Positions 1-64,000 of a DNA stretch of 64,000 nt are shown piece by piece (positions within the stretch are counted from its first letter, which is position 1; each line of letters begins with the position of its first letter). The stretch is from Candidatus Aminicenantota bacterium (GTDB lineage: Bacteria; Acidobacteriota; Aminicenantia; Aminicenantales; Saccharicenantaceae). The DNA lies in NCBI GenBank assembly GCA_026393975.1, contig JAPKZD010000022.1, forward strand, positions 1-64,000. Direction: 5' to 3'. The position numbers and the translations under genes were made by a program. Under the pieces are notes generated by a model. The model was not told the DNA's origin, searched no databases, and saw nothing but the letters and a program-made list of their open reading frames with translations.

Positions 1-24
1 ATAGCGCCTTCTTGAAGGGTGTCC

Positions 25-100
25 TATAATGCTGTTGGGCCATCGTAGTAAAAATCCTCCTCTCTTTCGGTTTGGCGATCGAAGAGAGTTTACGATGGCC
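25..100 (+). other. -10-like box followed by a long imperfect hairpin
   Basis: A perfect TATAAT lies at 25-30; any -35 would fall at the window edge and cannot be judged. About 7 nt further, a 10-bp perfect inverted repeat starts (38-47 with 91-100). It encloses a second stem (60-69 with 80-88, one bulged T) and a 10-nt loop. A transcript starting near 37 would begin with this hairpin. The rest of 1-331 holds no gene I can support apart from the terminator at 276-307. It could be a small RNA 5' end, a leader or a DNA-binding site. Confidence 0.3.
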
Positions 101-275
101 CGCCTCCTATGCCAAATTGCGAACTTCACTGTACACTACCGAATAACGACGGCCCCTGTCAGTGTCTTTCTCATGGGTTCCTCCAATTCGTCAGTTCTGG
201 TTTCCAAATCATCGACCCGATTATGGTGGAAGTAAAAGGTCCTTGTCAAGGCGAAAGGCAAAGTTTTTCGGGCCG

Positions 276-307
276 AAAAAAAAGGGCGGCGGGAAAGCCC
301 GCCGCCC
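276..307 (-). terminator. Rho-independent terminator of the TonB receptor gene
   Basis: Read on the minus strand, a perfect 10-bp GC stem (284-293 with 298-307, 4-nt loop) is followed by eight T residues (276-283). It lies about 25 nt beyond the receptor stop codon and has the classic intrinsic-terminator form. Confidence 0.85.
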
Positions 308-331
308 CGTGCGTCTGCGGTGTGCTTGAGC

Positions 332-3085
332 TTAGAACATCAGCCGGGCGCCGATGCGCGCCTGCCGCGGAGTGCTGATGCCGTAGAGTTCATGTCCGTC
401 CGTGGAAGTATAATCGCCGGGAGTCCAGTCATAGCCGATGCGCGTGCCCCAGGAGTTGATGGTGTTGGCGTTGAAGACGTTGAATACGTCGACCATCAGT
501 CCGAGGCGGTACTTGTCGGCTAGGGTGAAGATCTTCTCGAGGCGCAGGTTGAGGATCTTCTCCATGGGGTAGTGGTTGGAACCGCGGGGTTCCGTGAAGA
601 ACGTGATCCGGCCCTGGTTGAACGACGATGTCCGGAATCGCGTCGTCCAGGATTCACCCGTGATCCCCCAGAAGTAGCCGGTCAAGCTGATGTCGAAGGG
701 CAGGACGTAGGTGCCCTGGAGCTTGATCATGTGGGTCGGGTCGTACGTGAGGTTGCCTTTGGCGTTGATCCAGGCGTTCGGATCGCTCTTTGCTCCGCCC
801 CAGCCGATATCGCCGCCGAAGCTATTGTTTATGGTCCCGGTGGCCTTCCCGTAGACGTAGGAAACGAGCAGCTGCCAGCGGTTGGAGAAGCGCTTGTTGA
901 ACAGGACCTCGATGCCCTCGTATTTCCGGTAGGGCTCCTCGAGGATCCAGGGGAACAGCACGGGGTCCTTTCTGAGGTTGGTGATGAGGTAATCGGTAGC
1001 CCCCAGCGTTTCGGCCGTCTGCTCGTAGACGGTGAAGGTCTGGTCGAGATCGGAGGAATAGACCGATTGCTCGGTGTAGTCGGCGGCTCTATTGTAGCGT
1101 CCGATGAGGTCGTTCCACTTCCGGTTGATGTAGGTCACACCGAAGGAGGTGTCCTTGAACAGCTCGCGCTCGATCCCCACCGTGAACTGGGCCATATAGG
1201 GGTGTTTGATGTTGGGGTCCATGGTGTAGGGGGTGTAGGGAGTCCGGAACATTTCGGCCCACTCCCCGGCTTCGAGATCCCAGTAGTAGCCGACGTAGTC
1301 TTTGAAGTTCGCGCTGGGGTTCATCCTGTCGTGGTAGGCGGTCAGCATGGCCTCGGTAAAGTGGCCGTAGTGAGCCTTGAGGATGGTCGATTTGTCGCCC
1401 AGGATGTCGAAGGTGAAACCCAGGCGGGGGGCCAGCCGCTTCGTCTTGAAGACGGTTCCGCTGACGCCCTTGACGTCGCCCCAGTTCTGGCTGTAGCGGA
1501 GGCCGAGGCTTAAGTTCAGCCTTTTCGTGACCTGCCAGGAATCCTGGAAGAACATCTCCAGCCGGGTGTAGCGGGTGTTCGTATCGTACCCCCCGTACTG
1601 GTAGGCCAGGTAGGGCCCCGAGTAGCCGTAGCTGTAATAGTCTACGTATTTGACGTTATCGCCCAGGGTGCCCCCCGTGCCGGTGTAGCCGTAGCGGCTC
1701 CGGGCCATGGACCGCTCGAACTCGGCCCCGAACTTGAACTCGTGGGAGCCGAGGAGGAAGTCCTCGGCGTAGTGGGTCAGGCTGGCGTTGGTCCCGAAGC
1801 GGGCCCGGTCGGCGTAGTAGTAGTAGCCGGCGCTGTCCGTGAGCATGTTCGCGTCCAGGTTGAAGTGGGAGTAGGTGTCGTACCCGGCCGTGGGATCGAG
1901 ATAATAGCGGCCCTCGAAGTAGTTGGCCTTGATGTCGAAGAAGGTCTTCGGGCTGAGGATCTTGGTCAGGCTGAAGCTCAGGAGCCAGTCGGGCGAGTCC
2001 TGGGTGACCGTGGCTATGGGGAGAGTCGTAGCGTCGGCGCCGCGGTTGGTGCCTTGATACTTGGTCCTCTGGAAGGCGAGGTTCATGCTCAGCGTCGACG
2101 TCAGCTGGGAGGTCAGCTTGGCGAAGAACCGCGGCTGCTTGTAGTCGACGTCCTCGGGGAAGCCGGCCGGGCGGTTCCTGGTCCGGTAGAACTGGCCGCC
2201 GACGTAGAACCAGAGCTTGTCCTTGACGATGGGTCCGCCGAGGTGCCCGTTGATGTCCATGAGCTTCGAACTCGGCGAGGTCAGCGAGGGGAAGTCCGTG
2301 AGGTAGGCCTGGTTGTTGTTAGCCTGCCAGAACTTGGAGTCGGCCTGGTAGCCCTGAAAATCGAATTCGAAATGGCCCGAGAAGTTGTTGCCGCCGGACT
2401 TCGTCACCAGGTTGAAGATGACGCCGGTGAAGTTGCCGTATTCGGCGGGCAGGCCGACGCCCATGACCTTGGCCTCCTCGATGATGTTGTAGTCCGAGAA
2501 GACCCAGGCCGAGCCGGCTTCGGGGTCGGCGACGTTGACGCCGTCCATGGAGTAGGCGATGCCCGTGCTCTGGGACGCTCCGTAGGCGACATCGTCCTTG
2601 ACCCCGGGGGCCAGGTTGACGATGTCCGACGTGAACTGACTGTTGGGGACGTTCCTGAGGATCTCGTTCGACAGGGTGACCGACGCCGTCTCCGTGGACT
2701 TGACGTCGATCGTCGGAGACTGGGCGGTGACCGTGACCTCCTCGGAGATCGTCGAGGCCTTCATCTGGATGTCGATGTTCAGGGTGGACGTGGTGTTCAC
2801 CCGGATCTTCTCGCGGATGACCGCCCCGAAGCCTTGAAGCTCGGCCTTGACCTGGTATTCTCCGGGCGGCAGGGCCGGGAACCGGAACTCGCCGCCGGCG
2901 TCCGTGAGGAACGTTCGAATACCCATGAGGTTTTGGCTCGAGATCGTCACGTTGACACCGGGCAGCGGCGCTCCCTGCTCGTCAGTCACGACGCCGCGGA
3001 TGGCGCCGGTTTCCTTGGATTGGGAGAAGGCGATGGGGGCGAGGAGAAGCGTGATCGCCAGGATGCATAAAAGCTTGTTTCTCAA
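332..3085 (-). CDS. TonB-dependent receptor with N-terminal carboxypeptidase-regulatory domain
   Basis: This 917-aa outer-membrane receptor probably imports a large substrate such as a glycan or peptide fragment using TonB energy. A signal peptide covers about residues 1-21 (ending IAFSQS). A CarboxypepD_reg-like beta domain follows (about 27-110, motif GAIRGVVTDEQGAPLPGV). Then come a plug (about 115-235) and a long aromatic-rich barrel ending in a C-terminal Phe (ARLMF), as outer-membrane proteins do. The start is TTG (3083-3085) behind a strong AGGAGG, and no better ATG exists. There is no SusD partner next to it, so it is not a classical SusCD pair. A terminator follows at 276-307. Family is secure; substrate unknown. 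Confidence 0.85.
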   Translation of the reverse strand: MRNKLLCILAITLLLAPIAFSQSKETGAIRGVVTDEQGAPLPGVNVTISSQNLMGIRTFLTDAGGEFRFPALPPGEYQVKAELQGFGAVIREKIRVNTTSTLNIDIQMKASTISEEVTVTAQSPTIDVKSTETASVTLSNEILRNVPNSQFTSDIVNLAPGVKDDVAYGASQSTGIAYSMDGVNVADPEAGSAWVFSDYNIIEEAKVMGVGLPAEYGNFTGVIFNLVTKSGGNNFSGHFEFDFQGYQADSKFWQANNNQAYLTDFPSLTSPSSKLMDINGHLGGPIVKDKLWFYVGGQFYRTRNRPAGFPEDVDYKQPRFFAKLTSQLTSTLSMNLAFQRTKYQGTNRGADATTLPIATVTQDSPDWLLSFSLTKILSPKTFFDIKANYFEGRYYLDPTAGYDTYSHFNLDANMLTDSAGYYYYADRARFGTNASLTHYAEDFLLGSHEFKFGAEFERSMARSRYGYTGTGGTLGDNVKYVDYYSYGYSGPYLAYQYGGYDTNTRYTRLEMFFQDSWQVTKRLNLSLGLRYSQNWGDVKGVSGTVFKTKRLAPRLGFTFDILGDKSTILKAHYGHFTEAMLTAYHDRMNPSANFKDYVGYYWDLEAGEWAEMFRTPYTPYTMDPNIKHPYMAQFTVGIERELFKDTSFGVTYINRKWNDLIGRYNRAADYTEQSVYSSDLDQTFTVYEQTAETLGATDYLITNLRKDPVLFPWILEEPYRKYEGIEVLFNKRFSNRWQLLVSYVYGKATGTINNSFGGDIGWGGAKSDPNAWINAKGNLTYDPTHMIKLQGTYVLPFDISLTGYFWGITGESWTTRFRTSSFNQGRITFFTEPRGSNHYPMEKILNLRLEKIFTLADKYRLGLMVDVFNVFNANTINSWGTRIGYDWTPGDYTSTDGHELYGISTPRQARIGARLMF

Positions 3086-3261
3086 ATAGTCCTCCTTTCC
3101 GTTGATACACGACTTGTTTCTTGGCCGGAATGATCTATAGATTTACCGATTTGCCACCTCCTTGAAATAACCAAGCAATTTTAATGCCAACTTTAGATTG
3201 CATACATCCCGTTGATAATAAATTAAATAGCAATCATGACAAGCATCCGCTCATCCATTAA

Positions 3262-3278
3262 TTTGGATGTTATCCAAA
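3262..3278. promoter_or_regulatory. Operator-like palindrome in divergent intergenic region
   Basis: A 17-bp perfect palindrome (7-bp arms TTTGGAT / ATCCAAA, 3-nt spacer) sits in the AT-rich 291-bp gap between the divergent TonB receptor and GWxTD genes, about 60 bp upstream of the latter's promoter. Its position and symmetry suit a repressor or activator site. The rest of the gap holds promoters but no gene I can support. Confidence 0.3.
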
Positions 3279-3339
3279 AAAATCGGCAATATCAAGAAAA
3301 ATTTCGCAAAAACGGACGATGTCCCGAGGGCGATTTGAA

Positions 3340-3368
3340 TTGACCCCGGGCGTGTGCTATCGTAGCTT
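3340..3368 (+). promoter_or_regulatory. Sigma-70-like promoter, probably leaderless
   Basis: TTGACC (3340-3345), 17 nt, TAGCTT (3363-3368). The -10 box ends 8 nt before the ATG at 3377, so transcription should start at or next to the start codon. Confidence 0.5.
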
Positions 3369-3376
3369 CTAGGAAG

Positions 3377-5449
3377 ATGAAAACCCGAGTCCTTGGTGTC
3401 GCATTTTCTATTCTCTTCGTGGCCAGCGCCTTGGCCGGTCCGGAAAAGCTTTCGCCGGAACTTCAGGCCTGGCTCGAAGACGTTTCCCCGATCCTCACCC
3501 GGATGGAGCGGGCCGTTTTCAAGAAACTCCAAACCAACGTCGAACGGGAGAAGTTCGTCCGTTTCTTCTGGCGGATGCGGGACCCCCTGCCTGACACGAC
3601 GGCGAACGAGTTCCAGAAAGAGTACGAGGAACGCGTCCGCTTCACCGACCAGAACTTCGGCCACTATTCGCCGAAACGGGGGAGCCAAACCGACCGGGGT
3701 TACTACTACCTCGTCCTCGGGCCGCCGCTCGAGCGCCATTTTTTCACGACCCAATCCGAGGTTTGGCCCCTCGAGCTCTGGTTCTACAAGGGGGCCCAGG
3801 AATACGGCCTGCCGGATTATTTTTACCTGATCTTCTACCAGCCCGAGGGGATCGGCGATTTCCGTCTCTACTCGCCGGGCGTCGATGGCCCGGAGAAGCT
3901 GGCCGTCCCCATCATGGGGGGAGGGAGCATGAACCGCTCCCAGGCGGTCGAGGCCATCAGGAAAGCGAATTCCGAGCTCGCCTCGGCGGCCCTGAGCTAC
4001 ATGCCCGGCGAACAACCGATGGGAATGGGCTCGTTTTCCTCCGACACCATCATCGCCTCCATCCGCGGCCTCCCGGAGAAGAAATTCTCGGACACCTACG
4101 CCAAGTCGTACATGTCCTACAAGGATTACGTCGAGACGGAGTATTCGGACAATTATCTCCAGAGCGCCTTCCAGGTCAAAGTTTTCCGGGAAGGCGGCCA
4201 GGCCTTCGTCCATTGGACGATCGAGCCGGAGAAGATGAATTTCGGGACCCAGGGCAGCGCTATCTACGCCAGCTTCGAGCTCGTCCTGCGGCTCGAGGAC
4301 GGCCGCGGCGGGACGGTCTTCGAGAAGGTCGAAGAGATCCCGCTCAAGCTCACGCCCGAGCAGTACAAGGCCCACGAACGCCAGCGCTTCGCCTTCCAGG
4401 ACCTCCTGGCCGTCGTCCCCGGCGAGTACCGGGCCTTCTTCCTGCTGAAGAACAAGACGGGCAAGGACTTTTCCTCTTTCGAGACGAGGGTCGTCACGCC
4501 GGCGGAGCCGGAGGCCGGCCAGGCCGGGCTCAGCGCCCCGCTCATCTTCCACGCCCGGGAGGCCGTCCCCGACGCCCAGAAAAACAACCTCAAAGCTTTC
4601 GCTTTCGGCGGCTGGCAGTATATCGTCGGCGCCCGGAACGAGTTCACTACGGCCTCGACGCTGGGCGTCTTCGTCCAGGCCTGGAATCTCGGCAAGCTCG
4701 GCCTCGCCGCTCCGCCGACCTTCGTCCTCGACATTGTCTCGCTCGATACGAACCAGAGCGCCGGGCTCTTTGCCCTGTCGGACGTTGTCGCCGACCCCCA
4801 TGCCCCGGCGACCCTCCTCGTCTCGGGGACCGCCTCCTTGAAGGACGTCAAGCCCGGCTACTACCGGGCGGAGATCTCGGCCCGGGCCGCCGACGGACGG
4901 ACGGTCCTCGCGCAGAAGGAGAATTTCGTCGTCCTTTCCCAGCCCGTCCCGGTCGTGCCTTGGACGTACGCCGGTCTGCACGGGCCGTTCCCCGGTCCCG
5001 AGCACCTCAAGATCCTCGCCTCCCAGTACTTCCTGACCGGAGATTACGAGCGGGCCCGGGACACCCTCGAAAAGACGCTCAAGGACAAGGACGACCCGGC
5101 CGTACGCCTCCTCCTCGCTAAAACGTTATACGGCCTCGGGCTTTTCAAGCAATCGCTCGGCCACGCCCTGCCGCTTTACGAGCGGGTACCCGACCGGGAA
5201 GCGGCCAAGGTTATCGCCCTCGACTACGCCGCGCTGAAGGACTGGAATTCCGCCCTGACCTATCTCGACAAGCTCCTGGCCGAGGCGACCGAAGTCCCGG
5301 TCCTGAACCTGGCCGCCGAATGTCTCCTGGCCCTCGACCGCCCGGAGAAAGCCCTGCCCCTCCTCCAGAAGTCGCTTTCGCTCGTTCCCGACCAGCCGGC
5401 GGTCAAGGCTCTGGAGGAAAAAACGAGAAAGCGTGCCGGTCAAAAATAG
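3377..5449 (+). CDS. GWxTD-domain secreted protein with C-terminal TPRs
   Basis: A 690-aa exported protein of unknown role. Residues 1-20 form a signal peptide. Residues about 30-140 match the GWxTD domain found in Acidobacteria, Bacteroidetes and Aminicenantes proteins; the signature here reads GSQTDRGYYYLVLGPP instead of GWxTD. A beta-rich middle region (about 250-540) is followed by TPR-like helices (about 560-690), which suggests a scaffold for protein contacts at the envelope. AGGAAG directly abuts the ATG, leaving no normal SD spacing, in line with a leaderless start. The next gene begins 9 nt downstream and also carries TPRs, so the two probably work together. Confidence 0.75.
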   Translation: MKTRVLGVAFSILFVASALAGPEKLSPELQAWLEDVSPILTRMERAVFKKLQTNVEREKFVRFFWRMRDPLPDTTANEFQKEYEERVRFTDQNFGHYSPKRGSQTDRGYYYLVLGPPLERHFFTTQSEVWPLELWFYKGAQEYGLPDYFYLIFYQPEGIGDFRLYSPGVDGPEKLAVPIMGGGSMNRSQAVEAIRKANSELASAALSYMPGEQPMGMGSFSSDTIIASIRGLPEKKFSDTYAKSYMSYKDYVETEYSDNYLQSAFQVKVFREGGQAFVHWTIEPEKMNFGTQGSAIYASFELVLRLEDGRGGTVFEKVEEIPLKLTPEQYKAHERQRFAFQDLLAVVPGEYRAFFLLKNKTGKDFSSFETRVVTPAEPEAGQAGLSAPLIFHAREAVPDAQKNNLKAFAFGGWQYIVGARNEFTTASTLGVFVQAWNLGKLGLAAPPTFVLDIVSLDTNQSAGLFALSDVVADPHAPATLLVSGTASLKDVKPGYYRAEISARAADGRTVLAQKENFVVLSQPVPVVPWTYAGLHGPFPGPEHLKILASQYFLTGDYERARDTLEKTLKDKDDPAVRLLLAKTLYGLGLFKQSLGHALPLYERVPDREAAKVIALDYAALKDWNSALTYLDKLLAEATEVPVLNLAAECLLALDRPEKALPLLQKSLSLVPDQPAVKALEEKTRKRAGQK

Positions 5450-5458
5450 GAGTTTGAG

Positions 5459-6379
5459 ATGATACCCAAGAAAGCCACGCTCATCGCTTTGGCCCTCGCC
5501 CTGTCCGCGACCGGGGCCTGGGCTCAGTACCAGGGCCGGATCAAAGGACGCGTCCTGGACCCTTCCGGGAATCCCGTCGATAAGGCCGACGTGATGCTCG
5601 TCTCTCAGAGAACCTCCACGATCCGCTACGACAGCAAGACCGACAAGGAGGGCCGGTTCGTCCAAGTGGGATTGATGCCCGGCTACTACATGCTCTCCGC
5701 CAAGAAAGCCGGTTTCGGGCCGGGGTCCAAGGAGATCAAGGTCGGCGTCGCGGGCGAAGAGTCCGTCGAGATCACCCTCAAAACCGTCGATACCGAAGAG
5801 GCGAAAAGCTACTCCGCCGCGGACAAGTCGTTCCTCAAGGGGAATAAGCTCTATACCGAGCAGAAATACGCCGAAGCCGTGTCGGCCTACGGGGAGGCCG
5901 TCGCGCTCGACCCGGGGAACTGGGGCTACCGGCTCAACCTGGGATTGTCCCAGAAAAAGGCCGGCCAGCCCGAGGCGGCCCTGGCCGCCTTCCGTAAGGC
6001 GGTCGAGCTCAACCCGGAAAGCTACAGCGCCAACAAGGAAACCGGCGAGGCCTTGGCCACGGCCAAGCAGTTCGCCGAGGCCAGGCCCTTCTATGAAAAG
6101 GCCGCCGCCCTGAGCCCCGACGACCCCGACGCCCAATACAACTTGGGCGTCTGCCTCGTCAACGTCGGCGAATCCGAGGCGGCCCTGCCGCGTTTCCAGA
6201 AGGCCGTCGAAATCAAGCCGGACTACGCCGAGGCGTATTACCAGATGGGCACGATCCTCATCGGCCAGAACAAAGCGGCCGAAGCCTGCGACAGCCTGGA
6301 GAAGTTCCTGGCCCTCGCCCCGACCCACGAGAAGGCCGGGATCGCCAAGCAGCTTCTCGAATTCCTGAAGAAAAAGTAG
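5459..6379 (+). CDS. Secreted carboxypeptidase-regulatory/TPR protein
   Basis: A 306-aa protein with a signal peptide (1-22, ending GAWAQ). A CarboxypepD_reg-like beta-sandwich (about 25-105, motif IKGRVLDPSGNPVDKADV) precedes about five TPR units (115-300) with the usual spacing of Gly, Ala and Pro. It is likely a periplasmic or outer-membrane scaffold; no catalytic motif is visible. It lies 9 nt after the GWxTD gene with GGAG just upstream of the ATG, so the two are probably co-transcribed. It converges with the minus-strand gene 13 nt downstream. Confidence 0.7.
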   Translation: MIPKKATLIALALALSATGAWAQYQGRIKGRVLDPSGNPVDKADVMLVSQRTSTIRYDSKTDKEGRFVQVGLMPGYYMLSAKKAGFGPGSKEIKVGVAGEESVEITLKTVDTEEAKSYSAADKSFLKGNKLYTEQKYAEAVSAYGEAVALDPGNWGYRLNLGLSQKKAGQPEAALAAFRKAVELNPESYSANKETGEALATAKQFAEARPFYEKAAALSPDDPDAQYNLGVCLVNVGESEAALPRFQKAVEIKPDYAEAYYQMGTILIGQNKAAEACDSLEKFLALAPTHEKAGIAKQLLEFLKKK

Positions 6380-6392
6380 TGCCCTGGGGGGG

Positions 6393-7460
6393 TTACTTGA
6401 CCTCGAAAGCGACCTTGGCGTCGGCCTTCGTCCCGGTCACCTTGTCCGTGATCTGGGCGAGGAGCGTGTATTTGCCGGCGGGCAGGGGTCTCTTCTCGAC
6501 CCGCTCGCCCTTGTCGTCCTTGATCTGAAGAGTCTGGACGAGGGGCAGCGGCTGATTGATGAAGTAGGCCTCGTAGGCCTGGGGGGCCCACTTGATGGCC
6601 ACCTTCCCGTCCTCTCCCTGGATCTCGAAATTGACCTCGAGGTCGTTCACCGGCCTCTGCGCGGCCGGATCCTTGACCCCCGCGCCGAGGACGAAGAAAA
6701 AGATCTCGAGATTGTCGCCGGCCTTGATCTCGCCGGCTATGCTGGAGACGACCCTGATGGCGCCCCAGGTGAAGCAGCTCCGGTGGACCATCGGCCGCTT
6801 ATCGGGTTCGACCTGGTCCATGGACTTGACGATCACCAGTTCCGTCGGCCAGAGCGCGGACTGGAAGGTCTCGGGTCCCGGCAGAGTGATGTCGCAGTAT
6901 CCGACGCTCATTTTCTTCATGTCGGGAGTCGTGAGGACCATGGCCAGCGTGTATTTCCCCGAGGGCATGGCCAGGCCGAAAGAGTACCAGTCCTCTTTTT
7001 CCGCGTCATAGCCCGTGCCGTCGCTCTTCAGGACGGTGAGACTCTTTCCGCCCCAGAACGGCTTGAACGCTCCGGCGTCGCCGGGCTGGAAAAACTGGAA
7101 GAAGACGTTGAGCGTGGTTTCCATTTCTCCCGAACCGGAGGCCGATGGGACGTAGCCGAGGTCCCCGTTCTTGGCCTTGAAGAAGAAGACGGGGTAGATA
7201 TTGCCGCCCTGAGCGGGGAGGATGAGCTGTTTGAAGAAGCTGAAAGGAATGTCCTGCCGACCCTGCCGGGCGGCCAGGCCTTCCTGGATCAAGGCCGCGA
7301 CCTCTTTGGGCATCGAGGCTTTTGCCGGCGGCTTCACCTCTTGCTTCTTGTCCTGTTGCTTCTTGTCCTGGATTCCGGACGCCGCCTGTGCGGAAACCGA
7401 GAGCATGCTGATGACGGAGAGAAGCGCGAAGCCGGCCGCGATCGTTCTAAAAGCTTTCAT
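6393..7460 (-). CDS. Secreted protein of unknown function
   Basis: A 355-aa exported protein I do not recognise. Residues 1-27 form a signal peptide (ending SAQAA). A short Lys/Gln/Pro-rich linker (about 30-50, repeated DKKQ) precedes a beta-rich body, with segments reading like Ig or transthyretin-type sheets (SGKYTLAMVL at about 190; AGKYTLLAQITDKVTG near the C-terminus). The C-terminal half resembles the sheet regions of GWxTD proteins in style, but I see no firm domain. The start has AGGAGG 5 nt upstream. It converges with the TPR gene, so it is a separate unit. Confidence 0.6.
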   Translation of the reverse strand: MKAFRTIAAGFALLSVISMLSVSAQAASGIQDKKQQDKKQEVKPPAKASMPKEVAALIQEGLAARQGRQDIPFSFFKQLILPAQGGNIYPVFFFKAKNGDLGYVPSASGSGEMETTLNVFFQFFQPGDAGAFKPFWGGKSLTVLKSDGTGYDAEKEDWYSFGLAMPSGKYTLAMVLTTPDMKKMSVGYCDITLPGPETFQSALWPTELVIVKSMDQVEPDKRPMVHRSCFTWGAIRVVSSIAGEIKAGDNLEIFFFVLGAGVKDPAAQRPVNDLEVNFEIQGEDGKVAIKWAPQAYEAYFINQPLPLVQTLQIKDDKGERVEKRPLPAGKYTLLAQITDKVTGTKADAKVAFEVK

Positions 7461-7502
7461 CTTTCCTCCTGTTGAAAATACCTCATTTTATTCCGCCTCC
7501 CT

Positions 7503-7544
7503 AGAGAGCAATTCCCATGCCAACTCTTATGGCAGGGGCTCTCT
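7503..7544. other. Two-step hairpin upstream of the secreted unknown
   Basis: AGAGAGC (7503-7509) pairs with GCTCTCT (7538-7544), and inside it TGCCA (7518-7522) pairs with TGGCA (7530-7534). It sits in the gap between the mltG stop and the start of the next minus-strand gene. It could be a leader structure or a processed operon end; there is no T-run, so it is not a standard terminator. Confidence 0.3.
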
Positions 7545-7636
7545 TGTTCTCGAGAAAATCCGGCGGGACATGTAAAGGTCTTTTACAGCCTTTCAGCGAA
7601 CCTTGCGCCGGCGTTTCCGGAGGCGAATCGAGTCAG

Positions 7637-8665
7637 CTAATATATCAAATTTAATTTTTTTTTCAATCCTCGGTAATTCCGGACGGCGTTGAGATGCTCG
7701 CCCAGGGTCCGGCTGAAACGATGGCTGCCATCGCCCTGGAGAACGAAATAGAGATATTTCTCCGGCGCGGGATTGAGGGCGGCGTCGATACTCGTCTTGC
7801 CCGGATTGGAGATGGGGCCGGGCGGTAGGCCGGGGTGCACGTATGTGTTGTAGGGCGAGGGGAACTTGAGGTCGCGGAGAAGGAGACGCCCGGCATACTT
7901 GTTCTCGAGCTTGAGGGCGTAGATGACGGTCGGGTCGCAGTCGAGCTTCATCCCGATCCGCAAGCGGTTATGGAAAACGGAGGAAACGAGCGGCCGTTCT
8001 TCGGGCAGGGCGGTCTCTTCTTCGATGAGCGAGGCCAGCGTGACGACATCGCGGATGCTCATGCCGAGCTCCGCCGCCCTCAGCCGGCGGCCCTCGTCGA
8101 AGACCTCGCGGAACTCGGCGATCATGGCCGCGACGAGCTCGGCCATGGGCGCTTGTCGCGGCAGGTGATAGGTGTCCGGGAAAAGGTAGCCTTCGAGGTC
8201 CTTCGCCCGGGGGTCCCAGTTGGCGATCAGGCCGATGTCGAGGAAGGCCCGTTCGAAGGCCGCAGAGGCTTCCGCGTCGCCCGGCCGGAGAACCTCGGCG
8301 ATGTCCCGCCCAGTCAGGCCTTCGGGAATGGTGAAGGGCTGGAGGTGGATGCGGCCTTTGAAGACCTGGAACAGGACGTCCTTGGGCTTGAGGGGCGGGG
8401 AGAATTGGTATTCGCCGGCCTTGAACCGCTCCTCGGGGTAGAAGAGGCGACAGGCCAGCCTGAGAGGGAGAGCGCTCCGGACGAGGCCGCGCTGCCGCAG
8501 GCCTTCGACGACGCCGCGGGCGCTCCGGCCTTTCTCGACGTCGAAGAAAACGGCGGCGGACTCCTTCCCGACGGGCGTCGAGAGCTCCCTCGCGAGCCAG
8601 GCGGTGAAGGCGGGGACGAGGAGGACGGCGGCCAGGAGAAGGGCCTTAATTGGCTTCAGGAACAT
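7637..8665 (-). CDS. mltG: Endolytic murein transglycosylase MltG
   Basis: A 342-aa inner-membrane lytic transglycosylase that cuts nascent peptidoglycan strands and so limits glycan length. An N-terminal membrane anchor (about 4-24) is followed by a LysM-like segment and the YceG/MltG catalytic domain. ASLIEEET at 211-218 matches the E. coli ASIVEKET site, making Glu215 the probable catalytic residue; LEGYLFPDTYHL (158-) is the other family hallmark. The frame stays open to 8932, but that part only shadows ruvX, so I place the start at 8665, a 20-nt overlap with ruvX. With ddl and ruvX it forms a minus-strand operon. Confidence 0.85.
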   Translation of the reverse strand: MFLKPIKALLLAAVLLVPAFTAWLARELSTPVGKESAAVFFDVEKGRSARGVVEGLRQRGLVRSALPLRLACRLFYPEERFKAGEYQFSPPLKPKDVLFQVFKGRIHLQPFTIPEGLTGRDIAEVLRPGDAEASAAFERAFLDIGLIANWDPRAKDLEGYLFPDTYHLPRQAPMAELVAAMIAEFREVFDEGRRLRAAELGMSIRDVVTLASLIEEETALPEERPLVSSVFHNRLRIGMKLDCDPTVIYALKLENKYAGRLLLRDLKFPSPYNTYVHPGLPPGPISNPGKTSIDAALNPAPEKYLYFVLQGDGSHRFSRTLGEHLNAVRNYRGLKKKLNLIY

Positions 8666-9086
8666 CCTTCGCACCGCGCTTCTGCTCGAGGTAGGTCGAA
8701 AGGATGATGACGGCCGAGATCTGGTCCTCCCACTCTTTTTTCTTCTTGCCGCTGAGCTTCTCGCCTCGGAGGACGTTGAGGGCCTGCCGGGTCGACAGGC
8801 GTTCGTCCATGAAGACGATGGGCTTCCCGACGGCCTTGCCCAGCCAGGCGGCGAACACGCGCGTCTTCTCGACTCGTGTCCCGGAACTGCCGTCCATCCG
8901 GAGAGGGTCGCCGATGACGATTTCCCCGACATCGTATTTGGCGACGAGGTCGCGGAAGTGCTGCCGGTCGACGTTTTCCCTCCCGGTGAGCTCGTAGGTC
9001 TCCAGCGGCTGGGCCGTGATCAGGAGCGGGTCGCTCAGGGCGAGGCCGACGTGACGGTCGCCGTAGTCGATCCCCAGGATCCGCAT
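8646..9086 (-). CDS. ruvX: Putative Holliday junction resolvase RuvX/YqgF
   Basis: A 146-aa RNase-H-fold nuclease of the YqgF family, linked to pre-16S rRNA processing and to junction resolution. The N-terminus holds the acidic motif GIDYGDRHVGLALSD (first catalytic Asp at about 6), and the C-terminal part has VFMDERLSTRQA with the second acidic pair. Length is standard (about 140-150). The start codon overlaps the ddl stop by one base (TGATG), and the end overlaps mltG, so translation is coupled. The yqgF-mltG neighbourhood is common in bacteria. Confidence 0.85.
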   Translation of the reverse strand: MRILGIDYGDRHVGLALSDPLLITAQPLETYELTGRENVDRQHFRDLVAKYDVGEIVIGDPLRMDGSSGTRVEKTRVFAAWLGKAVGKPIVFMDERLSTRQALNVLRGEKLSGKKKKEWEDQISAVIILSTYLEQKRGAKDVPEAN

Positions 9087-10150
9087 CAGCGGTCCCTTTC
9101 GAGGCAGGCCTTTCGGTTCCTGTGCCGCGCGAACCCGAGCTCGATGAGGCGCTCCAGGAGCCGGGGGAACGGCAGGCCCGAGGCGGCCCAGAGCTTCGGG
9201 TACATGCTGATCTCGGTGAAGCCTGGGATGGTATTGATCTCGTTGATGGTGAGATGGTTCGTCCCCTTCTCGAGGAAAAAATCCACCCGGGCCAGGCCGG
9301 AACAGGAGAGGGCTTTAAAGGCGGCGATGGCCAGCTCCCGGATTTTGGCCAGCGTCTGCGGCGCGAGCTCGGCTGGGATGACGAACGTCGTCTTGCCGTC
9401 GATATACTTGTCGTTGTAGTCGTAGAACTCCCGGAAGGGGATGACTTCCCCGGGGAGGGAGGCCTCGGGCGCCTCGTTCCCCAAAACGCTGCATTCGAGC
9501 TCGCGGCCGCGGATGCCCTTCTCGACGAGGGCCGTCGCGTCGTAGCGGAAGGCGGTCGCGAGTGCGGCCGGAACTTGGACGTATTTGCCGACCTTGGTGA
9601 TGCCGACGCTCGACCCGAGGTTGGCGGGTTTGACGAAGAGGGGAAGCGGCAAGGACCGGCGGATACGGCCGAGAAGCCTGCCGGCGTCCGCCCGGAAGTC
9701 CTCTTCCCGGATGACGAGGCAGGGGACGACAGGAAGGCCCTGGTCGCGGAGGATCGACTTGGTCGCGGACTTGTCCATGCCCAAAGCCGAGCCTAGGACC
9801 CCGGCCCCGACATAGGGGACGCCGGCCATTTCGAGGAGACCCTGGATCGTCCCGTCCTCGCCATAGGGTCCGTGAAGGACCGGAAAATAGATGTCGGCGG
9901 CGAGCTCCGGCCCCTCGCCCCGCCCCGCCCAGGGAAGGAAAGAGGAGGCCTGGCCCCCCTCGAGCGTCCTTATATCGGAGGAGGGGGCTTCGACGGCCTT
10001 CCAGAGGCCCTGTCGGGTGATGTAGATGGACCGGACCCCGAATCTGGTCTTGTCCAGGTTCTTATGGATCGCGGCGGCCGAAACCAGGGAGATCTCGTGC
10101 TCCGCCGAGCGGCCTCCGAAGATCAGGGCGACCTCGATTTTTTTGGACAT
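9086..10150 (-). CDS. ddl: D-alanine--D-alanine ligase
   Basis: A 354-aa cytoplasmic ATP-grasp enzyme that joins two D-alanines for the peptidoglycan stem peptide. The N-terminal signature ALIFGGRSAEHEISLVS (about 8-24), the ATP-grasp core FVKPANLGSSVGITKV and the Mg-binding end INEINTIPGFTEISMYPKL are all present. Length fits DdlA-type enzymes (about 350-360). It is first in the ddl-ruvX-mltG operon, so all three envelope or DNA-housekeeping genes are probably expressed together. Confidence 0.92.
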   Translation of the reverse strand: MSKKIEVALIFGGRSAEHEISLVSAAAIHKNLDKTRFGVRSIYITRQGLWKAVEAPSSDIRTLEGGQASSFLPWAGRGEGPELAADIYFPVLHGPYGEDGTIQGLLEMAGVPYVGAGVLGSALGMDKSATKSILRDQGLPVVPCLVIREEDFRADAGRLLGRIRRSLPLPLFVKPANLGSSVGITKVGKYVQVPAALATAFRYDATALVEKGIRGRELECSVLGNEAPEASLPGEVIPFREFYDYNDKYIDGKTTFVIPAELAPQTLAKIRELAIAAFKALSCSGLARVDFFLEKGTNHLTINEINTIPGFTEISMYPKLWAASGLPFPRLLERLIELGFARHRNRKACLERDR

Positions 10151-10244
10151 TCAGGCCCTCGGCACGACTAACCTTATGGTTTGACTCATTTTAATCGAAT
10201 CGCGGTCAATTGTCTAACTCCCGATGATAGTCGCTAACTATATG

Positions 10245-10274
10245 TTGACAGCCGCGGGAATGGGTCTCTATAAT
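10245..10274 (+). promoter_or_regulatory. Strong sigma-70-like promoter
   Basis: A perfect TTGACA (10245-10250) and perfect TATAAT (10269-10274) are separated by 18 nt. The start would be near 10281, giving a leader of about 30 nt to the ATG at 10313. Confidence 0.75.
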
Positions 10275-10312
10275 ACCGTCAGGTGGAATTCCATCGGCCG
10301 AGAGGTGTGACC

Positions 10313-11110
10313 ATGAGTAGAAAACCGATACTCTGTTTGGGCTTCCTGGTTCTCGTTTTCGCCAGCCTGACCCTGATCGTTCCGGGGCGGCCGTTCGCCC
10401 AGGAGAACATGATCAAGAGGGCGAAGATCTTCGAAGACACCTACGAGCTGATCTCGGAATCGGACCTCAATTGCTCTTTCTACATGCATGAGGAAGGGAA
10501 ACTGCTTCCGGACATCCGGATTATCGGCGGTGAGCGCATGAACGAAAAGAGCGTCTTCAGCGACGGCGACGTCATCTACATCAACAAAGGGGCGGCCGAC
10601 GGGCTCGAGATCGGCCAGCTCTTCCTGACCGTCGGCCTCCGGGCGAGGGTCGCCAAACTCGGCACCGTGATGGAACGGCACGGCCGGGCCCGGGTCGTCC
10701 GCCTCGAGGACAGGATGGCCACGGCCAAGGTCGAGAAGGGCTGCGGCACGATCCAGGCCGGCGATTTCCTGATCCCCTTCGAGCAGGAAGCCGGCGAGAT
10801 CGGCAAGGACCTGGGCTTCGGGGACATGGACCCGAACGCCAGCAAGCACGGCAAGGTCGTCTACATCGAAAACGACTTCCATATCGCCGGCACCGGCCAG
10901 TGGGCCCTGATCGACATGGGCCGCCAGCACTGCGTCCAGATCGGCGACCAGCTCAACGTCTTCTACCGCGCCCGGCCCAACCTGCCGCGCGAGGCCGTCG
11001 CCAGCGCCATCGTCATCGACGTCCGCGGCGGGACGTCGACGGTCAAGATCCTCGGCGCCCGCGACATCGTCAGTATCGGCAGCGAAGTCCAGCTCAACGT
11101 CGCCCGATAG
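10313..11110 (+). CDS. Secreted protein of unknown function, beta-rich repeats
   Basis: A 265-aa exported protein. A signal peptide covers about 1-29 (ending RPFAQE). The body contains two segments of the same style (GAADGLEIGQLFLTV and QHCVQIGDQLNVFYRA, each followed by a GTV/TSTVKI strand). This resembles the small barrel repeats seen in LysM-associated or FlgT-C-like proteins, so a cell-wall role is possible but unproven. I choose the ATG at 10313 over the one at 10283 because AGAGGTG lies 5 nt upstream and the signal peptide then begins correctly. A consensus promoter drives it, which implies high expression. Confidence 0.7.
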   Translation: MSRKPILCLGFLVLVFASLTLIVPGRPFAQENMIKRAKIFEDTYELISESDLNCSFYMHEEGKLLPDIRIIGGERMNEKSVFSDGDVIYINKGAADGLEIGQLFLTVGLRARVAKLGTVMERHGRARVVRLEDRMATAKVEKGCGTIQAGDFLIPFEQEAGEIGKDLGFGDMDPNASKHGKVVYIENDFHIAGTGQWALIDMGRQHCVQIGDQLNVFYRARPNLPREAVASAIVIDVRGGTSTVKILGARDIVSIGSEVQLNVAR

Positions 11111-11137
11111 AAGCCTCCCGAGCATCCGTCCGGTTGG

Positions 11138-11166
11138 TTGACACTCCCTGCGTATTCTGCTAGTTT
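11138..11166 (+). promoter_or_regulatory. tRNA promoter
   Basis: TTGACA (11138-11143), 17 nt, TAGTTT (11161-11166), about 40 nt ahead of tRNA-Gly. The 5' leader contains a small GC hairpin (CTCCC/GGGAG type, about 11181-11196). Confidence 0.6.
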
Positions 11167-11204
11167 AAGGCGTGCCGCCCCTCCCGCGAGGGAGGGACGA
11201 GCGG

Positions 11205-11279
11205 GCGGGCGTAGTTCAGTGGTAGAACGTCTGCTTGCCATGCAGAAGGTCGTGGGTTCAAGTCCCATCGCCCGCTCCA
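11205..11279 (+). tRNA. tRNA-Gly (GCC)
   Basis: A complete cloverleaf: acceptor arm GCGGGCG/CGCCCGC, D arm GTTC...GAAC, anticodon GCC at 11237-11239 in loop TTGCCAT, T arm GTGGG-TTCAAGT-CCCAT, and encoded CCA (11277-11279). It decodes GGC and GGT, the Gly codons favoured in this GC-rich genome. Confidence 0.97.
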
Positions 11280-11308
11280 AGCATTGACTCAGTCCTCATG
11301 ACGAACCT

Positions 11309-11384
11309 GGCGCGGTACCCAAGCGGCTAAGGGAGAGGTCTGCAAAACCTTTATTCGTCGGTTCGAGTCCGACCCGCGCCTCCA
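11309..11384 (+). tRNA. tRNA-Cys (GCA)
   Basis: Acceptor GGCGCGG/CCGCGCC, anticodon loop CTGCAAA with GCA at 11342-11344, T arm GTCGG-TTCGAGT-CCGAC, and encoded CCA (11382-11384). It is 29 nt behind tRNA-Gly and probably on the same transcript. Confidence 0.96.
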
Positions 11385-11441
11385 CATCCCCCCTATCCCT
11401 ACCGAATTCCCGCGTTGACCCGTTCGCCGACAGCGGCCGGG

Positions 11442-11501
11442 GCCCCGGTCTTGCAAGGACCGGGACTGGGAAGCCCTGCCCCGGTCTTGCAAGGACCGGG
11501 A
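11442..11501. repeat. Two 24-nt direct copies of a near-palindrome
   Basis: Identical 24-nt copies occupy 11442-11465 and 11478-11501, with a 36-nt period. Each core is a near-perfect palindrome (CCCGGTC...GACCGGG around TTGCAA). The second copy abuts the -35 box of the next promoter, so it could be a double operator site, or tRNA-operon terminators, or a short local duplication. Confidence 0.6.
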
Positions 11502-11531
11502 TTGACACCCTTCTTGGGAAGGGGATATAGT
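11502..11531 (+). promoter_or_regulatory. Strong sigma-70-like promoter
   Basis: TTGACA (11502-11507), 18 nt, TATAGT (11526-11531); predicted start near 11538, with AAGGAGG about 8 nt before the ATG at 11558. Confidence 0.7.
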
Positions 11532-11557
11532 GGGCCTAACTTCAGTAAGGAGGTCCC

Positions 11558-12148
11558 ATGGATATCGTTCAAAGAGTCCAGTCGATCATTCTCAAGCCAA
11601 AAGAGGAATGGGTCAAGATCAAGGCCGAACCCTCGACGGTCGCCGGCCTTTTCACCTCTTATGCCATGATCCTGGCCGCGATCCCGGCCGGCTGTCAATT
11701 CCTCGGCAACATCCTCGTCGGGCACCGGCTGCCTATGGTCGGCGTCTTCAGGTGGTCCATCGGGCGAGCCCTCGGCAACGCCGTCGTCTCGTACGTTTTC
11801 GCCCTGATCACCGTCTACCTTTTCGCCCTGATCATCAACGAGCTGGCGCCGAACTTCGGCTCGACCAAGAACATGACGAACGCCCTTAAGCTCTCCGTCT
11901 ACAGCATGACCCCGGGCTGGGTGGCCGGCATCTTCTACATCATTCCCGGCCTCTGGATCCTGGGCATTCTGGCCAGTCTGTACGGCCTTTATGTCCTTTA
12001 CCTGGGTTTCGACACGCCGATGATGGAGACGCCCAAGGATAAGGTCGTCGGCTACATGGCCGTCAGCATCGTCGTCGTGATCGTCCTCTATGTGGTCTTT
12101 TCGCTGATCCTCGGAGGGATCTTCGCCGTCCGCTACGGTCGGCTCTGA
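11558..12148 (+). CDS. Yip1-family membrane protein
   Basis: A 196-aa integral membrane protein. The amphipathic N-terminus (MDIVQRVQSIILKPKEEW) is the usual opening of bacterial Yip1-domain proteins, whose role is not established. About five hydrophobic segments follow (approximately 28-50, 68-92, 112-130, 132-150, 165-190). AAGGAGG precedes the ATG, and a consensus promoter with duplicated upstream repeats lies just before it. Its 3' end overlaps the convergent pyrF by 16 bp. A second Yip1 gene is at 34345-35052. Confidence 0.75.
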   Translation: MDIVQRVQSIILKPKEEWVKIKAEPSTVAGLFTSYAMILAAIPAGCQFLGNILVGHRLPMVGVFRWSIGRALGNAVVSYVFALITVYLFALIINELAPNFGSTKNMTNALKLSVYSMTPGWVAGIFYIIPGLWILGILASLYGLYVLYLGFDTPMMETPKDKVVGYMAVSIVVVIVLYVVFSLILGGIFAVRYGRL

Positions 12149-12858
12149 TCGAGCTCTTCGACGATCCTGAGAAAGGCTTCGTTGGGGGAGGGCGCTCCGG
12201 TGATGGGGCGTCCGATGACCAGATAATCCGCGCCCTTGGCCACGGCCTCGGCCGGCGTCATGATCCTCTTCTGGTCCTGTGCCGCCGCCCATAGCGGCCT
12301 GATTCCCGGCGTCACGATGAGAAGTTCCCGCCCGTACTCCTTCCGCAGGACCTCGATCTCCTGAGGTGAGCAGACGACGCCGTCCAGGCCTGCCGCCTTG
12401 GCCAGCCCGGCCAGGCGGAGGACTTGGGAGGCCACGTCCGCGCCCATCCCCACTTCTTCGAGGTCGGCGCCCTTGAGGCTGGTCAGGACGGTGACTCCCA
12501 GAAGGACGGGCTTGGGCCCCTTGCCGGCCTCGGCGGCGGACCGGGCCGCTTCGGCCGCCTTGGCCATCATCTCCCGGCCGCCCGAGGTGTGGATGGTCAT
12601 CATTTGGACGCCGAGCTTGAAGGCCGACCGGACCGCTCCGGCCACGGTGTTGGGGATGTCGTGGAGCTTGAGGTCGAGGAAGATGTCCTTGCGCAGGGCC
12701 CTGAGCTTTCGGAAAAGCGTCGGGCCCTCGGCCGTGAAGAGCTCCAGGCCGACCTTGAACGTCCGGGCGTCCTTGAGCCGGCTGACGAGGGAAAGGCCCT
12801 CTTCCTTGGTCTGAACGTCCAGGGCGATGATGATGCGGCTGGCGTTGGTCTTGTCCAT
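12133..12858 (-). CDS. pyrF: Orotidine 5'-phosphate decarboxylase
   Basis: A 241-aa cytoplasmic enzyme making UMP from OMP, the last step of de novo pyrimidine synthesis. The catalytic motif LDLKLHDIPNT (about 65-75) is present, with the phosphate-binding TPGIRP and YLVIGRPIT near the C-terminus. I set the start at ATG 12858 (AAAGGA upstream) and not at the longer frame opening, because the extra residues are low-complexity. It is the last gene of pyrK-pyrD-pyrF and overlaps the convergent yip1 gene by 16 bp. Confidence 0.92.
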   Translation of the reverse strand: MDKTNASRIIIALDVQTKEEGLSLVSRLKDARTFKVGLELFTAEGPTLFRKLRALRKDIFLDLKLHDIPNTVAGAVRSAFKLGVQMMTIHTSGGREMMAKAAEAARSAAEAGKGPKPVLLGVTVLTSLKGADLEEVGMGADVASQVLRLAGLAKAAGLDGVVCSPQEIEVLRKEYGRELLIVTPGIRPLWAAAQDQKRIMTPAEAVAKGADYLVIGRPITGAPSPNEAFLRIVEELDQSRP

Positions 12859-12875
12859 GGCGCCGTCCTTTCTTT

Positions 12876-13808
12876 TCAGGATACCATGATCGTGCCCACG
12901 ATCTCGCGGACCGCGGCGACGCCGTGCGCCTCGCACCAGCTCTCGATCTCGGCCACGATCCGGACGGCGGCGTCGGGGTCGACGAAGTTCGCCGTCCCGA
13001 CCTCGACGGCGGCCGCCCCGGCGACGAGGAACTCCAGGGCGTCCGCGCCGGTCATGATGCCGCCCATGCCGATGACCGGCACCCGGACCCGCGAGGCCAC
13101 TTGGTAGACCATGCGCAGGGCGATGGGCTTGATGGCCGGGCCGCTCAGCCCGCCGAAGACGTTCCGGAGCTTGGGCCGGCGCGTCTCGAGGTCGAGGGCC
13201 ATGGCCAGGAAAGTGTTGACGAGAGCGATCGCGTCCGTTCCGGCCTCCTCGGCCGCCTTGGCGATCTCGACGATGCTGGTGACGTTCGGCGAGAGCTTGG
13301 TGATGAGCGGACGGCGGCTCGCGGCCTTGATCCTTTTCACCAGGTCGAAGGTCGTCCGGGGCGAGAGTGCCGGGCAGAGGCCTTCGGCCTTGACGTTGGG
13401 GCAGGAGATGTTGAGCTCGTAAGCGGCGATCCCGTCCTGCTTATCGAGGTACTCGACGACCGCGGCGTACTCGTCGTCGTCCGCGCCGCAGACGTTGACG
13501 ATGACCGCCGTCTTCAGGCGGCGGAGCTCGGGCAGGATTTTTTCCGAGAAAGCTTCGACTCCGACGCCCTGGAGGCCGATGGCGTTGATGAGGCCGCTGG
13601 CCGTTTCAACCAGCCGCGGCGGGGGATTGCCCTCCCGCGGCTTGTAATAGAGGCCCTTGACGACGAAGCCGCCGAGCTTTTCGAGGTCGAGGTAGGGCTC
13701 GAATTCGAGGCCGTAGCCGAAAGTGCCGCTCGCGGCGAGGACGGGGTTGCGAAGCTTCAGGAAACCCAGGTCCGCCGTGAGGTCGACGCTCTTCTTCGTC
13801 ATGGCCAT
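12876..13808 (-). CDS. pyrD: Dihydroorotate dehydrogenase, catalytic subunit (class 1B)
   Basis: A 310-aa FMN flavoprotein oxidising dihydroorotate to orotate. LRNPVLAASGTFGYG at the N-terminus, the active-site Cys in ELNISCPNVKAEG, and FMN-phosphate loops GMGGIMTGADALEFL and AVEVGTANF are visible. The adjacent PyrK supports class 1B, an NAD-linked heterotetramer. The start (ATG 13808, alternative 13802) overlaps the end of pyrK by about 10 nt. The longer open frame only shadows pyrK. The pyrF start follows after 17 nt. Confidence 0.92.
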   Translation of the reverse strand: MAMTKKSVDLTADLGFLKLRNPVLAASGTFGYGLEFEPYLDLEKLGGFVVKGLYYKPREGNPPPRLVETASGLINAIGLQGVGVEAFSEKILPELRRLKTAVIVNVCGADDDEYAAVVEYLDKQDGIAAYELNISCPNVKAEGLCPALSPRTTFDLVKRIKAASRRPLITKLSPNVTSIVEIAKAAEEAGTDAIALVNTFLAMALDLETRRPKLRNVFGGLSGPAIKPIALRMVYQVASRVRVPVIGMGGIMTGADALEFLVAGAAAVEVGTANFVDPDAAVRIVAEIESWCEAHGVAAVREIVGTIMVS

Positions 13809-14584
13809 AGGATGCGCTCCCCGGGGAATATCGGGCCCTCCTCGCAGATCTTCGTCCAACCGTCCCCGCTCTCGTTCTTGATGCGGTGGACACAGCCCCA
13901 GCAGGCGCCGATGCCGCAGCCCATCACGGATTCGAGAGAGAACTCGGCCGGGACGCCGTGTTTCGCGGCGAGCGCGGCGAGCGTCTTCATCATCGCCTCC
14001 GGGCCGCAGGCGTAGAGAACGTCGGGTTTCGTTTTGGCGAGATCGAGGCCGACGAGCTCGGTGACAAGGCCGCCGAACCCAAAACTGCCATCGTCGGTCG
14101 AGCAAAGGGGCTTAATCCCGGCCTTCTCGAACTTGTCGCGAAGAGGGATGTCGACGAGCCGCCGCCCGCCGTAGAAGACCGTTGTCTGGACGCCGCGGGC
14201 GCCGAGCTCGCGGGCCAGGAAGTAGATGGGGGCGATGCCCCGGCCGCCGCCGACGCAGAAGGCCCGCTTTCCCTTCATCCCGTTCGTGACGGTGAAGCCT
14301 TTCCCGAGGGGGCCGATGAGGTCGAGCGGATCGCCGGGCTTTTTCCGGGATAGGATCTCCGTGCCCAGGCCGGCCACCTTGAAAAACAGCTCGACGCCAT
14401 TCGCCCCGGCGTCGTGGATGCTCAGGGGTCGGCGAAGGAGGGGGAAGGGCCCGTCGGCGACTTTGACCATGACGAACTGCCCCGGCCGCGCCTCCTGCCC
14501 GATCTCGGGGGCGTCGATCGCTAAATGGAAGTAGTCATCCCAGTTACGGATTTCGCGGAGTCGGGCGTTCCTGTCTATCGTCAT
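13799..14584 (-). CDS. pyrK: Dihydroorotate dehydrogenase electron transfer subunit
   Basis: A 261-aa FAD/[2Fe-2S] reductase that passes electrons from PyrD to NAD. It has an FAD-binding barrel (about 1-100, PLLRRPLSIHD), an NAD-binding domain (FCVGGGRGIAPIYFLA) and a C-terminal iron-sulfur site with clustered Cys (MGCGIGACWGCVHRI then a later Cys in KICEEG). The start ATG 14584 is chosen because upstream codons lack family similarity and run into the promoter. First gene of the pyrKDF operon. Confidence 0.92.
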   Translation of the reverse strand: MTIDRNARLREIRNWDDYFHLAIDAPEIGQEARPGQFVMVKVADGPFPLLRRPLSIHDAGANGVELFFKVAGLGTEILSRKKPGDPLDLIGPLGKGFTVTNGMKGKRAFCVGGGRGIAPIYFLARELGARGVQTTVFYGGRRLVDIPLRDKFEKAGIKPLCSTDDGSFGFGGLVTELVGLDLAKTKPDVLYACGPEAMMKTLAALAAKHGVPAEFSLESVMGCGIGACWGCVHRIKNESGDGWTKICEEGPIFPGERILWP

Positions 14585-14612
14585 GGCTCTTCGGGGGCTC
14601 GGTTCGCCCCCT

Positions 14613-14642
14613 AAACTAGCAGAAATCCCCCGCCGTTGGCAA
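14613..14642 (-). promoter_or_regulatory. Promoter of pyrKDF
   Basis: On the minus strand: TTGCCA (14637-14642), 18 nt, TAGTTT (14613-14618); predicted start about 20 nt before the pyrK ATG. It is divergent from the RHS promoter 40 bp away. Confidence 0.5.
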
Positions 14643-14682
14643 CCGGAATGTTCGATAGGGAAAAGTCCCGTGCCCATGCCTA

Positions 14683-14712
14683 TTGACATTATCAAACTCG
14701 CTAATCTAGAGT
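14683..14712 (+). promoter_or_regulatory. Promoter of the RHS cassette 1 gene
   Basis: TTGACA (14683-14688), 18 nt, TAGAGT (14707-14712). Predicted start near 14720, a short leader before the ATG at 14734 (GGTGGG in between). Confidence 0.55.
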
Positions 14713-14733
14713 ATGGCCTAGGGGTGGGAATCA

Positions 14734-16728
14734 ATGGCCACATATCCTGTGAGCCGGGCGTCTGTCATTTTCTTTCCGTCTGCCTACCTACCTACCCGCG
14801 CTTTTCTAATCGGCATCCCGCAGCTGACCAATCAAGCCAAGACTCTACCTGGCAGCCGTAAGGACATCGATATGCGATTCTTAATGCTTGGAACCGGCGA
14901 GTTGGGCCCCAACAAGATCCTGGAGGAATCCGCGTTTGTCGTGACGTCGCCCGTCGAAGGCGAGGAGCTCGTGCCCGGCGCGGTGCATCTCATCACCTGG
15001 ACGGGAGCCGAGGACGTCAAAGAAGTCAAGTACCGGGACCAGACGCTGAAGCCCAAAAACGAAGGAGAGGAGGTATCGCAGTCTATCGTCAGTGATTCGT
15101 TCGAGACGTACGGGGCGGGGGTCTTCCCGAGGACGGGCGGGTGGCTCACGGGCATGGAGAAGATTGCGGGACTTCTCTCAGAGATTAGTCCGAGAGAAAC
15201 GCCGGCTGATGCTCTAAACGTGCGACCTGCCGGCTCTTTAAAAGACAAGGTAAAACGACTCGGGATTGCCAAGACGGGGGCAGAGAGAGAAAGCAGGGGC
15301 AGCGAGGTGCTTCAGTCCGGCGAGCAAGGCGCCCAAGCCTTAAACCTTTCCGATGGGGCTTCGGAGAACGGAGCGGCCCTGATTGATGATGAGGACTCCG
15401 TCTCCGGGCTGAGGTCGTTCAGGCTCGAAACCGTCGGAATAGGGTCGGTTTCCGTTGTCAAGCGGTTCAGCCTGCCTGACCGCGTTCCTTTTGGGGTGAG
15501 CGGGGGGAGTTTCGCGATAGGCGTCAAGCCCAATGATTCCCAAACAAGGACCGGCCTGAGGGAGGGCTCGGATAGGGTATCCCTCCTGGATAGGAGATCC
15601 GGGAAGCTTGGGAAGGAGAATGATCCGGTAACTGGTCCGACATCCGGCGTCAAGAATAAAAGAAACCTCCCTGCTGAAAGTAGATCTGCCGACACAGCTC
15701 TTGATCAGGGCTCAGGAGACAGCCGAAAGACGATGACGACCCTGTCCGCTTCGCCGGTCGGCAACTACTATCTCTATTCCTTTGACGGCAAGCTCCTGCA
15801 GACATACAATGTCTATGGGGTGCTACTCAAGGACTATATCTACATGGGCGACCGGCTCATCGCCGAATACGACCACGTCGGGGCTCGCTTCCTCTACTAC
15901 ACGCCGGACCAGATCAATTCGACCCGCGTCGTGACCGACAGCGCGGGGACGGTAGTCTATTCGGCGGTCCACGACCCCTACGGCGGGATCCAGCAGACCG
16001 GTACCAACAACACCTACGACCCCCAGCTCAAGTTCTCAGGCAAAGAGCGCGACGCCGAATCGGAGCTCGATTACTTCGGAGCGAGGTATTATGACAGGAG
16101 CCAGTATAGGTTTATTTCTGTAGATCCAGTGTTCGAGCTTGAAAAAGCCAGAAACAGTGGTTGGAACATGTATTCATATTGCGGAGATAGGCCCACGAGC
16201 TATATCGACCCCGACGGAATGAGTTGGATATATTATAATAATGTTTGGGGACAAGTATATCTTGTCCTCAACAATTCTTTAGGCACGGTTGTAGGGCCCT
16301 TCCCTGCAGCTAATAACGGCTTTTTTGAAGGCCATGCCAATCCCTTTCCTCAAGGAACTTGGCGCCTCGATTACTATAATCCGAATTGGATAAAGGGAAT
16401 CGACTGTCAGGGTGCATATATATTTTCTGTGACGGGCCACAGGGGGATGGGAATTCATGCTCACGATGAGGTCTTTGGGTATACTTATACCGATGCCTCC
16501 GCAGGCTGCATTACTATAGAGGGCAGCACAATGGCTACGTTACGCTGGTGGGATCGTATTGATCCCATACAGGGCATCCAAGTAGACCGGGCGGATATAG
16601 AACTACCCGCACTACCTGTCATGACTATGGATCTTCTATTGGCTTCGGTTCAAATAACGAGGCTACTTGTGACTGCGCTGCCAGCTGGAAACGATATATC
16701 CTGGGCTATTTCTTATGCCCCAAAATAG
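14734..16728 (+). CDS. RHS-core protein with L,D-transpeptidase-like C-terminal domain (candidate toxin 1)
   Basis: 664 aa. The N-terminal third (about 47-330) is low-complexity with no domain I can name. Residues about 345-495 form the RHS-associated core: YYLYSFDGKLLQTYN, KFSGKERDAESELDYFGARYYD, ending YIDPDG at 490-495, the usual boundary where polymorphic toxin C-termini begin. The C-terminal domain (496-664) has PQGTWRL, GIHAH and SAGCIT. His575 or His577, Ser589 and Cys592 reproduce the H-x13-S-x-G-C pattern of L,D-transpeptidase/YkuD and DUF2778 enzymes that act on peptidoglycan. No clear signal peptide is seen; ATG 14872 is an alternative start. Full-length RHS YD-repeats are missing, so this is a short cassette. 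The C-terminal part is AT-richer than the neighbours, as expected of acquired tips. Confidence 0.7.
   Translation: MATYPVSRASVIFFPSAYLPTRAFLIGIPQLTNQAKTLPGSRKDIDMRFLMLGTGELGPNKILEESAFVVTSPVEGEELVPGAVHLITWTGAEDVKEVKYRDQTLKPKNEGEEVSQSIVSDSFETYGAGVFPRTGGWLTGMEKIAGLLSEISPRETPADALNVRPAGSLKDKVKRLGIAKTGAERESRGSEVLQSGEQGAQALNLSDGASENGAALIDDEDSVSGLRSFRLETVGIGSVSVVKRFSLPDRVPFGVSGGSFAIGVKPNDSQTRTGLREGSDRVSLLDRRSGKLGKENDPVTGPTSGVKNKRNLPAESRSADTALDQGSGDSRKTMTTLSASPVGNYYLYSFDGKLLQTYNVYGVLLKDYIYMGDRLIAEYDHVGARFLYYTPDQINSTRVVTDSAGTVVYSAVHDPYGGIQQTGTNNTYDPQLKFSGKERDAESELDYFGARYYDRSQYRFISVDPVFELEKARNSGWNMYSYCGDRPTSYIDPDGMSWIYYNNVWGQVYLVLNNSLGTVVGPFPAANNGFFEGHANPFPQGTWRLDYYNPNWIKGIDCQGAYIFSVTGHRGMGIHAHDEVFGYTYTDASAGCITIEGSTMATLRWWDRIDPIQGIQVDRADIELPALPVMTMDLLLASVQITRLLVTALPAGNDISWAISYAPK
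15754..15935 (+). repeat. Direct repeat A1 within RHS core
   Basis: Matches 18262-18443 at a fixed offset of 2508 nt with 7 mismatches over 182 nt and no gaps; the first 62 nt are identical. This is DNA-level identity, not only protein similarity, so the two cassettes are recently duplicated or kept alike by recombination. Confidence 0.9.
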
Positions 16729-16738
16729 AGCCAACCCT

Positions 16739-16849
16739 ATGATAAGTATCATTCACGCTAATATCGGATGGGCAGATTTGATCAGGCTTGCCTGCAAGGT
16801 CATTTTCTTATCGATATCATTCATTTTGCTATTGGCTAACAACCCATGA
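16739..16849 (+). CDS. Possible 36-aa membrane peptide between toxin and downstream gene
   Basis: ATG 16739 to TGA 16849. The peptide opens MISIIHANIGWADLIRL, continues into a hydrophobic stretch (about 17-33, IFLSISFILLL) and ends LANNP. Its stop overlaps the next gene's start in an ATGA arrangement (ATG at 16846), which suggests translational coupling. The gap to the RHS stop is 10 nt. No good Shine-Dalgarno is visible, so it may be read through from upstream translation or be chance. Confidence 0.35.
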   Translation: MISIIHANIGWADLIRLACKVIFLSISFILLLANNP

Positions 16850-17823
16850 AAAAGAATCGAATAATCTCACTCTGTGCCCTTCTGTTTTTTTCAAGAATCA
16901 GCATGAGTCTGCTCCATGCTGAAGGATTTAGGTGCCAACCGAGCAAGGATGCATGCCCTGTTATAGCCGACATCCTCCCTAGACAGTGCGAAAACGATGG
17001 AACCATCAGTTTTCTATTCCCTCAAAATACGTTAATTCGCCGAATATTCATAACATTAAAGAATCCAATTGTTTGCCAATCTGTTGATGTTGCTTTCACT
17101 TGGGTGGGGGTGGGGAATTGGGGAAGAGTAGCCGGGATTCTTGTGGTGAAATCCGACGGAGGTCCTAATTGCTTTTTTCTTGGTAACGAATCGGGCATTC
17201 CGCCCGATATCCCCGTTGACAAATTCCAATTGAAAATCCCTCCAGGAGTCGAACTTAAAGAAGTTGTATTTTCCAGACTATTATCAGGCCCAGTTACGAC
17301 GATTTGTCCCATGCCAGATTTGGAAAAAGAGATCAATAGTGCCTATGATATCTGGAAATCTAATCCGATTGAAGAAAAGATCATCGATAATCTCCTCCGA
17401 GTTCTGGAAAAAGCAATCCCACGGTATGATTGCCGGCGAGAAATTGACAGTGAACCTGTCCCTGCTTGGTGGCTGGCGGATTATCGGAGCAATGACAACT
17501 GGATTGCGTTTATGACAACGGTTCTTGACGCGGGCTACGCGCCAGCCTTGAGGCTGTTCATGGAATTTTTCAGGACGTCCGATGGCTATATTGCTGAGGG
17601 GATGACATGGCAAATAGTGAAGATGATCAATAGCGATCCAATATTTATCCTCGAGAATTGGGGCGATCTTAAGAATTATAAGGAGAGCGTTTTCGGCATT
17701 AGGAAGTTTCTGGGACAAGATGACATCGACCGATTGACTACAATGTATCGTGATATATCTCACACCAAGCCGAGTTTTAGTTCGGCTTGTGCGGAGATTA
17801 TCGAAGGCTTGAACAGGAAATAA
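16846..17823 (+). CDS. Exported protein of unknown function, candidate immunity protein 1
   Basis: 325 aa with a signal peptide (about 1-25, ending LLHAEG), so it acts in the periplasm or beyond. The N-terminal half is beta-rich with several Cys (RCQPSKDACPV, QCENDG, NPIVCQS); the C-terminal half (about 155-325) is helical. I recognise no family. It directly follows the RHS cassette 1 tip, is AT-rich like the tip, and is exported, as an immunity protein against a wall-acting toxin should be. That role is inferred from position. A perfect 8-bp hairpin (17766-17789) lies near its 3' end. Confidence 0.55.
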   Translation: MKKNRIISLCALLFFSRISMSLLHAEGFRCQPSKDACPVIADILPRQCENDGTISFLFPQNTLIRRIFITLKNPIVCQSVDVAFTWVGVGNWGRVAGILVVKSDGGPNCFFLGNESGIPPDIPVDKFQLKIPPGVELKEVVFSRLLSGPVTTICPMPDLEKEINSAYDIWKSNPIEEKIIDNLLRVLEKAIPRYDCRREIDSEPVPAWWLADYRSNDNWIAFMTTVLDAGYAPALRLFMEFFRTSDGYIAEGMTWQIVKMINSDPIFILENWGDLKNYKESVFGIRKFLGQDDIDRLTTMYRDISHTKPSFSSACAEIIEGLNRK

Positions 17824-17853
17824 ACAGGCTATCGTTCCAATGATGATGTATAA

Positions 17854-17973
17854 GGATTTCGAAGTAAGATTCCCCAAGAGATCGCAGGCGGCAAGGCCGG
17901 TGCCAATGAAGCGGATTCTGTCACGGGACTGAGATCGTTCCTTATCGCATCTGACGGGACCGGTGAGGTTGTC
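17854..17973 (+). pseudogene. 5'-truncated RHS remnant upstream of cassette 2
   Basis: The reading frame of cassette 2 stays open upstream to a stop at 17851-17853 and encodes sequence alignable with cassette 1 (ADSVTGLRSF here, EDSVSGLRSF there), but without an ATG. It is what remains of a longer gene whose 5' part has been lost or displaced, like the orphan tips found behind rhs and CDI genes. Confidence 0.5.
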
Positions 17974-19194
17974 GTGGCCAAACGGCTGAGCCTTCCGTCC
18001 CGCGTGCCTTTCGGCGTGAGCGAGGGGAATTTCATGATAGGCGTTGCCAAGACGGCTTCCCAGGTGAAGACGATTTCGAGAAGCAGGCTGGTGGAGGAGC
18101 TTGGCTTGGGAGATCGACCCGACCGGTCGCGCGAAGAAGAGGATCGGGTCTCGGATCGAAAGTCGGAAACCGCCAATGAGGAACAGGTTCCCGGCATCGC
18201 TAAAGCAGGCCGTACCCCCTCCGGCTCAGGCAACAAGACGATGAAGCTCATGTCGGCCTCCCCGGTCGGCAACTACTATCTCTATTCCTTTGACGGCAAG
18301 CTCCTGCAGACATACAATGTCTACGGGGTTCTCCTCAAGGACTATATCTACATGGGCGATCGCCTCATCGCCGAATACGACCACATCGGGGCTCGCTTCC
18401 TCTACTACACTCCGGACCAGATCAATTCGACCCGCGTCGTGACAGATCAGGGCGGCAACGTGGTCTATTCCGCAACCTATAATCCTTACGGGGGAGTGCA
18501 AATCCCTGATCAGTATAATAACATCGATCCGCTGCCGAAGTTCTCGGGCAAGGAAAGGGACGCGGAATCGGAGCTCGATTACTTCGGGGCGAGGTATTAT
18601 GATAGGAGCCAGTACAGGTTCATCTCAGCTGATCCCAAAATGTATCTAGCTACCGCCCTTATGCCTCCCAAGAAGTGGCATTTCTATTCATATTGTTCGA
18701 ATAATCCCGTCGCATATATAGACCCCAATGGAGCCGCAGAGATCTATTTCCAATTAAATATCTATTATGTTTCTTCAGAGGCAATATGGGAAATATCCGG
18801 CCACCAAACACGGGGGGGAGCACTTAAATGGACCATGACTGTTGAAAGTGATATAGGAAAGGTAAATGGAGAGGGCCGTTTCTGTGCGACCATCTCCTTG
18901 CCCATAAATGTCTATATTCCTGAAGCTGGCGATAGCATCTATGGAACTCCAGATAATCCCAAAGATATTAATGATTCCCTTAATCACGAACTTTCCCATC
19001 TTGAAAATGTCCTTTCGTTTTTTGAAAACACAATTGAGGTCGCGGAGACGTTCGAAGCTAATAAAATAGACAATAAGATCGATGCTAAAATGACAAAGTT
19101 GCTTTTTACGTTTTTTGTAAAGCTTTTAGGTGCAAATTGTGGTTTTCTCAATGTTATTATCGATAATACTCCTGCGCCAAATTGGGACAAATAG
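17974..19194 (+). CDS. Orphan RHS-core cassette with HExxH C-terminal domain (candidate toxin 2)
   Basis: 406 aa if the GTG at 17974 is used (GAGG about 6 nt upstream); homology with cassette 1 begins before it. The RHS core occupies about 90-253, ending YIDPNG at 248-253. The tip (254-406) is unlike the first one. It carries NHELSHLEN, an HExxH zinc-protease motif at 338-342, followed by acidic helices (possible third ligand in the Glu-rich stretch after it). No signal peptide or promoter of its own was found. It may be silent until recombined onto cassette 1 through the shared core. The protease activity is inferred only from the motif. Confidence 0.55.
   Translation: MAKRLSLPSRVPFGVSEGNFMIGVAKTASQVKTISRSRLVEELGLGDRPDRSREEEDRVSDRKSETANEEQVPGIAKAGRTPSGSGNKTMKLMSASPVGNYYLYSFDGKLLQTYNVYGVLLKDYIYMGDRLIAEYDHIGARFLYYTPDQINSTRVVTDQGGNVVYSATYNPYGGVQIPDQYNNIDPLPKFSGKERDAESELDYFGARYYDRSQYRFISADPKMYLATALMPPKKWHFYSYCSNNPVAYIDPNGAAEIYFQLNIYYVSSEAIWEISGHQTRGGALKWTMTVESDIGKVNGEGRFCATISLPINVYIPEAGDSIYGTPDNPKDINDSLNHELSHLENVLSFFENTIEVAETFEANKIDNKIDAKMTKLLFTFFVKLLGANCGFLNVIIDNTPAPNWDK
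18262..18443 (+). repeat. Direct repeat A2 within RHS core
   Basis: Partner of 15754-15935 (offset 2508 nt, 7 differences in 182 nt). A second, weaker block follows in both copies over the FSGKERDAESELDYFGARYYD coding segment (from about 16029 and 18538). Confidence 0.9.
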
Positions 19195-19274
19195 GCCTTG
19201 TAGAAGGGCTTTTTGGCTTTAATCGTCTTATGCGTTCTAAGAGACGGGAGCGAGCACAAACAAGGAGATATTCA

Positions 19275-19631
19275 ATGTCTATGAGAGCCGTTTCAGATCC
19301 GGATAAGAAACCAAGAGTCTGTTGTCTGGTCTGCGTATTAATGCTTATGTTGGCAGTGGGGACGTTTGTATTCAGGACGATTCAATATGGTAAAAAATTG
19401 AAGTTCTATGACGAGATCCAGATTGGCGCCGATTTGCGTGACGTAATTCCTGTCATTGGTCCGCCATCACAATATCTAACTAGAGAGGAATTTCTAGGGA
19501 GAAAATGTGATATGTTCATATATCATAGTCCCTTGCCCATACAAGATGACTTCTCTCTCCTTTTTGATTTAGTGACTCATAAACTAGTTGATAAACATAG
19601 GGGCGTGATCATTAGTTCTTTAGAACACTAA
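19275..19631 (+). CDS. Membrane-anchored small protein, candidate immunity protein 2
   Basis: 118 aa from the ATG at 19275, which has AAGGAG 7 nt upstream; the frame is open earlier but without a matching site. One membrane segment (about 16-36, CCLVCVLMLMLAVGTFVF) is followed by a soluble domain of about 80 aa. The passage IQIGADLRDVIPVIGPPSQYL resembles the helix-strand pattern (xxxGxxxxxVxxxxGxPS) of SmpA/BamE-like folds. It lies 80 nt behind the HExxH tip, so an envelope-located immunity role is plausible from position. It could also be an unrelated small lipoprotein-like gene. Confidence 0.5.
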   Translation: MSMRAVSDPDKKPRVCCLVCVLMLMLAVGTFVFRTIQYGKKLKFYDEIQIGADLRDVIPVIGPPSQYLTREEFLGRKCDMFIYHSPLPIQDDFSLLFDLVTHKLVDKHRGVIISSLEH

Positions 19632-19923
19632 GGATTCTGCGAATAGATTGCCGTTTTTACACAGAAGGGGAATGCTCGGGCTGGGGCCCGGGTTGAGGGC
19701 ACTGAGTGCGGTGCTGAGATACAGTCATGAAGATGGAGCTCGAGAGGGCCGTGCCAACGGATGTTCGCAACTTCGGGGCCATCATCTAGCTCTCCTCAGT
19801 TCGCTGCCTGAGCCACCAGGAAGCCACGGTGGCGTTACAAGTATCCAAAGGCGTGATTTTCGACGGGCATTCTGGCGCATAGCCTTGCTGTCGAAGTGCC
19901 TTAGGGGCATCCGCGGCTCGGGC
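19632..19923. other. Gap without a supportable gene
   Basis: Short frames are interrupted by stops on both strands, and codon use does not resemble the neighbours. A 102-codon plus frame (19648-19956) reads as low-complexity and runs into the next promoter. The stretch looks like decayed sequence at the edge of the RHS island, but I cannot name a source. Confidence 0.4.
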
Positions 19924-19953
19924 TTGACGAAAAGCGAAAAAATCGCATATAAA
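19924..19953 (+). promoter_or_regulatory. Sigma-70-like promoter, probably leaderless
   Basis: TTGACG (19924-19929), 18 nt, TATAAA (19948-19953); the -10 box ends 9 nt before the ATG at 19963 and no proper SD fits between them. Confidence 0.55.
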
Positions 19954-19962
19954 TAAAGGGCT

Positions 19963-21345
19963 ATGAGAACTGTCCGCGTTGCCGCGTTGGTCGCCGTCGC
20001 CCATTTCTGTCTAGTTCCCCTCGCCCGGCCCCAGGACGCCCATTACTGGACGATCCAGTACGGCACCCGGGCCACCCTCCTCGGCGGGGCGGTCATCGGC
20101 AGTGTCCTCGACCTCAGCGGGACCTATTACAACCCGGGGGGCATGAGCCTGATCAAGAATCCGGAAACCCTGATGGCGGCCAAGGTCATCCAGTCTCCTC
20201 ACTTGTCCCTGGTCGGGACTGACAGCAGGAGCGTTCCCTTCAATTCCGCCGACCTGGGCCCGGCCCCATCGCTCATCGCCGGCACGTTCAAGTTCCGGGG
20301 ACTCGGCAAGCACTGGTTCGGCTACTCCTACCTCTCCCGCCAGGACGTCAACCTCGGCGTTTCGGTTTCCTCGACGGGCACCAGGGACATCCTCCCGGAC
20401 GCCCCGGGCTGGGAGAAGTACGTCACCCAGTTCCGGCTGGAGGAAAAGATGTCCGAGCCGTGGTTCGGACTGACCTGGTCCTACAAGGTTAGGAAGAACA
20501 TCGGCATCGGCGTCACCCAATACATCGCCGTACGGACGCACCGGGCGAGCATTCAGACTCTCGTCGAGGCGTTGAGCTCCGAGAACCGGGTCGCCATGGC
20601 CCTGGGCGCCCGGCAGTTCTATTACCAGAACTGCCGGATCCTGTGGAAATTCGGCCTGGCCGCCGACTTCAAAGAGGCGACGCTGGGACTGACGCTGACC
20701 ACGCCCGGCCTGACGATCTTCGGCACCGGCTCGACCGGCGTCAATTCCACCGTGGCCGCCCTGGACATGGACGGCGACGGCGTCGGCGACGATTTCCTGG
20801 CCGCCGATTACCGCGACCGCCAGCCCGTGGCCTTCCGGACGCCCTTCTCTCTTGCGGCCGGGATGACGTTCAAGCTCCAGAAGTTCCGCGTCTACTGGAG
20901 CGCGGAATGGTTCGCCCGGGTCCGTCCCTATACCGTCATCGACGCGGCGGGGTTCGTCGCCCAGACGACAGGGGAGATGCTGTCGACCGACGTCACCCAG
21001 GAACTCGCCTCCGTGCTGAACATGGGGATAGGCCTCGATTGGGTCTATTCGCCCCGGTTCAAGGGCTACGCGAGCTTCAACACGGACTACTCGGCGAAGA
21101 AACCCGGGACCGCGACCAACCTCTCCCTGACGGACTGGGACATCTACCATATCGTCACCGGGGCCGAGATCGCCATCAAGAATTCGGCGTTGACCGTGGG
21201 GCTCGGCTATTCGTTCGGCAACCGCGAGATCGGCAGCCGGCCGGACATCCTCGAGCGCGAGACGCTCGTCGGGTTCTGGGACCCGTTCGAAGGGCTGAAG
21301 TTCCGCTATTCTAGCTATAAACTGATCGTCGGGATCGCCCTCTAA
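19963..21345 (+). CDS. FadL/OmpP1-like outer-membrane protein
   Basis: 460 aa with a signal peptide (1-23, ending ARPQD). The N-terminus after cleavage (IQYGTRATLLGGAVIGSVLDLSGTYYNPGGMSL) carries the small-residue pattern and NPGG motif of the FadL/PorV-type plug. Amphipathic strands then continue to the end. Such barrels transport hydrophobic compounds or serve as outer-membrane assembly partners; the substrate here is unknown. It sits alone between the RHS island and an aminotransferase. A second FadL-like gene is at 52418-53671. Confidence 0.7.
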   Translation: MRTVRVAALVAVAHFCLVPLARPQDAHYWTIQYGTRATLLGGAVIGSVLDLSGTYYNPGGMSLIKNPETLMAAKVIQSPHLSLVGTDSRSVPFNSADLGPAPSLIAGTFKFRGLGKHWFGYSYLSRQDVNLGVSVSSTGTRDILPDAPGWEKYVTQFRLEEKMSEPWFGLTWSYKVRKNIGIGVTQYIAVRTHRASIQTLVEALSSENRVAMALGARQFYYQNCRILWKFGLAADFKEATLGLTLTTPGLTIFGTGSTGVNSTVAALDMDGDGVGDDFLAADYRDRQPVAFRTPFSLAAGMTFKLQKFRVYWSAEWFARVRPYTVIDAAGFVAQTTGEMLSTDVTQELASVLNMGIGLDWVYSPRFKGYASFNTDYSAKKPGTATNLSLTDWDIYHIVTGAEIAIKNSALTVGLGYSFGNREIGSRPDILERETLVGFWDPFEGLKFRYSSYKLIVGIAL

Positions 21346-21352
21346 GGAGCCG

Positions 21353-21382
21353 TTGCGCTCCGTCCCGGATATCTCCTATAAT
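21353..21382 (+). promoter_or_regulatory. Promoter of the aminotransferase operon
   Basis: TTGCGC (21353-21358), 18 nt, perfect TATAAT (21377-21382); predicted start near 21390, about 35 nt before the ATG at 21425. Confidence 0.6.
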
Positions 21383-21424
21383 GAGGCTTAGCAATCGCAG
21401 CCTATCACGATGGAGGACTCAACC

Positions 21425-22621
21425 ATGAAGATTTCCCAGCGCGGACACGACATCCAGGCGTCCCCGATCCGGAAGTTGAAGCCCTATGCCGACCAGGCCA
21501 AGGCCCGGGGCATCAAGGTCATCCACCTTAACATCGGTGACCCCGACATCCCCGCCCCTGGTCCCGTCATGGACACCTTCCATAACTGGAGCCAGCCCGT
21601 GCTGGGCTACGGACCGGCCCAGGGATTCCTCGAACTCCGGGAGGCGGTCACCCGCTATTTCGCGAATTATAACATTCCCCTCGGGGCGGACGACGTGCTC
21701 ATCACCACGGGCGGCTCCGAAGCCATCCACTTTACCTTTTCCGTACTGGCCGACGTCGGCGACGAGATCATCATCCCCGAGCCCTATTATACGAACTATA
21801 ACGGCTACGCTTCTTTCGCCGGCGTCCGCATCGTCCCCCTGCCGCTCAGCGTCGAAGACGGTTTCCGCTTGCCTCCTGTTGAAGCCATCGAGGCGAAAAT
21901 CACGCCCCGGACCAAGGCCATCCTCCTCTGCTCTCCGAACAATCCCACGGGGACCGTCTACACGCCGGAGGAACTGGACCGGGTCGTCCGCCTGGTCAAG
22001 AAGCATGACCTTTTCCTCGTCGGCGACGAGGTTTACAAGGAGTTCGTCTACGACGGCCTGAAGCACAAGAGTATCCTCGAATACGAGGACATCGAGGAGA
22101 GGGTGGTCGTCGTCGACAGCATCTCCAAGCGCTACAGCTGCTGCGGCGCCCGGATCGGCATGATCATCACCCGTAACAAGGACGTCTATGCGGCCGCCCT
22201 CAAGTTCGCCCAGGCCCGGCTCTGTCCGCCGTCGGTCGAGCAGATGGCCGCCCTCGCCGCCTACAACATGCCCATGGACTATTTCCAAGGCGTCCGCGAC
22301 GAATACACCAAGCGCCGGAATATTCTCTACGACGGCCTCAAGGATATCCCCGGCGTCGTCATCCGCAAGCCCCAGGGCGCCTTCTACGTCATCATCCGCC
22401 TCCCGGTCAAGGACGTCGAGCACTTCGCCGTCTGGCTGCTGTCGGAGTTCTCGCTCGACGGCAAGACGGTCATGATCGCTCCGGCCCCGGGCTTCTACTC
22501 GACGCCGAGCCAGGGAACGGACGAGGCCCGGATCGCCTACGTCGTCAACGAGCACGAGTTGCGCGATGCCGTCCGGATCTTCAAGGCGGGCCTCGAAAAG
22601 TACCGGGCGGTCCACGGCTGA
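21425..22621 (+). CDS. Class I/II pyridoxal-phosphate aminotransferase
   Basis: 398 aa. A fold-type I aminotransferase, most like aspartate/aromatic AspB enzymes: NIGDPDIPAP near the N-terminus, the LCSPNNPTGTVY substrate loop (about 160-175), the PLP-facing GDEVYKEFVYDG, and the Schiff-base lysine in DSISKRYSCCGARIG. I start at 21425 because GGAGG lies 8 nt upstream; the ATG at 21410 overlaps that site. The substrate cannot be fixed from sequence. The rhodanese gene starts 7 nt downstream. Confidence 0.85.
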   Translation: MKISQRGHDIQASPIRKLKPYADQAKARGIKVIHLNIGDPDIPAPGPVMDTFHNWSQPVLGYGPAQGFLELREAVTRYFANYNIPLGADDVLITTGGSEAIHFTFSVLADVGDEIIIPEPYYTNYNGYASFAGVRIVPLPLSVEDGFRLPPVEAIEAKITPRTKAILLCSPNNPTGTVYTPEELDRVVRLVKKHDLFLVGDEVYKEFVYDGLKHKSILEYEDIEERVVVVDSISKRYSCCGARIGMIITRNKDVYAAALKFAQARLCPPSVEQMAALAAYNMPMDYFQGVRDEYTKRRNILYDGLKDIPGVVIRKPQGAFYVIIRLPVKDVEHFAVWLLSEFSLDGKTVMIAPAPGFYSTPSQGTDEARIAYVVNEHELRDAVRIFKAGLEKYRAVHG

Positions 22622-22628
22622 TGACGCC

Positions 22629-23120
22629 TTGAGCGAAACACCGAAAATCATCCGGCAGGCCCTGGTCATCGGGGTCCTCAGCGTCCTCCTGGGCGCAACG
22701 GTCAATTTCCCCCTTGTCAAGCGGTTCGCCCGGGGCGAGTTCCGGGAGACGTTCTTTTCTCAGGCCGATAATCCCGGCGTCCGCTTGATCACGCTTCAGG
22801 AAGCGGAGGACCTCTGGGCGGCGGCGGAGACTGTATTTTTAGATGCCCGGGGGGCAGGCCCATACGGCGAAGGACACGTGCTGCGGGCCCGGAATTTTCC
22901 GGCCGCCGCGTCCGGGCAGGAGCTGCCCGCCGAGGTCCTGAAGCTGCCGCGGGAGCGGACGCTCGTCGTCTACTGCGAGGGCGGGGACTGCCAATCGAGC
23001 CTCCTCCTCGCGAAGCGGCTCCACGACGAAGGCTTCAAGGACATCCGCGTCATGACCGGCGGCTGGGAGGAATGGAAAAAGGCCGGTCTGCCGGAGGAGA
23101 AGGGCGATGATAAAGAATAA
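22629..23120 (+). CDS. Membrane-anchored rhodanese-like protein
   Basis: 163 aa from a TTG at 22629; no ATG exists in frame here and the frame upstream shadows the aminotransferase. An N-terminal membrane segment (about 12-30) precedes a rhodanese domain with VFLDARGAGPYGEGHV, and the active-loop Cys in VVYCEGGDCQSS. This fold handles sulfur or selenium transfer; here it faces the periplasm if the anchor is read correctly. The stop overlaps the following MauE/DoxX gene by 14 nt, so the pair is coupled. Confidence 0.75.
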   Translation: MSETPKIIRQALVIGVLSVLLGATVNFPLVKRFARGEFRETFFSQADNPGVRLITLQEAEDLWAAAETVFLDARGAGPYGEGHVLRARNFPAAASGQELPAEVLKLPRERTLVVYCEGGDCQSSLLLAKRLHDEGFKDIRVMTGGWEEWKKAGLPEEKGDDKE

Positions 23121-23523
23121 AACCCTTCTCGTCCTCTTCCGGCTCGTCCTTGGGGGACTTTTCGTCTACGCCGGAGTCGTCAAAGTCCTGGACCCGCTCG
23201 ACTTCGCCCAGAACATCCGCAACTACCGCCTCGTCGGCCAGTCGCTCTCCTTTATCGCGGCCGTCGTCCTGCCCTGGCTCGAGATCCTGGCCGGAGTCGC
23301 CATGGCCGCCGGTATCTGGAAACGCGCCTCTGCCCTGATCATCTCCGGCCTCCTCGTCTTCTTCATCCTGTTGACCCTGGTCACGATTGCCCGCGGCCTC
23401 GACGTCGACTGCGGCTGTTTCGGGGCCATCAGCCGGAAATCCGGCCTCGGCGTCATCCTCGAGGACCTCGGGATGCTCTTCATGGGCCTGTGCCTCCTCT
23501 TTGCCCCGGCCAAGCAGACCTGA
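23107..23523 (+). CDS. MauE/DoxX-family membrane protein
   Basis: 138 aa with four hydrophobic segments (about 8-28, 45-68, 75-98, 110-132). FVYAGVVKVLDP at the N-terminus and the DVDCGCFG motif (about 99-106) mark the MauE/DoxX group, thought to feed electrons to periplasmic disulfide chemistry. The coupled upstream rhodanese fits a joint thiol or sulfur redox function. Start ATG 23107 has GGAG about 8 nt upstream. Confidence 0.8.
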   Translation: MIKNKTLLVLFRLVLGGLFVYAGVVKVLDPLDFAQNIRNYRLVGQSLSFIAAVVLPWLEILAGVAMAAGIWKRASALIISGLLVFFILLTLVTIARGLDVDCGCFGAISRKSGLGVILEDLGMLFMGLCLLFAPAKQT

Positions 23524-23712
23524 GTTATTGAATTCCCTCCAAGAATGAAGGGTGTCACGCACCGCTTCGAGAGAAGCAGCACATGTCCCCCAATCAAGGG
23601 TCCTCCGGTCAAAGGAGAGAGCGGGCTTGCAAGCCAAGGGCCGGCCTAGACGCCACCCGGATGGTTACCGTCGCCGTCATTAGCGGGTGGCGCCGCGGTG
23701 GCCCGATGTCCG
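23524..23712. other. Intergenic stretch with small inverted repeats
   Basis: No gene is supportable. It holds a 5-bp hairpin with a GAGA tetraloop (23564-23577), a 12-bp perfect palindrome (23624-23635) and an 8-bp stem GCCACCCG/CGGGTGGC spanning about 23650-23695. All lie upstream of the ppdK promoter, so they would belong to the 3' end of the MauE transcript or act as DNA sites. Confidence 0.35.
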
Positions 23713-23741
23713 TTGATATTTGAGCAGATTCCGTGTATATT
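23713..23741 (+). promoter_or_regulatory. ppdK promoter
   Basis: TTGATA (23713-23718), 17 nt, TATATT (23736-23741); leader about 27 nt, with AGGAG 7 nt before the ATG at 23775. Confidence 0.65.
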
Positions 23742-23774
23742 TCACTGAATATATTAACGTTCAGGAGATGACCA

Positions 23775-26570
<2,796 letters not shown>

Positions 26571-26661
26571 CGGGCTTTTTCCCGACAGCGGCCGGGGCGC
26601 GCGGGGCGCCGCGGTCCGCGGCCTTTTATCTTGCCGCGATTTTTGATATGGTGAGGGCGGC

Positions 26662-27654
26662 ATGGGCGATCTGCTCAATCTCTTCCGGGTGCTCGTCGGG
26701 AAACGGTTCCCTTTCCAGCTCATCTACAGCAACGAATACTGGATGGTCGAGACCGGCAAGCACGTCTTCCCCCTCCAGAAATACCGCCTCGTCTACGAGA
26801 ACCTCCTGGCCATGGGGGCCAAGAAGGAGAATTTCCTCAGGCCGAGGCCGGCGCCCGACGAGGACGTCCTGCTCGTCCATACGGCCCGCTATCTCAAGCG
26901 GGTCAAGACCGGCACCCTGAGCCACGCCGAGCTCCGGACCCTCGAGATCCGCTATTCCCCCGAGCTCGTCCGCTTCGCCCTGCTGTCGGTCGGCGGGACC
27001 GTTCTCGCCGCCCGCAAGGCCCTCGAATGCGGATTGGCCGTCCACCTCGGCGGCGGTTTCCACCACGCCTTCCCCGACCACGGCGAGGGCTTCTGCCTTT
27101 TCAACGACGTCGCCGTGGCCGCCCGGAAGATGATCGAGGAGAAGCTCGTCCGGAAAGTCATGGTCGTCGACTGCGACCTCCACCAGGGCAATGGGACCGC
27201 CGCCGCGCTCGCCGGACGGAAGGACATCTTCACCCTGTCCATCCACCAGATGGACATCTACCCCACGGAAAAACCCGTGAGCACGGTCGACGTCGGCCTC
27301 TGGGCCGGCGACGGGGACGCCAAATACCTGGCCGAACTCGGAGCGCATATCCCCAGCATTTACAATGAGTTCCGGCCGGACCTCGTCTTCTACCTGGCCG
27401 GCGCCGACCCCTATGAAAAAGACCAGTTGGGGGGCCTGTCGCTGACCAAGGCGGGCCTGAAGGAAAGGGACAAGGTCGTCATCGAGAACGCCCGGCGCCT
27501 CAAAATCCCGGTCGCCGTCGTCCTGGCTGGGGGATATGCCACCGAGATCAAGGACACCGTGGACATCCACTTGAACACGGTCCGCATCGCCCAGCGCGTC
27601 CAGCGAGTTTTCCCGGAAGCGCCGGTGCCCCTCGCCGCGAGACGCCCCGTCTAG
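26662..27654 (+). CDS. Histone deacetylase-family (arginase fold) hydrolase
   Basis: 330 aa. Zinc deacetylase of the HDAC/AcuC/acetylpolyamine amidohydrolase superfamily. GGGFHHAFPDHGEGFCLFND (about 129-148) supplies the catalytic His pair. DCDLHQGNG holds two metal ligands (Asp and His), and AGADPYEKD gives the third Asp. The substrate may be acetyl-lysine in proteins, acetylpolyamine or another amide. It follows ppdK on the same strand after a terminator. A -10-like TATGGT (26647-26652) ends 9 nt before the ATG and no SD is clear. Confidence 0.85.
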   Translation: MGDLLNLFRVLVGKRFPFQLIYSNEYWMVETGKHVFPLQKYRLVYENLLAMGAKKENFLRPRPAPDEDVLLVHTARYLKRVKTGTLSHAELRTLEIRYSPELVRFALLSVGGTVLAARKALECGLAVHLGGGFHHAFPDHGEGFCLFNDVAVAARKMIEEKLVRKVMVVDCDLHQGNGTAAALAGRKDIFTLSIHQMDIYPTEKPVSTVDVGLWAGDGDAKYLAELGAHIPSIYNEFRPDLVFYLAGADPYEKDQLGGLSLTKAGLKERDKVVIENARRLKIPVAVVLAGGYATEIKDTVDIHLNTVRIAQRVQRVFPEAPVPLAARRPV

Positions 27655-27676
27655 GGCCTGGGAACCGCGCCCCCCG

Positions 27677-28915
27677 TCAGTCCTGAAGGAAGATGTGGCC
27701 GTAGACCTTGGCGTCTCCGACCATGTTGTCGATGATGCAGTATTCGTTCGGCTGGTGGGCGGTCTCGTCGAGCTTCGCCCAGCAGGCCGCGGGGAACCCG
27801 GCCCGGCGGAAAAGAGCCGCCACCGTCCCGCCGCCGATGCCCATGGCCTTGGCGTCCTTTTTATAGACGGCCTTGACCGCCTTTTTGAGGGCCTGGACGA
27901 CGGGGGCCTGGATCGAGGTCGGGGGAGCGGCCGCGGCCTTCTGCTGGACTTCCGCGTGGATCTTGACCTTGAACGTCTTTTCGACCCCGTCGGCGATCTT
28001 CCGGATCGTCTTCTCGACTTCCTGGACCTTGAACTTCGGCAGGATCCGCGAATCCATGTAGAAGACGTCCTCGCCGGGGATGGTGTTGACGTTGGGGACG
28101 TTGGCCTCTTTCTTGGTCGGCTCGAAGGTGGAGATGGGCGGGTCGAAGAGTTTGTCCCGGCCCGGGTAGATCTTGTAGAGGTCGTTCAGGGCGGCGATGA
28201 AGAAGCTGGCCGCCTTGAAGCTGTTGATGCCCTTTTCGGGGGTCGAGCCGTGGGCCTGCTTGCCGAGCGTCTTGAACTTGAGCCAGAGGATGCTCTTCTC
28301 GGCCACCTCGATCATCGTTCCGGTCTCGTTCCCGGCGTCGGGGACGATGATCAGGTCCTGCTTGCGGAAGATCTTGCGGTTCTGGATGACGTAATCGATG
28401 CCTTTTTGGCTTCCCGTCTCCTCGTCGGCGACGAGGGCGATGCCGATGTCGTAGTTCGGCGCGACCCCTTCGGCCCGGAGGGCTTTCACGGCGAAGAGGG
28501 AGGCGACCATGTCCTGCTGATTGTCCTCGACGCCGCGGCCGTAGACCCGGCCCTTCTCGACCCAGGCCTTGAATGGATTCCCGTGCCATAGGGAGAGCTC
28601 GCCGGGCGGGACGACGTCCGTGTGGGTCATGATCCAGATCGTCCGGGCCGGGCTCTTGCCCCGGTAATAGGCCAGGACGTTGGGCCGGTAGCCGGCTGGC
28701 GTGTCCAGGTCCGGGGCCTTGATCAGGGTGACATTGACAAAGCCGTTTGTTTTCAGGAAGTTGATGAGGAAATCGGCCTTCTTGGCCTCTCCCTCCCCGC
28801 CGCTCGACGGGGCGATCGCCGGGATGGCGCAGAGGCGTACCTGGAGATCTACCATCTCGTCGCGGAAATTCTCGATCCTTTTGGCCAGCCTGTCAAAGGT
28901 CTCGTTGAGGTTCAT
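27677..28915 (-). CDS. M20-family metallopeptidase
   Basis: 412 aa, probably a cytoplasmic di- or tripeptidase/deacylase with two zinc ions. The ligand motifs are in order: THTDVVP (His, Asp), GRGVEDNQQ (bridging Asp), ADEETGS (catalytic Glu plus Glu ligand), VPDAGN and the final His in DETAHQPNEY. The dimerisation domain sits between about 190 and 310. Length suits ArgE/DapE/CPG2-type enzymes; the exact substrate cannot be told. AGGAG lies 8 nt ahead of the ATG. It converges with the HDAC gene and follows pgsA. Confidence 0.85.
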   Translation of the reverse strand: MNLNETFDRLAKRIENFRDEMVDLQVRLCAIPAIAPSSGGEGEAKKADFLINFLKTNGFVNVTLIKAPDLDTPAGYRPNVLAYYRGKSPARTIWIMTHTDVVPPGELSLWHGNPFKAWVEKGRVYGRGVEDNQQDMVASLFAVKALRAEGVAPNYDIGIALVADEETGSQKGIDYVIQNRKIFRKQDLIIVPDAGNETGTMIEVAEKSILWLKFKTLGKQAHGSTPEKGINSFKAASFFIAALNDLYKIYPGRDKLFDPPISTFEPTKKEANVPNVNTIPGEDVFYMDSRILPKFKVQEVEKTIRKIADGVEKTFKVKIHAEVQQKAAAAPPTSIQAPVVQALKKAVKAVYKKDAKAMGIGGGTVAALFRRAGFPAACWAKLDETAHQPNEYCIIDNMVGDAKVYGHIFLQD

Positions 28916-28947
28916 GCGGAGCTCCTAGTGGGGGACATAACGGCGGA

Positions 28948-28975
28948 ATCTTATCACGATGGCGGAAAAAATCAA
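28948..28975 (-). promoter_or_regulatory. Possible promoter of the M20 peptidase
   Basis: Minus strand TTGATT (28970-28975), 16 nt, TAAGAT (28948-28953), located between pgsA and the peptidase, about 32 nt before its ATG. Confidence 0.4.
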
Positions 28976-28979
28976 CCTA

Positions 28980-29591
28980 TCAAGGGCGGTCGCGGCGGAG
29001 AACGGCGATCCCCCGGAATCCATACTGGACCCAGGACACGGAAGTGAGAATCGCTGTCATGGCATAGAGCCAGCCCAGGGCCTCGGGTGACCGGCCCGTG
29101 GCGTTGCAGAAAAGGACGAAGTAAAGAACGAGAACCTGGCAGACCGTGCTGGCCTTTCCGGCGAGCATCGGCTTGAACGTCTGCTTGCCTCGGAGGGTGA
29201 TGAGGACAAGCGTGGTCAGGGCGATGGCGACGTCCCGGCCGATGCAGATTGCCGTCAACCACAAGGGCAGGGTGTTGGGCTGGCTGAGCGCCGGGAGGGT
29301 GAGGACGACGAAGGCCGAGGTGAGAAGGATTTTGTCGGCGGCGGGATCGAGCCAGAGGCCGAGGGTCGACTTGAGGCGGAGCAGGCGGGCAGCTAAACCG
29401 TCGAGCGCGTCCGTCGCTCCGGCGGCCAGGAAAACGATGAACGCCGCCCAGGGTCTTTTCTGGACCATCATCCAGACGAAGACGGGCGTCAGCAGGATCC
29501 TGGAGAGGGAGAGCAGGTTGGGCAGGGTGAGCGCCTCGGACCGGCGGGCCTCGCCCGCCGCTCCTTCGGGGCCCTTGACGGTTTCGTTCAT
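28980..29591 (-). CDS. pgsA: CDP-alcohol phosphatidyltransferase (PgsA-like)
   Basis: 203 aa. Integral membrane enzyme; the likely product is phosphatidylglycerophosphate from CDP-diacylglycerol and glycerol-3-phosphate. The diagnostic D-x2-D-G-x2-A-R-x8-G-x3-D-x3-D motif is intact (DALDGLAARLLRLKSTLGLWLDPAADK, here split for reading: Asp pair at about 60-63, final Asp near 86). Four or more membrane segments are seen. It lies in the miaA-hflX-TPR-pgsA run. Another alcohol acceptor is possible because family members are hard to separate. Confidence 0.8.
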   Translation of the reverse strand: MNETVKGPEGAAGEARRSEALTLPNLLSLSRILLTPVFVWMMVQKRPWAAFIVFLAAGATDALDGLAARLLRLKSTLGLWLDPAADKILLTSAFVVLTLPALSQPNTLPLWLTAICIGRDVAIALTTLVLITLRGKQTFKPMLAGKASTVCQVLVLYFVLFCNATGRSPEALGWLYAMTAILTSVSWVQYGFRGIAVLRRDRP

Positions 29592-29612
29592 GACACGCTT
29601 TCTTGCCTGTCC

Positions 29613-30935
29613 CTACCTGGCCAGACCGAGGATGAGGGCCATGACCCGAACCGCTTCGTTCCCGGGAACGGTCCTCTCGGGCTCGAACATCCGTTCGGGC
29701 GTGAGGGTCATAACCTGGAAGGAGAGCGCACGAATGATGGCTTGGCGGTAATAGTTGTCCGCGGAGACGTCGGCGACCTGGATCCGCCTCGTCTCGACGA
29801 GGGGAACGAACCTGGCCCCCCTGGACTGGAGGACCCCGATGAGCCGGACCGCCGTGTCGGCCAGCTCGGCCCGGTTGATGATCCGCCGGGGCTGGAATGT
29901 GTGGTTGTCGAAGACGCTCATGATGTCGAGGGAGGCGACCTTGACGATGTACCTCTGGGCCCAGGACATCGCGATGTCGACGAGGATCTCCGTCCGCCCG
30001 CCGGGGGAGTCGAGGAGATCGCCGAACTTGACGCCGATCAGGGCGGCCAAGTCCTCACGGGCGACGGCCTCCAGGGCGGGGATGCCAGCGTACTCGCTGG
30101 GCAACTCATAAATGCCCAGCTTGGCCTTGAGCTCCTCGATGCGCTTGCCGGTGGCCGCGTCTTGGTGCTCGAGCGCGGCCAGCTTTTCGAGGACATCCAG
30201 GCTCTGCCCGAGTTCTCCGGAATCGGCCAGGTATTCGGCATACTCCCGGAGGACGGCCTTGTCCGCCGTCCGGCCTTCCATGGCGGCCTTGAAGTGGAGG
30301 AGCGCGCTGGCGGCATTTTTCTCCTGCCTGTAGATCCGGGCCAAGTCGAGGTGGGCCTCCACTGTCTCGGGAGCGAAGAACAGAACCTTCAGGAATTCCC
30401 TCTTGGCGGTTTCCCGGTCGCCCGCGGCCAGGGCCGTACGGGCATCGGCCAGGGACGCCTTGACGAGGTCGTCGCGGAGGGCTTCGAATCGCGGCTTGGC
30501 CCAGCGGTCGCTGGGATCTCTCTTGAGGATCTCCCGGTACTCGCCGAGGACCTTCTCGTTCTCCCGCCTCGACTCGTAGATCTGGGCCAGCCCGATCCGG
30601 GCCGGGGTCATGTCCGGGAAGCTCCGGAGGGAGGTCTTGAATCCCTCCTCCGCGGCCGCGAGGTCGCCGAGGAGGAGATCGGCGTAGGCCAGCCCCACGG
30701 CGTAGGCGGGGCTCGCTGCCCCCAGCTTCGAAACGAGTTTTCTCGCGTGTTCGGCCCGGCCGGCTTTGAGCGCGTCCCAGGCCTCCTTGACGGCGATCCG
30801 GTCGTCCAGGCGCAGGCGCGTCGAGACGTCCGGCGGGATGTCCCCGACGAAGAAAGCGGGCGGCCCGGTCGGGAGGGTGGCGCAGGACCAGGCCCCGAGG
30901 AGGGCGATGCCGATCGCGGCGAGTTTTCTCACCAT
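29613..30935 (-). CDS. Probable lipoprotein with TPRs and an SLH-like C-terminus
   Basis: 440 aa. The N-terminal signal ends GAWSCATL; the Cys at about 18 could be lipidated, although the lipobox is not canonical. TPR-like helices fill about 45-275 (IGLAQIYESRREN, LDLARIYRQEKN). The last 120 residues contain TFQPRRIINRAELADTAVRLI, which resembles an S-layer-homology repeat that anchors proteins to wall polymers, though only one such unit is clear. The 3' end of hflX overlaps its start by 7 nt, so expression is coupled. Role unknown. Confidence 0.65.
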   Translation of the reverse strand: MVRKLAAIGIALLGAWSCATLPTGPPAFFVGDIPPDVSTRLRLDDRIAVKEAWDALKAGRAEHARKLVSKLGAASPAYAVGLAYADLLLGDLAAAEEGFKTSLRSFPDMTPARIGLAQIYESRRENEKVLGEYREILKRDPSDRWAKPRFEALRDDLVKASLADARTALAAGDRETAKREFLKVLFFAPETVEAHLDLARIYRQEKNAASALLHFKAAMEGRTADKAVLREYAEYLADSGELGQSLDVLEKLAALEHQDAATGKRIEELKAKLGIYELPSEYAGIPALEAVAREDLAALIGVKFGDLLDSPGGRTEILVDIAMSWAQRYIVKVASLDIMSVFDNHTFQPRRIINRAELADTAVRLIGVLQSRGARFVPLVETRRIQVADVSADNYYRQAIIRALSFQVMTLTPERMFEPERTVPGNEAVRVMALILGLAR

Positions 30936-32197
30936 GGCTCTTCTCCTTGATCGATATAGGGCAGGAAACTGACGATCCCCGCCGGGTCGGCCATGACCTT
31001 GAATTCGAGGAAGCGCTCGCTCTCCCGTTTCTTCAGGACGAGCGAGCGGCGAGGCAGAGAATCCGTGATCTCGCGGCTCTCCTTGGGGACGCGGATGTAA
31101 TAGAGCTTGTAGCCGCCGAAGAGGACCTCCCGGAGCCGGCGGAGGAAATCCGGGACGCCCTCCTCCGTTATCGCCGAGAGGGCGATCGTCTGGGCCTGCG
31201 GGTCGCCGTTCCGCTTCAAGAGAAGGACCCTCTCGTCTTCGGGCAGGAGGTCGATCTTGTTGAAGACCTTGACAACCGGGATGCCGGCGATGCCGAGGTC
31301 GGCCAGGATGCCCTCGACCGCGCCGAGCTGATGTTCCGAGGCGGGCGAGGCGATGTCGACGACGTGGCAGATGCAGTCCGCTTCGCCGACCTCCTCGAGC
31401 GTCGCCCGGAAGGACGTGACCAGCTCGACCGGGAGCTTCTTGATGAAGCCGACGGTGTCGGTGAGGAAAAAAAACGTGCCGTCGGGAAAGGAGACGCGCC
31501 GGAGGAGGGGGTCCAGGGTGGAGAAGAGGCTCGACGACGTGTATCGCCGCTCCTTGGTGAGAAGGTTGAACAGCGTCGATTTCCCGGCGCTCGTGTAGCC
31601 GACGAGCGAGACCGTGGGGACGGGGCTTCCCCTCCGGCCCTGGCGCTGGCTCAAACGCCTTTTCTGGAGGCCGTCGATATCCTTTTTGATCTTTGTGATC
31701 CGGTCCGTGATGCGGCGGCGGTCCACCTCGAGCTTCTTCTCGCCCGGGCCGCGGGTCCCGATGCCGGCGCCCTGCTGGGTCAGGCCGGGGCCCTTACCCC
31801 GGAGGCGCGGCAGTCGATAGTTCAACTGGGCCAGTTCCACCTGGAGCTTCCCTTCGTTCGTCCGGGCCCGTTGGGCGAAGATGTCGAGAATGAGTTGGGT
31901 CCGGTCGACAACCTTGGCCCGGATCTCGTCCTCGAGATTCCGCTGTTGGGTGGCGTTGAGGTTGTGGTCGAAGATGACCAGGTCGGCCGCCGATTCCCCG
32001 GCCAGCCGGGCGATCTCCTCGACCTTGCCCGTGCCGACGAACCAGCGGGGGTTCGTCCGGGGCAGGGCCTGAAAGACCTTCCCCACGACCTCGGCGCCGG
32101 CCGCGCCGGCCAGGCCGGTCAGTTCCGTCAGAGACTCTTCGGCCTCGTCCCTTTCCTTCCGGGTCGTGGCCACGTTGATGAGGATTGCGCGTTCCAT
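30929..32197 (-). CDS. hflX: GTPase HflX
   Basis: 422 aa. Ribosome-associated GTPase that splits stalled or stressed 70S ribosomes. The N-terminal glycine-rich HflX domain shows FDHNLNATQQRNLE and the RGPGEKKLEVDRRRI linker; the G domain has GYTSAGKST (G1), DTVGFI (G3) and NKIDLL (G4). It starts 14 nt after miaA and overlaps the following TPR gene by 7 nt. The miaA-hflX pair is a widespread order. Confidence 0.93.
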   Translation of the reverse strand: MERAILINVATTRKERDEAEESLTELTGLAGAAGAEVVGKVFQALPRTNPRWFVGTGKVEEIARLAGESAADLVIFDHNLNATQQRNLEDEIRAKVVDRTQLILDIFAQRARTNEGKLQVELAQLNYRLPRLRGKGPGLTQQGAGIGTRGPGEKKLEVDRRRITDRITKIKKDIDGLQKRRLSQRQGRRGSPVPTVSLVGYTSAGKSTLFNLLTKERRYTSSSLFSTLDPLLRRVSFPDGTFFFLTDTVGFIKKLPVELVTSFRATLEEVGEADCICHVVDIASPASEHQLGAVEGILADLGIAGIPVVKVFNKIDLLPEDERVLLLKRNGDPQAQTIALSAITEEGVPDFLRRLREVLFGGYKLYYIRVPKESREITDSLPRRSLVLKKRESERFLEFKVMADPAGIVSFLPYIDQGEEPW

Positions 32198-32211
32198 GGG
32201 CTTAGGGAATC

Positions 32212-33135
32212 CTATTGTAAATGGTTTTGGACGTATTCCTCAAGGGCGGGGCCGTCGTCGGGCGAAAACCAGGTCACGCCGTCCATCTTCCGGAACCAGG
32301 TCGTCTGCCGCTTGGCGTAGTGGCGCGTGTCGGTCTTGGTCGAGGCCAGGGCTTCCTCGCGGCCGATTTCGCCCCGGAGGAGCCTCAGGACATGGCTGTA
32401 GCCGAGAGCGCGGAAGGGCGGCGCGTCCTCGGCGACGCCCCGTTCGAGGAGGCCCCGGACCTCCTCGACGAGCCCCCGCTCGAACATCCGTTCGACGCGG
32501 TCGTCGATGCGCCGGTAGAGCGCGTCCCGTTCTAGCCGGAGGCCGAGGCGCAGGACGTTCCGGCCCTTGACCGGCGATTCGGTCCTGAGGAAGTGCTCGG
32601 ACATGGGCCGTCCGGTCGCGGCGTGGACCTCGAGGGCGCGGATGATCCGGACGCGGTCGCGGCTCCGAACCTTCCGGGCGTATTCCGGGTCGACCGCCTC
32701 TAGCCGCCGGAAAAGGGAATCGAGCCCTTCCTCCCGCGCCGTGGCCTCGAGCGAGGCCCTGACGGCCGGGTCGCGGCCGGGGCCGGGAAAAAGGCCATCC
32801 ACGAGGGCCTTGATGTAGAGGCCCGTGCCTCCGGCGATCAACGGGAGATGTCCCCGGGAGGCGATCTTGCCGGCGGCCGCTAGCGCTTCCCGGACGAAAT
32901 CGGCGGCCGTGAACTGGACCTCCGGCCCGACGACGTCGATCAGGTGATGGCGGACGCCGCGCCGGGCCGCAGCCGTCGGTTTGTCGGTACCGATGTCGAA
33001 GCCGCGGTAAACCTGGATGGAATCGCCGCTGATGACCTCGCCGCCGAAACGCAGGGCCAGGTCGACGGCCACCCGGCTCTTGCCGACGGCGGTCGGGCCG
33101 AGGACGATGACGATATCGCTCGTGTCAGGTTCCAA
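32212..33135 (-). CDS. miaA: tRNA dimethylallyltransferase
   Basis: 307 aa. Adds the dimethylallyl group to N6 of A37 in tRNAs reading UNN codons. P-loop VLGPTAVGKSRVAV (about 10-23), SGDSIQVYRGFDIGTDKP, and LIAGGTGLYIKAL are family signatures, and the C-terminus keeps TRHYAKRQTTWFRK. Length is typical. Its start overlaps the end of a 26-codon membrane-peptide frame, so the whole run from the DUF4388 gene to pgsA may be one operon. Confidence 0.95.
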   Translation of the reverse strand: MEPDTSDIVIVLGPTAVGKSRVAVDLALRFGGEVISGDSIQVYRGFDIGTDKPTAAARRGVRHHLIDVVGPEVQFTAADFVREALAAAGKIASRGHLPLIAGGTGLYIKALVDGLFPGPGRDPAVRASLEATAREEGLDSLFRRLEAVDPEYARKVRSRDRVRIIRALEVHAATGRPMSEHFLRTESPVKGRNVLRLGLRLERDALYRRIDDRVERMFERGLVEEVRGLLERGVAEDAPPFRALGYSHVLRLLRGEIGREEALASTKTDTRHYAKRQTTWFRKMDGVTWFSPDDGPALEEYVQNHLQ

Positions 33136-33205
33136 TTTCGATCAGTATCCAAATCGCGAGGACCGAGGCGAAAAGAAGGAGGGCGAAGAGCTGGCGCCGC
33201 TTCAA
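33125..33205 (-). CDS. Possible 26-aa single-pass membrane peptide
   Basis: TTG start at 33205, stop at 33125. Basic start (KRRQ) followed by one hydrophobic helix (LFALLLFASVLAIWILI) and a short end EIGT. The TTG overlaps the TGA of the DUF4388 gene (TTGA), a GGAGAGG lies 4 nt upstream, and its own stop overlaps the miaA start region. Such double coupling is unusual for chance frames. No family is known to me; it would be missed by most gene finders. Confidence 0.5.
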   Translation of the reverse strand: MKRRQLFALLLFASVLAIWILIEIGT

Positions 33206-34308
33206 GGGGCCTCTCCAACCTTGTCCAGGCTCCTGACGAGCGCGGATTCGTGGGCCGGGCCGAGAGTCCGCTTGACGGCCAGGACTTCGGCGGCGAGGAC
33301 CTCGTCCATGCTCCGGAGGAGGCTCCGGCGGCATCCGTCCCCGACGATGTTGGCGTTCACCTTGAGCAGGGACTTGATCTCGAGCCGCCCGTCCGGCTTG
33401 ATCTCCGCGCCCTGGAAGGCCGGGTCGAGACGGCCCCGGACCTCCTCCAAGGCTTTCTCGACGATGGAAAAGGCCACCGGTCCGATCTCTTTTGAAATGT
33501 ACTTGAAAACGAACGAGCACTTGGCGTTGAACACGCCCAAGAGCCGGTCCATGCCGGCCAGGGACATGTCGGGGGGCAATTTCCCCGTCTTCGGCTTCGG
33601 GCCCGCAGTCCCGGCCAGACCCAGGCAGAGAAGGGCGAAGAGGGCCCTCCGGGTCTCGGCTTCGCCGACGGCGCTCGCGTCGCAGAGTTCGGCCAGGGTC
33701 TTGGCGGGATCGAGGAGGCCGAGGACGTATCTCTCGGTGAGGGAAAGCCGAAAGGCGTCCGGCGAACAGGACGGAAGCCGTCGGACCATGTCTCCATCGG
33801 TGGGAAGGGATTCGTCCCGGACCGCGTCGTCCTTCATCCGCCGGACGCCCTCGAGGAGGAGGCCGGGGATGTCGATCGCCCCGACCAGGACCCGGCCCGG
33901 CGGACCGGCCCGGACGTGGAACTCGCGCTCGGGGCCGCGGGCGTCGAGGAGCGACAAGGCCTCTTCCCGGGCGTAGGACTCGAGGAGCGTCCAGAGGCGT
34001 TCGGGCTCGAAGAGAGAGGTTTCGACGAGGGCCCGGAGGGCGGGCACTTCGTTTTTCTGGGCGTGCTCTTCGATCCGGGTCAGGGCGATCAGGTCCGCTT
34101 CTCCCGTGGTCAGGAGGAAGCGCAGAAAGTCCTTTTCCTCGAAGGACGTCGAATCCAGGATGAGCGAGCCGCGTTCGAACGACAGGCATTTCGGGCCGCC
34201 GTCGGCCTTGACGTAGAGCGACCCGCTCTGCCCCTGCCGCCAGATCTCGGCCAGGACGCGGGCGATGGGGGCGCGGGAGAATTCCCCGGAAGCGAGCCAG
34301 TCGTCCAT
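33202..34308 (-). CDS. DUF4388-type protein
   Basis: 368 aa, cytoplasmic, no membrane segment. The N-terminus (GEFSRAPIARVLAEIWRQGQSGSLYVK, about 8-34) is the DUF4388/PATAN-like pattern, often found with two-component and gliding-motility proteins in deltaproteobacteria and relatives. A helical middle and a C-terminal unit (about 235-340) that reads like a sensor or effector domain follow. There is no DNA-binding or receiver motif. Function is unknown; the family suggests signalling. The predicted promoter leaves only 8 nt before the ATG. Confidence 0.65.
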   Translation of the reverse strand: MDDWLASGEFSRAPIARVLAEIWRQGQSGSLYVKADGGPKCLSFERGSLILDSTSFEEKDFLRFLLTTGEADLIALTRIEEHAQKNEVPALRALVETSLFEPERLWTLLESYAREEALSLLDARGPEREFHVRAGPPGRVLVGAIDIPGLLLEGVRRMKDDAVRDESLPTDGDMVRRLPSCSPDAFRLSLTERYVLGLLDPAKTLAELCDASAVGEAETRRALFALLCLGLAGTAGPKPKTGKLPPDMSLAGMDRLLGVFNAKCSFVFKYISKEIGPVAFSIVEKALEEVRGRLDPAFQGAEIKPDGRLEIKSLLKVNANIVGDGCRRSLLRSMDEVLAAEVLAVKRTLGPAHESALVRSLDKVGEAP

Positions 34309-34316
34309 GTCCTTAA

Positions 34317-34343
34317 TGTATAGACGGGAAGGCGCGAAGTCAA
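34317..34343 (-). promoter_or_regulatory. Possible leaderless promoter of the DUF4388 gene
   Basis: Minus strand TTGACT (34338-34343), 15 nt, TATACA (34317-34322); the -10 ends 8 nt before the ATG. The spacer is short, and an alternative TACATT with 17 nt spacing overlaps it. AAGGAC between them could act as an SD if transcription starts further upstream. Confidence 0.35.
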
Positions 34344-34344
34344 T

Positions 34345-35052
34345 TTACCTGAGGAAACTCATCCCGATCATGGCGATGCCGACGTTGACGAGAGCCTTGA
34401 GGAACCAGACGCCGTAGGAGAAGAAAAGGGCTTTCTTGAGCTCGATCTTGAACACCGCGGCCAGCCCGAAGGCCAGGATGCCGAACATCCAGAGCTGGAA
34501 GAAATCGACCTGGGAAAGCATGATGTAAGAGGTCGACGTGACTTCCATCTTCGGGAAGAGCAGGGCCAGGCTGGTCGACGTCTGCATGAGGGATTTCCGG
34601 GTCAGGGCGAGGATCATGCGGACGGCGTTGCCGAACAGCTTGTCCACCAGACTGGCGTGAAGGAGCGCGGACAGGACCTGGGCGTAGGTTCCCTGCGAGG
34701 AGAGGAAGCGGCCCAGGATGAGGAGGACCAACGCCTGGAGGAGGAGCGCGATCAGGGTGAAGAGAGGTGTCGTCACGAACGTCTGGATGATTCGGCTTCG
34801 GGCCGAGGGGTTCTCCATGTTCTGGATCATCTGGTCGTAACGCTCCGCTCCCACGCGCTCCTTGAGCACGGCGTTGTCCTTCATGAGCCGGAGCTGGTCT
34901 TTCTGCATGTAGGGGGCGACGATGAGGTTGAAGGCGATGAGGGCGACGAGGACGACGATGAGAGCGTCGACCCAGACCGGTTTCGCGGCCAGCCCGTCGA
35001 AGACGGGACGGGGATTGAAGAAGACGCCTTCGATGCGTTTGAAAAGGTTCAT
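34345..35052 (-). CDS. Yip1-family membrane protein in an ABC-efflux cluster
   Basis: 235 aa. N-terminus MNLFKRIEGVFFNPRPVFDGL is Yip1-like; five or so hydrophobic segments follow (about 25-50, 88-112, 125-150, 170-190, 200-230). It begins 3 nt after the ABC ATPase, which is coupled to the MacA-type adaptor. No FtsX/MacB-type permease is present, so this protein occupies the place where a permease gene would be expected. Whether it serves as the membrane partner is unknown. Confidence 0.7.
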   Translation of the reverse strand: MNLFKRIEGVFFNPRPVFDGLAAKPVWVDALIVVLVALIAFNLIVAPYMQKDQLRLMKDNAVLKERVGAERYDQMIQNMENPSARSRIIQTFVTTPLFTLIALLLQALVLLILGRFLSSQGTYAQVLSALLHASLVDKLFGNAVRMILALTRKSLMQTSTSLALLFPKMEVTSTSYIMLSQVDFFQLWMFGILAFGLAAVFKIELKKALFFSYGVWFLKALVNVGIAMIGMSFLR

Positions 35053-35055
35053 GGG

Positions 35056-35757
35056 CTAGGCTCCTTTCCGTTCGTCTTTTTCGATCTCACCGTCGCGGAT
35101 ATGGACGATGCGCTGGGCCTGGTTCGCCACTTCCTGGTCGTGGGTGACCATGATGATCGTGTTCCCCTGTTCGTGGAGCCGGTGGAAGAGGTTGAGGATC
35201 TCCCGGCCCGTCCGCGAGTCGAGGTTCCCCGTCGGCTCGTCGGCGAGGAGGAGGGACGGCTCGTTGACCAGGGCCCGGGCGACGGCCACGCGCTGGCGCT
35301 CACCGCCCGAGAGCTCGGCCGGCTTGTGGCTCATCCGGGCCTTCATCTCGACCCTTTCCAGGGCCCGCCGGGTCCGCTCCTCGCGCTCGGCCTTCTTCAT
35401 CCCGCTGTAGACGAGAGGGAGCTCGACGTTGCGGAACGCCGAGGCCCGTGAGAGGAGGTTGAAGACCTGGAAGACGAACCCGATCTCGCGATTCCGGGTG
35501 AAGGCCAATTCGTCCTCGGTCATGGTGCTGACGAGCTTGCCGTTGAGCCGGTAGGTCCCCGACGTGGGCGTGTCCAGACAGCCGATGAGGTTCATCAGGG
35601 TGGACTTGCCCGAACCCGAGGGGCCCATGATGGCCACGAACTCGTTCCGCTCGATCGTCAGGGAAACCCCTCGGAGGGCCTCGACCTCCTGCTCGTCGAG
35701 CTTGTAGATCTTCCAGAGGTTTTCAGCGAAGATGACGATAGGGTCGGCGCCGCTCAT
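35056..35757 (-). CDS. ABC transporter ATP-binding protein (MacB/LolD type)
   Basis: 233 aa. Single ABC ATPase with Walker [11 protein letters not shown]-loop, signature [15 protein letters not shown] and Walker [13 protein letters not shown], closest to the MacB/LolD group that powers mechanotransmission pumps or lipoprotein release. The start overlaps the adaptor stop by 4 nt (ATGA). The separate ATPase without fused permease implies a partner encoded elsewhere or the neighbouring Yip1 protein. Confidence 0.88.
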
Positions 35758-37001
35758 TTTGTCGGGATATCCTTCTTCGGCTCCGTCTTGATCAGGACGC
35801 CGTCCTTGAGGTCGCGGAGGGAGGCGTAGGGGCCGGTGACGATGTCCTGCCCGTCCTTGAGGCCCGAAGTGATCTCGATCATCATTCCGCCGGTGATGCC
35901 CTTGCCGACCGGCTGGAACTTGACTCGGGCGTTCTCGACGGTGTAGACGCCTTCCTCCTCTTTCTGCGCCGTCGGGGCGCTCTTGTCCGCGCCGGCCTTG
36001 TCCCGGAGGACGAGCGCGGCAATGGGCACGGCCAGGGCCTGCTTCTTCTCGGCGACGATGATGTCGGCCGAGGCGGACAGCCCGGGCTTGAGCTTCTGGG
36101 ACGGATTCTCGAGGGTGATGACGACCTTGAAGTCTTTGGATTCCTGGGTCGAGACGCCGCCCGTCGTCTTCTGCAGGGCGGAACTGCCGATCTCCGTAAC
36201 CTTGCCCTTGAAGACGGTCTCGGGGAAGGCGTCGACGCGGAGGTTGGACTCCTGGCCGAGGCTGACGCCGATGACGTCGGTTTCGTCGACCTCGACTTCG
36301 ACCTCCATCACCGACAGGTCGGCGATGGTCATCAGGACCGTGCCGGGATTGTTCATCGTCCCGATGATGGCCACCTCGCCTTCTTCGACGCGGAGGCTGG
36401 TGATGACCCCGTCGATCGGGGAACCGTAGGTCGTTTTGTTGAGGTTGTCGAGCGTGCTCTTGAGGGACGCCTCGGCTTGCTTGATCTGGAAGCGGATGGC
36501 GTTCGTTTGGGCCGCGGAGATGTCGTATTGGGTCTTGGTCGTCTCGAGCTGGTCCTTGGAGATCAGCTGCTCGTCGGAGAGTTTCAGTTGGCGCTCATAG
36601 GCGTTCTTGTCCCTCTGGAGGCGGGCCTCCGCCTGGATGAGATCGGCGTTGGCGGCCCGGATGAAGTTCTGGTCGCGGTCGGCGATGGCCTCGTACTGGG
36701 TGGAATCCAGCTTGAGGAGAAAATCCCCGGCCTTGACTTCCTGCCCCTCGACGATGCCGATCTTGATGATCCGGCCCGGGACCTGGGCGCTGATGTTGAT
36801 GTTCTTCTTGGGCTTGACCTCTCCGGACGCCGAGACGATCGAGGTCAGGTCCTGTTTCTTGACCTTATCCACGGTCACCTTGACGGTCTTCTCGCGCTGG
36901 GACCGGAGGTTGGCGACGACGATGACGCCGACGACAAGGATTATGGCCAGGATGATCAACGGCTTTTTCCGCCGTTTCAAGAAGCTTTTCTTTTCCGTCA
37001 T
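35754..37001 (-). CDS. MacA-like periplasmic adaptor (HlyD family)
   Basis: 415 aa. N-terminal membrane anchor (about 12-32, [19 protein letters not shown]), barrel-sandwich/lipoyl halves ([21 protein letters not shown] at about 53-73 and [17 protein letters not shown]), a coiled-coil hairpin (about 105-195) and a beta-barrel plus membrane-proximal domain. Such adaptors link an inner-membrane ABC pump to an outer-membrane duct. First gene of a macA-ATPase-yip1 operon. The substrate (drug, lipid or peptide) is unknown. Confidence 0.85.
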
Positions 37002-37045
37002 GGGTTGAAGCCTTTCTCGTCGATTTCTGAAGTAACCAACCTATT

Positions 37046-37075
37046 ATACTACGGAAGGCCAGCGAATAGGTTCAA
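37046..37075 (-). promoter_or_regulatory. Promoter of the macA-like operon
   Basis: Minus strand TTGAAC (37070-37075), 18 nt, TAGTAT (37046-37051); a second TATAAT overlaps it (37043-37048). It is divergent with the suhB promoter, which starts 4 bp away. Confidence 0.45.
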
Positions 37076-37078
37076 GAT

Positions 37079-37107
37079 TTGCCTTGGGCTGGGGGAGTTG
37101 GTAAGAT
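37079..37107 (+). promoter_or_regulatory. suhB promoter, probably leaderless
   Basis: TTGCCT (37079-37084), 17 nt, TAAGAT (37102-37107); the -10 ends 8 nt before the ATG at 37116 with no SD. Confidence 0.5.
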
Positions 37108-37115
37108 GAGGCCCG

Positions 37116-37937
37116 ATGGACGTCCGCGAGGAGTTTTTGAGGATCGGCGAGGCCGTTGTCCGCGAGGCCGGCCTGTACCTGCGGGAAAACCTCGGCCGGA
37201 GGGTCGAGGTGTCCCTCAAGGGAGCCGTCGATCTGGTCACCCCGTTCGACCTGGGGGCCCAGGAGATCCTTGTCGGCCGCCTGTCGGCCGTCTTCCCGAC
37301 GCACGGCTTCCTGGCCGAGGAGGGCCTCGCCAGGCCGGGGAGCTCTGATTTCCGGTGGATCATCGACCCCCTCGATGGAACGACCAACTATGCCCACGCT
37401 TTCCCCGTTTTCAGCGTCTCCGCAGCCCTCGAGTGTGCCGGCCGGGTCGTCCTGGGGTTCGTCTATGACCCGATGAGGGAAGAGATGTTCATGGCCTCGG
37501 CCGGGCGGGGGGCGTTCTTGAACGGCGCCGCAATCCGGGTCTCGACTGTCGCCGACCTGGGGGCGAGCCTTCTTGCGACAGGCTTCCCCTACGATCTGAG
37601 GACGAGCCCCGTCAACAATCTGGGCCATTGGGGGCGTTTCATCGTCAGGGCCCAGGCGATCCGCCGTTGTGGGTCGGCGGCCCTAGACCTGTCATATGTC
37701 GCCTGCGGCCGCTTTGACGGCTTCTGGGAACTCAAGCTCAAGCCTTGGGACGTGGCCGCGGGGGCTCTGATCGTCGCCGAAGCGGGCGGGCGGGTCAGCG
37801 ATTTCCGAGGGGCGGAATTCGCATTGGAAACCCCGGGGATCCTGGCCACGAACGGGCGGATCCACCAGGAGATGCTCGATGTTCTCGCCAGGGACGGAAT
37901 GTCGGGAGGGACTGATGGCCCGGACGACCGCGTCTAG
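37116..37937 (+). CDS. suhB: Inositol-1-monophosphatase-family phosphatase
   Basis: 273 aa. Mg-dependent sugar-phosphate phosphatase. The metal-binding motifs are in order: AEEGLA (Glu), DPLDGTTNYAHAFP (Asp cluster, about 85-98) and the C-terminal WDVAAGALIVAEAGGRVSDF. Substrate could be inositol phosphate, fructose bisphosphate or a related ester; SuhB also moonlights in rRNA antitermination in E. coli. Its 3' end overlaps the next gene by 23 nt. Confidence 0.85.
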   Translation: MDVREEFLRIGEAVVREAGLYLRENLGRRVEVSLKGAVDLVTPFDLGAQEILVGRLSAVFPTHGFLAEEGLARPGSSDFRWIIDPLDGTTNYAHAFPVFSVSAALECAGRVVLGFVYDPMREEMFMASAGRGAFLNGAAIRVSTVADLGASLLATGFPYDLRTSPVNNLGHWGRFIVRAQAIRRCGSAALDLSYVACGRFDGFWELKLKPWDVAAGALIVAEAGGRVSDFRGAEFALETPGILATNGRIHQEMLDVLARDGMSGGTDGPDDRV

Positions 37938-38445
37938 GATCTTTTTAGCGTTGGGGATCGCGGCCTTGGGCTTCGCCGCCCTCGCCCTGGGCGGGCTCGC
38001 GCCCCAAGTCCAGACGACGGCCGCGGACGGTCCGACCGTCAAGAAAGTCGCCGTCCCGGCCGATGCCGGTTGGGTGGACACGGGGATCGACGTCGGGCCG
38101 GGGGAGGAGTTCGTCTTCCGCGCCGCCGGCGAAGTCAGCCTCCAGCGGGGAAACCCGGACGCCGGCTGCGGCCCCGGAGGGCTCGACGTGATCACCGTCG
38201 AGCAGCCGGTCCCGAACGAGAACCTCGGGGCCCTCATCGGCCGGGTGGCCCAGCTCGTGTCCGCCCGGACGGACGAGGATTCGGGGATGGAGATCCGCGA
38301 CGAGATCTTCGTCCTCTTCTTCATCGGCCCGGAGAGAACCGTGACCGTCCCCGTGAGGGGGCGGCTCTACCTCGGCCTCAACGAAAACGTCCTCAAGGAT
38401 AACGCGGGGGAGTTCACCGTTCTCGTGTCCCGGCGCCCAGCCTGA
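37915..38445 (+). CDS. Secreted LecA/PA-IL-like sugar-binding protein
   Basis: 176 aa. Signal peptide or anchor about 8-30; GGGAGGG lies 4 nt before the ATG at 37915. The mature part follows the PA-IL galactose-lectin pattern: VPADAGWVDTGIDVGPGEEF, GGLDVITVEQPVPNENLGALIGRV, then RLYLGLNENVLKDNAGEFTV, where the NxxxxDNxG segment carries the calcium and sugar ligands in the family. This domain is found in lectins and as a glycan-targeting module. It overlaps suhB by 23 nt, so it is translationally coupled to a phosphatase, an odd pairing. Confidence 0.65.
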   Translation: MARTTASRIFLALGIAALGFAALALGGLAPQVQTTAADGPTVKKVAVPADAGWVDTGIDVGPGEEFVFRAAGEVSLQRGNPDAGCGPGGLDVITVEQPVPNENLGALIGRVAQLVSARTDEDSGMEIRDEIFVLFFIGPERTVTVPVRGRLYLGLNENVLKDNAGEFTVLVSRRPA

Positions 38446-38458
38446 GATCGGACAGGTC

Positions 38459-39817
38459 TTAAAGCGTTTCCTCGGCCGCCTTCGCGGCCATGTGCCCGTC
38501 CATGAATTGGGTATTATACCGCCCGGCGAGGAAATCGGTGTTGGACAGGATGTCCAGGTGGAGCGGGATGTTCGTCTTGATCCCGACGATGGTCGTCATC
38601 TCGAGGGCCGCCCGCATCTTGCGGATGGCCAGGTCCCGGTTCGGAGCGTAGGCGATGATCTTGGCCACCAGCGAATCGTAGTCCGGGGGGACGACCCAGC
38701 CCCCGTAGGCGGCGGAATCGACGCGGATGCCTTCGCCCCCCGGCAGGACCAGGAAATCTATTTTTCCAGGCGAGGGAACGAAGGTCGCCGGGTCCTCGGC
38801 GTTGATCCGGCACTCGATGGCGTGGCCCCGCATCACGAGCTCGAAGGGGAAGCCGAACTTCTCGCCCGAAGCGATCCTGATCTGGGCCTTGATGAGGTTG
38901 ATCCCGTAGACCATCTCCGTGATGGGGTGCTCGACCTGGACGCGGGCGTTGGCCTCCATGAAATAGAACTTGCGGTTCTCGTCGACCAGGAACTCAAAGG
39001 TGCCCAGGCTTTGGTAGCCGACTTTGGAGGCCGCGTCCTCGACTTCCTTCATCATCTTCCTGCGGGTCTTTTCGTCGATGAACGGGGAAGGCGTTTCCTC
39101 GATGAGCTTCTGGTATTTCCTCTGGACGGAACACTCCCGCTCGCCGAAGGCGATGACTTTTCCCTTGCGGTCGCCGACGATCTGGATCTCGATGTGCCGC
39201 GCCCCGCTGACGTACTTTTCGATGTAGAGCGAGGGGTCGTTGAAGGCCGCCTTGGCCTCGCCCTGGGCGATCGGAAACTGGTCCTCGAGCTGGGAGGACG
39301 AGCGGCAGATCCGCATCCCCTTGCCGCCGCCGCCGGCCGCGGCCTTGATGATCACGGGAAAGCCGATTTTCGCGGCGATCTTCTTGGCTATGGCGAGGTC
39401 TTCGATGACCGTGTCGCTCCCCGGCAGGATGGGCAGCCCGGCCTTTTTCATCGTCTGGCGGGCCTTGTTCTTGTCGCCCATGAGCCTGATGATGGACGGC
39501 GGCGGGCCGATGAAGATCAGGCCGTGAGCTTGGCAGATCTCGGCGAACTTGGCGTTCTCTGCGAGGAACCCGTAACCGGGGTGGATGGCGTCGGCGCGGG
39601 TGATATCGACCGCGCTCAGGATGTTGGCGATGTTGAGGTAGCTCTCGGAGGCCTTGGCCGGGCCGATGCAGACCCTCTCGTCCGCGAGCAGGACGTGAAG
39701 GGCCTGGCGGTCGGCTTCCGAATAGACGGCGACCGTCTTTATGCCGAGCTCGCGGGCGGAGCGAACGATGCGGAGGGCGATCTCTCCGCGGTTGGCGATT
39801 AGGATTTTCGAGATCAT
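38459..39817 (-). CDS. accC: Acetyl-CoA carboxylase, biotin carboxylase subunit
   Basis: 452 aa. ATP-dependent carboxylation of the biotin carrier, first step of fatty-acid synthesis. [32 protein letters not shown] (ATP-grasp glycine loop), [19 protein letters not shown] and ECRINAED are all intact, and the length is typical. It starts 6 nt after accB stops, so the two are co-transcribed. Confidence 0.96.
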
Positions 39818-39823
39818 CGGGCC

Positions 39824-40351
39824 TCAGCTCGAAGGCAGGATGGCGAAGAGCTTCTGGCCGTATTCCACGGGCTTGGCGTTTTCGCCGTAAATTTCGACGA
39901 CCGTCCCGTCCACGTCGGCTTCGATCTCGTTCATCAGCTTCATGGCCTCGATGATGCAGAGCGTCTGGCCTTTCTTGACAACGTCGCCGATGTCGACGAA
40001 GGGGGGGGACGCCGGGTCGGGGGCCCGGTAGAACGTCCCGACCATGGGCGAAGTGATCATGTGGTGGCCCTTGGCCACCTCGATGGCCAGGGCCCTGGCC
40101 TCGGCGGCCGCCGCGCTCTCGTGCGGAGCGGCGGGGCCGGCGGCAGGACCGCCTGGCGGGGCGATGGCCGAGGGCGCCGGTTGGGGCGCGTTCCGGCCGA
40201 TCTTGACCTTCAGGCCCTCGACTTCGAGTTCGAAGATCGACAGGCCTTTTTCTTCGAGAAGGCTGATGAGCTTCCGGAGCTCTTCGTAGTCGATCTTCCC
40301 GCTCATGGCGCATTCTTCCGGACCGATCGGCTGCTTGTTCTTGTCGTTCAT
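39824..40351 (-). CDS. accB: Biotin carboxyl carrier protein of acetyl-CoA carboxylase
   Basis: 175 aa from the ATG at 40351 (GAGGTGGA upstream); a GTG four codons earlier is the alternative. It has the N-terminal helical part ([20 protein letters not shown]), a Pro/Ala-rich linker (about 55-85) and the C-terminal biotinyl domain with the biotinylation motif [11 protein letters not shown]. Gene order accB-accC and the consensus promoter fit a housekeeping role. Confidence 0.93.
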
Positions 40352-40380
40352 GCCCTTATCCACCTCGTATAAGTAACTTT

Positions 40381-40409
40381 ACCTTAACGGCATCCCCCCG
40401 AAATGTCAA
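40381..40409 (-). promoter_or_regulatory. accBC promoter
   Basis: Minus strand: perfect TTGACA (40404-40409), 17 nt, TAAGGT (40381-40386), about 30 nt before the accB ATG. Confidence 0.6.
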
Positions 40410-40420
40410 GAAGGACCTCA

Positions 40421-40604
40421 GGGATCATCTTCGCTCGCTGCGGTGATTTTTAACGCCGGTCAGTGTGCCGGCCTCGGCACCAAAACAACTCGCTCGGCGT
40501 GCGCTACGCCGAGCTCAGACACGTTTTGGCGGTTTCCCCTGAAACTGCCCTCGTCCGTCACCCTGCCCGACTAAATCACCGCCTATGCTCGCTCTGATGA
40601 CCCC
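40421..40604. repeat. 184-bp self-complementary element between accB and ffh
   Basis: Several nested inverted repeats: ends 40421-40429 with 40596-40604 (one mismatch); 40440-40449 with 40573-40582 (10 bp perfect); 40465-40470 with 40475-40480; 40480-40486 with 40523-40529 enclosing a 9-bp perfect stem 40492-40500/40506-40514; and 40528-40536 with 40541-40549 (one G-T). No frame looks coding. It may be a structured RNA, a MITE-like insertion or a REP-type element; it lies between, not within, the two divergent promoters. Confidence 0.65.
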
Positions 40605-40676
40605 CTCGGTCCAGGGTTCAGCGGTCGTCTCACTCGCTCCTGAGCTCGCTCGACACTTCAGCCTCGGCTGCCTGAT

Positions 40677-40705
40677 TTGACTGGCCCCGGCGGTTCTCCT
40701 ATGAT
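40677..40705 (+). promoter_or_regulatory. ffh promoter
   Basis: TTGACT (40677-40682), 17 nt, TATGAT (40700-40705); leader about 29 nt containing AAGGGATAGG before the ATG at 40741. Confidence 0.65.
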
Positions 40706-40740
40706 GGCCGATGGCCGATATTTCCAAGGGATAGGACGCG

Positions 40741-42063
40741 ATGTTCGACCAGCTTTCCGAACGCCTCGAGAGGATGATGAAGTTCCTCCGGGGCGAAGTC
40801 AAGGTCACGGACAAGAACATGGCCGAGGCCCTGAAAATGATGCGCCTGGCCTTCCTCGAGGCGGACGTCAACTACAAGGTCGTCAGGGATTTCGAGGCCC
40901 GGATCAAGGAAAAGGCCCTGGGCGAGGAGGTTCTGCGGAGCCTCAGCCCCGCCCAGCAGGTCATCAAGATCGTCCGCGACGAGCTCGCCGGCATCCTGGG
41001 GGGCCAGCAGAAACCCCTCCTGTTCTCGAGCCGGCCGCCGTCGGTCATCATGCTGGTCGGCCTCCAGGGAAGCGGCAAGACGACGACCTGCGGTAAGCTC
41101 GCCCGCTGGGTCGCCGGCATCGGGAAAAGCCCCCTCCTCGTGTCGTTCGACCTGAAGCGGCCGGCGGCCCAGGAGCAGTTGAAGACGATCGCCACGTCCC
41201 TGGGCTTCCCGTTCTATGAGATGACCTCCGCCCGGATGGCCTCCCCGAAGGAAGCCCTCAAGGAGCTCCTCGTCCATACGGCGAACAGGGGCTTCGACCC
41301 CCTCATTGTCGACACGGCCGGCCGTCTCCACGTCGACGACGAGCTCATGGAGGAACTCCGCCTCGTCCGGGCGATCCTCGACCCGACCGAAGTCGTCTAC
41401 GTCGGCGACGCGATGACCGGCCAGGACGCCGTGCGGAGCGCCCAGGCCTTCGAGGAGAAGATCGGGTTGACCTCGGTCATCCTGACCAAGCTCGACGGCG
41501 ATGCACGGGGAGGGGCGGCCCTGTCCATCGTTGCCGTGACCGGCCGGCCCATCAAGTTCATCGGCGTGGGCGAAAAGCCCGACAAGTTCGAGGTCTTCCA
41601 CCCCGAGCGCATGGCCTCGCGCATCCTGGGCCTGGGCGACATCCTCTCGCTCATCGAAAAGGCCCAGGGCGAGGCTGATGTCGCCGAGACCGAGGAGATG
41701 GCCCGCAAGCTCCGCAAGCAGGAGTTCACCCTCGAGGATTTCAAGAAACAGATCGTCCAGATGAAGAAAATGGGGTCGCTCTCGGACCTCCTGGGCCATC
41801 TCCCCCAGGTGGGCCCGTTCAAGAACCTGGCCAAGGCCCAGGTTGACGACCTAAAGATCGCCCACTTTGCGGCCATCATCGATTCCATGACACCTGAGGA
41901 GAGGGAGAACCCGAGGGTGCTCAACGGCAGCCGCCGGGCCCGGATCGCCCGCGGCAGCGGGAGGCCGGTCAACGAGATCAACCAGCTGGTCAGGCAGTTC
42001 CAGGAAATGCAGAAGATGATGAAAAGGTCGGTCGTCCAGAAACTGCTCGGCGGTCTGAAGTAG
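40741..42063 (+). CDS. ffh: Signal recognition particle protein Ffh
   Basis: 440 aa. SRP54 GTPase that binds signal sequences and targets ribosomes to the membrane. The NG domain has GLQGSGKTTTCGKLA (P-loop), DTAGRLHVDDELM and TKLDGDARGGAALS; the C-terminal M domain (about 325-440) contains the RNA- and signal-binding helices with Met-rich stretches (EMQKMMKR). Slightly short but complete. It stands alone between accBC and the rpsP operon, close to the genes with which ffh is often linked. Confidence 0.96.
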   Translation: MFDQLSERLERMMKFLRGEVKVTDKNMAEALKMMRLAFLEADVNYKVVRDFEARIKEKALGEEVLRSLSPAQQVIKIVRDELAGILGGQQKPLLFSSRPPSVIMLVGLQGSGKTTTCGKLARWVAGIGKSPLLVSFDLKRPAAQEQLKTIATSLGFPFYEMTSARMASPKEALKELLVHTANRGFDPLIVDTAGRLHVDDELMEELRLVRAILDPTEVVYVGDAMTGQDAVRSAQAFEEKIGLTSVILTKLDGDARGGAALSIVAVTGRPIKFIGVGEKPDKFEVFHPERMASRILGLGDILSLIEKAQGEADVAETEEMARKLRKQEFTLEDFKKQIVQMKKMGSLSDLLGHLPQVGPFKNLAKAQVDDLKIAHFAAIIDSMTPEERENPRVLNGSRRARIARGSGRPVNEINQLVRQFQEMQKMMKRSVVQKLLGGLK

Positions 42064-42075
42064 TCCCCGCCGCTA

Positions 42076-42864
42076 TCACCTTTCGAGGACGTGGGCGACG
42101 CATTCGAGCCAGAACGCGGCGTAGTCTTCCCAGAAGATGAAGTTGCATCCCCAATGGGGGGCGGGGTCGGACATGTAGGCCAGGACCCGGCCGCGGCCGC
42201 AGGTTCTGACGGCCAGGAGCGGATCGCCCGAATCCTTGACCTCGAGGAGGACCCTCCCCTCGGGGATGGACATCGTTTTGTTGTACCCCAAGATGGGCGG
42301 CATGGTCCTCAGGTTGATCGTCTTGAAGAAGCGCTCGCCGGACGCCGTCAGCTCGGCGTCGAACCCTTCCGTGCTCTCGACGAGGTCCTCGTGGTCGAGA
42401 CAGCGGACGGGGAGGACCTCACGGAGCCGAGTCCTGCCCCAGCCTCCCTTGCCCAGCTCCCCCGTGAAGGAATACCAGCCGCCGAGAAAGAGAGCCGCTT
42501 TGCCGGCCTTGATGGCCTCGACTGTCAAGCGGATCCTGTCCGGATAGGTCAGGACGGCCGTCCCGAATTTCTCCCGGTCGAAGAAGTTCGGGGCGAGCTG
42601 GAAGAGCTTGGCGTCGACGTCGCTGAAGATGAGCACGTCGTGGGAGGCCAGGATACCCTCGTAGTCGCCCGGGCCGAGCTTGTTGTAGAAATCCCAGGAC
42701 GGGACGGACTCGACCGTGTGTTTCCCGGTCGATTCCAGGGCGTCCTTCAGCCATTTCCCGTAGTTGAAGATGTCGAGCCCCTTGGGGGAATGGTAAAAAG
42801 GCGTTTCGGCGAAAACCGGCCCCGTCAGGACGGCCCAATCTCCCACGTAATAGATCTTGGCCAT
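42076..42864 (-). CDS. Putative class I glutamine amidotransferase-like protein
   Basis: 262 aa, cytoplasmic. Resembles the PF07090-type 'putative glutamine amidotransferase' group: early YVGDW, then HDVLIFSDVD, KAALFLGGWYSFTG (nucleophile-elbow position has no Cys, so amidase activity is doubtful), and a C-terminal RGRVLAYMSDPAPHWGCNF typical of this family and of ThuA-like folds. AAGGAG precedes the ATG at 42864. It is oriented opposite to the ribosomal operon and is not part of it. Confidence 0.6.
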   Translation of the reverse strand: MAKIYYVGDWAVLTGPVFAETPFYHSPKGLDIFNYGKWLKDALESTGKHTVESVPSWDFYNKLGPGDYEGILASHDVLIFSDVDAKLFQLAPNFFDREKFGTAVLTYPDRIRLTVEAIKAGKAALFLGGWYSFTGELGKGGWGRTRLREVLPVRCLDHEDLVESTEGFDAELTASGERFFKTINLRTMPPILGYNKTMSIPEGRVLLEVKDSGDPLLAVRTCGRGRVLAYMSDPAPHWGCNFIFWEDYAAFWLECVAHVLER

Positions 42865-42973
42865 GTCGATGACTCCTTCTGGCGGGGATAGGATAACAGA
42901 GAAGGCCCCGGAGAGGCAACGGTTTTCCCCGTGCTTCCCTTGTCCTCCCCTGGGGACAGAGGATGGAAAGGGG

Positions 42974-43002
42974 TTGACTTGCCCCTCGAATTCCGGTATG
43001 AT
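42974..43002 (+). promoter_or_regulatory. rpsP operon promoter
   Basis: TTGACT (42974-42979), 17 nt, TATGAT (42997-43002); predicted start near 43009, about 32 nt before rpsP. Confidence 0.65.
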
Positions 43003-43040
43003 TTTTCAGCAATTACATCTACCGCGGAAGTGAAACCACA

Positions 43041-43307
43041 ATGATTACCATGCGCTTGATGAGATTCGGCACCAAGAAAAAACCGACCTACCGGATCGTG
43101 GTGATGGACTCGAAAAGAGCCCGCCAGAGCCAGGCCCTGGACACGCTGGGCACCTATACCCCGCTCGAGGATCCGGCCGGCGTCAAGATCGACCTCGAAA
43201 AGGCGAACCAGTGGCTTTCGAAAGGCGTTCGGCCATCGAGAACCGTTCAATCCCTTCTGGATAGAGTCGCCAAGCCCGCGAAACCCGCCCAATTCGCGAA
43301 ATCTTAA
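43041..43307 (+). CDS. rpsP: Ribosomal protein bS16
   Basis: 88 aa. Small-subunit assembly protein; [21 protein letters not shown] and the [14 protein letters not shown] turn are family hallmarks. First gene of a standard rpsP-khpA-rimM-trmD-rplS operon. Confidence 0.96.
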
Positions 43308-43318
43308 AGGAGGTCACT

Positions 43319-43555
43319 GTGAAAGAACTCGTGGAGTTGATTGCCAAGGCATTGGTGGACCAACCGGAAAGAGTGCAGGTCTCCGTGCTCGAGGGCGAGC
43401 AGACCACCATCCTGGAACTCAAAGTGGCCCCGGAGGACCTCGGTAAGGTGATCGGAAAACAGGGACGGACGGCGCGCGCGATCCGCATCCTCCTCGGCGC
43501 TGCGGGGATGAAGCTCAAGAGGAGATACAACCTCGAGATCATTGAAAAAGGCTGA
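43319..43555 (+). CDS. khpA: KH-domain RNA-binding protein KhpA
   Basis: 78 aa with one KH fold; the [18 protein letters not shown] loop carries the GxxG RNA-gripping motif. KhpA (YlqC) pairs with KhpB to bind RNA and influence cell division and elongation in Gram-positives. The start is GTG with an excellent AAAGGAGGT upstream. Its end overlaps rimM by 14 nt. Confidence 0.93.
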
Positions 43556-44063
43556 CCTCGTCGCTCTGGGGAAGATCCTCAGGAGTCAGGGGCGCGACGG
43601 ACATCTCAAGCTCAGGCTCAACGAAAAAGGGTTTCCCGGGTCCGACTGCGCCACGATATATCTCCGCCGGGCGGACGGGTTCGAGGCCTTCGCCGTCGAA
43701 TCCCTGACGCTTGACCGGAACGTGTACTTCCTGAAACTCAAGGGAATCGATACGCTGGCCGGGGCGGACGCTCTGGCCGGGCTCGATGTTTTTGTCGCCG
43801 AAGCCGATTTCCGGCGCCTCGAACGGGGCCTTTTTTACGACTTCGAAGTCATCGGGTGCCGGGTGGTCACGCGTGACGGGGCCGAGGTCGGAGAAGTCGC
43901 GGGGATCCTCCCCGCCGGCGGCCAGGTCCTCCTCGTCGTGAGGCGGGGGGAAGGGGAGGTTTACGTCCCGTTCACGGAGACGATCTGCGTGAAGGTGGAT
44001 CCGGAGGCGAAGGAGATCCTCATCGACCCTCCGAACGGCCTTTTGGAGTTGAATGAGATTTGA
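43542..44063 (+). CDS. rimM: Ribosome maturation factor RimM
   Basis: 173 aa. Binds S19 and helps mature the 30S head. N-terminal barrel ([19 protein letters not shown]) and C-terminal PRC-barrel ([12 protein letters not shown]... [12 protein letters not shown]) are both present. It uses a TTG start inside the khpA end, so its translation depends on khpA. The end overlaps trmD by 11 nt. Confidence 0.92.
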
Positions 44064-44790
44064 TATAATCACGATCTTCCCCGAGATGTTCGCCAGCGTC
44101 TTTTCGGGGGGGGTCGTCAAGAGGGCCCTGGAGAGGGAGACGGTCCGGATCGCCGTGCACGACCTGCGGGATTTCACCGAGGACAAGCACAGGCAGGTCG
44201 ACGACCGGCCCTACGGGGGCCTGGAAGGAATGGTCTTGAAGCCCGAGCCGATCTTCCGCGCCGTCGAGGCCGTCCGCGAGGACGCCGCGAGCCGGGTCTA
44301 CCTTCTTTCCCCCCAGGGCCGGCCCTTGGACACGGCGCTGGCCCGGGAGCTGGCCTCGTATGCCCAGGTCATCCTTATCTGCGGACGCTACGAAGGTGTG
44401 GATGAGCGGGTCGTCGAGCACTTGGCCGACGGGGAGATCTCGATCGGCGATTACGTCCTGTCGGGCGGAGAACTGGCCGCGGCCGTTGTCGTCGATGCGG
44501 CGGCCCGCTTCGTTCCGGGCGTCGTGGGCAAGGAAGGGTCGGTGGAGAACGATTCCTTCGCCGGGGGGATCCTCGATTTCCCCCAATACACGAGGCCGCG
44601 GGAATTCCGGGGACTGAAGGTCCCCCAGGTCCTGTTCTCGGGCGACCACAAGAAGATCGAACGCTGGCGGCGGAAAAAGGCCCTCGAAAAAACGATCCGG
44701 CAGCGGCCGGACCTGGTCACGCATAAAACACTTACCCCGGAGGACCGGCGTCTTCTGGAGGAAATTCCGAACGAAAGGAAGGGCGAATGA
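44053..44790 (+). CDS. trmD: tRNA (guanine37-N1)-methyltransferase
   Basis: 245 aa. SPOUT-knot enzyme making m1G37. [13 protein letters not shown] at the start, [15 protein letters not shown], and the knot region [11 protein letters not shown] and [13 protein letters not shown] are diagnostic. GGAG lies 5 nt before the ATG. It overlaps rplS by 4 nt. Confidence 0.96.
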
Positions 44791-45131
44791 ACCTGGTCGA
44801 CATGGTTGAGGATAAACAGTTGAGGAAGGACCTCGATCCTTTCAACGTCGGCGACACCGTCAAGATCCACGTTATCATCCGGGAAGGCGACAAGGAACGC
44901 ACCCAGATCTTCCAGGGCGTCGTCATCAGCAAGCGCGGCGCCGGCATGAAGGCCTCCTTCACGGTCCGCAAGGTCTCTTTCGGCATCGGCGTCGAGCGTG
45001 TCTTCCCCGCGCATTCCAAGATGATCCGCAAGATCGAGGTCGTCCGCAAGGCCAACGTCCGCAGGGCCAAGCTGTACTATCTCCGCGATCTCAAGGGCAA
45101 GGCCGCCCGGCTCAAAGAGGACCAGGGGTAA
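44787..45131 (+). CDS. rplS: Ribosomal protein bL19
   Basis: 114 aa. Sits at the 30S-50S interface. [20 protein letters not shown], then [10 protein letters not shown] and [10 protein letters not shown] are conserved; the C-terminal [17 protein letters not shown] is typical. ATGA overlap with trmD gives coupled translation. Confidence 0.96.
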
Positions 45132-45142
45132 CGTCGGGGGCC

Positions 45143-45754
45143 GTGGCCACCCTCAGGCTCGAGAAGAAGCTCTTCCGGGGTGGTTTTCGGCTCGTCGCCG
45201 GGGTCGACGAGGTCGGCCGCGGCTCCCTGTTCGGCCCGGTCGCGGCCGCCGCCGTCATCCTCCCTCCGGAGTGGCTTCTGCGGCGACCCCCGTCCTGGGC
45301 CGGCGCCATCGACGACTCGAAGCTTCTTTCCCCGGCCCGGCGCGCGAACCTCGCGACCGCCATCCTCTGCGAGGCCGTCGGCGTGGGGATCGGCCTGGCC
45401 TCCGCGGCCGAAATCGATTCCTTGAACATCCTCCGGGCGACGCACTTGGCCATGGTCCGGGCGGTCGAGAGCCTGCCCGGCGCTCCCGACATGCTCCTTG
45501 TTGACGGGTTCCCGATAAAAGATGTAATGTATCGCCAGATGGGCATCCTGAAGGGAGACCGGAAGAGCCGGTCGATCGCCGCGGCCTCCATCGTGGCCAA
45601 GGTCTTCCGAGACGGCCTGATGCGGGTTTTCGCCGACCTCTACCAGGGCTACGGCCTGGACAGGAACAAGGGCTATGGGACCGAGGAGCACATCCGTTCG
45701 TTGAAGGACAAGGGGCCGACCGGACTCCACCGGACCTCTTTCAAGCTCGGATAA
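45143..45754 (+). CDS. rnhB: Ribonuclease HII
   Basis: 203 aa. Cuts RNA in RNA-DNA hybrids and removes misincorporated ribonucleotides. GVDEVGRGSLFGPV supplies the first acidic pair, DDSKLLSPARR and the DGFPIK Asp follow, and NKGYGTEEHI near the end is conserved. Start GTG at 45143. It closes the rpsP operon, as in many genomes. Confidence 0.93.
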   Translation: MATLRLEKKLFRGGFRLVAGVDEVGRGSLFGPVAAAAVILPPEWLLRRPPSWAGAIDDSKLLSPARRANLATAILCEAVGVGIGLASAAEIDSLNILRATHLAMVRAVESLPGAPDMLLVDGFPIKDVMYRQMGILKGDRKSRSIAAASIVAKVFRDGLMRVFADLYQGYGLDRNKGYGTEEHIRSLKDKGPTGLHRTSFKLG

Positions 45755-45766
45755 GAACGGAACGCC

Positions 45767-47914
45767 ATGAGCGCGCGCAGCGACCGGGTCAAGATCATCG
45801 AGCAGGCCGAGAAGCACGTCCGGGCCGGCCGGGTCAAGGACGCCATCACCGAATACGAGAAGCTCGCGCTCACAGACCCCCAGGACGTCGGGACCCTCAA
45901 CATCATCGGCGACCTCTACATCCGGCTCCGCCATAACGACCGGGCCGTCGTGTTCTTTCTGAAGGTCGCCGAGGAATACGAACGTCGGGGCCTCTTCTCC
46001 CAGGCCCTGGCCATCTACAAGAAGATCCACAAGCTCAATCCCGAAAACGTGGAGTACGCCCTCAAGCTCGGCGACCTCTACGGTCAGCAGGGTTTCCTGG
46101 CCGACGCCAAGAACGTCTACCTGGCCATCGCCGGCGGCCTCGCCGGGGCGGAGAAGGTCCCGGACGCCATCGCCATCTTCGAGAAGGTTATCAAGCTCGA
46201 TCGGGAGGACCTCGAAGCGCGGAAAGCGCTTTCCGGCCTGTACAGGGACGTCGGCAACCTCGACGCCGCCTTGGAGCAGTTGAACGATATCGCCGAGATC
46301 CGCGCGGAACACGACCAGTTCGAGGCCGCGGTGGGGATCCTCAACGAGGCCCTGGCCCTGAGGCCGGGGGATAACAAGAGCCTGGTCAACCTGGTCGACG
46401 TCTACAAGCGCCAGAACCAGGCCGGCAAGGCCATCGAGATCCTCGAAAAACAGCTCGAATCGACCCCCGACAACGTTCAGCTCCTCAACATCCTGGGAAA
46501 CATCTACTTCGAAGCCGGGGACACCAAGAAGGCGGAGGAGATCTTCACCCGGATCGTGACCGGCCACCCACTCAACGTCAATGCCCGGATCAAGCTCGGC
46601 CGCATCCAGATCCTCAAGGACAAGCTCGACCAAGCCTACGAGCTCTTCGAGCCCCTGATCAACAACCTCGTCATGAAGCACAGGGACGAGAAGGCCATCG
46701 GCCTCTTGGGCCTCATCCTGGAGAGCCAGAAGCCTCACCTGCCCGCTCTGGAACGCCTGGCCCTGATCTACCGATCGAACAAGGAAATGAAGAAACTCGA
46801 GGTCGTGGACCGGGCCATTCTGGACGAGCTCCGGAAGCAGGGAGACAAGGGCAGGATGGTCGCCGTCTGCGCGGAGCTCCTGGAGCTCCGGCCCGACGAC
46901 GCCGACATCGCCCGGGAAGCGCAGGCCCTCCGGCTCGAGAAAGGCCTGCCCGCGGTAGAGGTCCGTGAGGAGACGCCGGAGCTTTCGAAAAGGGATCTCG
47001 AAGCCCTCCAGGAGGGCATGGCCCAGGCGGACCTCTACATGCAGCAGGGTCTCGTCCGGATCTCCCGCCGGCTCCTCGAGAACCTCCGCTTCCGTTATCC
47101 CGAGGCGCCCCAGATCCAGAGGAAGATCGCCGTCCTCGACGAGGTCCGGACCCACATGGACGAAGAGGAGATCCGCCGGCGCGTCGAGAAGACCAGCGTC
47201 CTCGAAGCCAAATTCAAGGAAAAGACCGCGGAAAAAAAGGCCGAAGACAAGAGGGCCGAGGACCGCAAGAAGACCGCGGGTCCGTTCAAGGATGACGTCC
47301 TCGAAGGCGCGAAGGTCAGCACGGCCGATATCTTCGCCGGAACGGACATCCTCCCCTTCGTCAGTTCCGAAACCGGCGAGAAAAAATATTACGACCTCAA
47401 GGCGTTGGCGGTCGAGGAGCTCCGGCTGCTCGCCGCCGCGCACACCCAGCAGCTCCAAGGGGACACGTCCCAGTACGAGCGGGAGCTTTCCGGGATCGTC
47501 GCCGAATTCCGGAAGGACCTCCAGGCCAAGGTGGAAGGGGACGCCTCCGAGACCCACTACCAGCTCGGCCTGGCCTTCATGGGGCAGGGCCTCACCGGAG
47601 AAGCCGTCGAGGAGCTCACCCAGGCCGCAAAGGACAAGGAACTCGCCATCGACAGCTACAGTTTGATCAGTCAGTGCTACAGGCAGAAGCGGAATCACGA
47701 TGAAGCGGAGAAATGGCTGAAAATGGCTCTTGCCGCGGCCAAGCCGGGCACCGACCAGTATTACGCCCTCTTCTATGAACTCGCCGAGATCTACGAGGAA
47801 TCCGACGACCGGGAGAAGGCCACCTCCCTCTTCAAGGAGATCCGCGCCTGGAACCCGGGCTACCGGAACATCTTGGCCAGGCTCGAGAGCTTGGAAAAAG
47901 TGTCCGCCGGCTGA
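45767..47914 (+). CDS. Large TPR-repeat protein
   Basis: 715 aa with no signal peptide or membrane segment. About ten TPR-like units (25-440, for example LNIIGDLYIRLRHNDRAVVFF, VEYALKLGDLYGQQGFL) are followed by a charged coiled-coil with alternating Lys and Glu (about 465-505) and a second TPR block (about 585-710, THYQLGLAFMGQGLTGEAVEEL). It resembles scaffolds for gliding or polarity systems in deltaproteobacteria; no partner is identifiable here. It starts 12 nt after rnhB, so it may be read from the same mRNA. A long hairpin follows the stop. Confidence 0.7.
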   Translation: MSARSDRVKIIEQAEKHVRAGRVKDAITEYEKLALTDPQDVGTLNIIGDLYIRLRHNDRAVVFFLKVAEEYERRGLFSQALAIYKKIHKLNPENVEYALKLGDLYGQQGFLADAKNVYLAIAGGLAGAEKVPDAIAIFEKVIKLDREDLEARKALSGLYRDVGNLDAALEQLNDIAEIRAEHDQFEAAVGILNEALALRPGDNKSLVNLVDVYKRQNQAGKAIEILEKQLESTPDNVQLLNILGNIYFEAGDTKKAEEIFTRIVTGHPLNVNARIKLGRIQILKDKLDQAYELFEPLINNLVMKHRDEKAIGLLGLILESQKPHLPALERLALIYRSNKEMKKLEVVDRAILDELRKQGDKGRMVAVCAELLELRPDDADIAREAQALRLEKGLPAVEVREETPELSKRDLEALQEGMAQADLYMQQGLVRISRRLLENLRFRYPEAPQIQRKIAVLDEVRTHMDEEEIRRRVEKTSVLEAKFKEKTAEKKAEDKRAEDRKKTAGPFKDDVLEGAKVSTADIFAGTDILPFVSSETGEKKYYDLKALAVEELRLLAAAHTQQLQGDTSQYERELSGIVAEFRKDLQAKVEGDASETHYQLGLAFMGQGLTGEAVEELTQAAKDKELAIDSYSLISQCYRQKRNHDEAEKWLKMALAAAKPGTDQYYALFYELAEIYEESDDREKATSLFKEIRAWNPGYRNILARLESLEKVSAG

Positions 47915-47917
47915 CGC

Positions 47918-47972
47918 AAACAAAGAGGGACAGTCCCCACCCCCGGAGGGTGGGGACTGTCCCTCTTTGTTT
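47918..47972. terminator. 25-bp perfect inverted repeat between convergent genes
   Basis: Arms 47918-47942 and 47948-47972 are perfectly complementary around a 5-nt loop, starting AAACAAAGAGGGACAG and bounded by A- and T-runs on the two sides. In either direction it is a stem followed by a T-run, so it can end both the TPR gene and the minus-strand secretin-like gene. Its length and sequence class (GGGACAGTCCC) also match REP-like elements that RAYT transposases use in other bacteria. Confidence 0.85.
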
Positions 47973-47978
47973 TTCCGC

Positions 47979-48731
47979 TCAGTCGACGATCTTACCCGAA
48001 ATGATGAGGATCAGTCCCTTGCCGCTGCCGTCGAGCTTGGAGACCCCGACGACGGTCTTGTCTCCCGGCTTGATGTTGAGCGTCGTCCCGATAAGGTCGG
48101 TCGTGATGTACTCGGGCTTAGCCGAGGTGGCGTTCGGCGGCATGCTGGCGATAAAGATCCGCCGCAGTCTGACCTCCATCTGAATGAGAGACGTTTTTTC
48201 GTCCTTGATGACCTTCGGTCTGATCCAGAACTCGAATTCGGCCTTCTCTCCCATCCGGACTTGCGAATCGGAATTATCCATGGCCCGGATGAGGGACGTA
48301 TCGAGAAGGGAATAGCTCTGATACTTCAGGAGATTGCGGAGCTCCTTGATGATGGGATCGTTCGGCAGGGCCTCGCCGCCCTTCTCTTCCGTGTCCGTGC
48401 CCAGGATGAGCTGGACGGTAAATTGGAGGTCGGCCGGTTTGACGTCGACCTGACGGATGGCTTGAAGGATCCTTTCGATGTTCTCAGGATAGTCGCTGAT
48501 GACGATGATCTTTTCATTGGGCCCCGGCTCGGTGCGCCCGTCGCGGCTGAGATAGGTGTTGATGAGGCCCGCCATCCTGCCGCCGGAAAAATATTTCAGG
48601 CGGACGAGTTCGGTCTTAACGGGCGGTTTCGTCACGTTCTTCGGTTCTTGGGCTGGGTCCTCGGCGAAAGCCGGAAGGACGATGGCCAGGGAAAATGCCA
48701 AAGCCAGAAACGCGAGAATTCCCTTTTTCAT
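47979..48731 (-). CDS. Secretin-N-like secreted protein in a sigma operon
   Basis: 250 aa. Signal peptide 1-23 (ending PAFAED). The segment KTELVRLKYFSGGRMAGLINTYL with EKIIVISDYPENIERILQAIRQVDV (about 38-95) has the fold pattern of secretin N-domains (STN/NolW), and the rest (about 100-250) resembles the beginning of a secretin barrel with SLIQMEVRLRRIFIAS. The full secretin core is missing, so it may be a specialised periplasmic ring-domain protein. It overlaps the anti-sigma gene by 4 nt and thus belongs to the sigma operon. Confidence 0.6.
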   Translation of the reverse strand: MKKGILAFLALAFSLAIVLPAFAEDPAQEPKNVTKPPVKTELVRLKYFSGGRMAGLINTYLSRDGRTEPGPNEKIIVISDYPENIERILQAIRQVDVKPADLQFTVQLILGTDTEEKGGEALPNDPIIKELRNLLKYQSYSLLDTSLIRAMDNSDSQVRMGEKAEFEFWIRPKVIKDEKTSLIQMEVRLRRIFIASMPPNATSAKPEYITTDLIGTTLNIKPGDKTVVGVSKLDGSGKGLILIISGKIVD

Positions 48732-49204
48732 TTTTCATCTCCTTTCCATTCGAAATTCTTGTCGAGGAACCAGACGACTTGGAGTCCGGTTTCCTGTGAT
48801 ACCAGGGTGAGTGAAACGACGGAAGGTTCGCCCGCCGGCGATGTCCCTCGCGGCCCCAAATTCCCGTTCTTGAAGACGAGGGACAGGACGGCCAGGCCGA
48901 GAAACGCGCCCAGGAACGAGGCGGCGGCCCATCGTGGCCAGGCGAGGAGCGCGGGCCGCCTCGTCGCGGGAGCCGCCGGTTTGAACCGGGCCGCAAGGGC
49001 TTGCCATTCGCCCTCGCTCCAGTCGGAAATACTCTCGGCCTTTGCCGCCGTTTTGAGCCTCGTCAAAGCCTGCCCGTATTCTCCGAGTTCTTTCCGGCAC
49101 GCCGGGCACGAATCGACGTGAGCCCGGACCGCCGCCCCCAGCCGCGGCCGAAGGTCGTCGCCTGTGTAGAGGGGAATGAGCTTCTTCGCTCTTCGGCACG
49201 TCAT
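48728..49204 (-). CDS. Anti-sigma factor with zinc-finger domain
   Basis: 158 aa. An N-terminal zf-HC2 domain (Cys3, then HVDSCPACRKEL with the H-x3-C-x2-C zinc ligands at about 30-38) binds an ECF sigma factor. One membrane segment (about 92-112, WAAASFLGAFLGLAVLSLVF) follows, then a short periplasmic tail. It overlaps sigma by 4 nt and the secretin-like gene by 4 nt, the ordinary sigma/anti-sigma arrangement. Confidence 0.85.
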   Translation of the reverse strand: MTCRRAKKLIPLYTGDDLRPRLGAAVRAHVDSCPACRKELGEYGQALTRLKTAAKAESISDWSEGEWQALAARFKPAAPATRRPALLAWPRWAAASFLGAFLGLAVLSLVFKNGNLGPRGTSPAGEPSVVSLTLVSQETGLQVVWFLDKNFEWKGDEK

Positions 49205-49863
49205 CGTCCCTCCTCGGCGGCCGGGGCCCCGGGCTTTACCCGGGGGTCCGCTTCCGCCGTACTCGCCCGTGGATATAAGTCACGGGCGAGTGGCGAGCCC
49301 AAGGCTCGTCCCTTGACCATGTGAGGAAAATTGGCCCTGATCGCTTCGCGGAGCTTCCGCCGAGCCGATGAAAGGTTCACGCGCACCGAGATGCTCGAAC
49401 AGCCCAGGGCCCGGGCCGTTTCCTTGATGTCGAGCTCCTCGAGGTCCCTCAGGACGAAGACCTCCCGCTCCCGGGGGCTGAGCACCGCAAGACACGTCAG
49501 GATATCGGATCGGATTTCTTGGCGTTCCCGGCTGGCCTCCGAATTTGCGGAACCCGTGGCCCCATGGCCGGCGTTCTCGAAGGCCGCCTTCTCGCGCGTC
49601 CTCTTCCTGAACCTGTCGCGGGCCTCGTTGGCCGCGATCTGAAAGAGCCAGTTCCTGAAGCTCCGGGAGACATCGTAGCGGGAGAGGGAGCGGAAGGCGC
49701 GGAGGAGCGCTTCCTGCGCGACTTCCAGGGCCTCCTCCCGGTTGCGGGTCAGCCTGTAGGCCAGGGCGAGTAGCGGCCGCCGGTACGGGGTGACCAGCGG
49801 CTCGAACGCCTCGGTGCGGCCGGATAGAACCATTGCCACAAGCTCCTTCTCGGTTTCGTTCAT
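49201..49863 (-). CDS. ECF RNA polymerase sigma factor
   Basis: 220 aa from the ATG at 49863 (another ATG two codons earlier, at 49869). Region 2 (about 20-90; AYRLTRNREEALEVAQEALLRAFRS, with SFRNWLFQIAANEARDRFRKR for -10 binding) and region 4 (about 125-180; LSPREREVFVLRDLEELDIKETARALGCSSISVRVNL is the helix-turn-helix span, given here in part) are clear. The linker and the C-terminal Pro/Ala tail (about 190-220) are longer than usual. It is followed by its anti-sigma partner. Confidence 0.9.
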   Translation of the reverse strand: MNETEKELVAMVLSGRTEAFEPLVTPYRRPLLALAYRLTRNREEALEVAQEALLRAFRSLSRYDVSRSFRNWLFQIAANEARDRFRKRTREKAAFENAGHGATGSANSEASRERQEIRSDILTCLAVLSPREREVFVLRDLEELDIKETARALGCSSISVRVNLSSARRKLREAIRANFPHMVKGRALGSPLARDLYPRASTAEADPRVKPGAPAAEEGR

Positions 49864-49870
49864 CCGCATG

Positions 49871-49900
49871 GTTATACCCGGGCCCGGGCGAAAATGTTAA
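49871..49900 (-). promoter_or_regulatory. Promoter of the ECF sigma operon, probably leaderless
   Basis: Minus strand TTAACA (49895-49900), 18 nt, TATAAC (49871-49876). The -10 ends 7 nt before ATG 49863 and only 1 nt before ATG 49869, so 49863 is the likely start. No SD fits. The boxes look sigma-70-like and not ECF-like. Confidence 0.5.
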
Positions 49901-49986
49901 GGCGTCCCGATGACGACGAACATAACATAGCTCGGGACGCGACTCCAGAGAGGGGTGGGCGGAGGCCGGCGGACGAGGAGTCGGCT

Positions 49987-51219
49987 TCAGGCGCCGATGA
50001 GAACGAGGTCTTTCACTTTCCGGAAGACTTCGAGGACCCGGTCGATCTGCTCGTCCGTATGGGTGGCCATGTAGCTCGTGCGGAGAAGGGCCAACTCGGG
50101 CGGGACGGCCGGGGGCAGGGCCACGTTGGTGTAGATCCCGGCCTCGTAGAAGACCTTCCAGGCCTGTATCGTCTTCATCATGTCGCCGATGATGATGGGG
50201 ATGATGGGCGTTTCGGTCTCGCCGATATTGTAGCCCATGGCCTTGAGCTCGGTCCTCATCCGTTCGCCGATCTTGTTGACCCGCTCGACGCGCTCCGGTT
50301 CCTTCTCCAGGATGTCCAGGCAGGCGAGGACCGTGGCCACGTTGGACGGGGGGAGGCTGGCGCTGAAGATGAACGGCCGGGCGAACATCTGGATCCAGTG
50401 GACGACCTCCTTGGGGCCGGCGATGAACCCGCCGACCGAGGCCAGGGACTTGCTGAACGTGCCCATGACCAGGTCCACGTCTTTCTGGCAGCCGAAGTGA
50501 TGCCCAGTGCCCCGGCCGCCGCCGAGGACTCCCAGGGAGTGGGCGTCGTCGACCATGAGCCGGGCGCCGTATTTCTTGCAGATGGGGATGATCCCGGGCA
50601 GCTTGGCGATGTCGCCGCCCATGCTGAAGACGCCGTCGACGATGACGAGTTTCGCCGGGTCGGGCGGCAGGGATTTCATGACCTCTTCCAGGTCGGCCAT
50701 GTCGTTGTGCCGGTAATAGCGGGTCTGGACGTTTTTCAAGACCTTGGCCATCCGGACGCCGTCGATGATACTGGCGTGGACCTCCTGGTCGGTGATGACG
50801 ATGTCGTCGCGGTCCATGACGGCCGGGATGGTGCCGAGGTTGACCTGGAAGCCCGTGCTGAAGACCAGGGCCGCCTCCATGCCGACGTACTTGGCCAGGC
50901 GCTCCTCGAGCTCGAGATGGAGGTCGAGCGTCCCGTTGAGGAAGCGCGACCCGGTGCAGCTCGTGCCGTACTTTTTAATGGCCTCGATAGCGGCTTCCTT
51001 GACCTTGGGGTGGTCGGTCAGTCCGACGTAGTTGTTCGAGCCGATCATGATGAACTTCTTGCCGTGGATGTAGACTTCGGTCCCCTCGGGGTGCTCGATG
51101 GGGATGAAGTAAGGGAAAATCCCCATGGCCTGGGCCGTACGCGGATTGAGGGGGTAGCCGTATTTCTGGGCGACCTTGGGGTCGGAGTAAAAGCCAATGC
51201 ACTTTTCGAAGAGGTCCAT
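49987..51219 (-). CDS. Alpha-oxoamine synthase (serine palmitoyltransferase-like)
   Basis: 410 aa from ATG 51219 (AAGGAC about 7 nt upstream). PLP enzyme of the Spt/Kbl/BioF family, which condenses an amino acid with an acyl-CoA. IMIGSNNYVGLTDHPKVK, SRFLNGTLDLHLELEERLA, VDDAHSLGVLGGGRGT and the Schiff-base lysine in GTFSKSLASVGGF are all present. NGTLDLH and the FSTGFQVNLG context match bacterial serine palmitoyltransferases more than BioF, so sphingoid-base synthesis is possible; glycine acetyltransferase is the alternative. No ceramide-pathway neighbours are visible. Confidence 0.8.
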   Translation of the reverse strand: MDLFEKCIGFYSDPKVAQKYGYPLNPRTAQAMGIFPYFIPIEHPEGTEVYIHGKKFIMIGSNNYVGLTDHPKVKEAAIEAIKKYGTSCTGSRFLNGTLDLHLELEERLAKYVGMEAALVFSTGFQVNLGTIPAVMDRDDIVITDQEVHASIIDGVRMAKVLKNVQTRYYRHNDMADLEEVMKSLPPDPAKLVIVDGVFSMGGDIAKLPGIIPICKKYGARLMVDDAHSLGVLGGGRGTGHHFGCQKDVDLVMGTFSKSLASVGGFIAGPKEVVHWIQMFARPFIFSASLPPSNVATVLACLDILEKEPERVERVNKIGERMRTELKAMGYNIGETETPIIPIIIGDMMKTIQAWKVFYEAGIYTNVALPPAVPPELALLRTSYMATHTDEQIDRVLEVFRKVKDLVLIGA

Positions 51220-51251
51220 TGTCACGTCCTTAGGAAGGATTTCAGTCCCTC

Positions 51252-51280
51252 AGTATAAGATTCTCCGCCTGCCGTGTCAA
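51252..51280 (-). promoter_or_regulatory. Promoter of the oxoamine synthase gene
   Basis: Minus strand perfect TTGACA (51275-51280), 17 nt, TATACT (51252-51257), about 30 nt before the ATG. Confidence 0.65.
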
Positions 51281-51292
51281 TTTTTGGGCCCC

Positions 51293-52171
51293 TCAGGTGG
51301 AGCGAAGAATGGGGCGGGTCAGGCAGGTCGGGCCGCCGGCGCCCTTGCGCGAGATCTCATCGCCTTCGTAGGTCCAGACCTCGATGCCGGCCTTGTTCAG
51401 GACCTCGATGGTTCGCGGGTTGCCGGCGAGGGCGACGCATTTCCCCGGCGCCATGGCTAAAACGTTCGTGGCCATGGTCGCGTATTCTTCATCCGGCACT
51501 TCGAGGAGCGCGAAGCCCATCTCGAGCAGGCGCTTGCGGAAGGGAACGGGCAGGAGGCGGGAGTAGACGAGGAGCGTCCGCTCGGCGACGGGGCTGAGCA
51601 TGCTCATCAGGTGGAGGACATCCCCTGGCCCGTCCCAATGCGGCAGGGGCACCTCGATGACTTCGCATCCGTCTCCGCCGACGATCTCCCGGAACTGCCG
51701 GATGCCCTCGGCGTTGGTCCGGTAGCCGTGGCCGACGGCCGCGGTCCTTTCGTCGAGCCAGGCGACGTCGCCTCCTTCGAGAGTGCCCGGCTCACGGATG
51801 GTCCCGACGACCGGCCAGTCGGCCTTCGCAGAGAAGTCGCCGACCGCGGCGGGCTCTCCCGAGCGGGGCGGCTTTCCCATCCGGCAGAGGACGATGCCTT
51901 TCCCGGTGACGCAGGCGGCGTCGCGGACGTAGATCGAATCGAGTCCGGTCCGGGCGTCCGTGGGAAGAAAATGGACATCGGTTACGAAGCCGCGCAGGAT
52001 GTCGACGAAGCGGTCGTATTCCGCGACGGCTCTCCCGAGGTCCGGCTCCTCCGTGTAGCCCAGGGCTTTCCATTGATTCCGCATATTTTCCTGGCCGCGC
52101 CAGGCCTCGCGGGGGTGCTTGAGGAGAAGGCTCTTGATCGGGGCGACTTCGGACAGGGCGCCAAGGGTCAT
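51293..52171 (-). CDS. DDAH/arginine-deiminase-superfamily hydrolase
   Basis: 292 aa. Guanidino-group-modifying fold (dimethylarginine dimethylaminohydrolase/amidinotransferase). YVRDAACV and EGGDVAWLDE carry substrate-binding acids, HLMSMLSPV has the catalytic His, and the C-terminal GGPTCLTRPI carries the nucleophilic Cys (Cys about 284). Substrate may be dimethylarginine, arginine or a similar compound. Minus strand, upstream of the oxoamine synthase but with its own promoter. Confidence 0.75.
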   Translation of the reverse strand: MTLGALSEVAPIKSLLLKHPREAWRGQENMRNQWKALGYTEEPDLGRAVAEYDRFVDILRGFVTDVHFLPTDARTGLDSIYVRDAACVTGKGIVLCRMGKPPRSGEPAAVGDFSAKADWPVVGTIREPGTLEGGDVAWLDERTAAVGHGYRTNAEGIRQFREIVGGDGCEVIEVPLPHWDGPGDVLHLMSMLSPVAERTLLVYSRLLPVPFRKRLLEMGFALLEVPDEEYATMATNVLAMAPGKCVALAGNPRTIEVLNKAGIEVWTYEGDEISRKGAGGPTCLTRPILRST

Positions 52172-52189
52172 GTTAGGTCCTTATTCCAT

Positions 52190-52230
52190 GAATATACCGT
52201 GAATATACCGTCTTTGAATCCGGATTACAA
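52190..52230 (-). promoter_or_regulatory. Promoter with duplicated -10 element
   Basis: Two tandem identical 11-bp copies (52190-52200 and 52201-52211) each contain a TATATT (minus strand). The outer copy lies 17 nt from TTGTAA (52225-52230). A second -10 eleven nt downstream could give two start sites or an operator. The remaining 246-bp gap to the FadL gene holds no gene I can support. Confidence 0.45.
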
Positions 52231-52417
52231 AGGTCGGCCGCCCGAGAGGGCCCGGGATTTTTGGCATTGTTGGTGAATTTTCGCCGGTCCCCCCGCTTAT
52301 AAACCGGATCTATATATGTAACTTGCTGATAATTAAGATGATAAAGAACGCCCGTGTTTTTTTTGTGGATTTTCTTCAAAGGATAGGATAGAATCTCCGG
52401 ACAAACTAGGAGGTAAA

Positions 52418-53671
52418 ATGAAAACATGTATGCGACTCTTCTTGGCCGTCGTCCTGGCGGCGGGCCTGACGATGGGCCTCTTCGCCAACGGCCTCAACCT
52501 GAACGGTACCGGCGCCAAATCCGACGCCATGGGCGGCGCTTTCGTCGGCCTGGCCAACGATTTCAGCGCGGCGTATTGGAATCCGGCCGGATTGGCCCAG
52601 ATCGCCAAGGCCAGCTTCTCACTTTACGGTGCGGATATCCTGCCCACGGGGACGTATGTGTTTTCCGGAGCCGGAGTCGACGCCAAGTCGACCCCCAAGC
52701 ACTATCTGATCCCCGGCCTCGGATACTTCCAGCCCCTCGGCAAGAAGTTTGTCGTCGGCGTCTATGTCTATGCTCCTTCAGGAGCCGGCTCGACTTATGA
52801 CGGCGCGGACCTGGCGAATCTCACGAAGTTCACACCCTATGATTGGAACAGCAAGCTGGGGATCTTCACGATCTCGCCTGCCATCGCCTACAAGATCAGC
52901 GATAAGGTCCTGATCGGCGCTACCGTCGATATCAACTATGGCATGCTCAAGATGGCCCAGCCCATTCAGCCCGCTCCCGGCCTCTTCACTCAGTATTCGG
53001 AGGATTTGAAAGGCTGGGCGGTTAATGGCACGCTCGGCCTGCTCGTCAAACCCGTCAAGCAGTTCAGCTTCGGCGTGACCTACAAGCTGCCCTTCACGGC
53101 CAAGCTCAAAGGCGACGTCACGATTCCCGCGGCCGCCGGCTTCGGCCTGCCGACAACGGATACCGGAACTCGGACGGCCAAGTGGCCGATGTGGCTCGCC
53201 GGCGGCATCGCCGTCAAGCCGACCGACAAGCTGACCATCACGGCGGACGTACAGTACACGAACTGGAAAGAACTCGATTCGATCCCTGTCAGCTTCACTA
53301 ATCCCGGTTGGCAGGCTGCCCTCGCGCCAGAGGCGGCTTACAATCTCGCCTGGAAGGACACGTTCCAGTATCGTATCGGAGCGGAATACTGGATCTCCAA
53401 CAGCTTCGCCCTGCGGGCCGGCTACTACATCGACGAGAACCCTGGCCCCATTGAATCCCAGAACATCCTGCTGCCCGAGTTCAAGTACAACTGGTTCACG
53501 GCGGGCTTCGGTTACAAGTCAGATAAGTTCGTCATCGATGCCGCCATCCAATACGGTGTGGGCGGGGATATTACGGTCCCGCTCTCCTCATACATCCCTG
53601 GCCAGAACATGCCCGGCGTCCACGGCATGAGCATGTGGGTGCCGAGCCTCAACTTCACCTACAAGTTCTAA
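52418..53671 (+). CDS. FadL/OmpP1-like outer-membrane transport protein
   Basis: 417 aa. Signal peptide about 1-23 (ending GLFAN), then LNLNGTGAKSDAMGGAFVGLANDFSAAYWNPAGLAQI, which shows the FadL N-terminal signature (small-residue plug and NPAGL), and beta strands to a C-terminal Phe (LNFTYKF), a proper barrel end. Proteins of this family import fatty acids or aromatic hydrocarbons. AGGAGG sits 6 nt upstream of the ATG. A terminator follows. Confidence 0.88.
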   Translation: MKTCMRLFLAVVLAAGLTMGLFANGLNLNGTGAKSDAMGGAFVGLANDFSAAYWNPAGLAQIAKASFSLYGADILPTGTYVFSGAGVDAKSTPKHYLIPGLGYFQPLGKKFVVGVYVYAPSGAGSTYDGADLANLTKFTPYDWNSKLGIFTISPAIAYKISDKVLIGATVDINYGMLKMAQPIQPAPGLFTQYSEDLKGWAVNGTLGLLVKPVKQFSFGVTYKLPFTAKLKGDVTIPAAAGFGLPTTDTGTRTAKWPMWLAGGIAVKPTDKLTITADVQYTNWKELDSIPVSFTNPGWQAALAPEAAYNLAWKDTFQYRIGAEYWISNSFALRAGYYIDENPGPIESQNILLPEFKYNWFTAGFGYKSDKFVIDAAIQYGVGGDITVPLSSYIPGQNMPGVHGMSMWVPSLNFTYKF

Positions 53672-53683
53672 GAAATTCACGCG

Positions 53684-53717
53684 CCCGGGCCTTTCCCCCC
53701 AGGGGGAGGGCCCGGGA
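53684..53717 (+). terminator. Intrinsic terminator after the FadL-like gene
   Basis: CCCGGGCC (53684-53691) pairs with GGCCCGGG (53709-53716), extended by an inner C-run/G-run stem, then ATTTTCT. It starts 13 nt after the stop. Confidence 0.65.
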
Positions 53718-53732
53718 TTTTCTCCCCCGAAA

Positions 53733-53762
53733 TTGACCCCCGTCGCGGCTTTGTGATATAAG
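53733..53762 (+). promoter_or_regulatory. Promoter of the oxidoreductase-DUF1080-ThuA group
   Basis: TTGACC (53733-53738), 18 nt, TATAAG (53757-53762). The leader to the ATG at 53940 would be about 170 nt and contains a 49-codon frame beginning 10 nt after the -10 (53773-53922) that I do not accept as a gene. Confidence 0.55.
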
Positions 53763-53939
53763 CCTCTGTGGTATGCGGAATCCCGATCCCATGAGGCTAG
53801 ACGCCGTCCCCGCGCCCCCTTGGAAATTCCCCCTGAGCATTCCCCCGCTTTCTTTCGGGGCGTTGTCCGCGGCGGCCGGCCTCCCTTGGCCCATCAGGAA
53901 AAGCGCGACCAGTCAACTCTGACGGATAGGAAGGTGAAC

Positions 53940-55334
53940 ATGGACGAAAGCACGAAATCCCCGGGACCCGGCGAGCCGCTCTGGAGCCGCCGGAAGTTCC
54001 TCGGCGCGTCGGCGACGGCCGCGGCCGGCCTGATGGTCGTTCCCCGCCACGTCGTCGGGGCGACCCAAAAGAAAAAGGCGCCGAGCGACACCCTCAATAT
54101 CGCCTGCGTCGGCGTTGGCGGCATGGGCTTTTCGGACACGCGCGGCGTCCGCTCGGAGAACATCGTTGCCCTCTGCGACGTCGATGACGAGATGGTTGCC
54201 AACCTCATCCGATCCGAGGACGTCGAACCGGCCGAGAAGGCCATGTACGAAAAGGCGGCCAAGTACCGCGATTTTCGGCGGATGCTGGAGAAGGAAAAGG
54301 GCATCGACGCCATCACCGTGACGGTCCCCGACCACAATCATGCCGTCATCGCCATGGCCGCCATCAAACTGGGCAAGCACGTCTATGTCCAGAAACCCCT
54401 GACCCACACCATCAAGGAAGCCCGCATCCTGGCCAAGGCCGCCAAGGAGGCCAAGGTCGTCACCCAGATGGGCAACCAGGGCCATTCCAAGGAAGGCGCT
54501 CGGCTCATCTGCGAATGGATCTGGGCCGGCGCCATCGGCGACGTCTTCGAGGTCCACTGCTGGACGGACCGTCCGATCTGGCCCCAAGGCGTCGATGCTC
54601 CCAAGGAGATCCCCTCGGTGCCATCGACGCTCGATTGGGACGTCTGGCTCGGCCCGGCCCCGTTCCGGCCCTACCATCCGGCCTACGCGCCCTTCAAGTG
54701 GCGCGGGCTGTGGGACTTCGGCACGGGCGCTTTGGGCGACATGGGCGCTCACATCATGGACCAGCCCTTCTGGGCCCTCAAGCTCAAGTCCCCCATCAGC
54801 GTCCAGGCCTCCTCGACGGTGTTCACGAAGGACTACGCCCCCCGGGCCGAGGTCGTGACCTACGAGTTCGCCGCCCGTGAGGGGATGGGCCCCCTGACCC
54901 TGACCTGGTGGGACGGCGGCATCATGCCACCCCGCCCGGCCGAGCTCGAGCCCGGCCGGATGATGGGCGACGAGGGCGGCGGATGCCTTTTCCGCGGCAC
55001 CAAGGGCCTCTTGGTGTGCAGCACCTACGGCGAGAACCCCCGCCTCATCCCCGAGACCCGGATGCAGGAATACAAGCGGCCCGAGAAGACCATCCTTCGC
55101 TCTCCCGGTATTCGCGAGGAATGGATCGAGGCCATCAAGAAGGGCACGAAGTCAACGACCGACTTCTCCTACTCGGGACCGCTGACCGAGACCATGCTCC
55201 TGGCCAACGTCGCCGTCCGCCTCAAGGACAAGAACATGAAGCTCCTCTGGGACGGCGAGAAGATGGAGTTCACCAACCTGGCCGAGGCCAACGAGCTCCT
55301 TCACTTCGAATACCGGCCCGGCTGGAGTCTGTAA
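53940..55334 (+). CDS. Tat-exported Gfo/Idh/MocA-family oxidoreductase
   Basis: 464 aa from ATG 53940 (AAGGTG upstream). The N-terminus has a Tat signal (SRRKFLGASATAAAGLMVV, about 16-34), so the enzyme folds before export. A Rossmann NAD(P) domain follows (NIACVGVGGMGFSDTRG), then the EKP-like motif VQKPLTHT (about 147-154) and a C-terminal GFO domain. Members oxidise sugars, often to 3-keto forms. DUF1080 and ThuA genes follow, which suits a periplasmic 3-ketosugar pathway. Confidence 0.88.
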   Translation: MDESTKSPGPGEPLWSRRKFLGASATAAAGLMVVPRHVVGATQKKKAPSDTLNIACVGVGGMGFSDTRGVRSENIVALCDVDDEMVANLIRSEDVEPAEKAMYEKAAKYRDFRRMLEKEKGIDAITVTVPDHNHAVIAMAAIKLGKHVYVQKPLTHTIKEARILAKAAKEAKVVTQMGNQGHSKEGARLICEWIWAGAIGDVFEVHCWTDRPIWPQGVDAPKEIPSVPSTLDWDVWLGPAPFRPYHPAYAPFKWRGLWDFGTGALGDMGAHIMDQPFWALKLKSPISVQASSTVFTKDYAPRAEVVTYEFAAREGMGPLTLTWWDGGIMPPRPAELEPGRMMGDEGGGCLFRGTKGLLVCSTYGENPRLIPETRMQEYKRPEKTILRSPGIREEWIEAIKKGTKSTTDFSYSGPLTETMLLANVAVRLKDKNMKLLWDGEKMEFTNLAEANELLHFEYRPGWSL

Positions 55335-55356
55335 GGGAAAAAAGAGGGGTTCTTCG

Positions 55357-56103
55357 ATGAAGAAAGCCACGCTTTTCGTCGCGAGTTCGATTTTCCTGGC
55401 TGCCGCGCTTTGGGCCGTCCAGGATCAGTGGCCGGTCCACGACCCGAACCGGCCCATGCCTCCGGTCGTCGCGCCGGGCCCGGCCGGCCCGCCCGTCCCG
55501 CCGCCCGCCGACGCGGTCGTCCTTTTCGACGGCAAGAGCCTCGCCTCGTGGACCGACGCCAAGGGCCAGCCCGTGAAGTGGAAAGTCGAGAACGGATACA
55601 TGGAGGTCGTGCCCAAGACGGGCGCCATCCGTACCGTCCGGGGGTTCGGGGACTGCCAGCTCCACGTCGAATGGATGGCCCCGACGCCGGCCAAGGGGAT
55701 GGGCCAGGACCGCGGTAACAGCGGTGTTTTCCTCATGGACCTCTATGAAGTCCAGGTCCTCGACTGCTACGGCAACACAACCTACGCCGACGGCATGACC
55801 GCGGCCATCTACGGCCAGCATCCACCCCTGGTCAACGCCTGTCGGCCGCCCGGCGAATGGCAGACCTACGACATCGTCTTCCACAGGCCGCGGTTCGAAA
55901 CGGACGGCAAGCTCCTCACTCCGGCCCGGATGACCGTCTTCCATAACGGCATCCTCGTCCACGAGTGCGCCGTCCTGACCGGGCCGACGGCCCACATGGC
56001 CCGGCCGCCCTATAAGACGCACGCTGATAAACTGCCGCTCTCTCTCCAGGACCACGGCCATCCCGTCCGCTACCGGAATATCTGGCTGAGGGAGCTCGAG
56101 TGA
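55357..56103 (+). CDS. DUF1080 (3-keto-disaccharide hydrolase-type) secreted protein
   Basis: 248 aa. Signal peptide about 1-20 and a Pro-rich linker (about 28-50). The body starts [19 protein letters not shown] and continues as the concanavalin-like DUF1080 sheet with [35 protein letters not shown] and a C-terminal NIWLRELE. Some family members hydrolyse 3-keto-glycosides. It follows the oxidoreductase by 22 nt and overlaps the next gene's leader. Confidence 0.82.
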
Positions 56104-56114
56104 AGGAGTCCATG

Positions 56115-56906
56115 ATGAAGACGAAAACCCTGCTAGCGACGGTTGTCCTAGGAGTCTCCTGTCTCCTCGTCGGCTCACCCGCGGCCCAGGCGCCCAAAAA
56201 GCAGAGGACGGTCCTCATGGTCTGGGGCGGCTGGGAGGGCCACGAGCCCAAGCAGTGTGTGGACATCTTCGCGCCTTGGCTCGAATCCCAGGGCTTCAAG
56301 GTCGAGATCTCCCATTCGCTCGACGCCTACCTCGACCTCGACAAGCTCAAGACGCTCGACCTCATCGTCCACATCTTCACCATGTCCGACATCAAACCCG
56401 AGCAGGAGAAGAACCTCGAGGAGGCCGTCAAGAGCGGCGTCGGACTCGCCGGCTGGCACGGCGGGCTGGGCGATGCCCACCGCACGGCCGTCGAATACCA
56501 GTTCATGGTCGGCGGCCAGTGGGTCGCGCACCCCGGCGGGGTCATCGACTACGACGTCGACATCACCAACCCCTCCGACCCGATCACGAAGGGCCTCAAG
56601 AGGCGCTTCCACATGAAGTCCGAGCAGTACTTCATGCAAGTCGACCCCATCGTCGACGTCTTGGCCACGACGACGTTCACGGGCCAGCACGCGCCCTGGA
56701 TCGACGGCCTGGTCATGCCGGTCGTCTGGAAGAAGCTCTACGGGAAGGGGCGGGTTTTCTACACGTCCCTCGGCCACGTCGCGGCCGATTTCAACGTCCC
56801 CGAGGCCCGCGAGATCGTCGAGCGGGGGCTCCTCTGGGCCGCCCGGGTCATGGGCGACGATCCGCCCAAAATGAACATCTACGCGCCGCTTCTCAAAAAG
56901 AAATAG
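56115..56906 (+). CDS. ThuA-domain secreted protein
   Basis: 263 aa. Start at 56115 with AAGGAG 6 nt upstream (56112 possible). Signal peptide about 1-22 (ending PAAQA). The ThuA-like class I amidotransferase fold is visible ([48 protein letters not shown]), without a convincing catalytic Cys. ThuA proteins act in uptake or modification of disaccharides, including 3-keto sugars. The gene is last of an oxidoreductase-DUF1080-ThuA set. Confidence 0.8.
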
Positions 56907-56925
56907 GCGGTGACTGGTCGGAGGA

Positions 56926-58533
56926 TCAGCGGGAAATCGGCGGCCTGCTTTTGAGCAATTCGTCCCAGAGGTCGCGGCGGACGAAGAGCGCGAGGACGAC
57001 TTCGGGACGCAGGCCGTAGAAGCTCTGTTGATACCGGTCGCCGAGCGCCGTCGCGACCTTTTCGACGTTGGCGGCTGAGGCGATGACCACCGCCGCGTCG
57101 CCGGGGTCGCCCGCCGTCTCCGCGCTCGTCCAGTATCCCACCCGGCCGTACCGTCTCAGATACCAGGGAAGGGGCCAGGTCTCATCGGGCGGGGCGATGA
57201 CCTTGATCAACAGGTCCTTTTTTTCCGGCGCGGCGGCGGCGATTTTCTCCACGGCGGCGACGAGCTTCAGGAAGTCCGGGATCGTCTGAGCGTAGACATA
57301 GGGGTTCGATGGGTCGGAGGGAGCGGTGAAATTGGCCCTGTAGGCCTGGGCGGTCAGATTGACAAAGCCCGGGACGAGCGCGGCCAGGATGAGGATTTTG
57401 ATCAGGCGGAATCGGCTTATTCTCAGGAGAAGGCCAACGCCGTTTCCCGCCAGAAGCACCAGGCCGAGGTAGAAAGGAAGGATGTTCCACGGTGTTTTAT
57501 AAGGAACCAGGCTGTACACCGCCGCCGTCATGACGGTGAAGAAGAGGACGAAACGGACGAAGCGGGGACTGCCGTCCTTTCCCGCGTCATGTTCGAACGC
57601 GGCGATGCCTCCGGCCGCGGCGAGGAAGAGGAGGAAGGCTTCGCTCCAGACCGGGCCGCCGGCGGTTTTGGAATAGGCCAGCGTCTGGAAATAGTAGTAC
57701 CAGGGGTGGGCATGGAATCCGGGATGGCCGGCCCGGTTGAAAGACGCCCCTATGGCCCGGACCGAATCGGCCAGTCCGTGCGGGTTTTGGAAGAACGAGG
57801 TGAAGAAGAGGAGGGCGGTCATGGCGCCGGCGGCCAGGAAGAGAGTGGCGTGCAGGGCTGTCCGAAGCTTTGCCGGGGCATTCCGCCCGCCTCGGGCGTT
57901 TCCGGCCGCGCCGGCCCCTTCCCCCCGGCGGGCGCGAGGGTTGTCCATGAGGAACACAAGCCCGAGCGCCGCGGCCAGACCGGCGAAAAGGATGACGCTC
58001 GTTTCCTTCGTGGCGTACATCAGGCCGGTCGAGACGCCGGCCGCGAGGGCCCACCAGCCGGAGCGCGTTCGCGCGTATTTCCATCCGGCGGCGATGAGCC
58101 CTGCCAGGAAGAAGACGAGCAGGGTCTCCTGGATGTAGAACCGGCTGTAGTAGGTCATCGCCGGCGAGACGGCGGCCAATGAGGCCGCCGCGAGCGACGC
58201 CTCGCGGGAGAGCCCGCCGGCGAGGAGAAGAAAGAGAAGAAGCAATCCCGCTCCGAAGAGGGCCGGGACGAGGCGGAGCGTCGTTTCGCTGAGCTCGGCC
58301 AGGGTTCTCTCGCCCGCCACCCGGGCCACGGGCAGCGTCAGGTAATAGAGGCTCGGCCCGTGGTGGTCGTTCGGGTCGAACCGGTATTCCCCTCGCTCGA
58401 GGAGGTCTCCGAACTTGACCGCCTGGTTGGCCTCGTCGTGGTGCATGGGCCGGACGTCCAGGCGGACGATACGGAAAAGGAGGGCGCCGAGGACGGCGCA
58501 GACAAAGAGCCCCCGAAAGACCTTATTCGTCAT
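56926..58533 (-). CDS. TIGR03663-family membrane glycosyltransferase-like protein
   Basis: 535 aa, polytopic (about ten membrane segments). The N-terminal loop RPMHHDEANQAVKFGDLLE and DPNDHHGPSLYYLTLP matches the TIGR03663 signature and the acidic loop used by PMT/GT-C enzymes for lipid-linked sugars. A soluble C-terminal domain (about 420-535) follows the last segment. Possible role: transfer of a polyprenyl-linked sugar to protein or another acceptor. It overlaps the upstream discoidin-like gene by 4 nt. Confidence 0.78.
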   Translation of the reverse strand: MTNKVFRGLFVCAVLGALLFRIVRLDVRPMHHDEANQAVKFGDLLERGEYRFDPNDHHGPSLYYLTLPVARVAGERTLAELSETTLRLVPALFGAGLLLLFLLLAGGLSREASLAAASLAAVSPAMTYYSRFYIQETLLVFFLAGLIAAGWKYARTRSGWWALAAGVSTGLMYATKETSVILFAGLAAALGLVFLMDNPRARRGEGAGAAGNARGGRNAPAKLRTALHATLFLAAGAMTALLFFTSFFQNPHGLADSVRAIGASFNRAGHPGFHAHPWYYYFQTLAYSKTAGGPVWSEAFLLFLAAAGGIAAFEHDAGKDGSPRFVRFVLFFTVMTAAVYSLVPYKTPWNILPFYLGLVLLAGNGVGLLLRISRFRLIKILILAALVPGFVNLTAQAYRANFTAPSDPSNPYVYAQTIPDFLKLVAAVEKIAAAAPEKKDLLIKVIAPPDETWPLPWYLRRYGRVGYWTSAETAGDPGDAAVVIASAANVEKVATALGDRYQQSFYGLRPEVVLALFVRRDLWDELLKSRPPISR

Positions 58534-59207
58534 TTGGCCGGGATGCCGTAGACCTCAACCTCCACATAATGGTTCATGTCGTTCGAAGTGTTGCCGCCGC
58601 TGGTGAGACGGACGTAGCGGGCCTTGACCCCCTTGGGGTCGAAGAGCTTGCCGTCGAAGGTTTCGATGTACTCCTTGTCCTTGCCGGCGCCGAGGCCCGA
58701 GGTGTTGTCGTGGTCGTTATTGAAAACCGTCGTCACGCCGCTGATGAAGTCCTTGTCGTCGGAAACCTGGACGACGACGTCCCGGTAGACGCGGGCCTGG
58801 CTGTGGTAGTGCCAGGCGACGATGGCGTGGAGCTCCTGGGATTTCCCGAGGTCGATCTGGACCCACTGGAGCATGGGTCCGAACTCGACGTAGTAGCCGT
58901 CCTCGCCGGATTTCTTGCCGTCCGTGACGAAGGCGATCTCGCCGATGACGGGCTCCTTGTCGCTCGCGGCGACCGGCTTTCCCGCGGAAAGGAGGACCGT
59001 GCCGACCGGGACCATGAAAGGTCCCCGGGGTTTCCCGGTGATCGTTTCGAGATTGGGCGTGCGGATGTTCTTGGGCGTGCCGACGAACATCGGTTTGGGG
59101 AGCTGGATCTTCAGGACCTCTTTTCCCTGGTCCTGTGCCGGGGCCGTGGGCGCGAGGAAGGCCAGGCCGAGGACGGCGGTCGATATCCAACCGAGGATCT
59201 TCTTCAT
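58530..59207 (-). CDS. Secreted F5/8-type C (discoidin-like) protein
   Basis: 225 aa. Signal peptide about 1-24. About 110-222 form a discoidin sheet: LQWVQIDLGKSQELHAIVAWHYH, VYRDVVVQVSDDKDF, KARYVRLTSGG and the closing HYVEVEVYGIPAK. Such domains bind glycans or lipids at the cell surface. It is coupled by ATGA overlaps to apbE upstream and to TIGR03663 downstream, so its ligand may be the glycan made by that group. Confidence 0.75.
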   Translation of the reverse strand: MKKILGWISTAVLGLAFLAPTAPAQDQGKEVLKIQLPKPMFVGTPKNIRTPNLETITGKPRGPFMVPVGTVLLSAGKPVAASDKEPVIGEIAFVTDGKKSGEDGYYVEFGPMLQWVQIDLGKSQELHAIVAWHYHSQARVYRDVVVQVSDDKDFISGVTTVFNNDHDNTSGLGAGKDKEYIETFDGKLFDPKGVKARYVRLTSGGNTSNDMNHYVEVEVYGIPAK

Positions 59208-60137
59208 CTCTGTCTCCTTGTTCGGACGGGCCCGTTTCCGGCGATCGTACCCGCGTTGAATATTCTACACTTTTTCCGGGCGTTTATCACGAGCGCCCAG
59301 ACCTCGGGATGACGGCTGCAGAGGGCCGCCACACCGGCCGTGGCCATGACCATGAAAGCGGTCGAGAGCGCGTCAGCCGCGGCTGCGGATGGATGGGACG
59401 CCCAGGCGGCACGGTGCCCCCGGGCCGGGCGGCCCGTCCGCGGATCGACGATGTGTTCACCCTTGACCTCGGTCCCGGAACCGCTCAGGGCTCGGTCCCG
59501 GAGAAAGACGCGGTCCGGGCCGCCCGGCGCCGACCGGCCAGCCTCGCCCGGACCCGTTTTTTCCCGGGCCCGGGCCCGCGGCCAGAGCGGTGCTCGTGCC
59601 GGAGTGCAAGAGGACATTTTCGACCTCCCAATCGCGGAGGACGGCCAGGGCGCCGTCCAAGGCGTAGCCCTTGCCGACGGCCCCGAAATCGAGGAGGAGC
59701 GGCGGAGCTTTCGCCTTCCCCCTGCCGGCGAGCCGCGCGACCTCGATCCCCCGGCCGGTCTGGACGACGTGGATGAGCTTGCCGAGCGGCGGGGGGGATG
59801 CCGTGGACTTCCTCGCCGCGGACCGGCCGGCGGCCAGATAGTTGACGTCGAAGGCGCCGTCCGTTTCCGCCTGGACGGCGGCCGCGATGCCCAGGACTTC
59901 GGCCGTCTCGATCCCGATGCGCAGGGACTCTCCGGGGCCGAGGCGCCCGATGCGGCTCGTCTCGCTCGCCGGGTCGAACCGGCTGAAAAGTCGCTCCAGC
60001 CGGTCGATCTCGTCGAAGGCCGCCCGAGCCGCCTGCCGGGCATAGGCTTCGGCCTTCCCGGCGACGAAGACCTCGAACACGGTCGCCATCGCCTCGTGGG
60101 CGAACCGGTGAACGCGCTTTCCGGGTTGTAAGGACAT
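59204..60137 (-). pseudogene. apbE: apbE (FAD:protein FMN transferase), frameshifted
   Basis: The 934-nt span is one base too long for one frame. The 5' part encodes the ApbE N-terminus (MATVFEVFVAGKAEAYARQ, SRFDPASETSRIG, DFGAVGKGYALDGALAVL) through a GRGWPVGA segment. The continuation RALSGSGTEVKGEHIVDPRTGRP with its conserved Asp and the ADALSTAFMVM end is read in the next frame. Homology moves between frames near 59520-59530, where a GGG run gives a one-base excess. ApbE links FMN to Thr in Rnf/Nqr-type subunits. The frame is restored for a TGA that overlaps the next start, so the coupling still works. Real mutation or an assembly error; cannot be told. Confidence 0.75.
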
Positions 60138-60148
60138 CTCGCGTGGAC

Positions 60149-63100
60149 CTATTTTGGGGATTTCGGACCGAGAGGGAGCTCCCGGACGCTGTCCGAAGGA
60201 GCCTTGATGCGGGCGGCGACGTCTTTCTCGCTGCGGATTTTCTCGTCCGTCAGATAGTGGACGTCGAGCAGACCCTCGGAATGGAAGCCCGTCCGGAAAT
60301 AGTTCATTTCGGCCAGGGACAGGCTCCAGCCCTGGAGCCACGTCTCGAGCTCCTTGCGCTGCCGCGCGCCGCCCTGGAAATGGACGATGAGCTTGATCGG
60401 GCTGTCCGGGCTGACCTCCCCGGCCTCGGTTTCGTCGAGGAGATAGACGCCCCGCACGCCCCAGGGCTGGCCGCCGCAGTGGTAGGCGATCCGCTCGGCC
60501 ATGCGCTGGCGCCAGCGGAAATGGTCCTCGTCCTCGCGGACGGCGGGCAGGCTCGTCGCGCAGGCGGTCCGTACGGTCGCCTCGGGGCTGGCGAAGAAGC
60601 CGACGGCGAGCTCCCGGTCGGCGTTCATGAGCACCCGGAGGACCTTCCCGCCGGTCGCCTCGGGGACGTCGATGACCCGCAGGGCGTCGGTCAGCAGGGC
60701 GCATTCGGGGCAGAACTCGGCCAGCTTGTTCGGGGCCTGGAGCAGGAAGGCCTCGTTGAACTTCGCGCCGGGATCGTCCGGGTAGAGCGGCAGGTAGCGG
60801 ATGCCCGATTCCACCAGGTCCTGGAAGAAATGCGTCCCGAACGAGACGTCGGGGACGTAGTTGCCCTTTTTCCGGGCGACCTCGATGAGCATGGCCGAGT
60901 TGTTGATCTCCGAATAGGTCACGCGCACGCCGAGCTTGATGTCGCCGCGGCTGCCCCACCGCCCCGGGCCCATGAGGATGAACTGGCGGCGGGGCAGGAT
61001 CTTGTTGAGCTTGCCCACGGCCTGACCGACGGCGACGAGGTCCGTGTAATCGGCGAGCTCCCCATACTTGTCGGGGTCGACGTAAACGATGTGGGTGATG
61101 TCGGCGACGCGGCCGTTCGAGACATATTTGCTGGCCGTGAAGAGGACGGACTCGTCGGACAGGTTCGCCGGGATCTCCATGGCCACGTCCTCGGCGGCCT
61201 GGCTCTGCGGCCGGCACTGGAGGAGGTAGAAGTCCGTTCCCGTGGAAGCGAATTCGATGTCGACCGGGACGCCGAGCGCCGTGGACAGGGTCTTGAGGAT
61301 GGCCTCGAGCTGGAGCATAAATGGCGTCCCGGAGATGAGGCCGTCGAACGTCACGACGGCGTCCGACTTGGCGATGTCCGTGGCCAGGCCCATGGGCCTC
61401 TGGAGAAGCCCGTCCCGGTAAACCGAGAAGACCTTGGTCAGGGCCGGGAATTCGTGGCCGACCTCGCCGAGGAGCTCCTTGATGTCCTTGGTGACGAAGG
61501 TGTTCTCCTCGAGGTCGATGACGTCGATTTTCTTGGGCGAATAGCGGACGGCCTCGTCGACCGAGACGTTGACCCGCAGGTTCGGCTGGCCGGGGGAGAC
61601 GAGGACGGGGTAGTCGTCGCTGACCCGGTCCACGGCCCGCGTCCCGAGCCCGGGGACGAGCCGGAGCAGGCCGTCCTCGCGTTTGATCCGCGGCGACCAG
61701 CGGAACTCGTTCCGGCTGAAGGCGACGCCGGCGTAGGCCGGGAAGAAGTACTTGCCGGCCCGGGTGCCGACGACCTCCTGGATCATGATGCCCATCTCCT
61801 CGTAGAAGTCGAGGAGGCCGCGCTCGGCCCGGTACTGGATGGGGTCGGGGCTGAAGATCGAGGCATAGACCTCGGCCACGGCGTCGAGGAGGGCCTCGAG
61901 GCGCTGCTGCTTGTCGCCTTGGTTGGCCAGGAAGAGGCTCTTGTATTTCCCGGCGAAGGCCGTTCCCAGCCGGTCCTCGAGGAGGCTCGAACTGCGGACG
62001 ATGAGCGGCACGTCGCCGAAGTCGTCAAGGGCCACCGAAAGGCCCTTGACGACTTCGGGCGGGAAGGTCGAGTTCTTGAAGACCTGGACGAGATGGGGAT
62101 ATTCCTGGCGGACGACCTCGATGTCCTTGTACTTCTGCTCGATGACGTCGTCGAGGTTGTTGTGGGTGGTGAAGGCGATCAGCCCGTCGGACGTGATGTA
62201 CCAGGTCTTGGGCTTCTTCACGGAGCCGATGAGCTTCGTCCGGCGTGCCGCTTGCTTGAGGATCCGGCTGGCCAGGAAGAGGCCGGCGCTCTTGCCGCCG
62301 AGCTTGCCGTGGCTGCCGGGCGGGAAGACGATCCGCTCCATGAGGCCGAAGAAGTCCTCGAGGTCGACGTACTTCTTGGCGACGTTGATGAACTCGAGCT
62401 GTTCCGTGAAAAAGCGCCGGATGAGGGCGACGCGGACGCTGTTGGCCGTCGACCGGGGCAGCTGGATGCCCTCCGGCGCCAGGAGCTTGATCCGGCGCAT
62501 GCTGTCGAGGACTTCGGCCAGGTCGGCGTAGATGTTTTCCAGGCTGTTGACGGCCGAGCTGGAGCGGTCCTCGTTGATCCATTTCTGGATGCGGTCCAGG
62601 ATGTCGTCGTCGGTCAAGTTGGCCGAAGCGATCTTGAACGTCTCCTCGGTCAGCTCAAAGAAGCGGTCCATCGATTCCTTGTTCTGGGGCAGGTTCGAGT
62701 CGCCGAAGAGTCCGTTGGCCACCCGGTCCCCGCTGAAGCGCTGGAGGAGGTCGCGGGCTTCGGTGACGCCGCGCCAGCCGAGGTAGTTCATCATCTTGCG
62801 GGACACCCGGATGAGGAGGCTCGGATTGGTGTTGCGGAGGAGGTCCAGGGCGATGCGCCAGCCCCGCTTCCCCTCGGCCACGTCGCGGCGGCCGTCGCTC
62901 ATCTGCTCGTACATGCCCCGCAGGCGCTGGTGGAGGATGAAGTGCCCCAGGCGCTCGGCGAGCGTCTGGATGAGCTTGGCCTCGCCCTTCATGAACGGGC
63001 CGCAGTCACTCTCGGGCGTCGGCTTTCGGTAGGAGACGCAGAGCCGGCCGACCGACGTGTCCTGAACCCGGATCTCGGCGCAATGGGTGTACGGGGTCTC

Positions 63101-63337
63101 TTCGAACTCGGGCGACTCGAAGACCTCTGAGCCGTAGCTGATCTGGGCCTGGCAGCAGTCCGGGAATTGCCAGCCGGGCGGGATGGCCTCGATGACCTGA
63201 CGAAAGACGTCTTCGAGGGGGACATCGTAGATGCTCAGGATCTCCTCGATGCGGTAGAGGCAGCTGAGCTCCTTGGCCCGTTCGTGGAGGGTGGAGAAGA
63301 GGGTGCTGACGGCCGTCGGGGTGCGCTGGTTGGTCAT
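60149..63337 (-). CDS. Large PEP/pyruvate-binding (ATP-grasp) protein
   Basis: 1062 aa. A GAF-like N-terminus (about 15-140, ELSCLYRIEEILSIYD, SVGRLCVSYRKP) and a helical region precede a PEP-synthase-type ATP-grasp unit (GGKSAGLFLASRILKQ, VPLIVRSSSLLEDRLGTAFAGKYKS, and FYLLQCRPQS at the end of the grasp). No phosphohistidine swivel (TSHA-type) and no TIM barrel follow; the C-terminal 320 residues contain GPGRWGSRGD and SFGTHFFQDLVE, a conserved block of unknown role. A phosphotransferase or sensor function is possible. AGGAGG lies upstream of ATG 63337, and apbE starts 11 nt beyond its stop. Confidence 0.78.
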   Translation of the reverse strand: MTNQRTPTAVSTLFSTLHERAKELSCLYRIEEILSIYDVPLEDVFRQVIEAIPPGWQFPDCCQAQISYGSEVFESPEFEETPYTHCAEIRVQDTSVGRLCVSYRKPTPESDCGPFMKGEAKLIQTLAERLGHFILHQRLRGMYEQMSDGRRDVAEGKRGWRIALDLLRNTNPSLLIRVSRKMMNYLGWRGVTEARDLLQRFSGDRVANGLFGDSNLPQNKESMDRFFELTEETFKIASANLTDDDILDRIQKWINEDRSSSAVNSLENIYADLAEVLDSMRRIKLLAPEGIQLPRSTANSVRVALIRRFFTEQLEFINVAKKYVDLEDFFGLMERIVFPPGSHGKLGGKSAGLFLASRILKQAARRTKLIGSVKKPKTWYITSDGLIAFTTHNNLDDVIEQKYKDIEVVRQEYPHLVQVFKNSTFPPEVVKGLSVALDDFGDVPLIVRSSSLLEDRLGTAFAGKYKSLFLANQGDKQQRLEALLDAVAEVYASIFSPDPIQYRAERGLLDFYEEMGIMIQEVVGTRAGKYFFPAYAGVAFSRNEFRWSPRIKREDGLLRLVPGLGTRAVDRVSDDYPVLVSPGQPNLRVNVSVDEAVRYSPKKIDVIDLEENTFVTKDIKELLGEVGHEFPALTKVFSVYRDGLLQRPMGLATDIAKSDAVVTFDGLISGTPFMLQLEAILKTLSTALGVPVDIEFASTGTDFYLLQCRPQSQAAEDVAMEIPANLSDESVLFTASKYVSNGRVADITHIVYVDPDKYGELADYTDLVAVGQAVGKLNKILPRRQFILMGPGRWGSRGDIKLGVRVTYSEINNSAMLIEVARKKGNYVPDVSFGTHFFQDLVESGIRYLPLYPDDPGAKFNEAFLLQAPNKLAEFCPECALLTDALRVIDVPEATGGKVLRVLMNADRELAVGFFASPEATVRTACATSLPAVREDEDHFRWRQRMAERIAYHCGGQPWGVRGVYLLDETEAGEVSPDSPIKLIVHFQGGARQRKELETWLQGWSLSLAEMNYFRTGFHSEGLLDVHYLTDEKIRSEKDVAARIKAPSDSVRELPLGPKSPK

Positions 63338-63410
63338 GTCGCCGCGTCCCTCCTTGGCCGCCCGCGCGGCCCTCTCCTAGTCGGCCCGGCTTCCCGGGCT
63401 AAAGAAGGCC

Positions 63411-63438
63411 CGTCTCCCCCGGCGGTCCGGGGGAGACG
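63411..63438 (-). terminator. Intrinsic terminator after gdhA
   Basis: A 12-bp perfect stem (63411-63422 with 63427-63438, 4-nt loop) begins 29 nt beyond the gdhA stop; on the minus strand it leads into a pyrimidine stretch (GGCCTTCTTTAG). Confidence 0.65.
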
Positions 63439-63466
63439 GATCGTGAAGTCGCAGCGTCGAAACGGT

Positions 63467-64000
63467 TCAGACCCAGCCGCGGTCCTTGCAAGCGTTGGCG
63501 ACGCGGCTGACGGAAATGACATACGCGGCGTCGCGCATGTAGAGCTTGCGCGTCCGGGCCAGCTCGCTCACGGCCTTGAAGGCCGAGGTCATTTTGTCGT
63601 CGAGCCGGGTCAGGACCTCTTCCTTGGTCCAGAAGTAGTTCATGTTGCACTGGACCTGCTCGAAATAGCTGCAGGTGACCCCGCCGGCGTTGGCCAGGAA
63701 GTCAGGGATGACGAAGATGCCGCGGCTCTTGATGACCACGTCGGCTTCGGGGGTCGTCGGCCCGTTGGCGCCTTCGGCCATGACCTTGACCCGGGGCGCG
63801 ATCTTCTTCACGGTCTCGGCGTTGACCTGGTTTTCGAGGGCGCAGGGGAGGAGGATGTCGACGTCCTGCTCGATCCAGGCGTCGCCGGGGAGCCGTTCGT
63901 ACTCGAGGGCCTCGGCCTTGGCCTTGTCGATGCCGCCGAAGCGGTCGGTGATGGCCCTGAGCTCCTCCAGGCTGACACCGCGCTTTTTCCGGTAGGTGTA
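63467..64000 (-). CDS. gdhA: Glutamate dehydrogenase (partial, runs off the window)
   Basis: The C-terminal 177 residues of a Glu/Leu/Phe/Val dehydrogenase; the frame is open to the window end. [15 protein letters not shown], then [17 protein letters not shown] and [22 protein letters not shown] are conserved NAD(P)-domain motifs, and the end [19 protein letters not shown] is the family terminus. The gene links 2-oxoglutarate to glutamate. The N-terminal catalytic domain lies beyond position 64000. Confidence 0.93.

Follow-up and report, generated by a model that had tools for sequence, protein, structure and literature searches.

A truncated RHS gene with a predicted L,D-transpeptidase-fold tip and a candidate immunity partner in a Candidatus Aminicenantota bacterium

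A truncated RHS gene in the genome of a Candidatus Aminicenantota bacterium ends in a tip that is predicted to adopt the L,D-transpeptidase (YkuD) fold, and the gene that follows it encodes an exported-looking protein whose homologue accompanies a homologous tip in another genome. The RHS gene lies at positions 14734–16728 and its partner at 16846–17823, both on the forward strand of the 64,000-nucleotide stretch analyzed here, referred to as the window. In our judgment, the tip is likely to be an antibacterial RHS-type L,D-peptidase or L,D-transpeptidase toxin with an exported protector, present as a stored or displaced cassette or as a remnant. This kind of toxin is already known: Zhang et al. 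(2012; PMC3482391) described RHS proteins that carry L,D-peptidase tips, are linked to immunity genes, and are predicted to target peptidoglycan, and the window tip adds a good example to them. It resembles the Tox-LD-peptidase class of that study in its predicted catalytic H, S, and C residues, its RHS architecture, its linked candidate immunity gene, and its predicted attack on peptidoglycan. The table for this class includes Actinobacteria, Bacteroidetes, beta-, gamma-, and delta-Proteobacteria, Chloroflexi, and Firmicutes, together with the immunity families Imm16 and Imm57 (PMC3482391). Unlike the tabulated examples, the window tip belongs to the phylum of the Acidobacteriaceae and sits on a truncated RHS gene.

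The open frame at 14734–16728 encodes 664 amino acids, in which an RHS-associated core domain (15973–16221, residues 414–496; TIGR03696, E = 8e-18) ends in the sequence DPDG and is followed by the C-terminal tip (16213–16725). The initial annotation, made from the sequence alone, had pointed to an H-x13-S-x-G-C motif on an RHS tip and to a PQGTWRL segment resembling the TPxGxY element of YkuD enzymes, and both observations are borne out. Counted from H575 (16456–16458, within GIHAH at residues 573–577), the motif H575-x13-S589-x-G591-C592 is exact and lies C-terminal to the RHS core, with H575 as the predicted catalytic His and SAGC (residues 589–592; 16498–16509) as the predicted nucleophile loop. 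A looser pattern, H-x(11-17)-[ST]-x-G-C, arose in 640 of 200,000 shuffled tips (0.3%), and a chance origin is disfavored more by conservation than by this frequency. H575, G591, and C592 are invariant in all eight independently found RHS tips of the alignment, and position 589 is occupied by S or T throughout. The Gly of PQGTW (residues 539–543; PQGTWRL at 16348–16368) is likewise invariant in the eight tips, most of which have P-x-G-x-[WY], the equivalent of the YkuD element. The conserved His is H575, while H577 is common only to the window tip and its closest homologue (L033; 38% identity), and the variable residue of the motif is A in the window tip (SAGC), where the usual residue is H.

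A search for tip homologues in 396 genomes of the same phylum matched the window tip to L006, an RHS tip of a different genome (E = 1.2e-5), and more tips were found in relatives. Against PF03734, for which the curated Pfam cut-off is 23.4 bits, the window tip alone scores 15.2 bits (E = 0.034, tip residues 43–107), which is below the cut-off, and L006 scores 24.2 bits, which is above it; six of the seven aligned tips match this family independently, L006 being the one above the cut-off. An AlphaFold2 model of the tip has a mean pLDDT of 72.6; most of the core scores 80–91, and the final 40 residues fall mostly under 50. Homology backs the domain over approximately 16213–16620, and the remainder to 16725 was modeled mostly at pLDDT <50. 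When the model was compared with the PDB by Foldseek, all 48 chains at E ≤ 0.001, among the 50 matches listed, were L,D-transpeptidases or L,D-carboxypeptidases; Bacillus subtilis YkuD ranked first (4a1i; E = 3.3e-6, probability 1.00), and TM-scores were moderate, at about 0.5. A sequence search of the PDB with the tip alone returned no match, and a profile built from eight tips aligned with the L,D-transpeptidase 8da2 (E = 0.012), pairing H575 with the His of GIH and C592 with the Cys of SHGC. The predicted fold of the tip is thus that of the L,D-transpeptidases (YkuD), and in the fold and profile alignments H575 and C592 coincide with the catalytic His and Cys residues known from such enzymes, which bears indirectly on the requirement of the initial annotation that the two share one active site. 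Like the YkuD enzymes (PF03734; B. subtilis YkuD, LdtMt2, and Csd6), the window tip has this predicted fold, a PxGx[YW] element, and a His together with Gly-Cys; unlike them, it is C-terminal on an RHS protein and reads SAGC-I-T rather than the common SHGC-I-R. Its identity to solved L,D-transpeptidase structures is at most about 21%. The genome encodes three further YkuD-family matches. Scanning a collection of genome contigs with the window tip yielded no relative, and scanning it with L006 yielded only the record of L006 itself; a search of a plasmid collection found none for the window tip and one distant match for L006, and PADLOC gave no matches.

The RHS gene that carries this tip is not complete. 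Positions 14791–15030 (residues 20–99) align with residues 1325–1409 of a 2123-amino-acid relative, positions 15022–16218 (residues 97–495) align with its residues 1582–1966, and the remainder of the relative has no match in the window, which indicates that only the C-terminal third of the gene is present and that an internal segment has been deleted from it in frame. Within the window, the gene lacks both a signal peptide and the YD shell. Of the earlier proposal, the part concerning an L,D-transpeptidase-fold tip on an RHS core agrees with the predicted fold and the TIGR03696 match; the gene itself is not a complete effector. In the genome as a whole, which is 95% complete so that 5% may be missing, a search for RHS repeats (PF05593) found none and a search for a full-length RHS gene elsewhere was negative; a 2120-amino-acid full-length relative matches the genome by its C-terminal part only, plus one weak 97-amino-acid match. 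A VipB/TssC sheath gene (PF05943) was likewise sought in the 95%-complete genome and not found, and active delivery of the tip by a type VI secretion system (T6SS) was rejected on this ground. Since signal peptide, shell, and T6SS sheath are all lacking, the tip is probably not delivered as the gene stands, and the truncation, together with the lack of a shell elsewhere in the genome, suggests that the gene is probably a reservoir cassette or a remnant.

The reservoir cassette is the preferred reading of the two. Relatives possess full-length RHS genes with signal-peptide-like N-termini, followed by arrays of short cassettes, and the layout of the window, in which an RHS C-terminus is followed by a partner and then by the next cassette, is common to these arrays. 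The second cassette of the window consists of an RHS core with an HELSH (HExxH) peptidase-like tip, recognized by its sequence (17974–19194, forward strand; TIGR03696, E = 1.9e-17), and a candidate immunity protein (19182–19631, forward strand) that groups with proteins following HExxH-type tips in relatives. An HEHRH tip similar to the HELSH tip was seen on contig C23 (L002). The conserved core repeat of the first cassette (15736–16212, forward strand) is approximately 83% identical to the second (83.25% over 406 columns by blastn, with a longest identical stretch of 62 bp at 15754 and 18262) and is a possible recombination substrate, and the genome contains four RHS cores with unlike tips. 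The GC contents of the tip (0.47) and partner (0.445) are low relative to the window (0.623), as expected for horizontally acquired tips. The main rival reading is a pseudogene: the frame would be the decaying remains of an RHS gene, in which the tip fold is real and has no present function. The missing 5′ two thirds, the in-frame internal deletion, the failure to find either a shell or a full-length RHS gene elsewhere in the genome, and the stop codons present in several cassettes of relatives all fit decay. Nevertheless, the 664-amino-acid frame is open, the catalytic positions and the partner gene are intact, and relatives show the identical layout in arrays, so that we regard a functionless remnant as rather unlikely and retain the reservoir cassette.

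Before it could be delivered, a reservoir cassette of this kind would have to recombine into a full-length RHS gene via the conserved core. As part of a complete, Sec-exported RHS protein, the tip would be cut free at DPDG, where the core ends, and would then reach the periplasm of a competitor. By analogy with the biochemistry of YkuD and Tlde1 (PMC9638812), the stem peptides of peptidoglycan would be attacked by C592, together with H575, at the bond that links D-Ala4 to the third residue. The terminal residue would be trimmed or exchanged for a D-amino acid, and cross-linking would thereby be starved or disturbed, while the exported protein encoded at 16846–17823 would guard the producer in its own periplasm. 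A tip with the L,D-transpeptidase fold might alternatively act on another substrate, or bind rather than catalyze. The residue after GC-I is R in other aligned tips, T in the window tip, and S in L033, and this replacement of a conserved Arg in the window tip and its closest homologue suggests that substrate binding or specificity may differ; several second-shell positions differ as well. However, H575, S589, G591, and C592 are all retained, and the partner has an export-like N-terminus, as do the partners of other tips, and these features make a different substrate or a purely binding role improbable. The peptidoglycan-directed enzyme accordingly remains the reading adopted for the tip, with the proviso that its specificity may be altered.

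The protein encoded at 16846–17823 is 325 amino acids long and begins with the signal-peptide-like sequence MKKNRIISLCALLFFSRISMSLLHAEG. Among the loci fetched, its only clear homologue is found in genome G398, where it immediately follows the closest homologous tip; the two partner proteins are 41% identical over 171 residues (E = 4e-46 to 3e-43). The G398 tip ends an RHS gene that has a signal-peptide-like start, is interrupted by runs of N in the assembled sequence, and is flanked by the genes for DoxX and pyruvate phosphate dikinase; a copy of the same tip and partner adjoins the same dikinase gene in genome G461, which belongs to the same taxonomic order. Flanking genes of the G398 type occur in the window at 23107–23775 onward with no RHS gene between them, which places the tip–partner pair at two different loci. 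The presence of a homologous tip with a homologous partner at another locus makes a toxin–immunity pair very probable, and co-inheritance, position, and the apparent export signal all point to 16846–17823 as the candidate immunity gene. A search of Pfam with the partner gave no known family, unlike the Imm16 and Imm57 partners of the Tox-LD-peptidases; an assignment to either of these was rejected, neither being matched at E ≤ 1. It is unlikely that the partner is an unrelated exported protein, given that its 41%-identical homologue in G398 also comes after a homologous tip, at a different place in the chromosome. For such a protein might be cited the lack of a known family, the weak resemblance to the proteins that accompany other L,D-type tips (P about 0.001–0.01), and the 120-bp gap after the tip, which is larger than in most cassettes.

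The loci fetched contain 51 RHS tips, and their partners were also compared. Partner genes fall into families that follow the type of tip, and the N-terminus is hydrophobic in 47 of the 51. The largest cluster, of 14 partners, occurs solely with L,D-type tips, 12 of which were recognized by a simple motif; on inspection, one of the others carries HKGETEGC and one is degenerate. In profile comparisons from which the first 35 residues had been removed, P was ≤ 0.028 whenever two L,D-type partner groups were paired and ≥ 0.033 for all other pairs, and it is in comparison with the other L,D-type groups that the window partner shows its weak similarity. The sorting of partner families by tip type could help to assign unknown tips.

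Tlde1 is a toxin with an L,D-transpeptidase fold and a cognate immunity protein (PMC9638812). The window tip would be like the Tlde1/DUF2778 T6SS effectors (PF10908) in using this fold as a toxin; unlike these effectors, it is borne on an RHS core, in a genome without a T6SS sheath gene, and lacks a PF10908 match. The initial annotation had proposed an envelope-targeting effector like DUF2778/Tlde1 proteins, to be checked by comparing a predicted structure with YkuD and DUF2778. The exported-looking partner fits an envelope target, and the best structure match is YkuD; the DUF2778 side of the proposal is not upheld, as PF10908 has no match to the window tip at E ≤ 1 and none among the matches listed for its aligned homologues, and Tlde1a is absent among the 50 structure matches listed. 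Although Tlde1 shares the fold superfamily and the kind of target, and an RHS tip from the same family of genomes (L034 in G412), which served as a positive control, does match PF10908 (45.2 bits), these results make membership of the window tip in the Tlde1/DUF2778 family very improbable, and it was rejected. The window tip probably works like Tlde1 from outside the Tlde1 family.

The RHS tips of relatives include several that match DUF5675 (PF18925), with scores of 42.9–72.5 bits; such domains were seen at L043:802-1323 and L043:2450-2989 and in L036 and L054. On the 10.5-kb contig of L043 (G216:C18), all five complete successive tips have L,D-peptidase-like H...GC motifs of the YkuD or DUF5675 type, and each is followed by an exported-looking protein. 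In one DUF5675 tip, a single stretch is also matched by Tlde1 (E = 0.003) and by YkuD (E = 0.007), the YkuD-type and DUF5675-type tip profiles align with each other (E = 1.3e-5, probability 81%), and phrog_1501 gives clear matches to DUF5675 tips and a weak one to the YkuD-type tip L006 (E = 0.16). DUF5675 tips resemble the window tip in their occurrence in the same gene arrays, their H...GC motif, and their loosely related partners; they differ in forming a separate Pfam family and in yielding a low-confidence model without a fold match. This model, with a mean pLDDT of 55, found no match in the PDB, so that the DUF5675 link comes solely from sequence and partner genes. We hypothesize on these grounds that DUF5675, a family of function unassigned in Pfam, may be L,D-peptidase-like.

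Other tips in these loci point to different chemistries. RHS tips with VanY/M15-like D-Ala-D-Ala carboxypeptidase motifs occur in L046, L047, and L049 (tip ORF 4020–5012), one of which matches VanY at E = 8.5e-5, suggesting another peptidoglycan-directed chemistry in the same loci. Tips of L055, L074, and L049 (tip ORF 7941–8669) have a repeated LHVIQDxxxH motif and, we presume, resemble zinc-dependent phospholipase C, and tips with GHS...[AS]C[NH]S motifs in L004, on contig C15 of the window's own genome, and in L075 presumably resemble caspase-like or CHAT peptidases. A plausible, if tentative, view is that the RHS loci of this bacterial family form a peptidoglycan-rich toxin library, in which the YkuD-, Tlde1-, and DUF5675-type tips would be divergent branches of one L,D-peptidase superfamily diversifying in tandem arrays, with the YkuD and DUF5675 types met by a shared and diversifying family of exported immunity proteins.

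The picture of RHS L,D-peptidase toxins drawn in 2012 is unchanged by the window tip. Through it, the known range of peptidoglycan-attacking RHS tips would reach a little-studied branch of the phylum to which the Acidobacteriaceae belong, and with its partner it supplies a concrete candidate toxin–immunity pair. The survey of relatives' tips in turn suggests a function for DUF5675, which, if the proposed relationship is true, would be an L,D-peptidase-like enzyme.

Follow-up and report, generated by a model that had tools for sequence, protein, structure and literature searches.

The window, by which we mean the whole 64,000-nucleotide stretch of the Candidatus Aminicenantota contig analysed here, contains two neighbouring RHS cassettes, each followed by a separate gene (Table 1). 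In cassette 2, a variable C-terminal tip lies directly 3′ of an RHS-associated core, which is the organization of RHS polymorphic toxins, and the core is recognized by the NCBIfam model TIGR03696 at residues 169-253 (E 1.9e-17; 63.5 bits against a cut-off of 32.5). When we compared this core with that of cassette 1 (15727-16127), we found DNA blocks of 87% and 83% identity. Between the two genes only the linker and the core could be aligned (60% protein identity); similarity is lost within the first few residues of the tips, in agreement with a previous reading of this DNA made from its letters (hereafter the sequence-only reading), which had regarded the two tips as unrelated. Tip 1 has a weak likeness to L,D-transpeptidases (YkuD, E 0.033). 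In another genome (G005, locus L085), a tip of similar kind and, after it, a protein resembling the 325-aa protein of the window were seen by eye, so that the pair at 14734-17823 may likewise be a toxin with its immunity protein.

Table 1. Coordinates of the two RHS cassettes and their downstream genes in the window.
Feature	Position	Strand	Remarks
Cassette 1	14734-16728	+	RHS core and a tip unrelated to tip 2; tip weakly YkuD-like
Candidate immunity protein of cassette 1	16846-17823	+	325 aa, signal-peptide-like; placed after tip 1
Cassette 2, open frame	17857-19194	+	446 codons; 406 aa from the first GTG (17974)
Linker before the RHS core	17857-18240	+	in part homologous to cassette 1, from about 17890
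RHS-associated core	18241-18732	+	TIGR03696; DNA similarity to cassette 1
Variable tip, putative zincin-like toxin domain	18733-19194	+	153 aa (18733-19191) and stop
HELSH motif	18985-18999	+	residues 338-342 from GTG 17974; H85-E86 of the tip
Candidate immunity protein of cassette 2	19275-19631	+	118 aa; N-terminal TM helix and BamE/SmpA-like domain

The sequence-only reading had also reported an HExxH motif in tip 2, followed by an acidic segment, and both are present: HELSH lies at the residues it gave and is directly followed by the Glu-rich stretch LENVLSFFENTIEVAETFEANKID. The tip itself has no match among the Pfam, NCBIfam and PADLOC families. When sets of seven and nine related tips were run with hmmscan against Pfam, up to E 10, the only peptidase-like models returned were DUF922 and Peptidase_M76, both below threshold. 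Tox-MPTase models exist in Pfam, and neither they nor any further peptidase model matched the tips in these searches. Profile searches of solved structures (PDB) with the tips, one of them with nine tips, listed no peptidase or metallopeptidase. The structure prediction that had been proposed as a check was of little help: AlphaFold2, run on the window tip as a single sequence, drew the N-terminal half as strands and put the motif in a helix, but the fold was not modelled (pLDDT 38.5), and because of this score the strand and helix assignment carries little weight.

A search with a single query (P0002) returned three convincing relatives in 99 genomes, and further members were gathered with successive profile searches of the phylum and by reading the RHS arrays that we had fetched. 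After removal of duplicates and fragments, the homologue search among RHS tips that had been suggested thus gave a family of 13 members: the window tip, L087 (on contig 23 of the window's genome), L011, L013, L017, L035, L036, L070a, L070b, L071, L091, L092 and L093. The member L091, which occupies the same place as L015, gave E 0.0039 at its first match and improved to 5.5e-5 against a profile built without it. Left out of the counts were L009 (E 0.0038, with an internal stop in the match and in a region with a sulfatase-like frame), L097 (a C-terminal fragment covering profile positions 108-172) and the duplicate loci of one place. Among contigs of named genomes there was one relative, in Candidatus Aminicenantes bacterium UBA6228; the viral contigs and plasmids that we searched held no relative of the tip.

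H85 and E86 are invariant in all 13 tips. The exact HExxH spacing is kept in ten, two have HExxxH (HEIGCH in L013, HEMTYH in L070b) and one, L017, has HExxQ, so that a second histidine is found in 12 of the 13 if a shift of one residue is allowed. The sequence-only reading would have been contradicted by a motif in a non-conserved loop or missing from homologues. The motif is instead kept in homologues and falls in a helix in the low-confidence model, although it is the HE pair that is universal and not the second histidine. Given the composition of 44 RHS tips from the same genomes, an HExxH is expected by chance 0.005 times per 153 aa. In that set the exact motif occurs in 6 of the 8 family tips as against 2 of the 36 others, and what lifts it above chance is that divergent homologues carry it at one and the same alignment column. 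The third zinc ligand, for which a search had been recommended, did not emerge: no Asp, Glu or His column after the motif is invariant in the alignment of the 13 tips, the best acidic columns being a Glu at tip position 105 (10/13) and one at 115 (8/13, where the window has Lys). The suggestion of a new zincin effector therefore holds as regards the absence of a curated family and the constancy of HE, the name "zinc protease" being putative and taken from the motif.

DUF922 (PF06037), a family predicted to be zincins with an HExxH helix in the available text of its description (PMC3650047), was considered and rejected. Its matches were below the Pfam threshold (0.0016 for L036, 0.0044 for L015/L091), and the C-terminal block YDxETxHG, present in four of four DUF922 proteins, is absent from the window tip. 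An hhalign comparison of the tip profile with DUF922 gave a probability of 3.8%, or 25.8% when L015 was included.

The gene downstream of the window tip has an intact frame, with a Shine-Dalgarno sequence (AAGGAG) 5′ of its ATG, and its product combines a single TM helix with a G-x10-G-x-P segment. A BamE-like TM protein adjoins 10 of the 13 tips, that of the window included, and is absent at L013, L091 and L093; the presence of an adjacent cognate immunity gene is thus a matter of association, at these ten tips. At L036, which was counted as one cassette with L081, a transposase separates the tip from the partner (transposase-like gene on the minus strand of L081, 2704-3834). Genome G003, whose tip L013 has no partner, carries a partner gene without a tip at another place: on the minus strand of L075 (4465-5300) it comes directly after an RHS core fragment, apparently an immunity gene kept after its toxin was lost.

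Comparison with Pfam gave weak BamE matches for 7 of 9 partners (best 0.0051, under the Pfam cut-off where shown). In the reverse direction, an HMM of the partners was run over 1770 six-frame ORFs, a pool with many duplicates from overlapping loci. It recovered 8 of the 9 loci chosen for their Pfam BamE membership (best E 6.1e-6), and its other matches below 0.1 in that pool were only partners and the tip-less gene of G003. The L092 partner, when held out of the HMM, reached E 0.13, and it was counted by its position, TM helix and motif. Below threshold, the PDB matches of the partner comprised BamE, an outer membrane protein (2pxg), beta-lactamase inhibitory proteins (BLIP), a Bacteroides fragilis T6SS immunity protein and unrelated proteins such as myosin light chains. 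The name BtiO also appears in a PDB title among these matches, and our literature search found no paper by that name. In a structure model made from two sequences (score 53.3) the TM helix alone is confident and the rest is poor, and a Foldseek search with this model returned nothing meaningful. Homology of the partner to the BamE/SmpA domain is supported by the profile comparisons, the model giving no exact fold, and the partner is probably a periplasm-facing immunity protein that protects the producer.

The association of tip and partner was examined in a control set of 44 RHS cassettes parsed from the same genomes, some of them near-identical between genomes. A duplicate of the window (L012) and tips shorter than 60 aa had been removed beforehand, and a frame was treated as partial if its core match stopped short of query position 140, a rule that excluded the cassette of G006. 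That cassette was counted by eye from L036/L081, and G020:C8, which is in the same taxonomic family as the window's genome and lay outside the fetched regions, from L010/L017. Of the downstream ORFs possessing an ATG, the first two were tested for each cassette. An HMM built from six tips found two untrained tips among the 44 cassettes (E 1.1e-6 and 2.5e-5), and an HMM of five partners, freed of the TM helix, matched ORFs downstream of both (1.3e-9 and 3.7e-4); the L071/L037 partner had been seen by eye before this test, and that of L070b one step before it. The partner HMM also matched the trained cassettes and one near-identical copy, and at the other 36 cassettes, which carry unrelated tips, it had no match at E<0.1 (best 0.44). 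When the similarity matrices of tips and partners were compared over ten pairs, the Spearman coefficient was 0.43, with 9 of 5000 permutations as high; it was 0.36 (56/5000) without one near-duplicate and 0.34 (152/5000) without two. This modest correlation is compatible with either co-evolution or joint inheritance. The toxin reading is strengthened considerably by this recurring partner gene.

Cassette 2 has neither an N-terminal RHS region nor a signal peptide: its frame opens at 17857 with linker only, and the sole early start, GTG 17974, lies inside the homologous linker and is not convincing. A query from G009 found no full-length RHS N-terminus in the window's own genome, which is 95% complete. 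The N-terminal RHS region and an export signal are present in relatives (e.g. G357 and G015), and other genomes have complete RHS frames, about 2100-2200 aa long, that begin with a signal-peptide-like stretch. G357, which belongs to another family of the same class, has an intact 1580-aa frame with a signal-peptide-like N-terminus, a tip of this family and the partner, which shows that full-length proteins do make use of this tip family. The segment 17857-19631 of the window, for its part, looks like a displaced, or orphan, RHS toxin-immunity cassette. Having no start, no signal peptide and no RHS shell, it probably does not yield a toxin, and the copy is probably silent and kept in store, with an immunity gene that may yet be expressed. 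The accessible part of a study of Salmonella describes orphan Rhs-CT/immunity modules in which a truncated toxin coding sequence and its immunity gene lie downstream of another rhs gene, without initiation and export signals, and which recombination can activate (PMC3967940). Their layout is that of the window cassette; in Salmonella the case was made by experiment, whereas ours comes from sequence comparison. The sequence-only reading had missed both the N-terminal truncation, with its probably silent copy, and the recurrent partner gene, which lies outside the coordinates it covered.

Taken together, we consider it probable that these tips form a zincin-like RHS toxin family with BamE-like immunity, of which the window holds an orphan cassette, and that the site of action of the tip is the periplasm or inner membrane of the target cell. 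Recombination at the common core would join the tip to a complete RHS protein exported by the Sec route, with which it would reach a neighbouring cell and work there as a zinc peptidase, either within the periplasm or on the inner membrane. In the producer, the BamE-like domain would sit on the periplasmic side of the inner membrane and neutralize the tip by binding to it. The binding of zinc, the peptidase activity, the periplasmic site of action and the neutralization by the partner are all predicted. Delivery by a T6SS was not adopted, as five full-length relatives have N-terminal starts that by eye resemble signal peptides.

The nearest working model may be Tpe1-Tpi1, or the VgrG2b C-terminal domain with PA0261. 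In the available text these are described as HExxH metallopeptidase toxins that act in the periplasm and are encoded beside a small gene, with an envelope-targeted immunity protein that in A. baylyi is anchored in the inner membrane by an N-terminal TM helix (PMC6899460). The likeness to the window pair is one of description and extends to the motif, the small adjacent gene and the TM-anchored immunity. According to the same text, however, Tpe1 and VgrG2b are linked to the T6SS and their third ligand is a Glu known from a crystal structure, whereas the window tip is linked to RHS. Zincin-like tips behind RHS repeats, as in the window, have been described as Tox-MPTase1-5 and HopH1-like (Zhang 2012, PMC3482391), but no Pfam model of theirs matched our tips; in the table rows consulted there, no immunity partner is given for Tox-MPTase1-3. 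Lipocone and Colicin M-like toxins, which act on lipid head groups, are accompanied in the portion available to us of a recent survey by adjacent, rapidly evolving, membrane-anchored BamE-like immunity proteins (PMC12419801). The TM anchor and BamE-like domain are those of the window partner, the putative toxin of the window being an HExxH tip.

This last report makes an immunity role for the partner credible, and the same fact feeds an alternative in which the tip is a metal-dependent enzyme acting at the membrane on lipid head groups or lipid-linked cell-wall precursors, and not on proteins. Such an enzyme would suit both the BamE-like immunity proteins reported with Min-Wnt and CapCone, of the Lipocone group, and with Colicin M-like toxins, and the long hydrophobic stretches that follow the motif in the tips. 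Membership in the Lipocone superfamily was nevertheless rejected: as the accessible text describes it, that fold needs a His, a Glu and an Asp on three separate helices (H2, H3 and H4), whereas in the alignment of our tips the His and Glu are adjacent, with the second His four to five residues on. HExxH being moreover the classic zinc-peptidase motif, we regard a lipid target as unlikely. It appears less likely again that a zincin-like toxin attacks the targets of Lipocone or Colicin M-like toxins, or the outer membrane assembly machinery, with the BamE-like immunity protein as a shared scaffold or a decoy of the target.

Between these two in likelihood, and also unlikely, stands the view that the tip is a decayed, non-functional remnant, its HExxH a relic and the cassette debris of RHS rearrangement. 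The window copy does lack a start and an N-terminus, the motif is altered in 3 of the 13 tips, and relatives include fragments with internal stops, a transposase between tip and partner and a tip-less partner gene. Against decay, however, the 446 codons are open, the partner frame and its Shine-Dalgarno sequence are intact, HE is kept in every tip, and dN/dS is about 0.48 for the tip and 0.33 for the partner, values that come from one close pair with only 24 and 27 differences. Very improbable, in our view, is an incidental pairing with an unrelated BamE-like housekeeping protein. BamE-like domains are indeed present in other settings, in 8 of 60 genomes of the phylum, but among the 44 cassettes they follow this tip family only, and the similarity matrices agree with a pairing.

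RHS zincin tips, BamE-like immunity and orphan cassettes are each already known, and we found no account of this tip family paired with a BamE-like protein in the available portions of the open-licence PMC literature. If the toxin reading is true, it adds an uncatalogued zincin-like family to the RHS systems of the barely cultured Aminicenantes. BamE-like immunity would then reach beyond lipid-targeting toxins to HExxH tips, a hint that its fold may guard against envelope-acting toxins in general. The tip and partner are short and could be tested as a pair in E. coli.

We also observed that truncated RHS cassettes of core, tip and immunity gene stand in long arrays at L070, L071, L068, L069, L073 and L074, with a wide variety of tips and, in some cassettes, stops in the core. 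At L076 (1492-8055), the C-terminal tip of a 2187-aa RHS protein contains HEQHH; it scores E 9.5e-4 with the tip HMM and is possibly a distant relative of the zincin-like family. The protein is followed by a multi-TM protein and not by a BamE-like one. A separate RHS tip family, found in several cassettes (L069, L072, L076 and L083) and accounting for 5 of the 36 non-family tips, has HELYGH, an HExxxH spacing one residue longer than HExxH, and after each of its tips comes a predicted exported protein that is not of the BamE-like kind.
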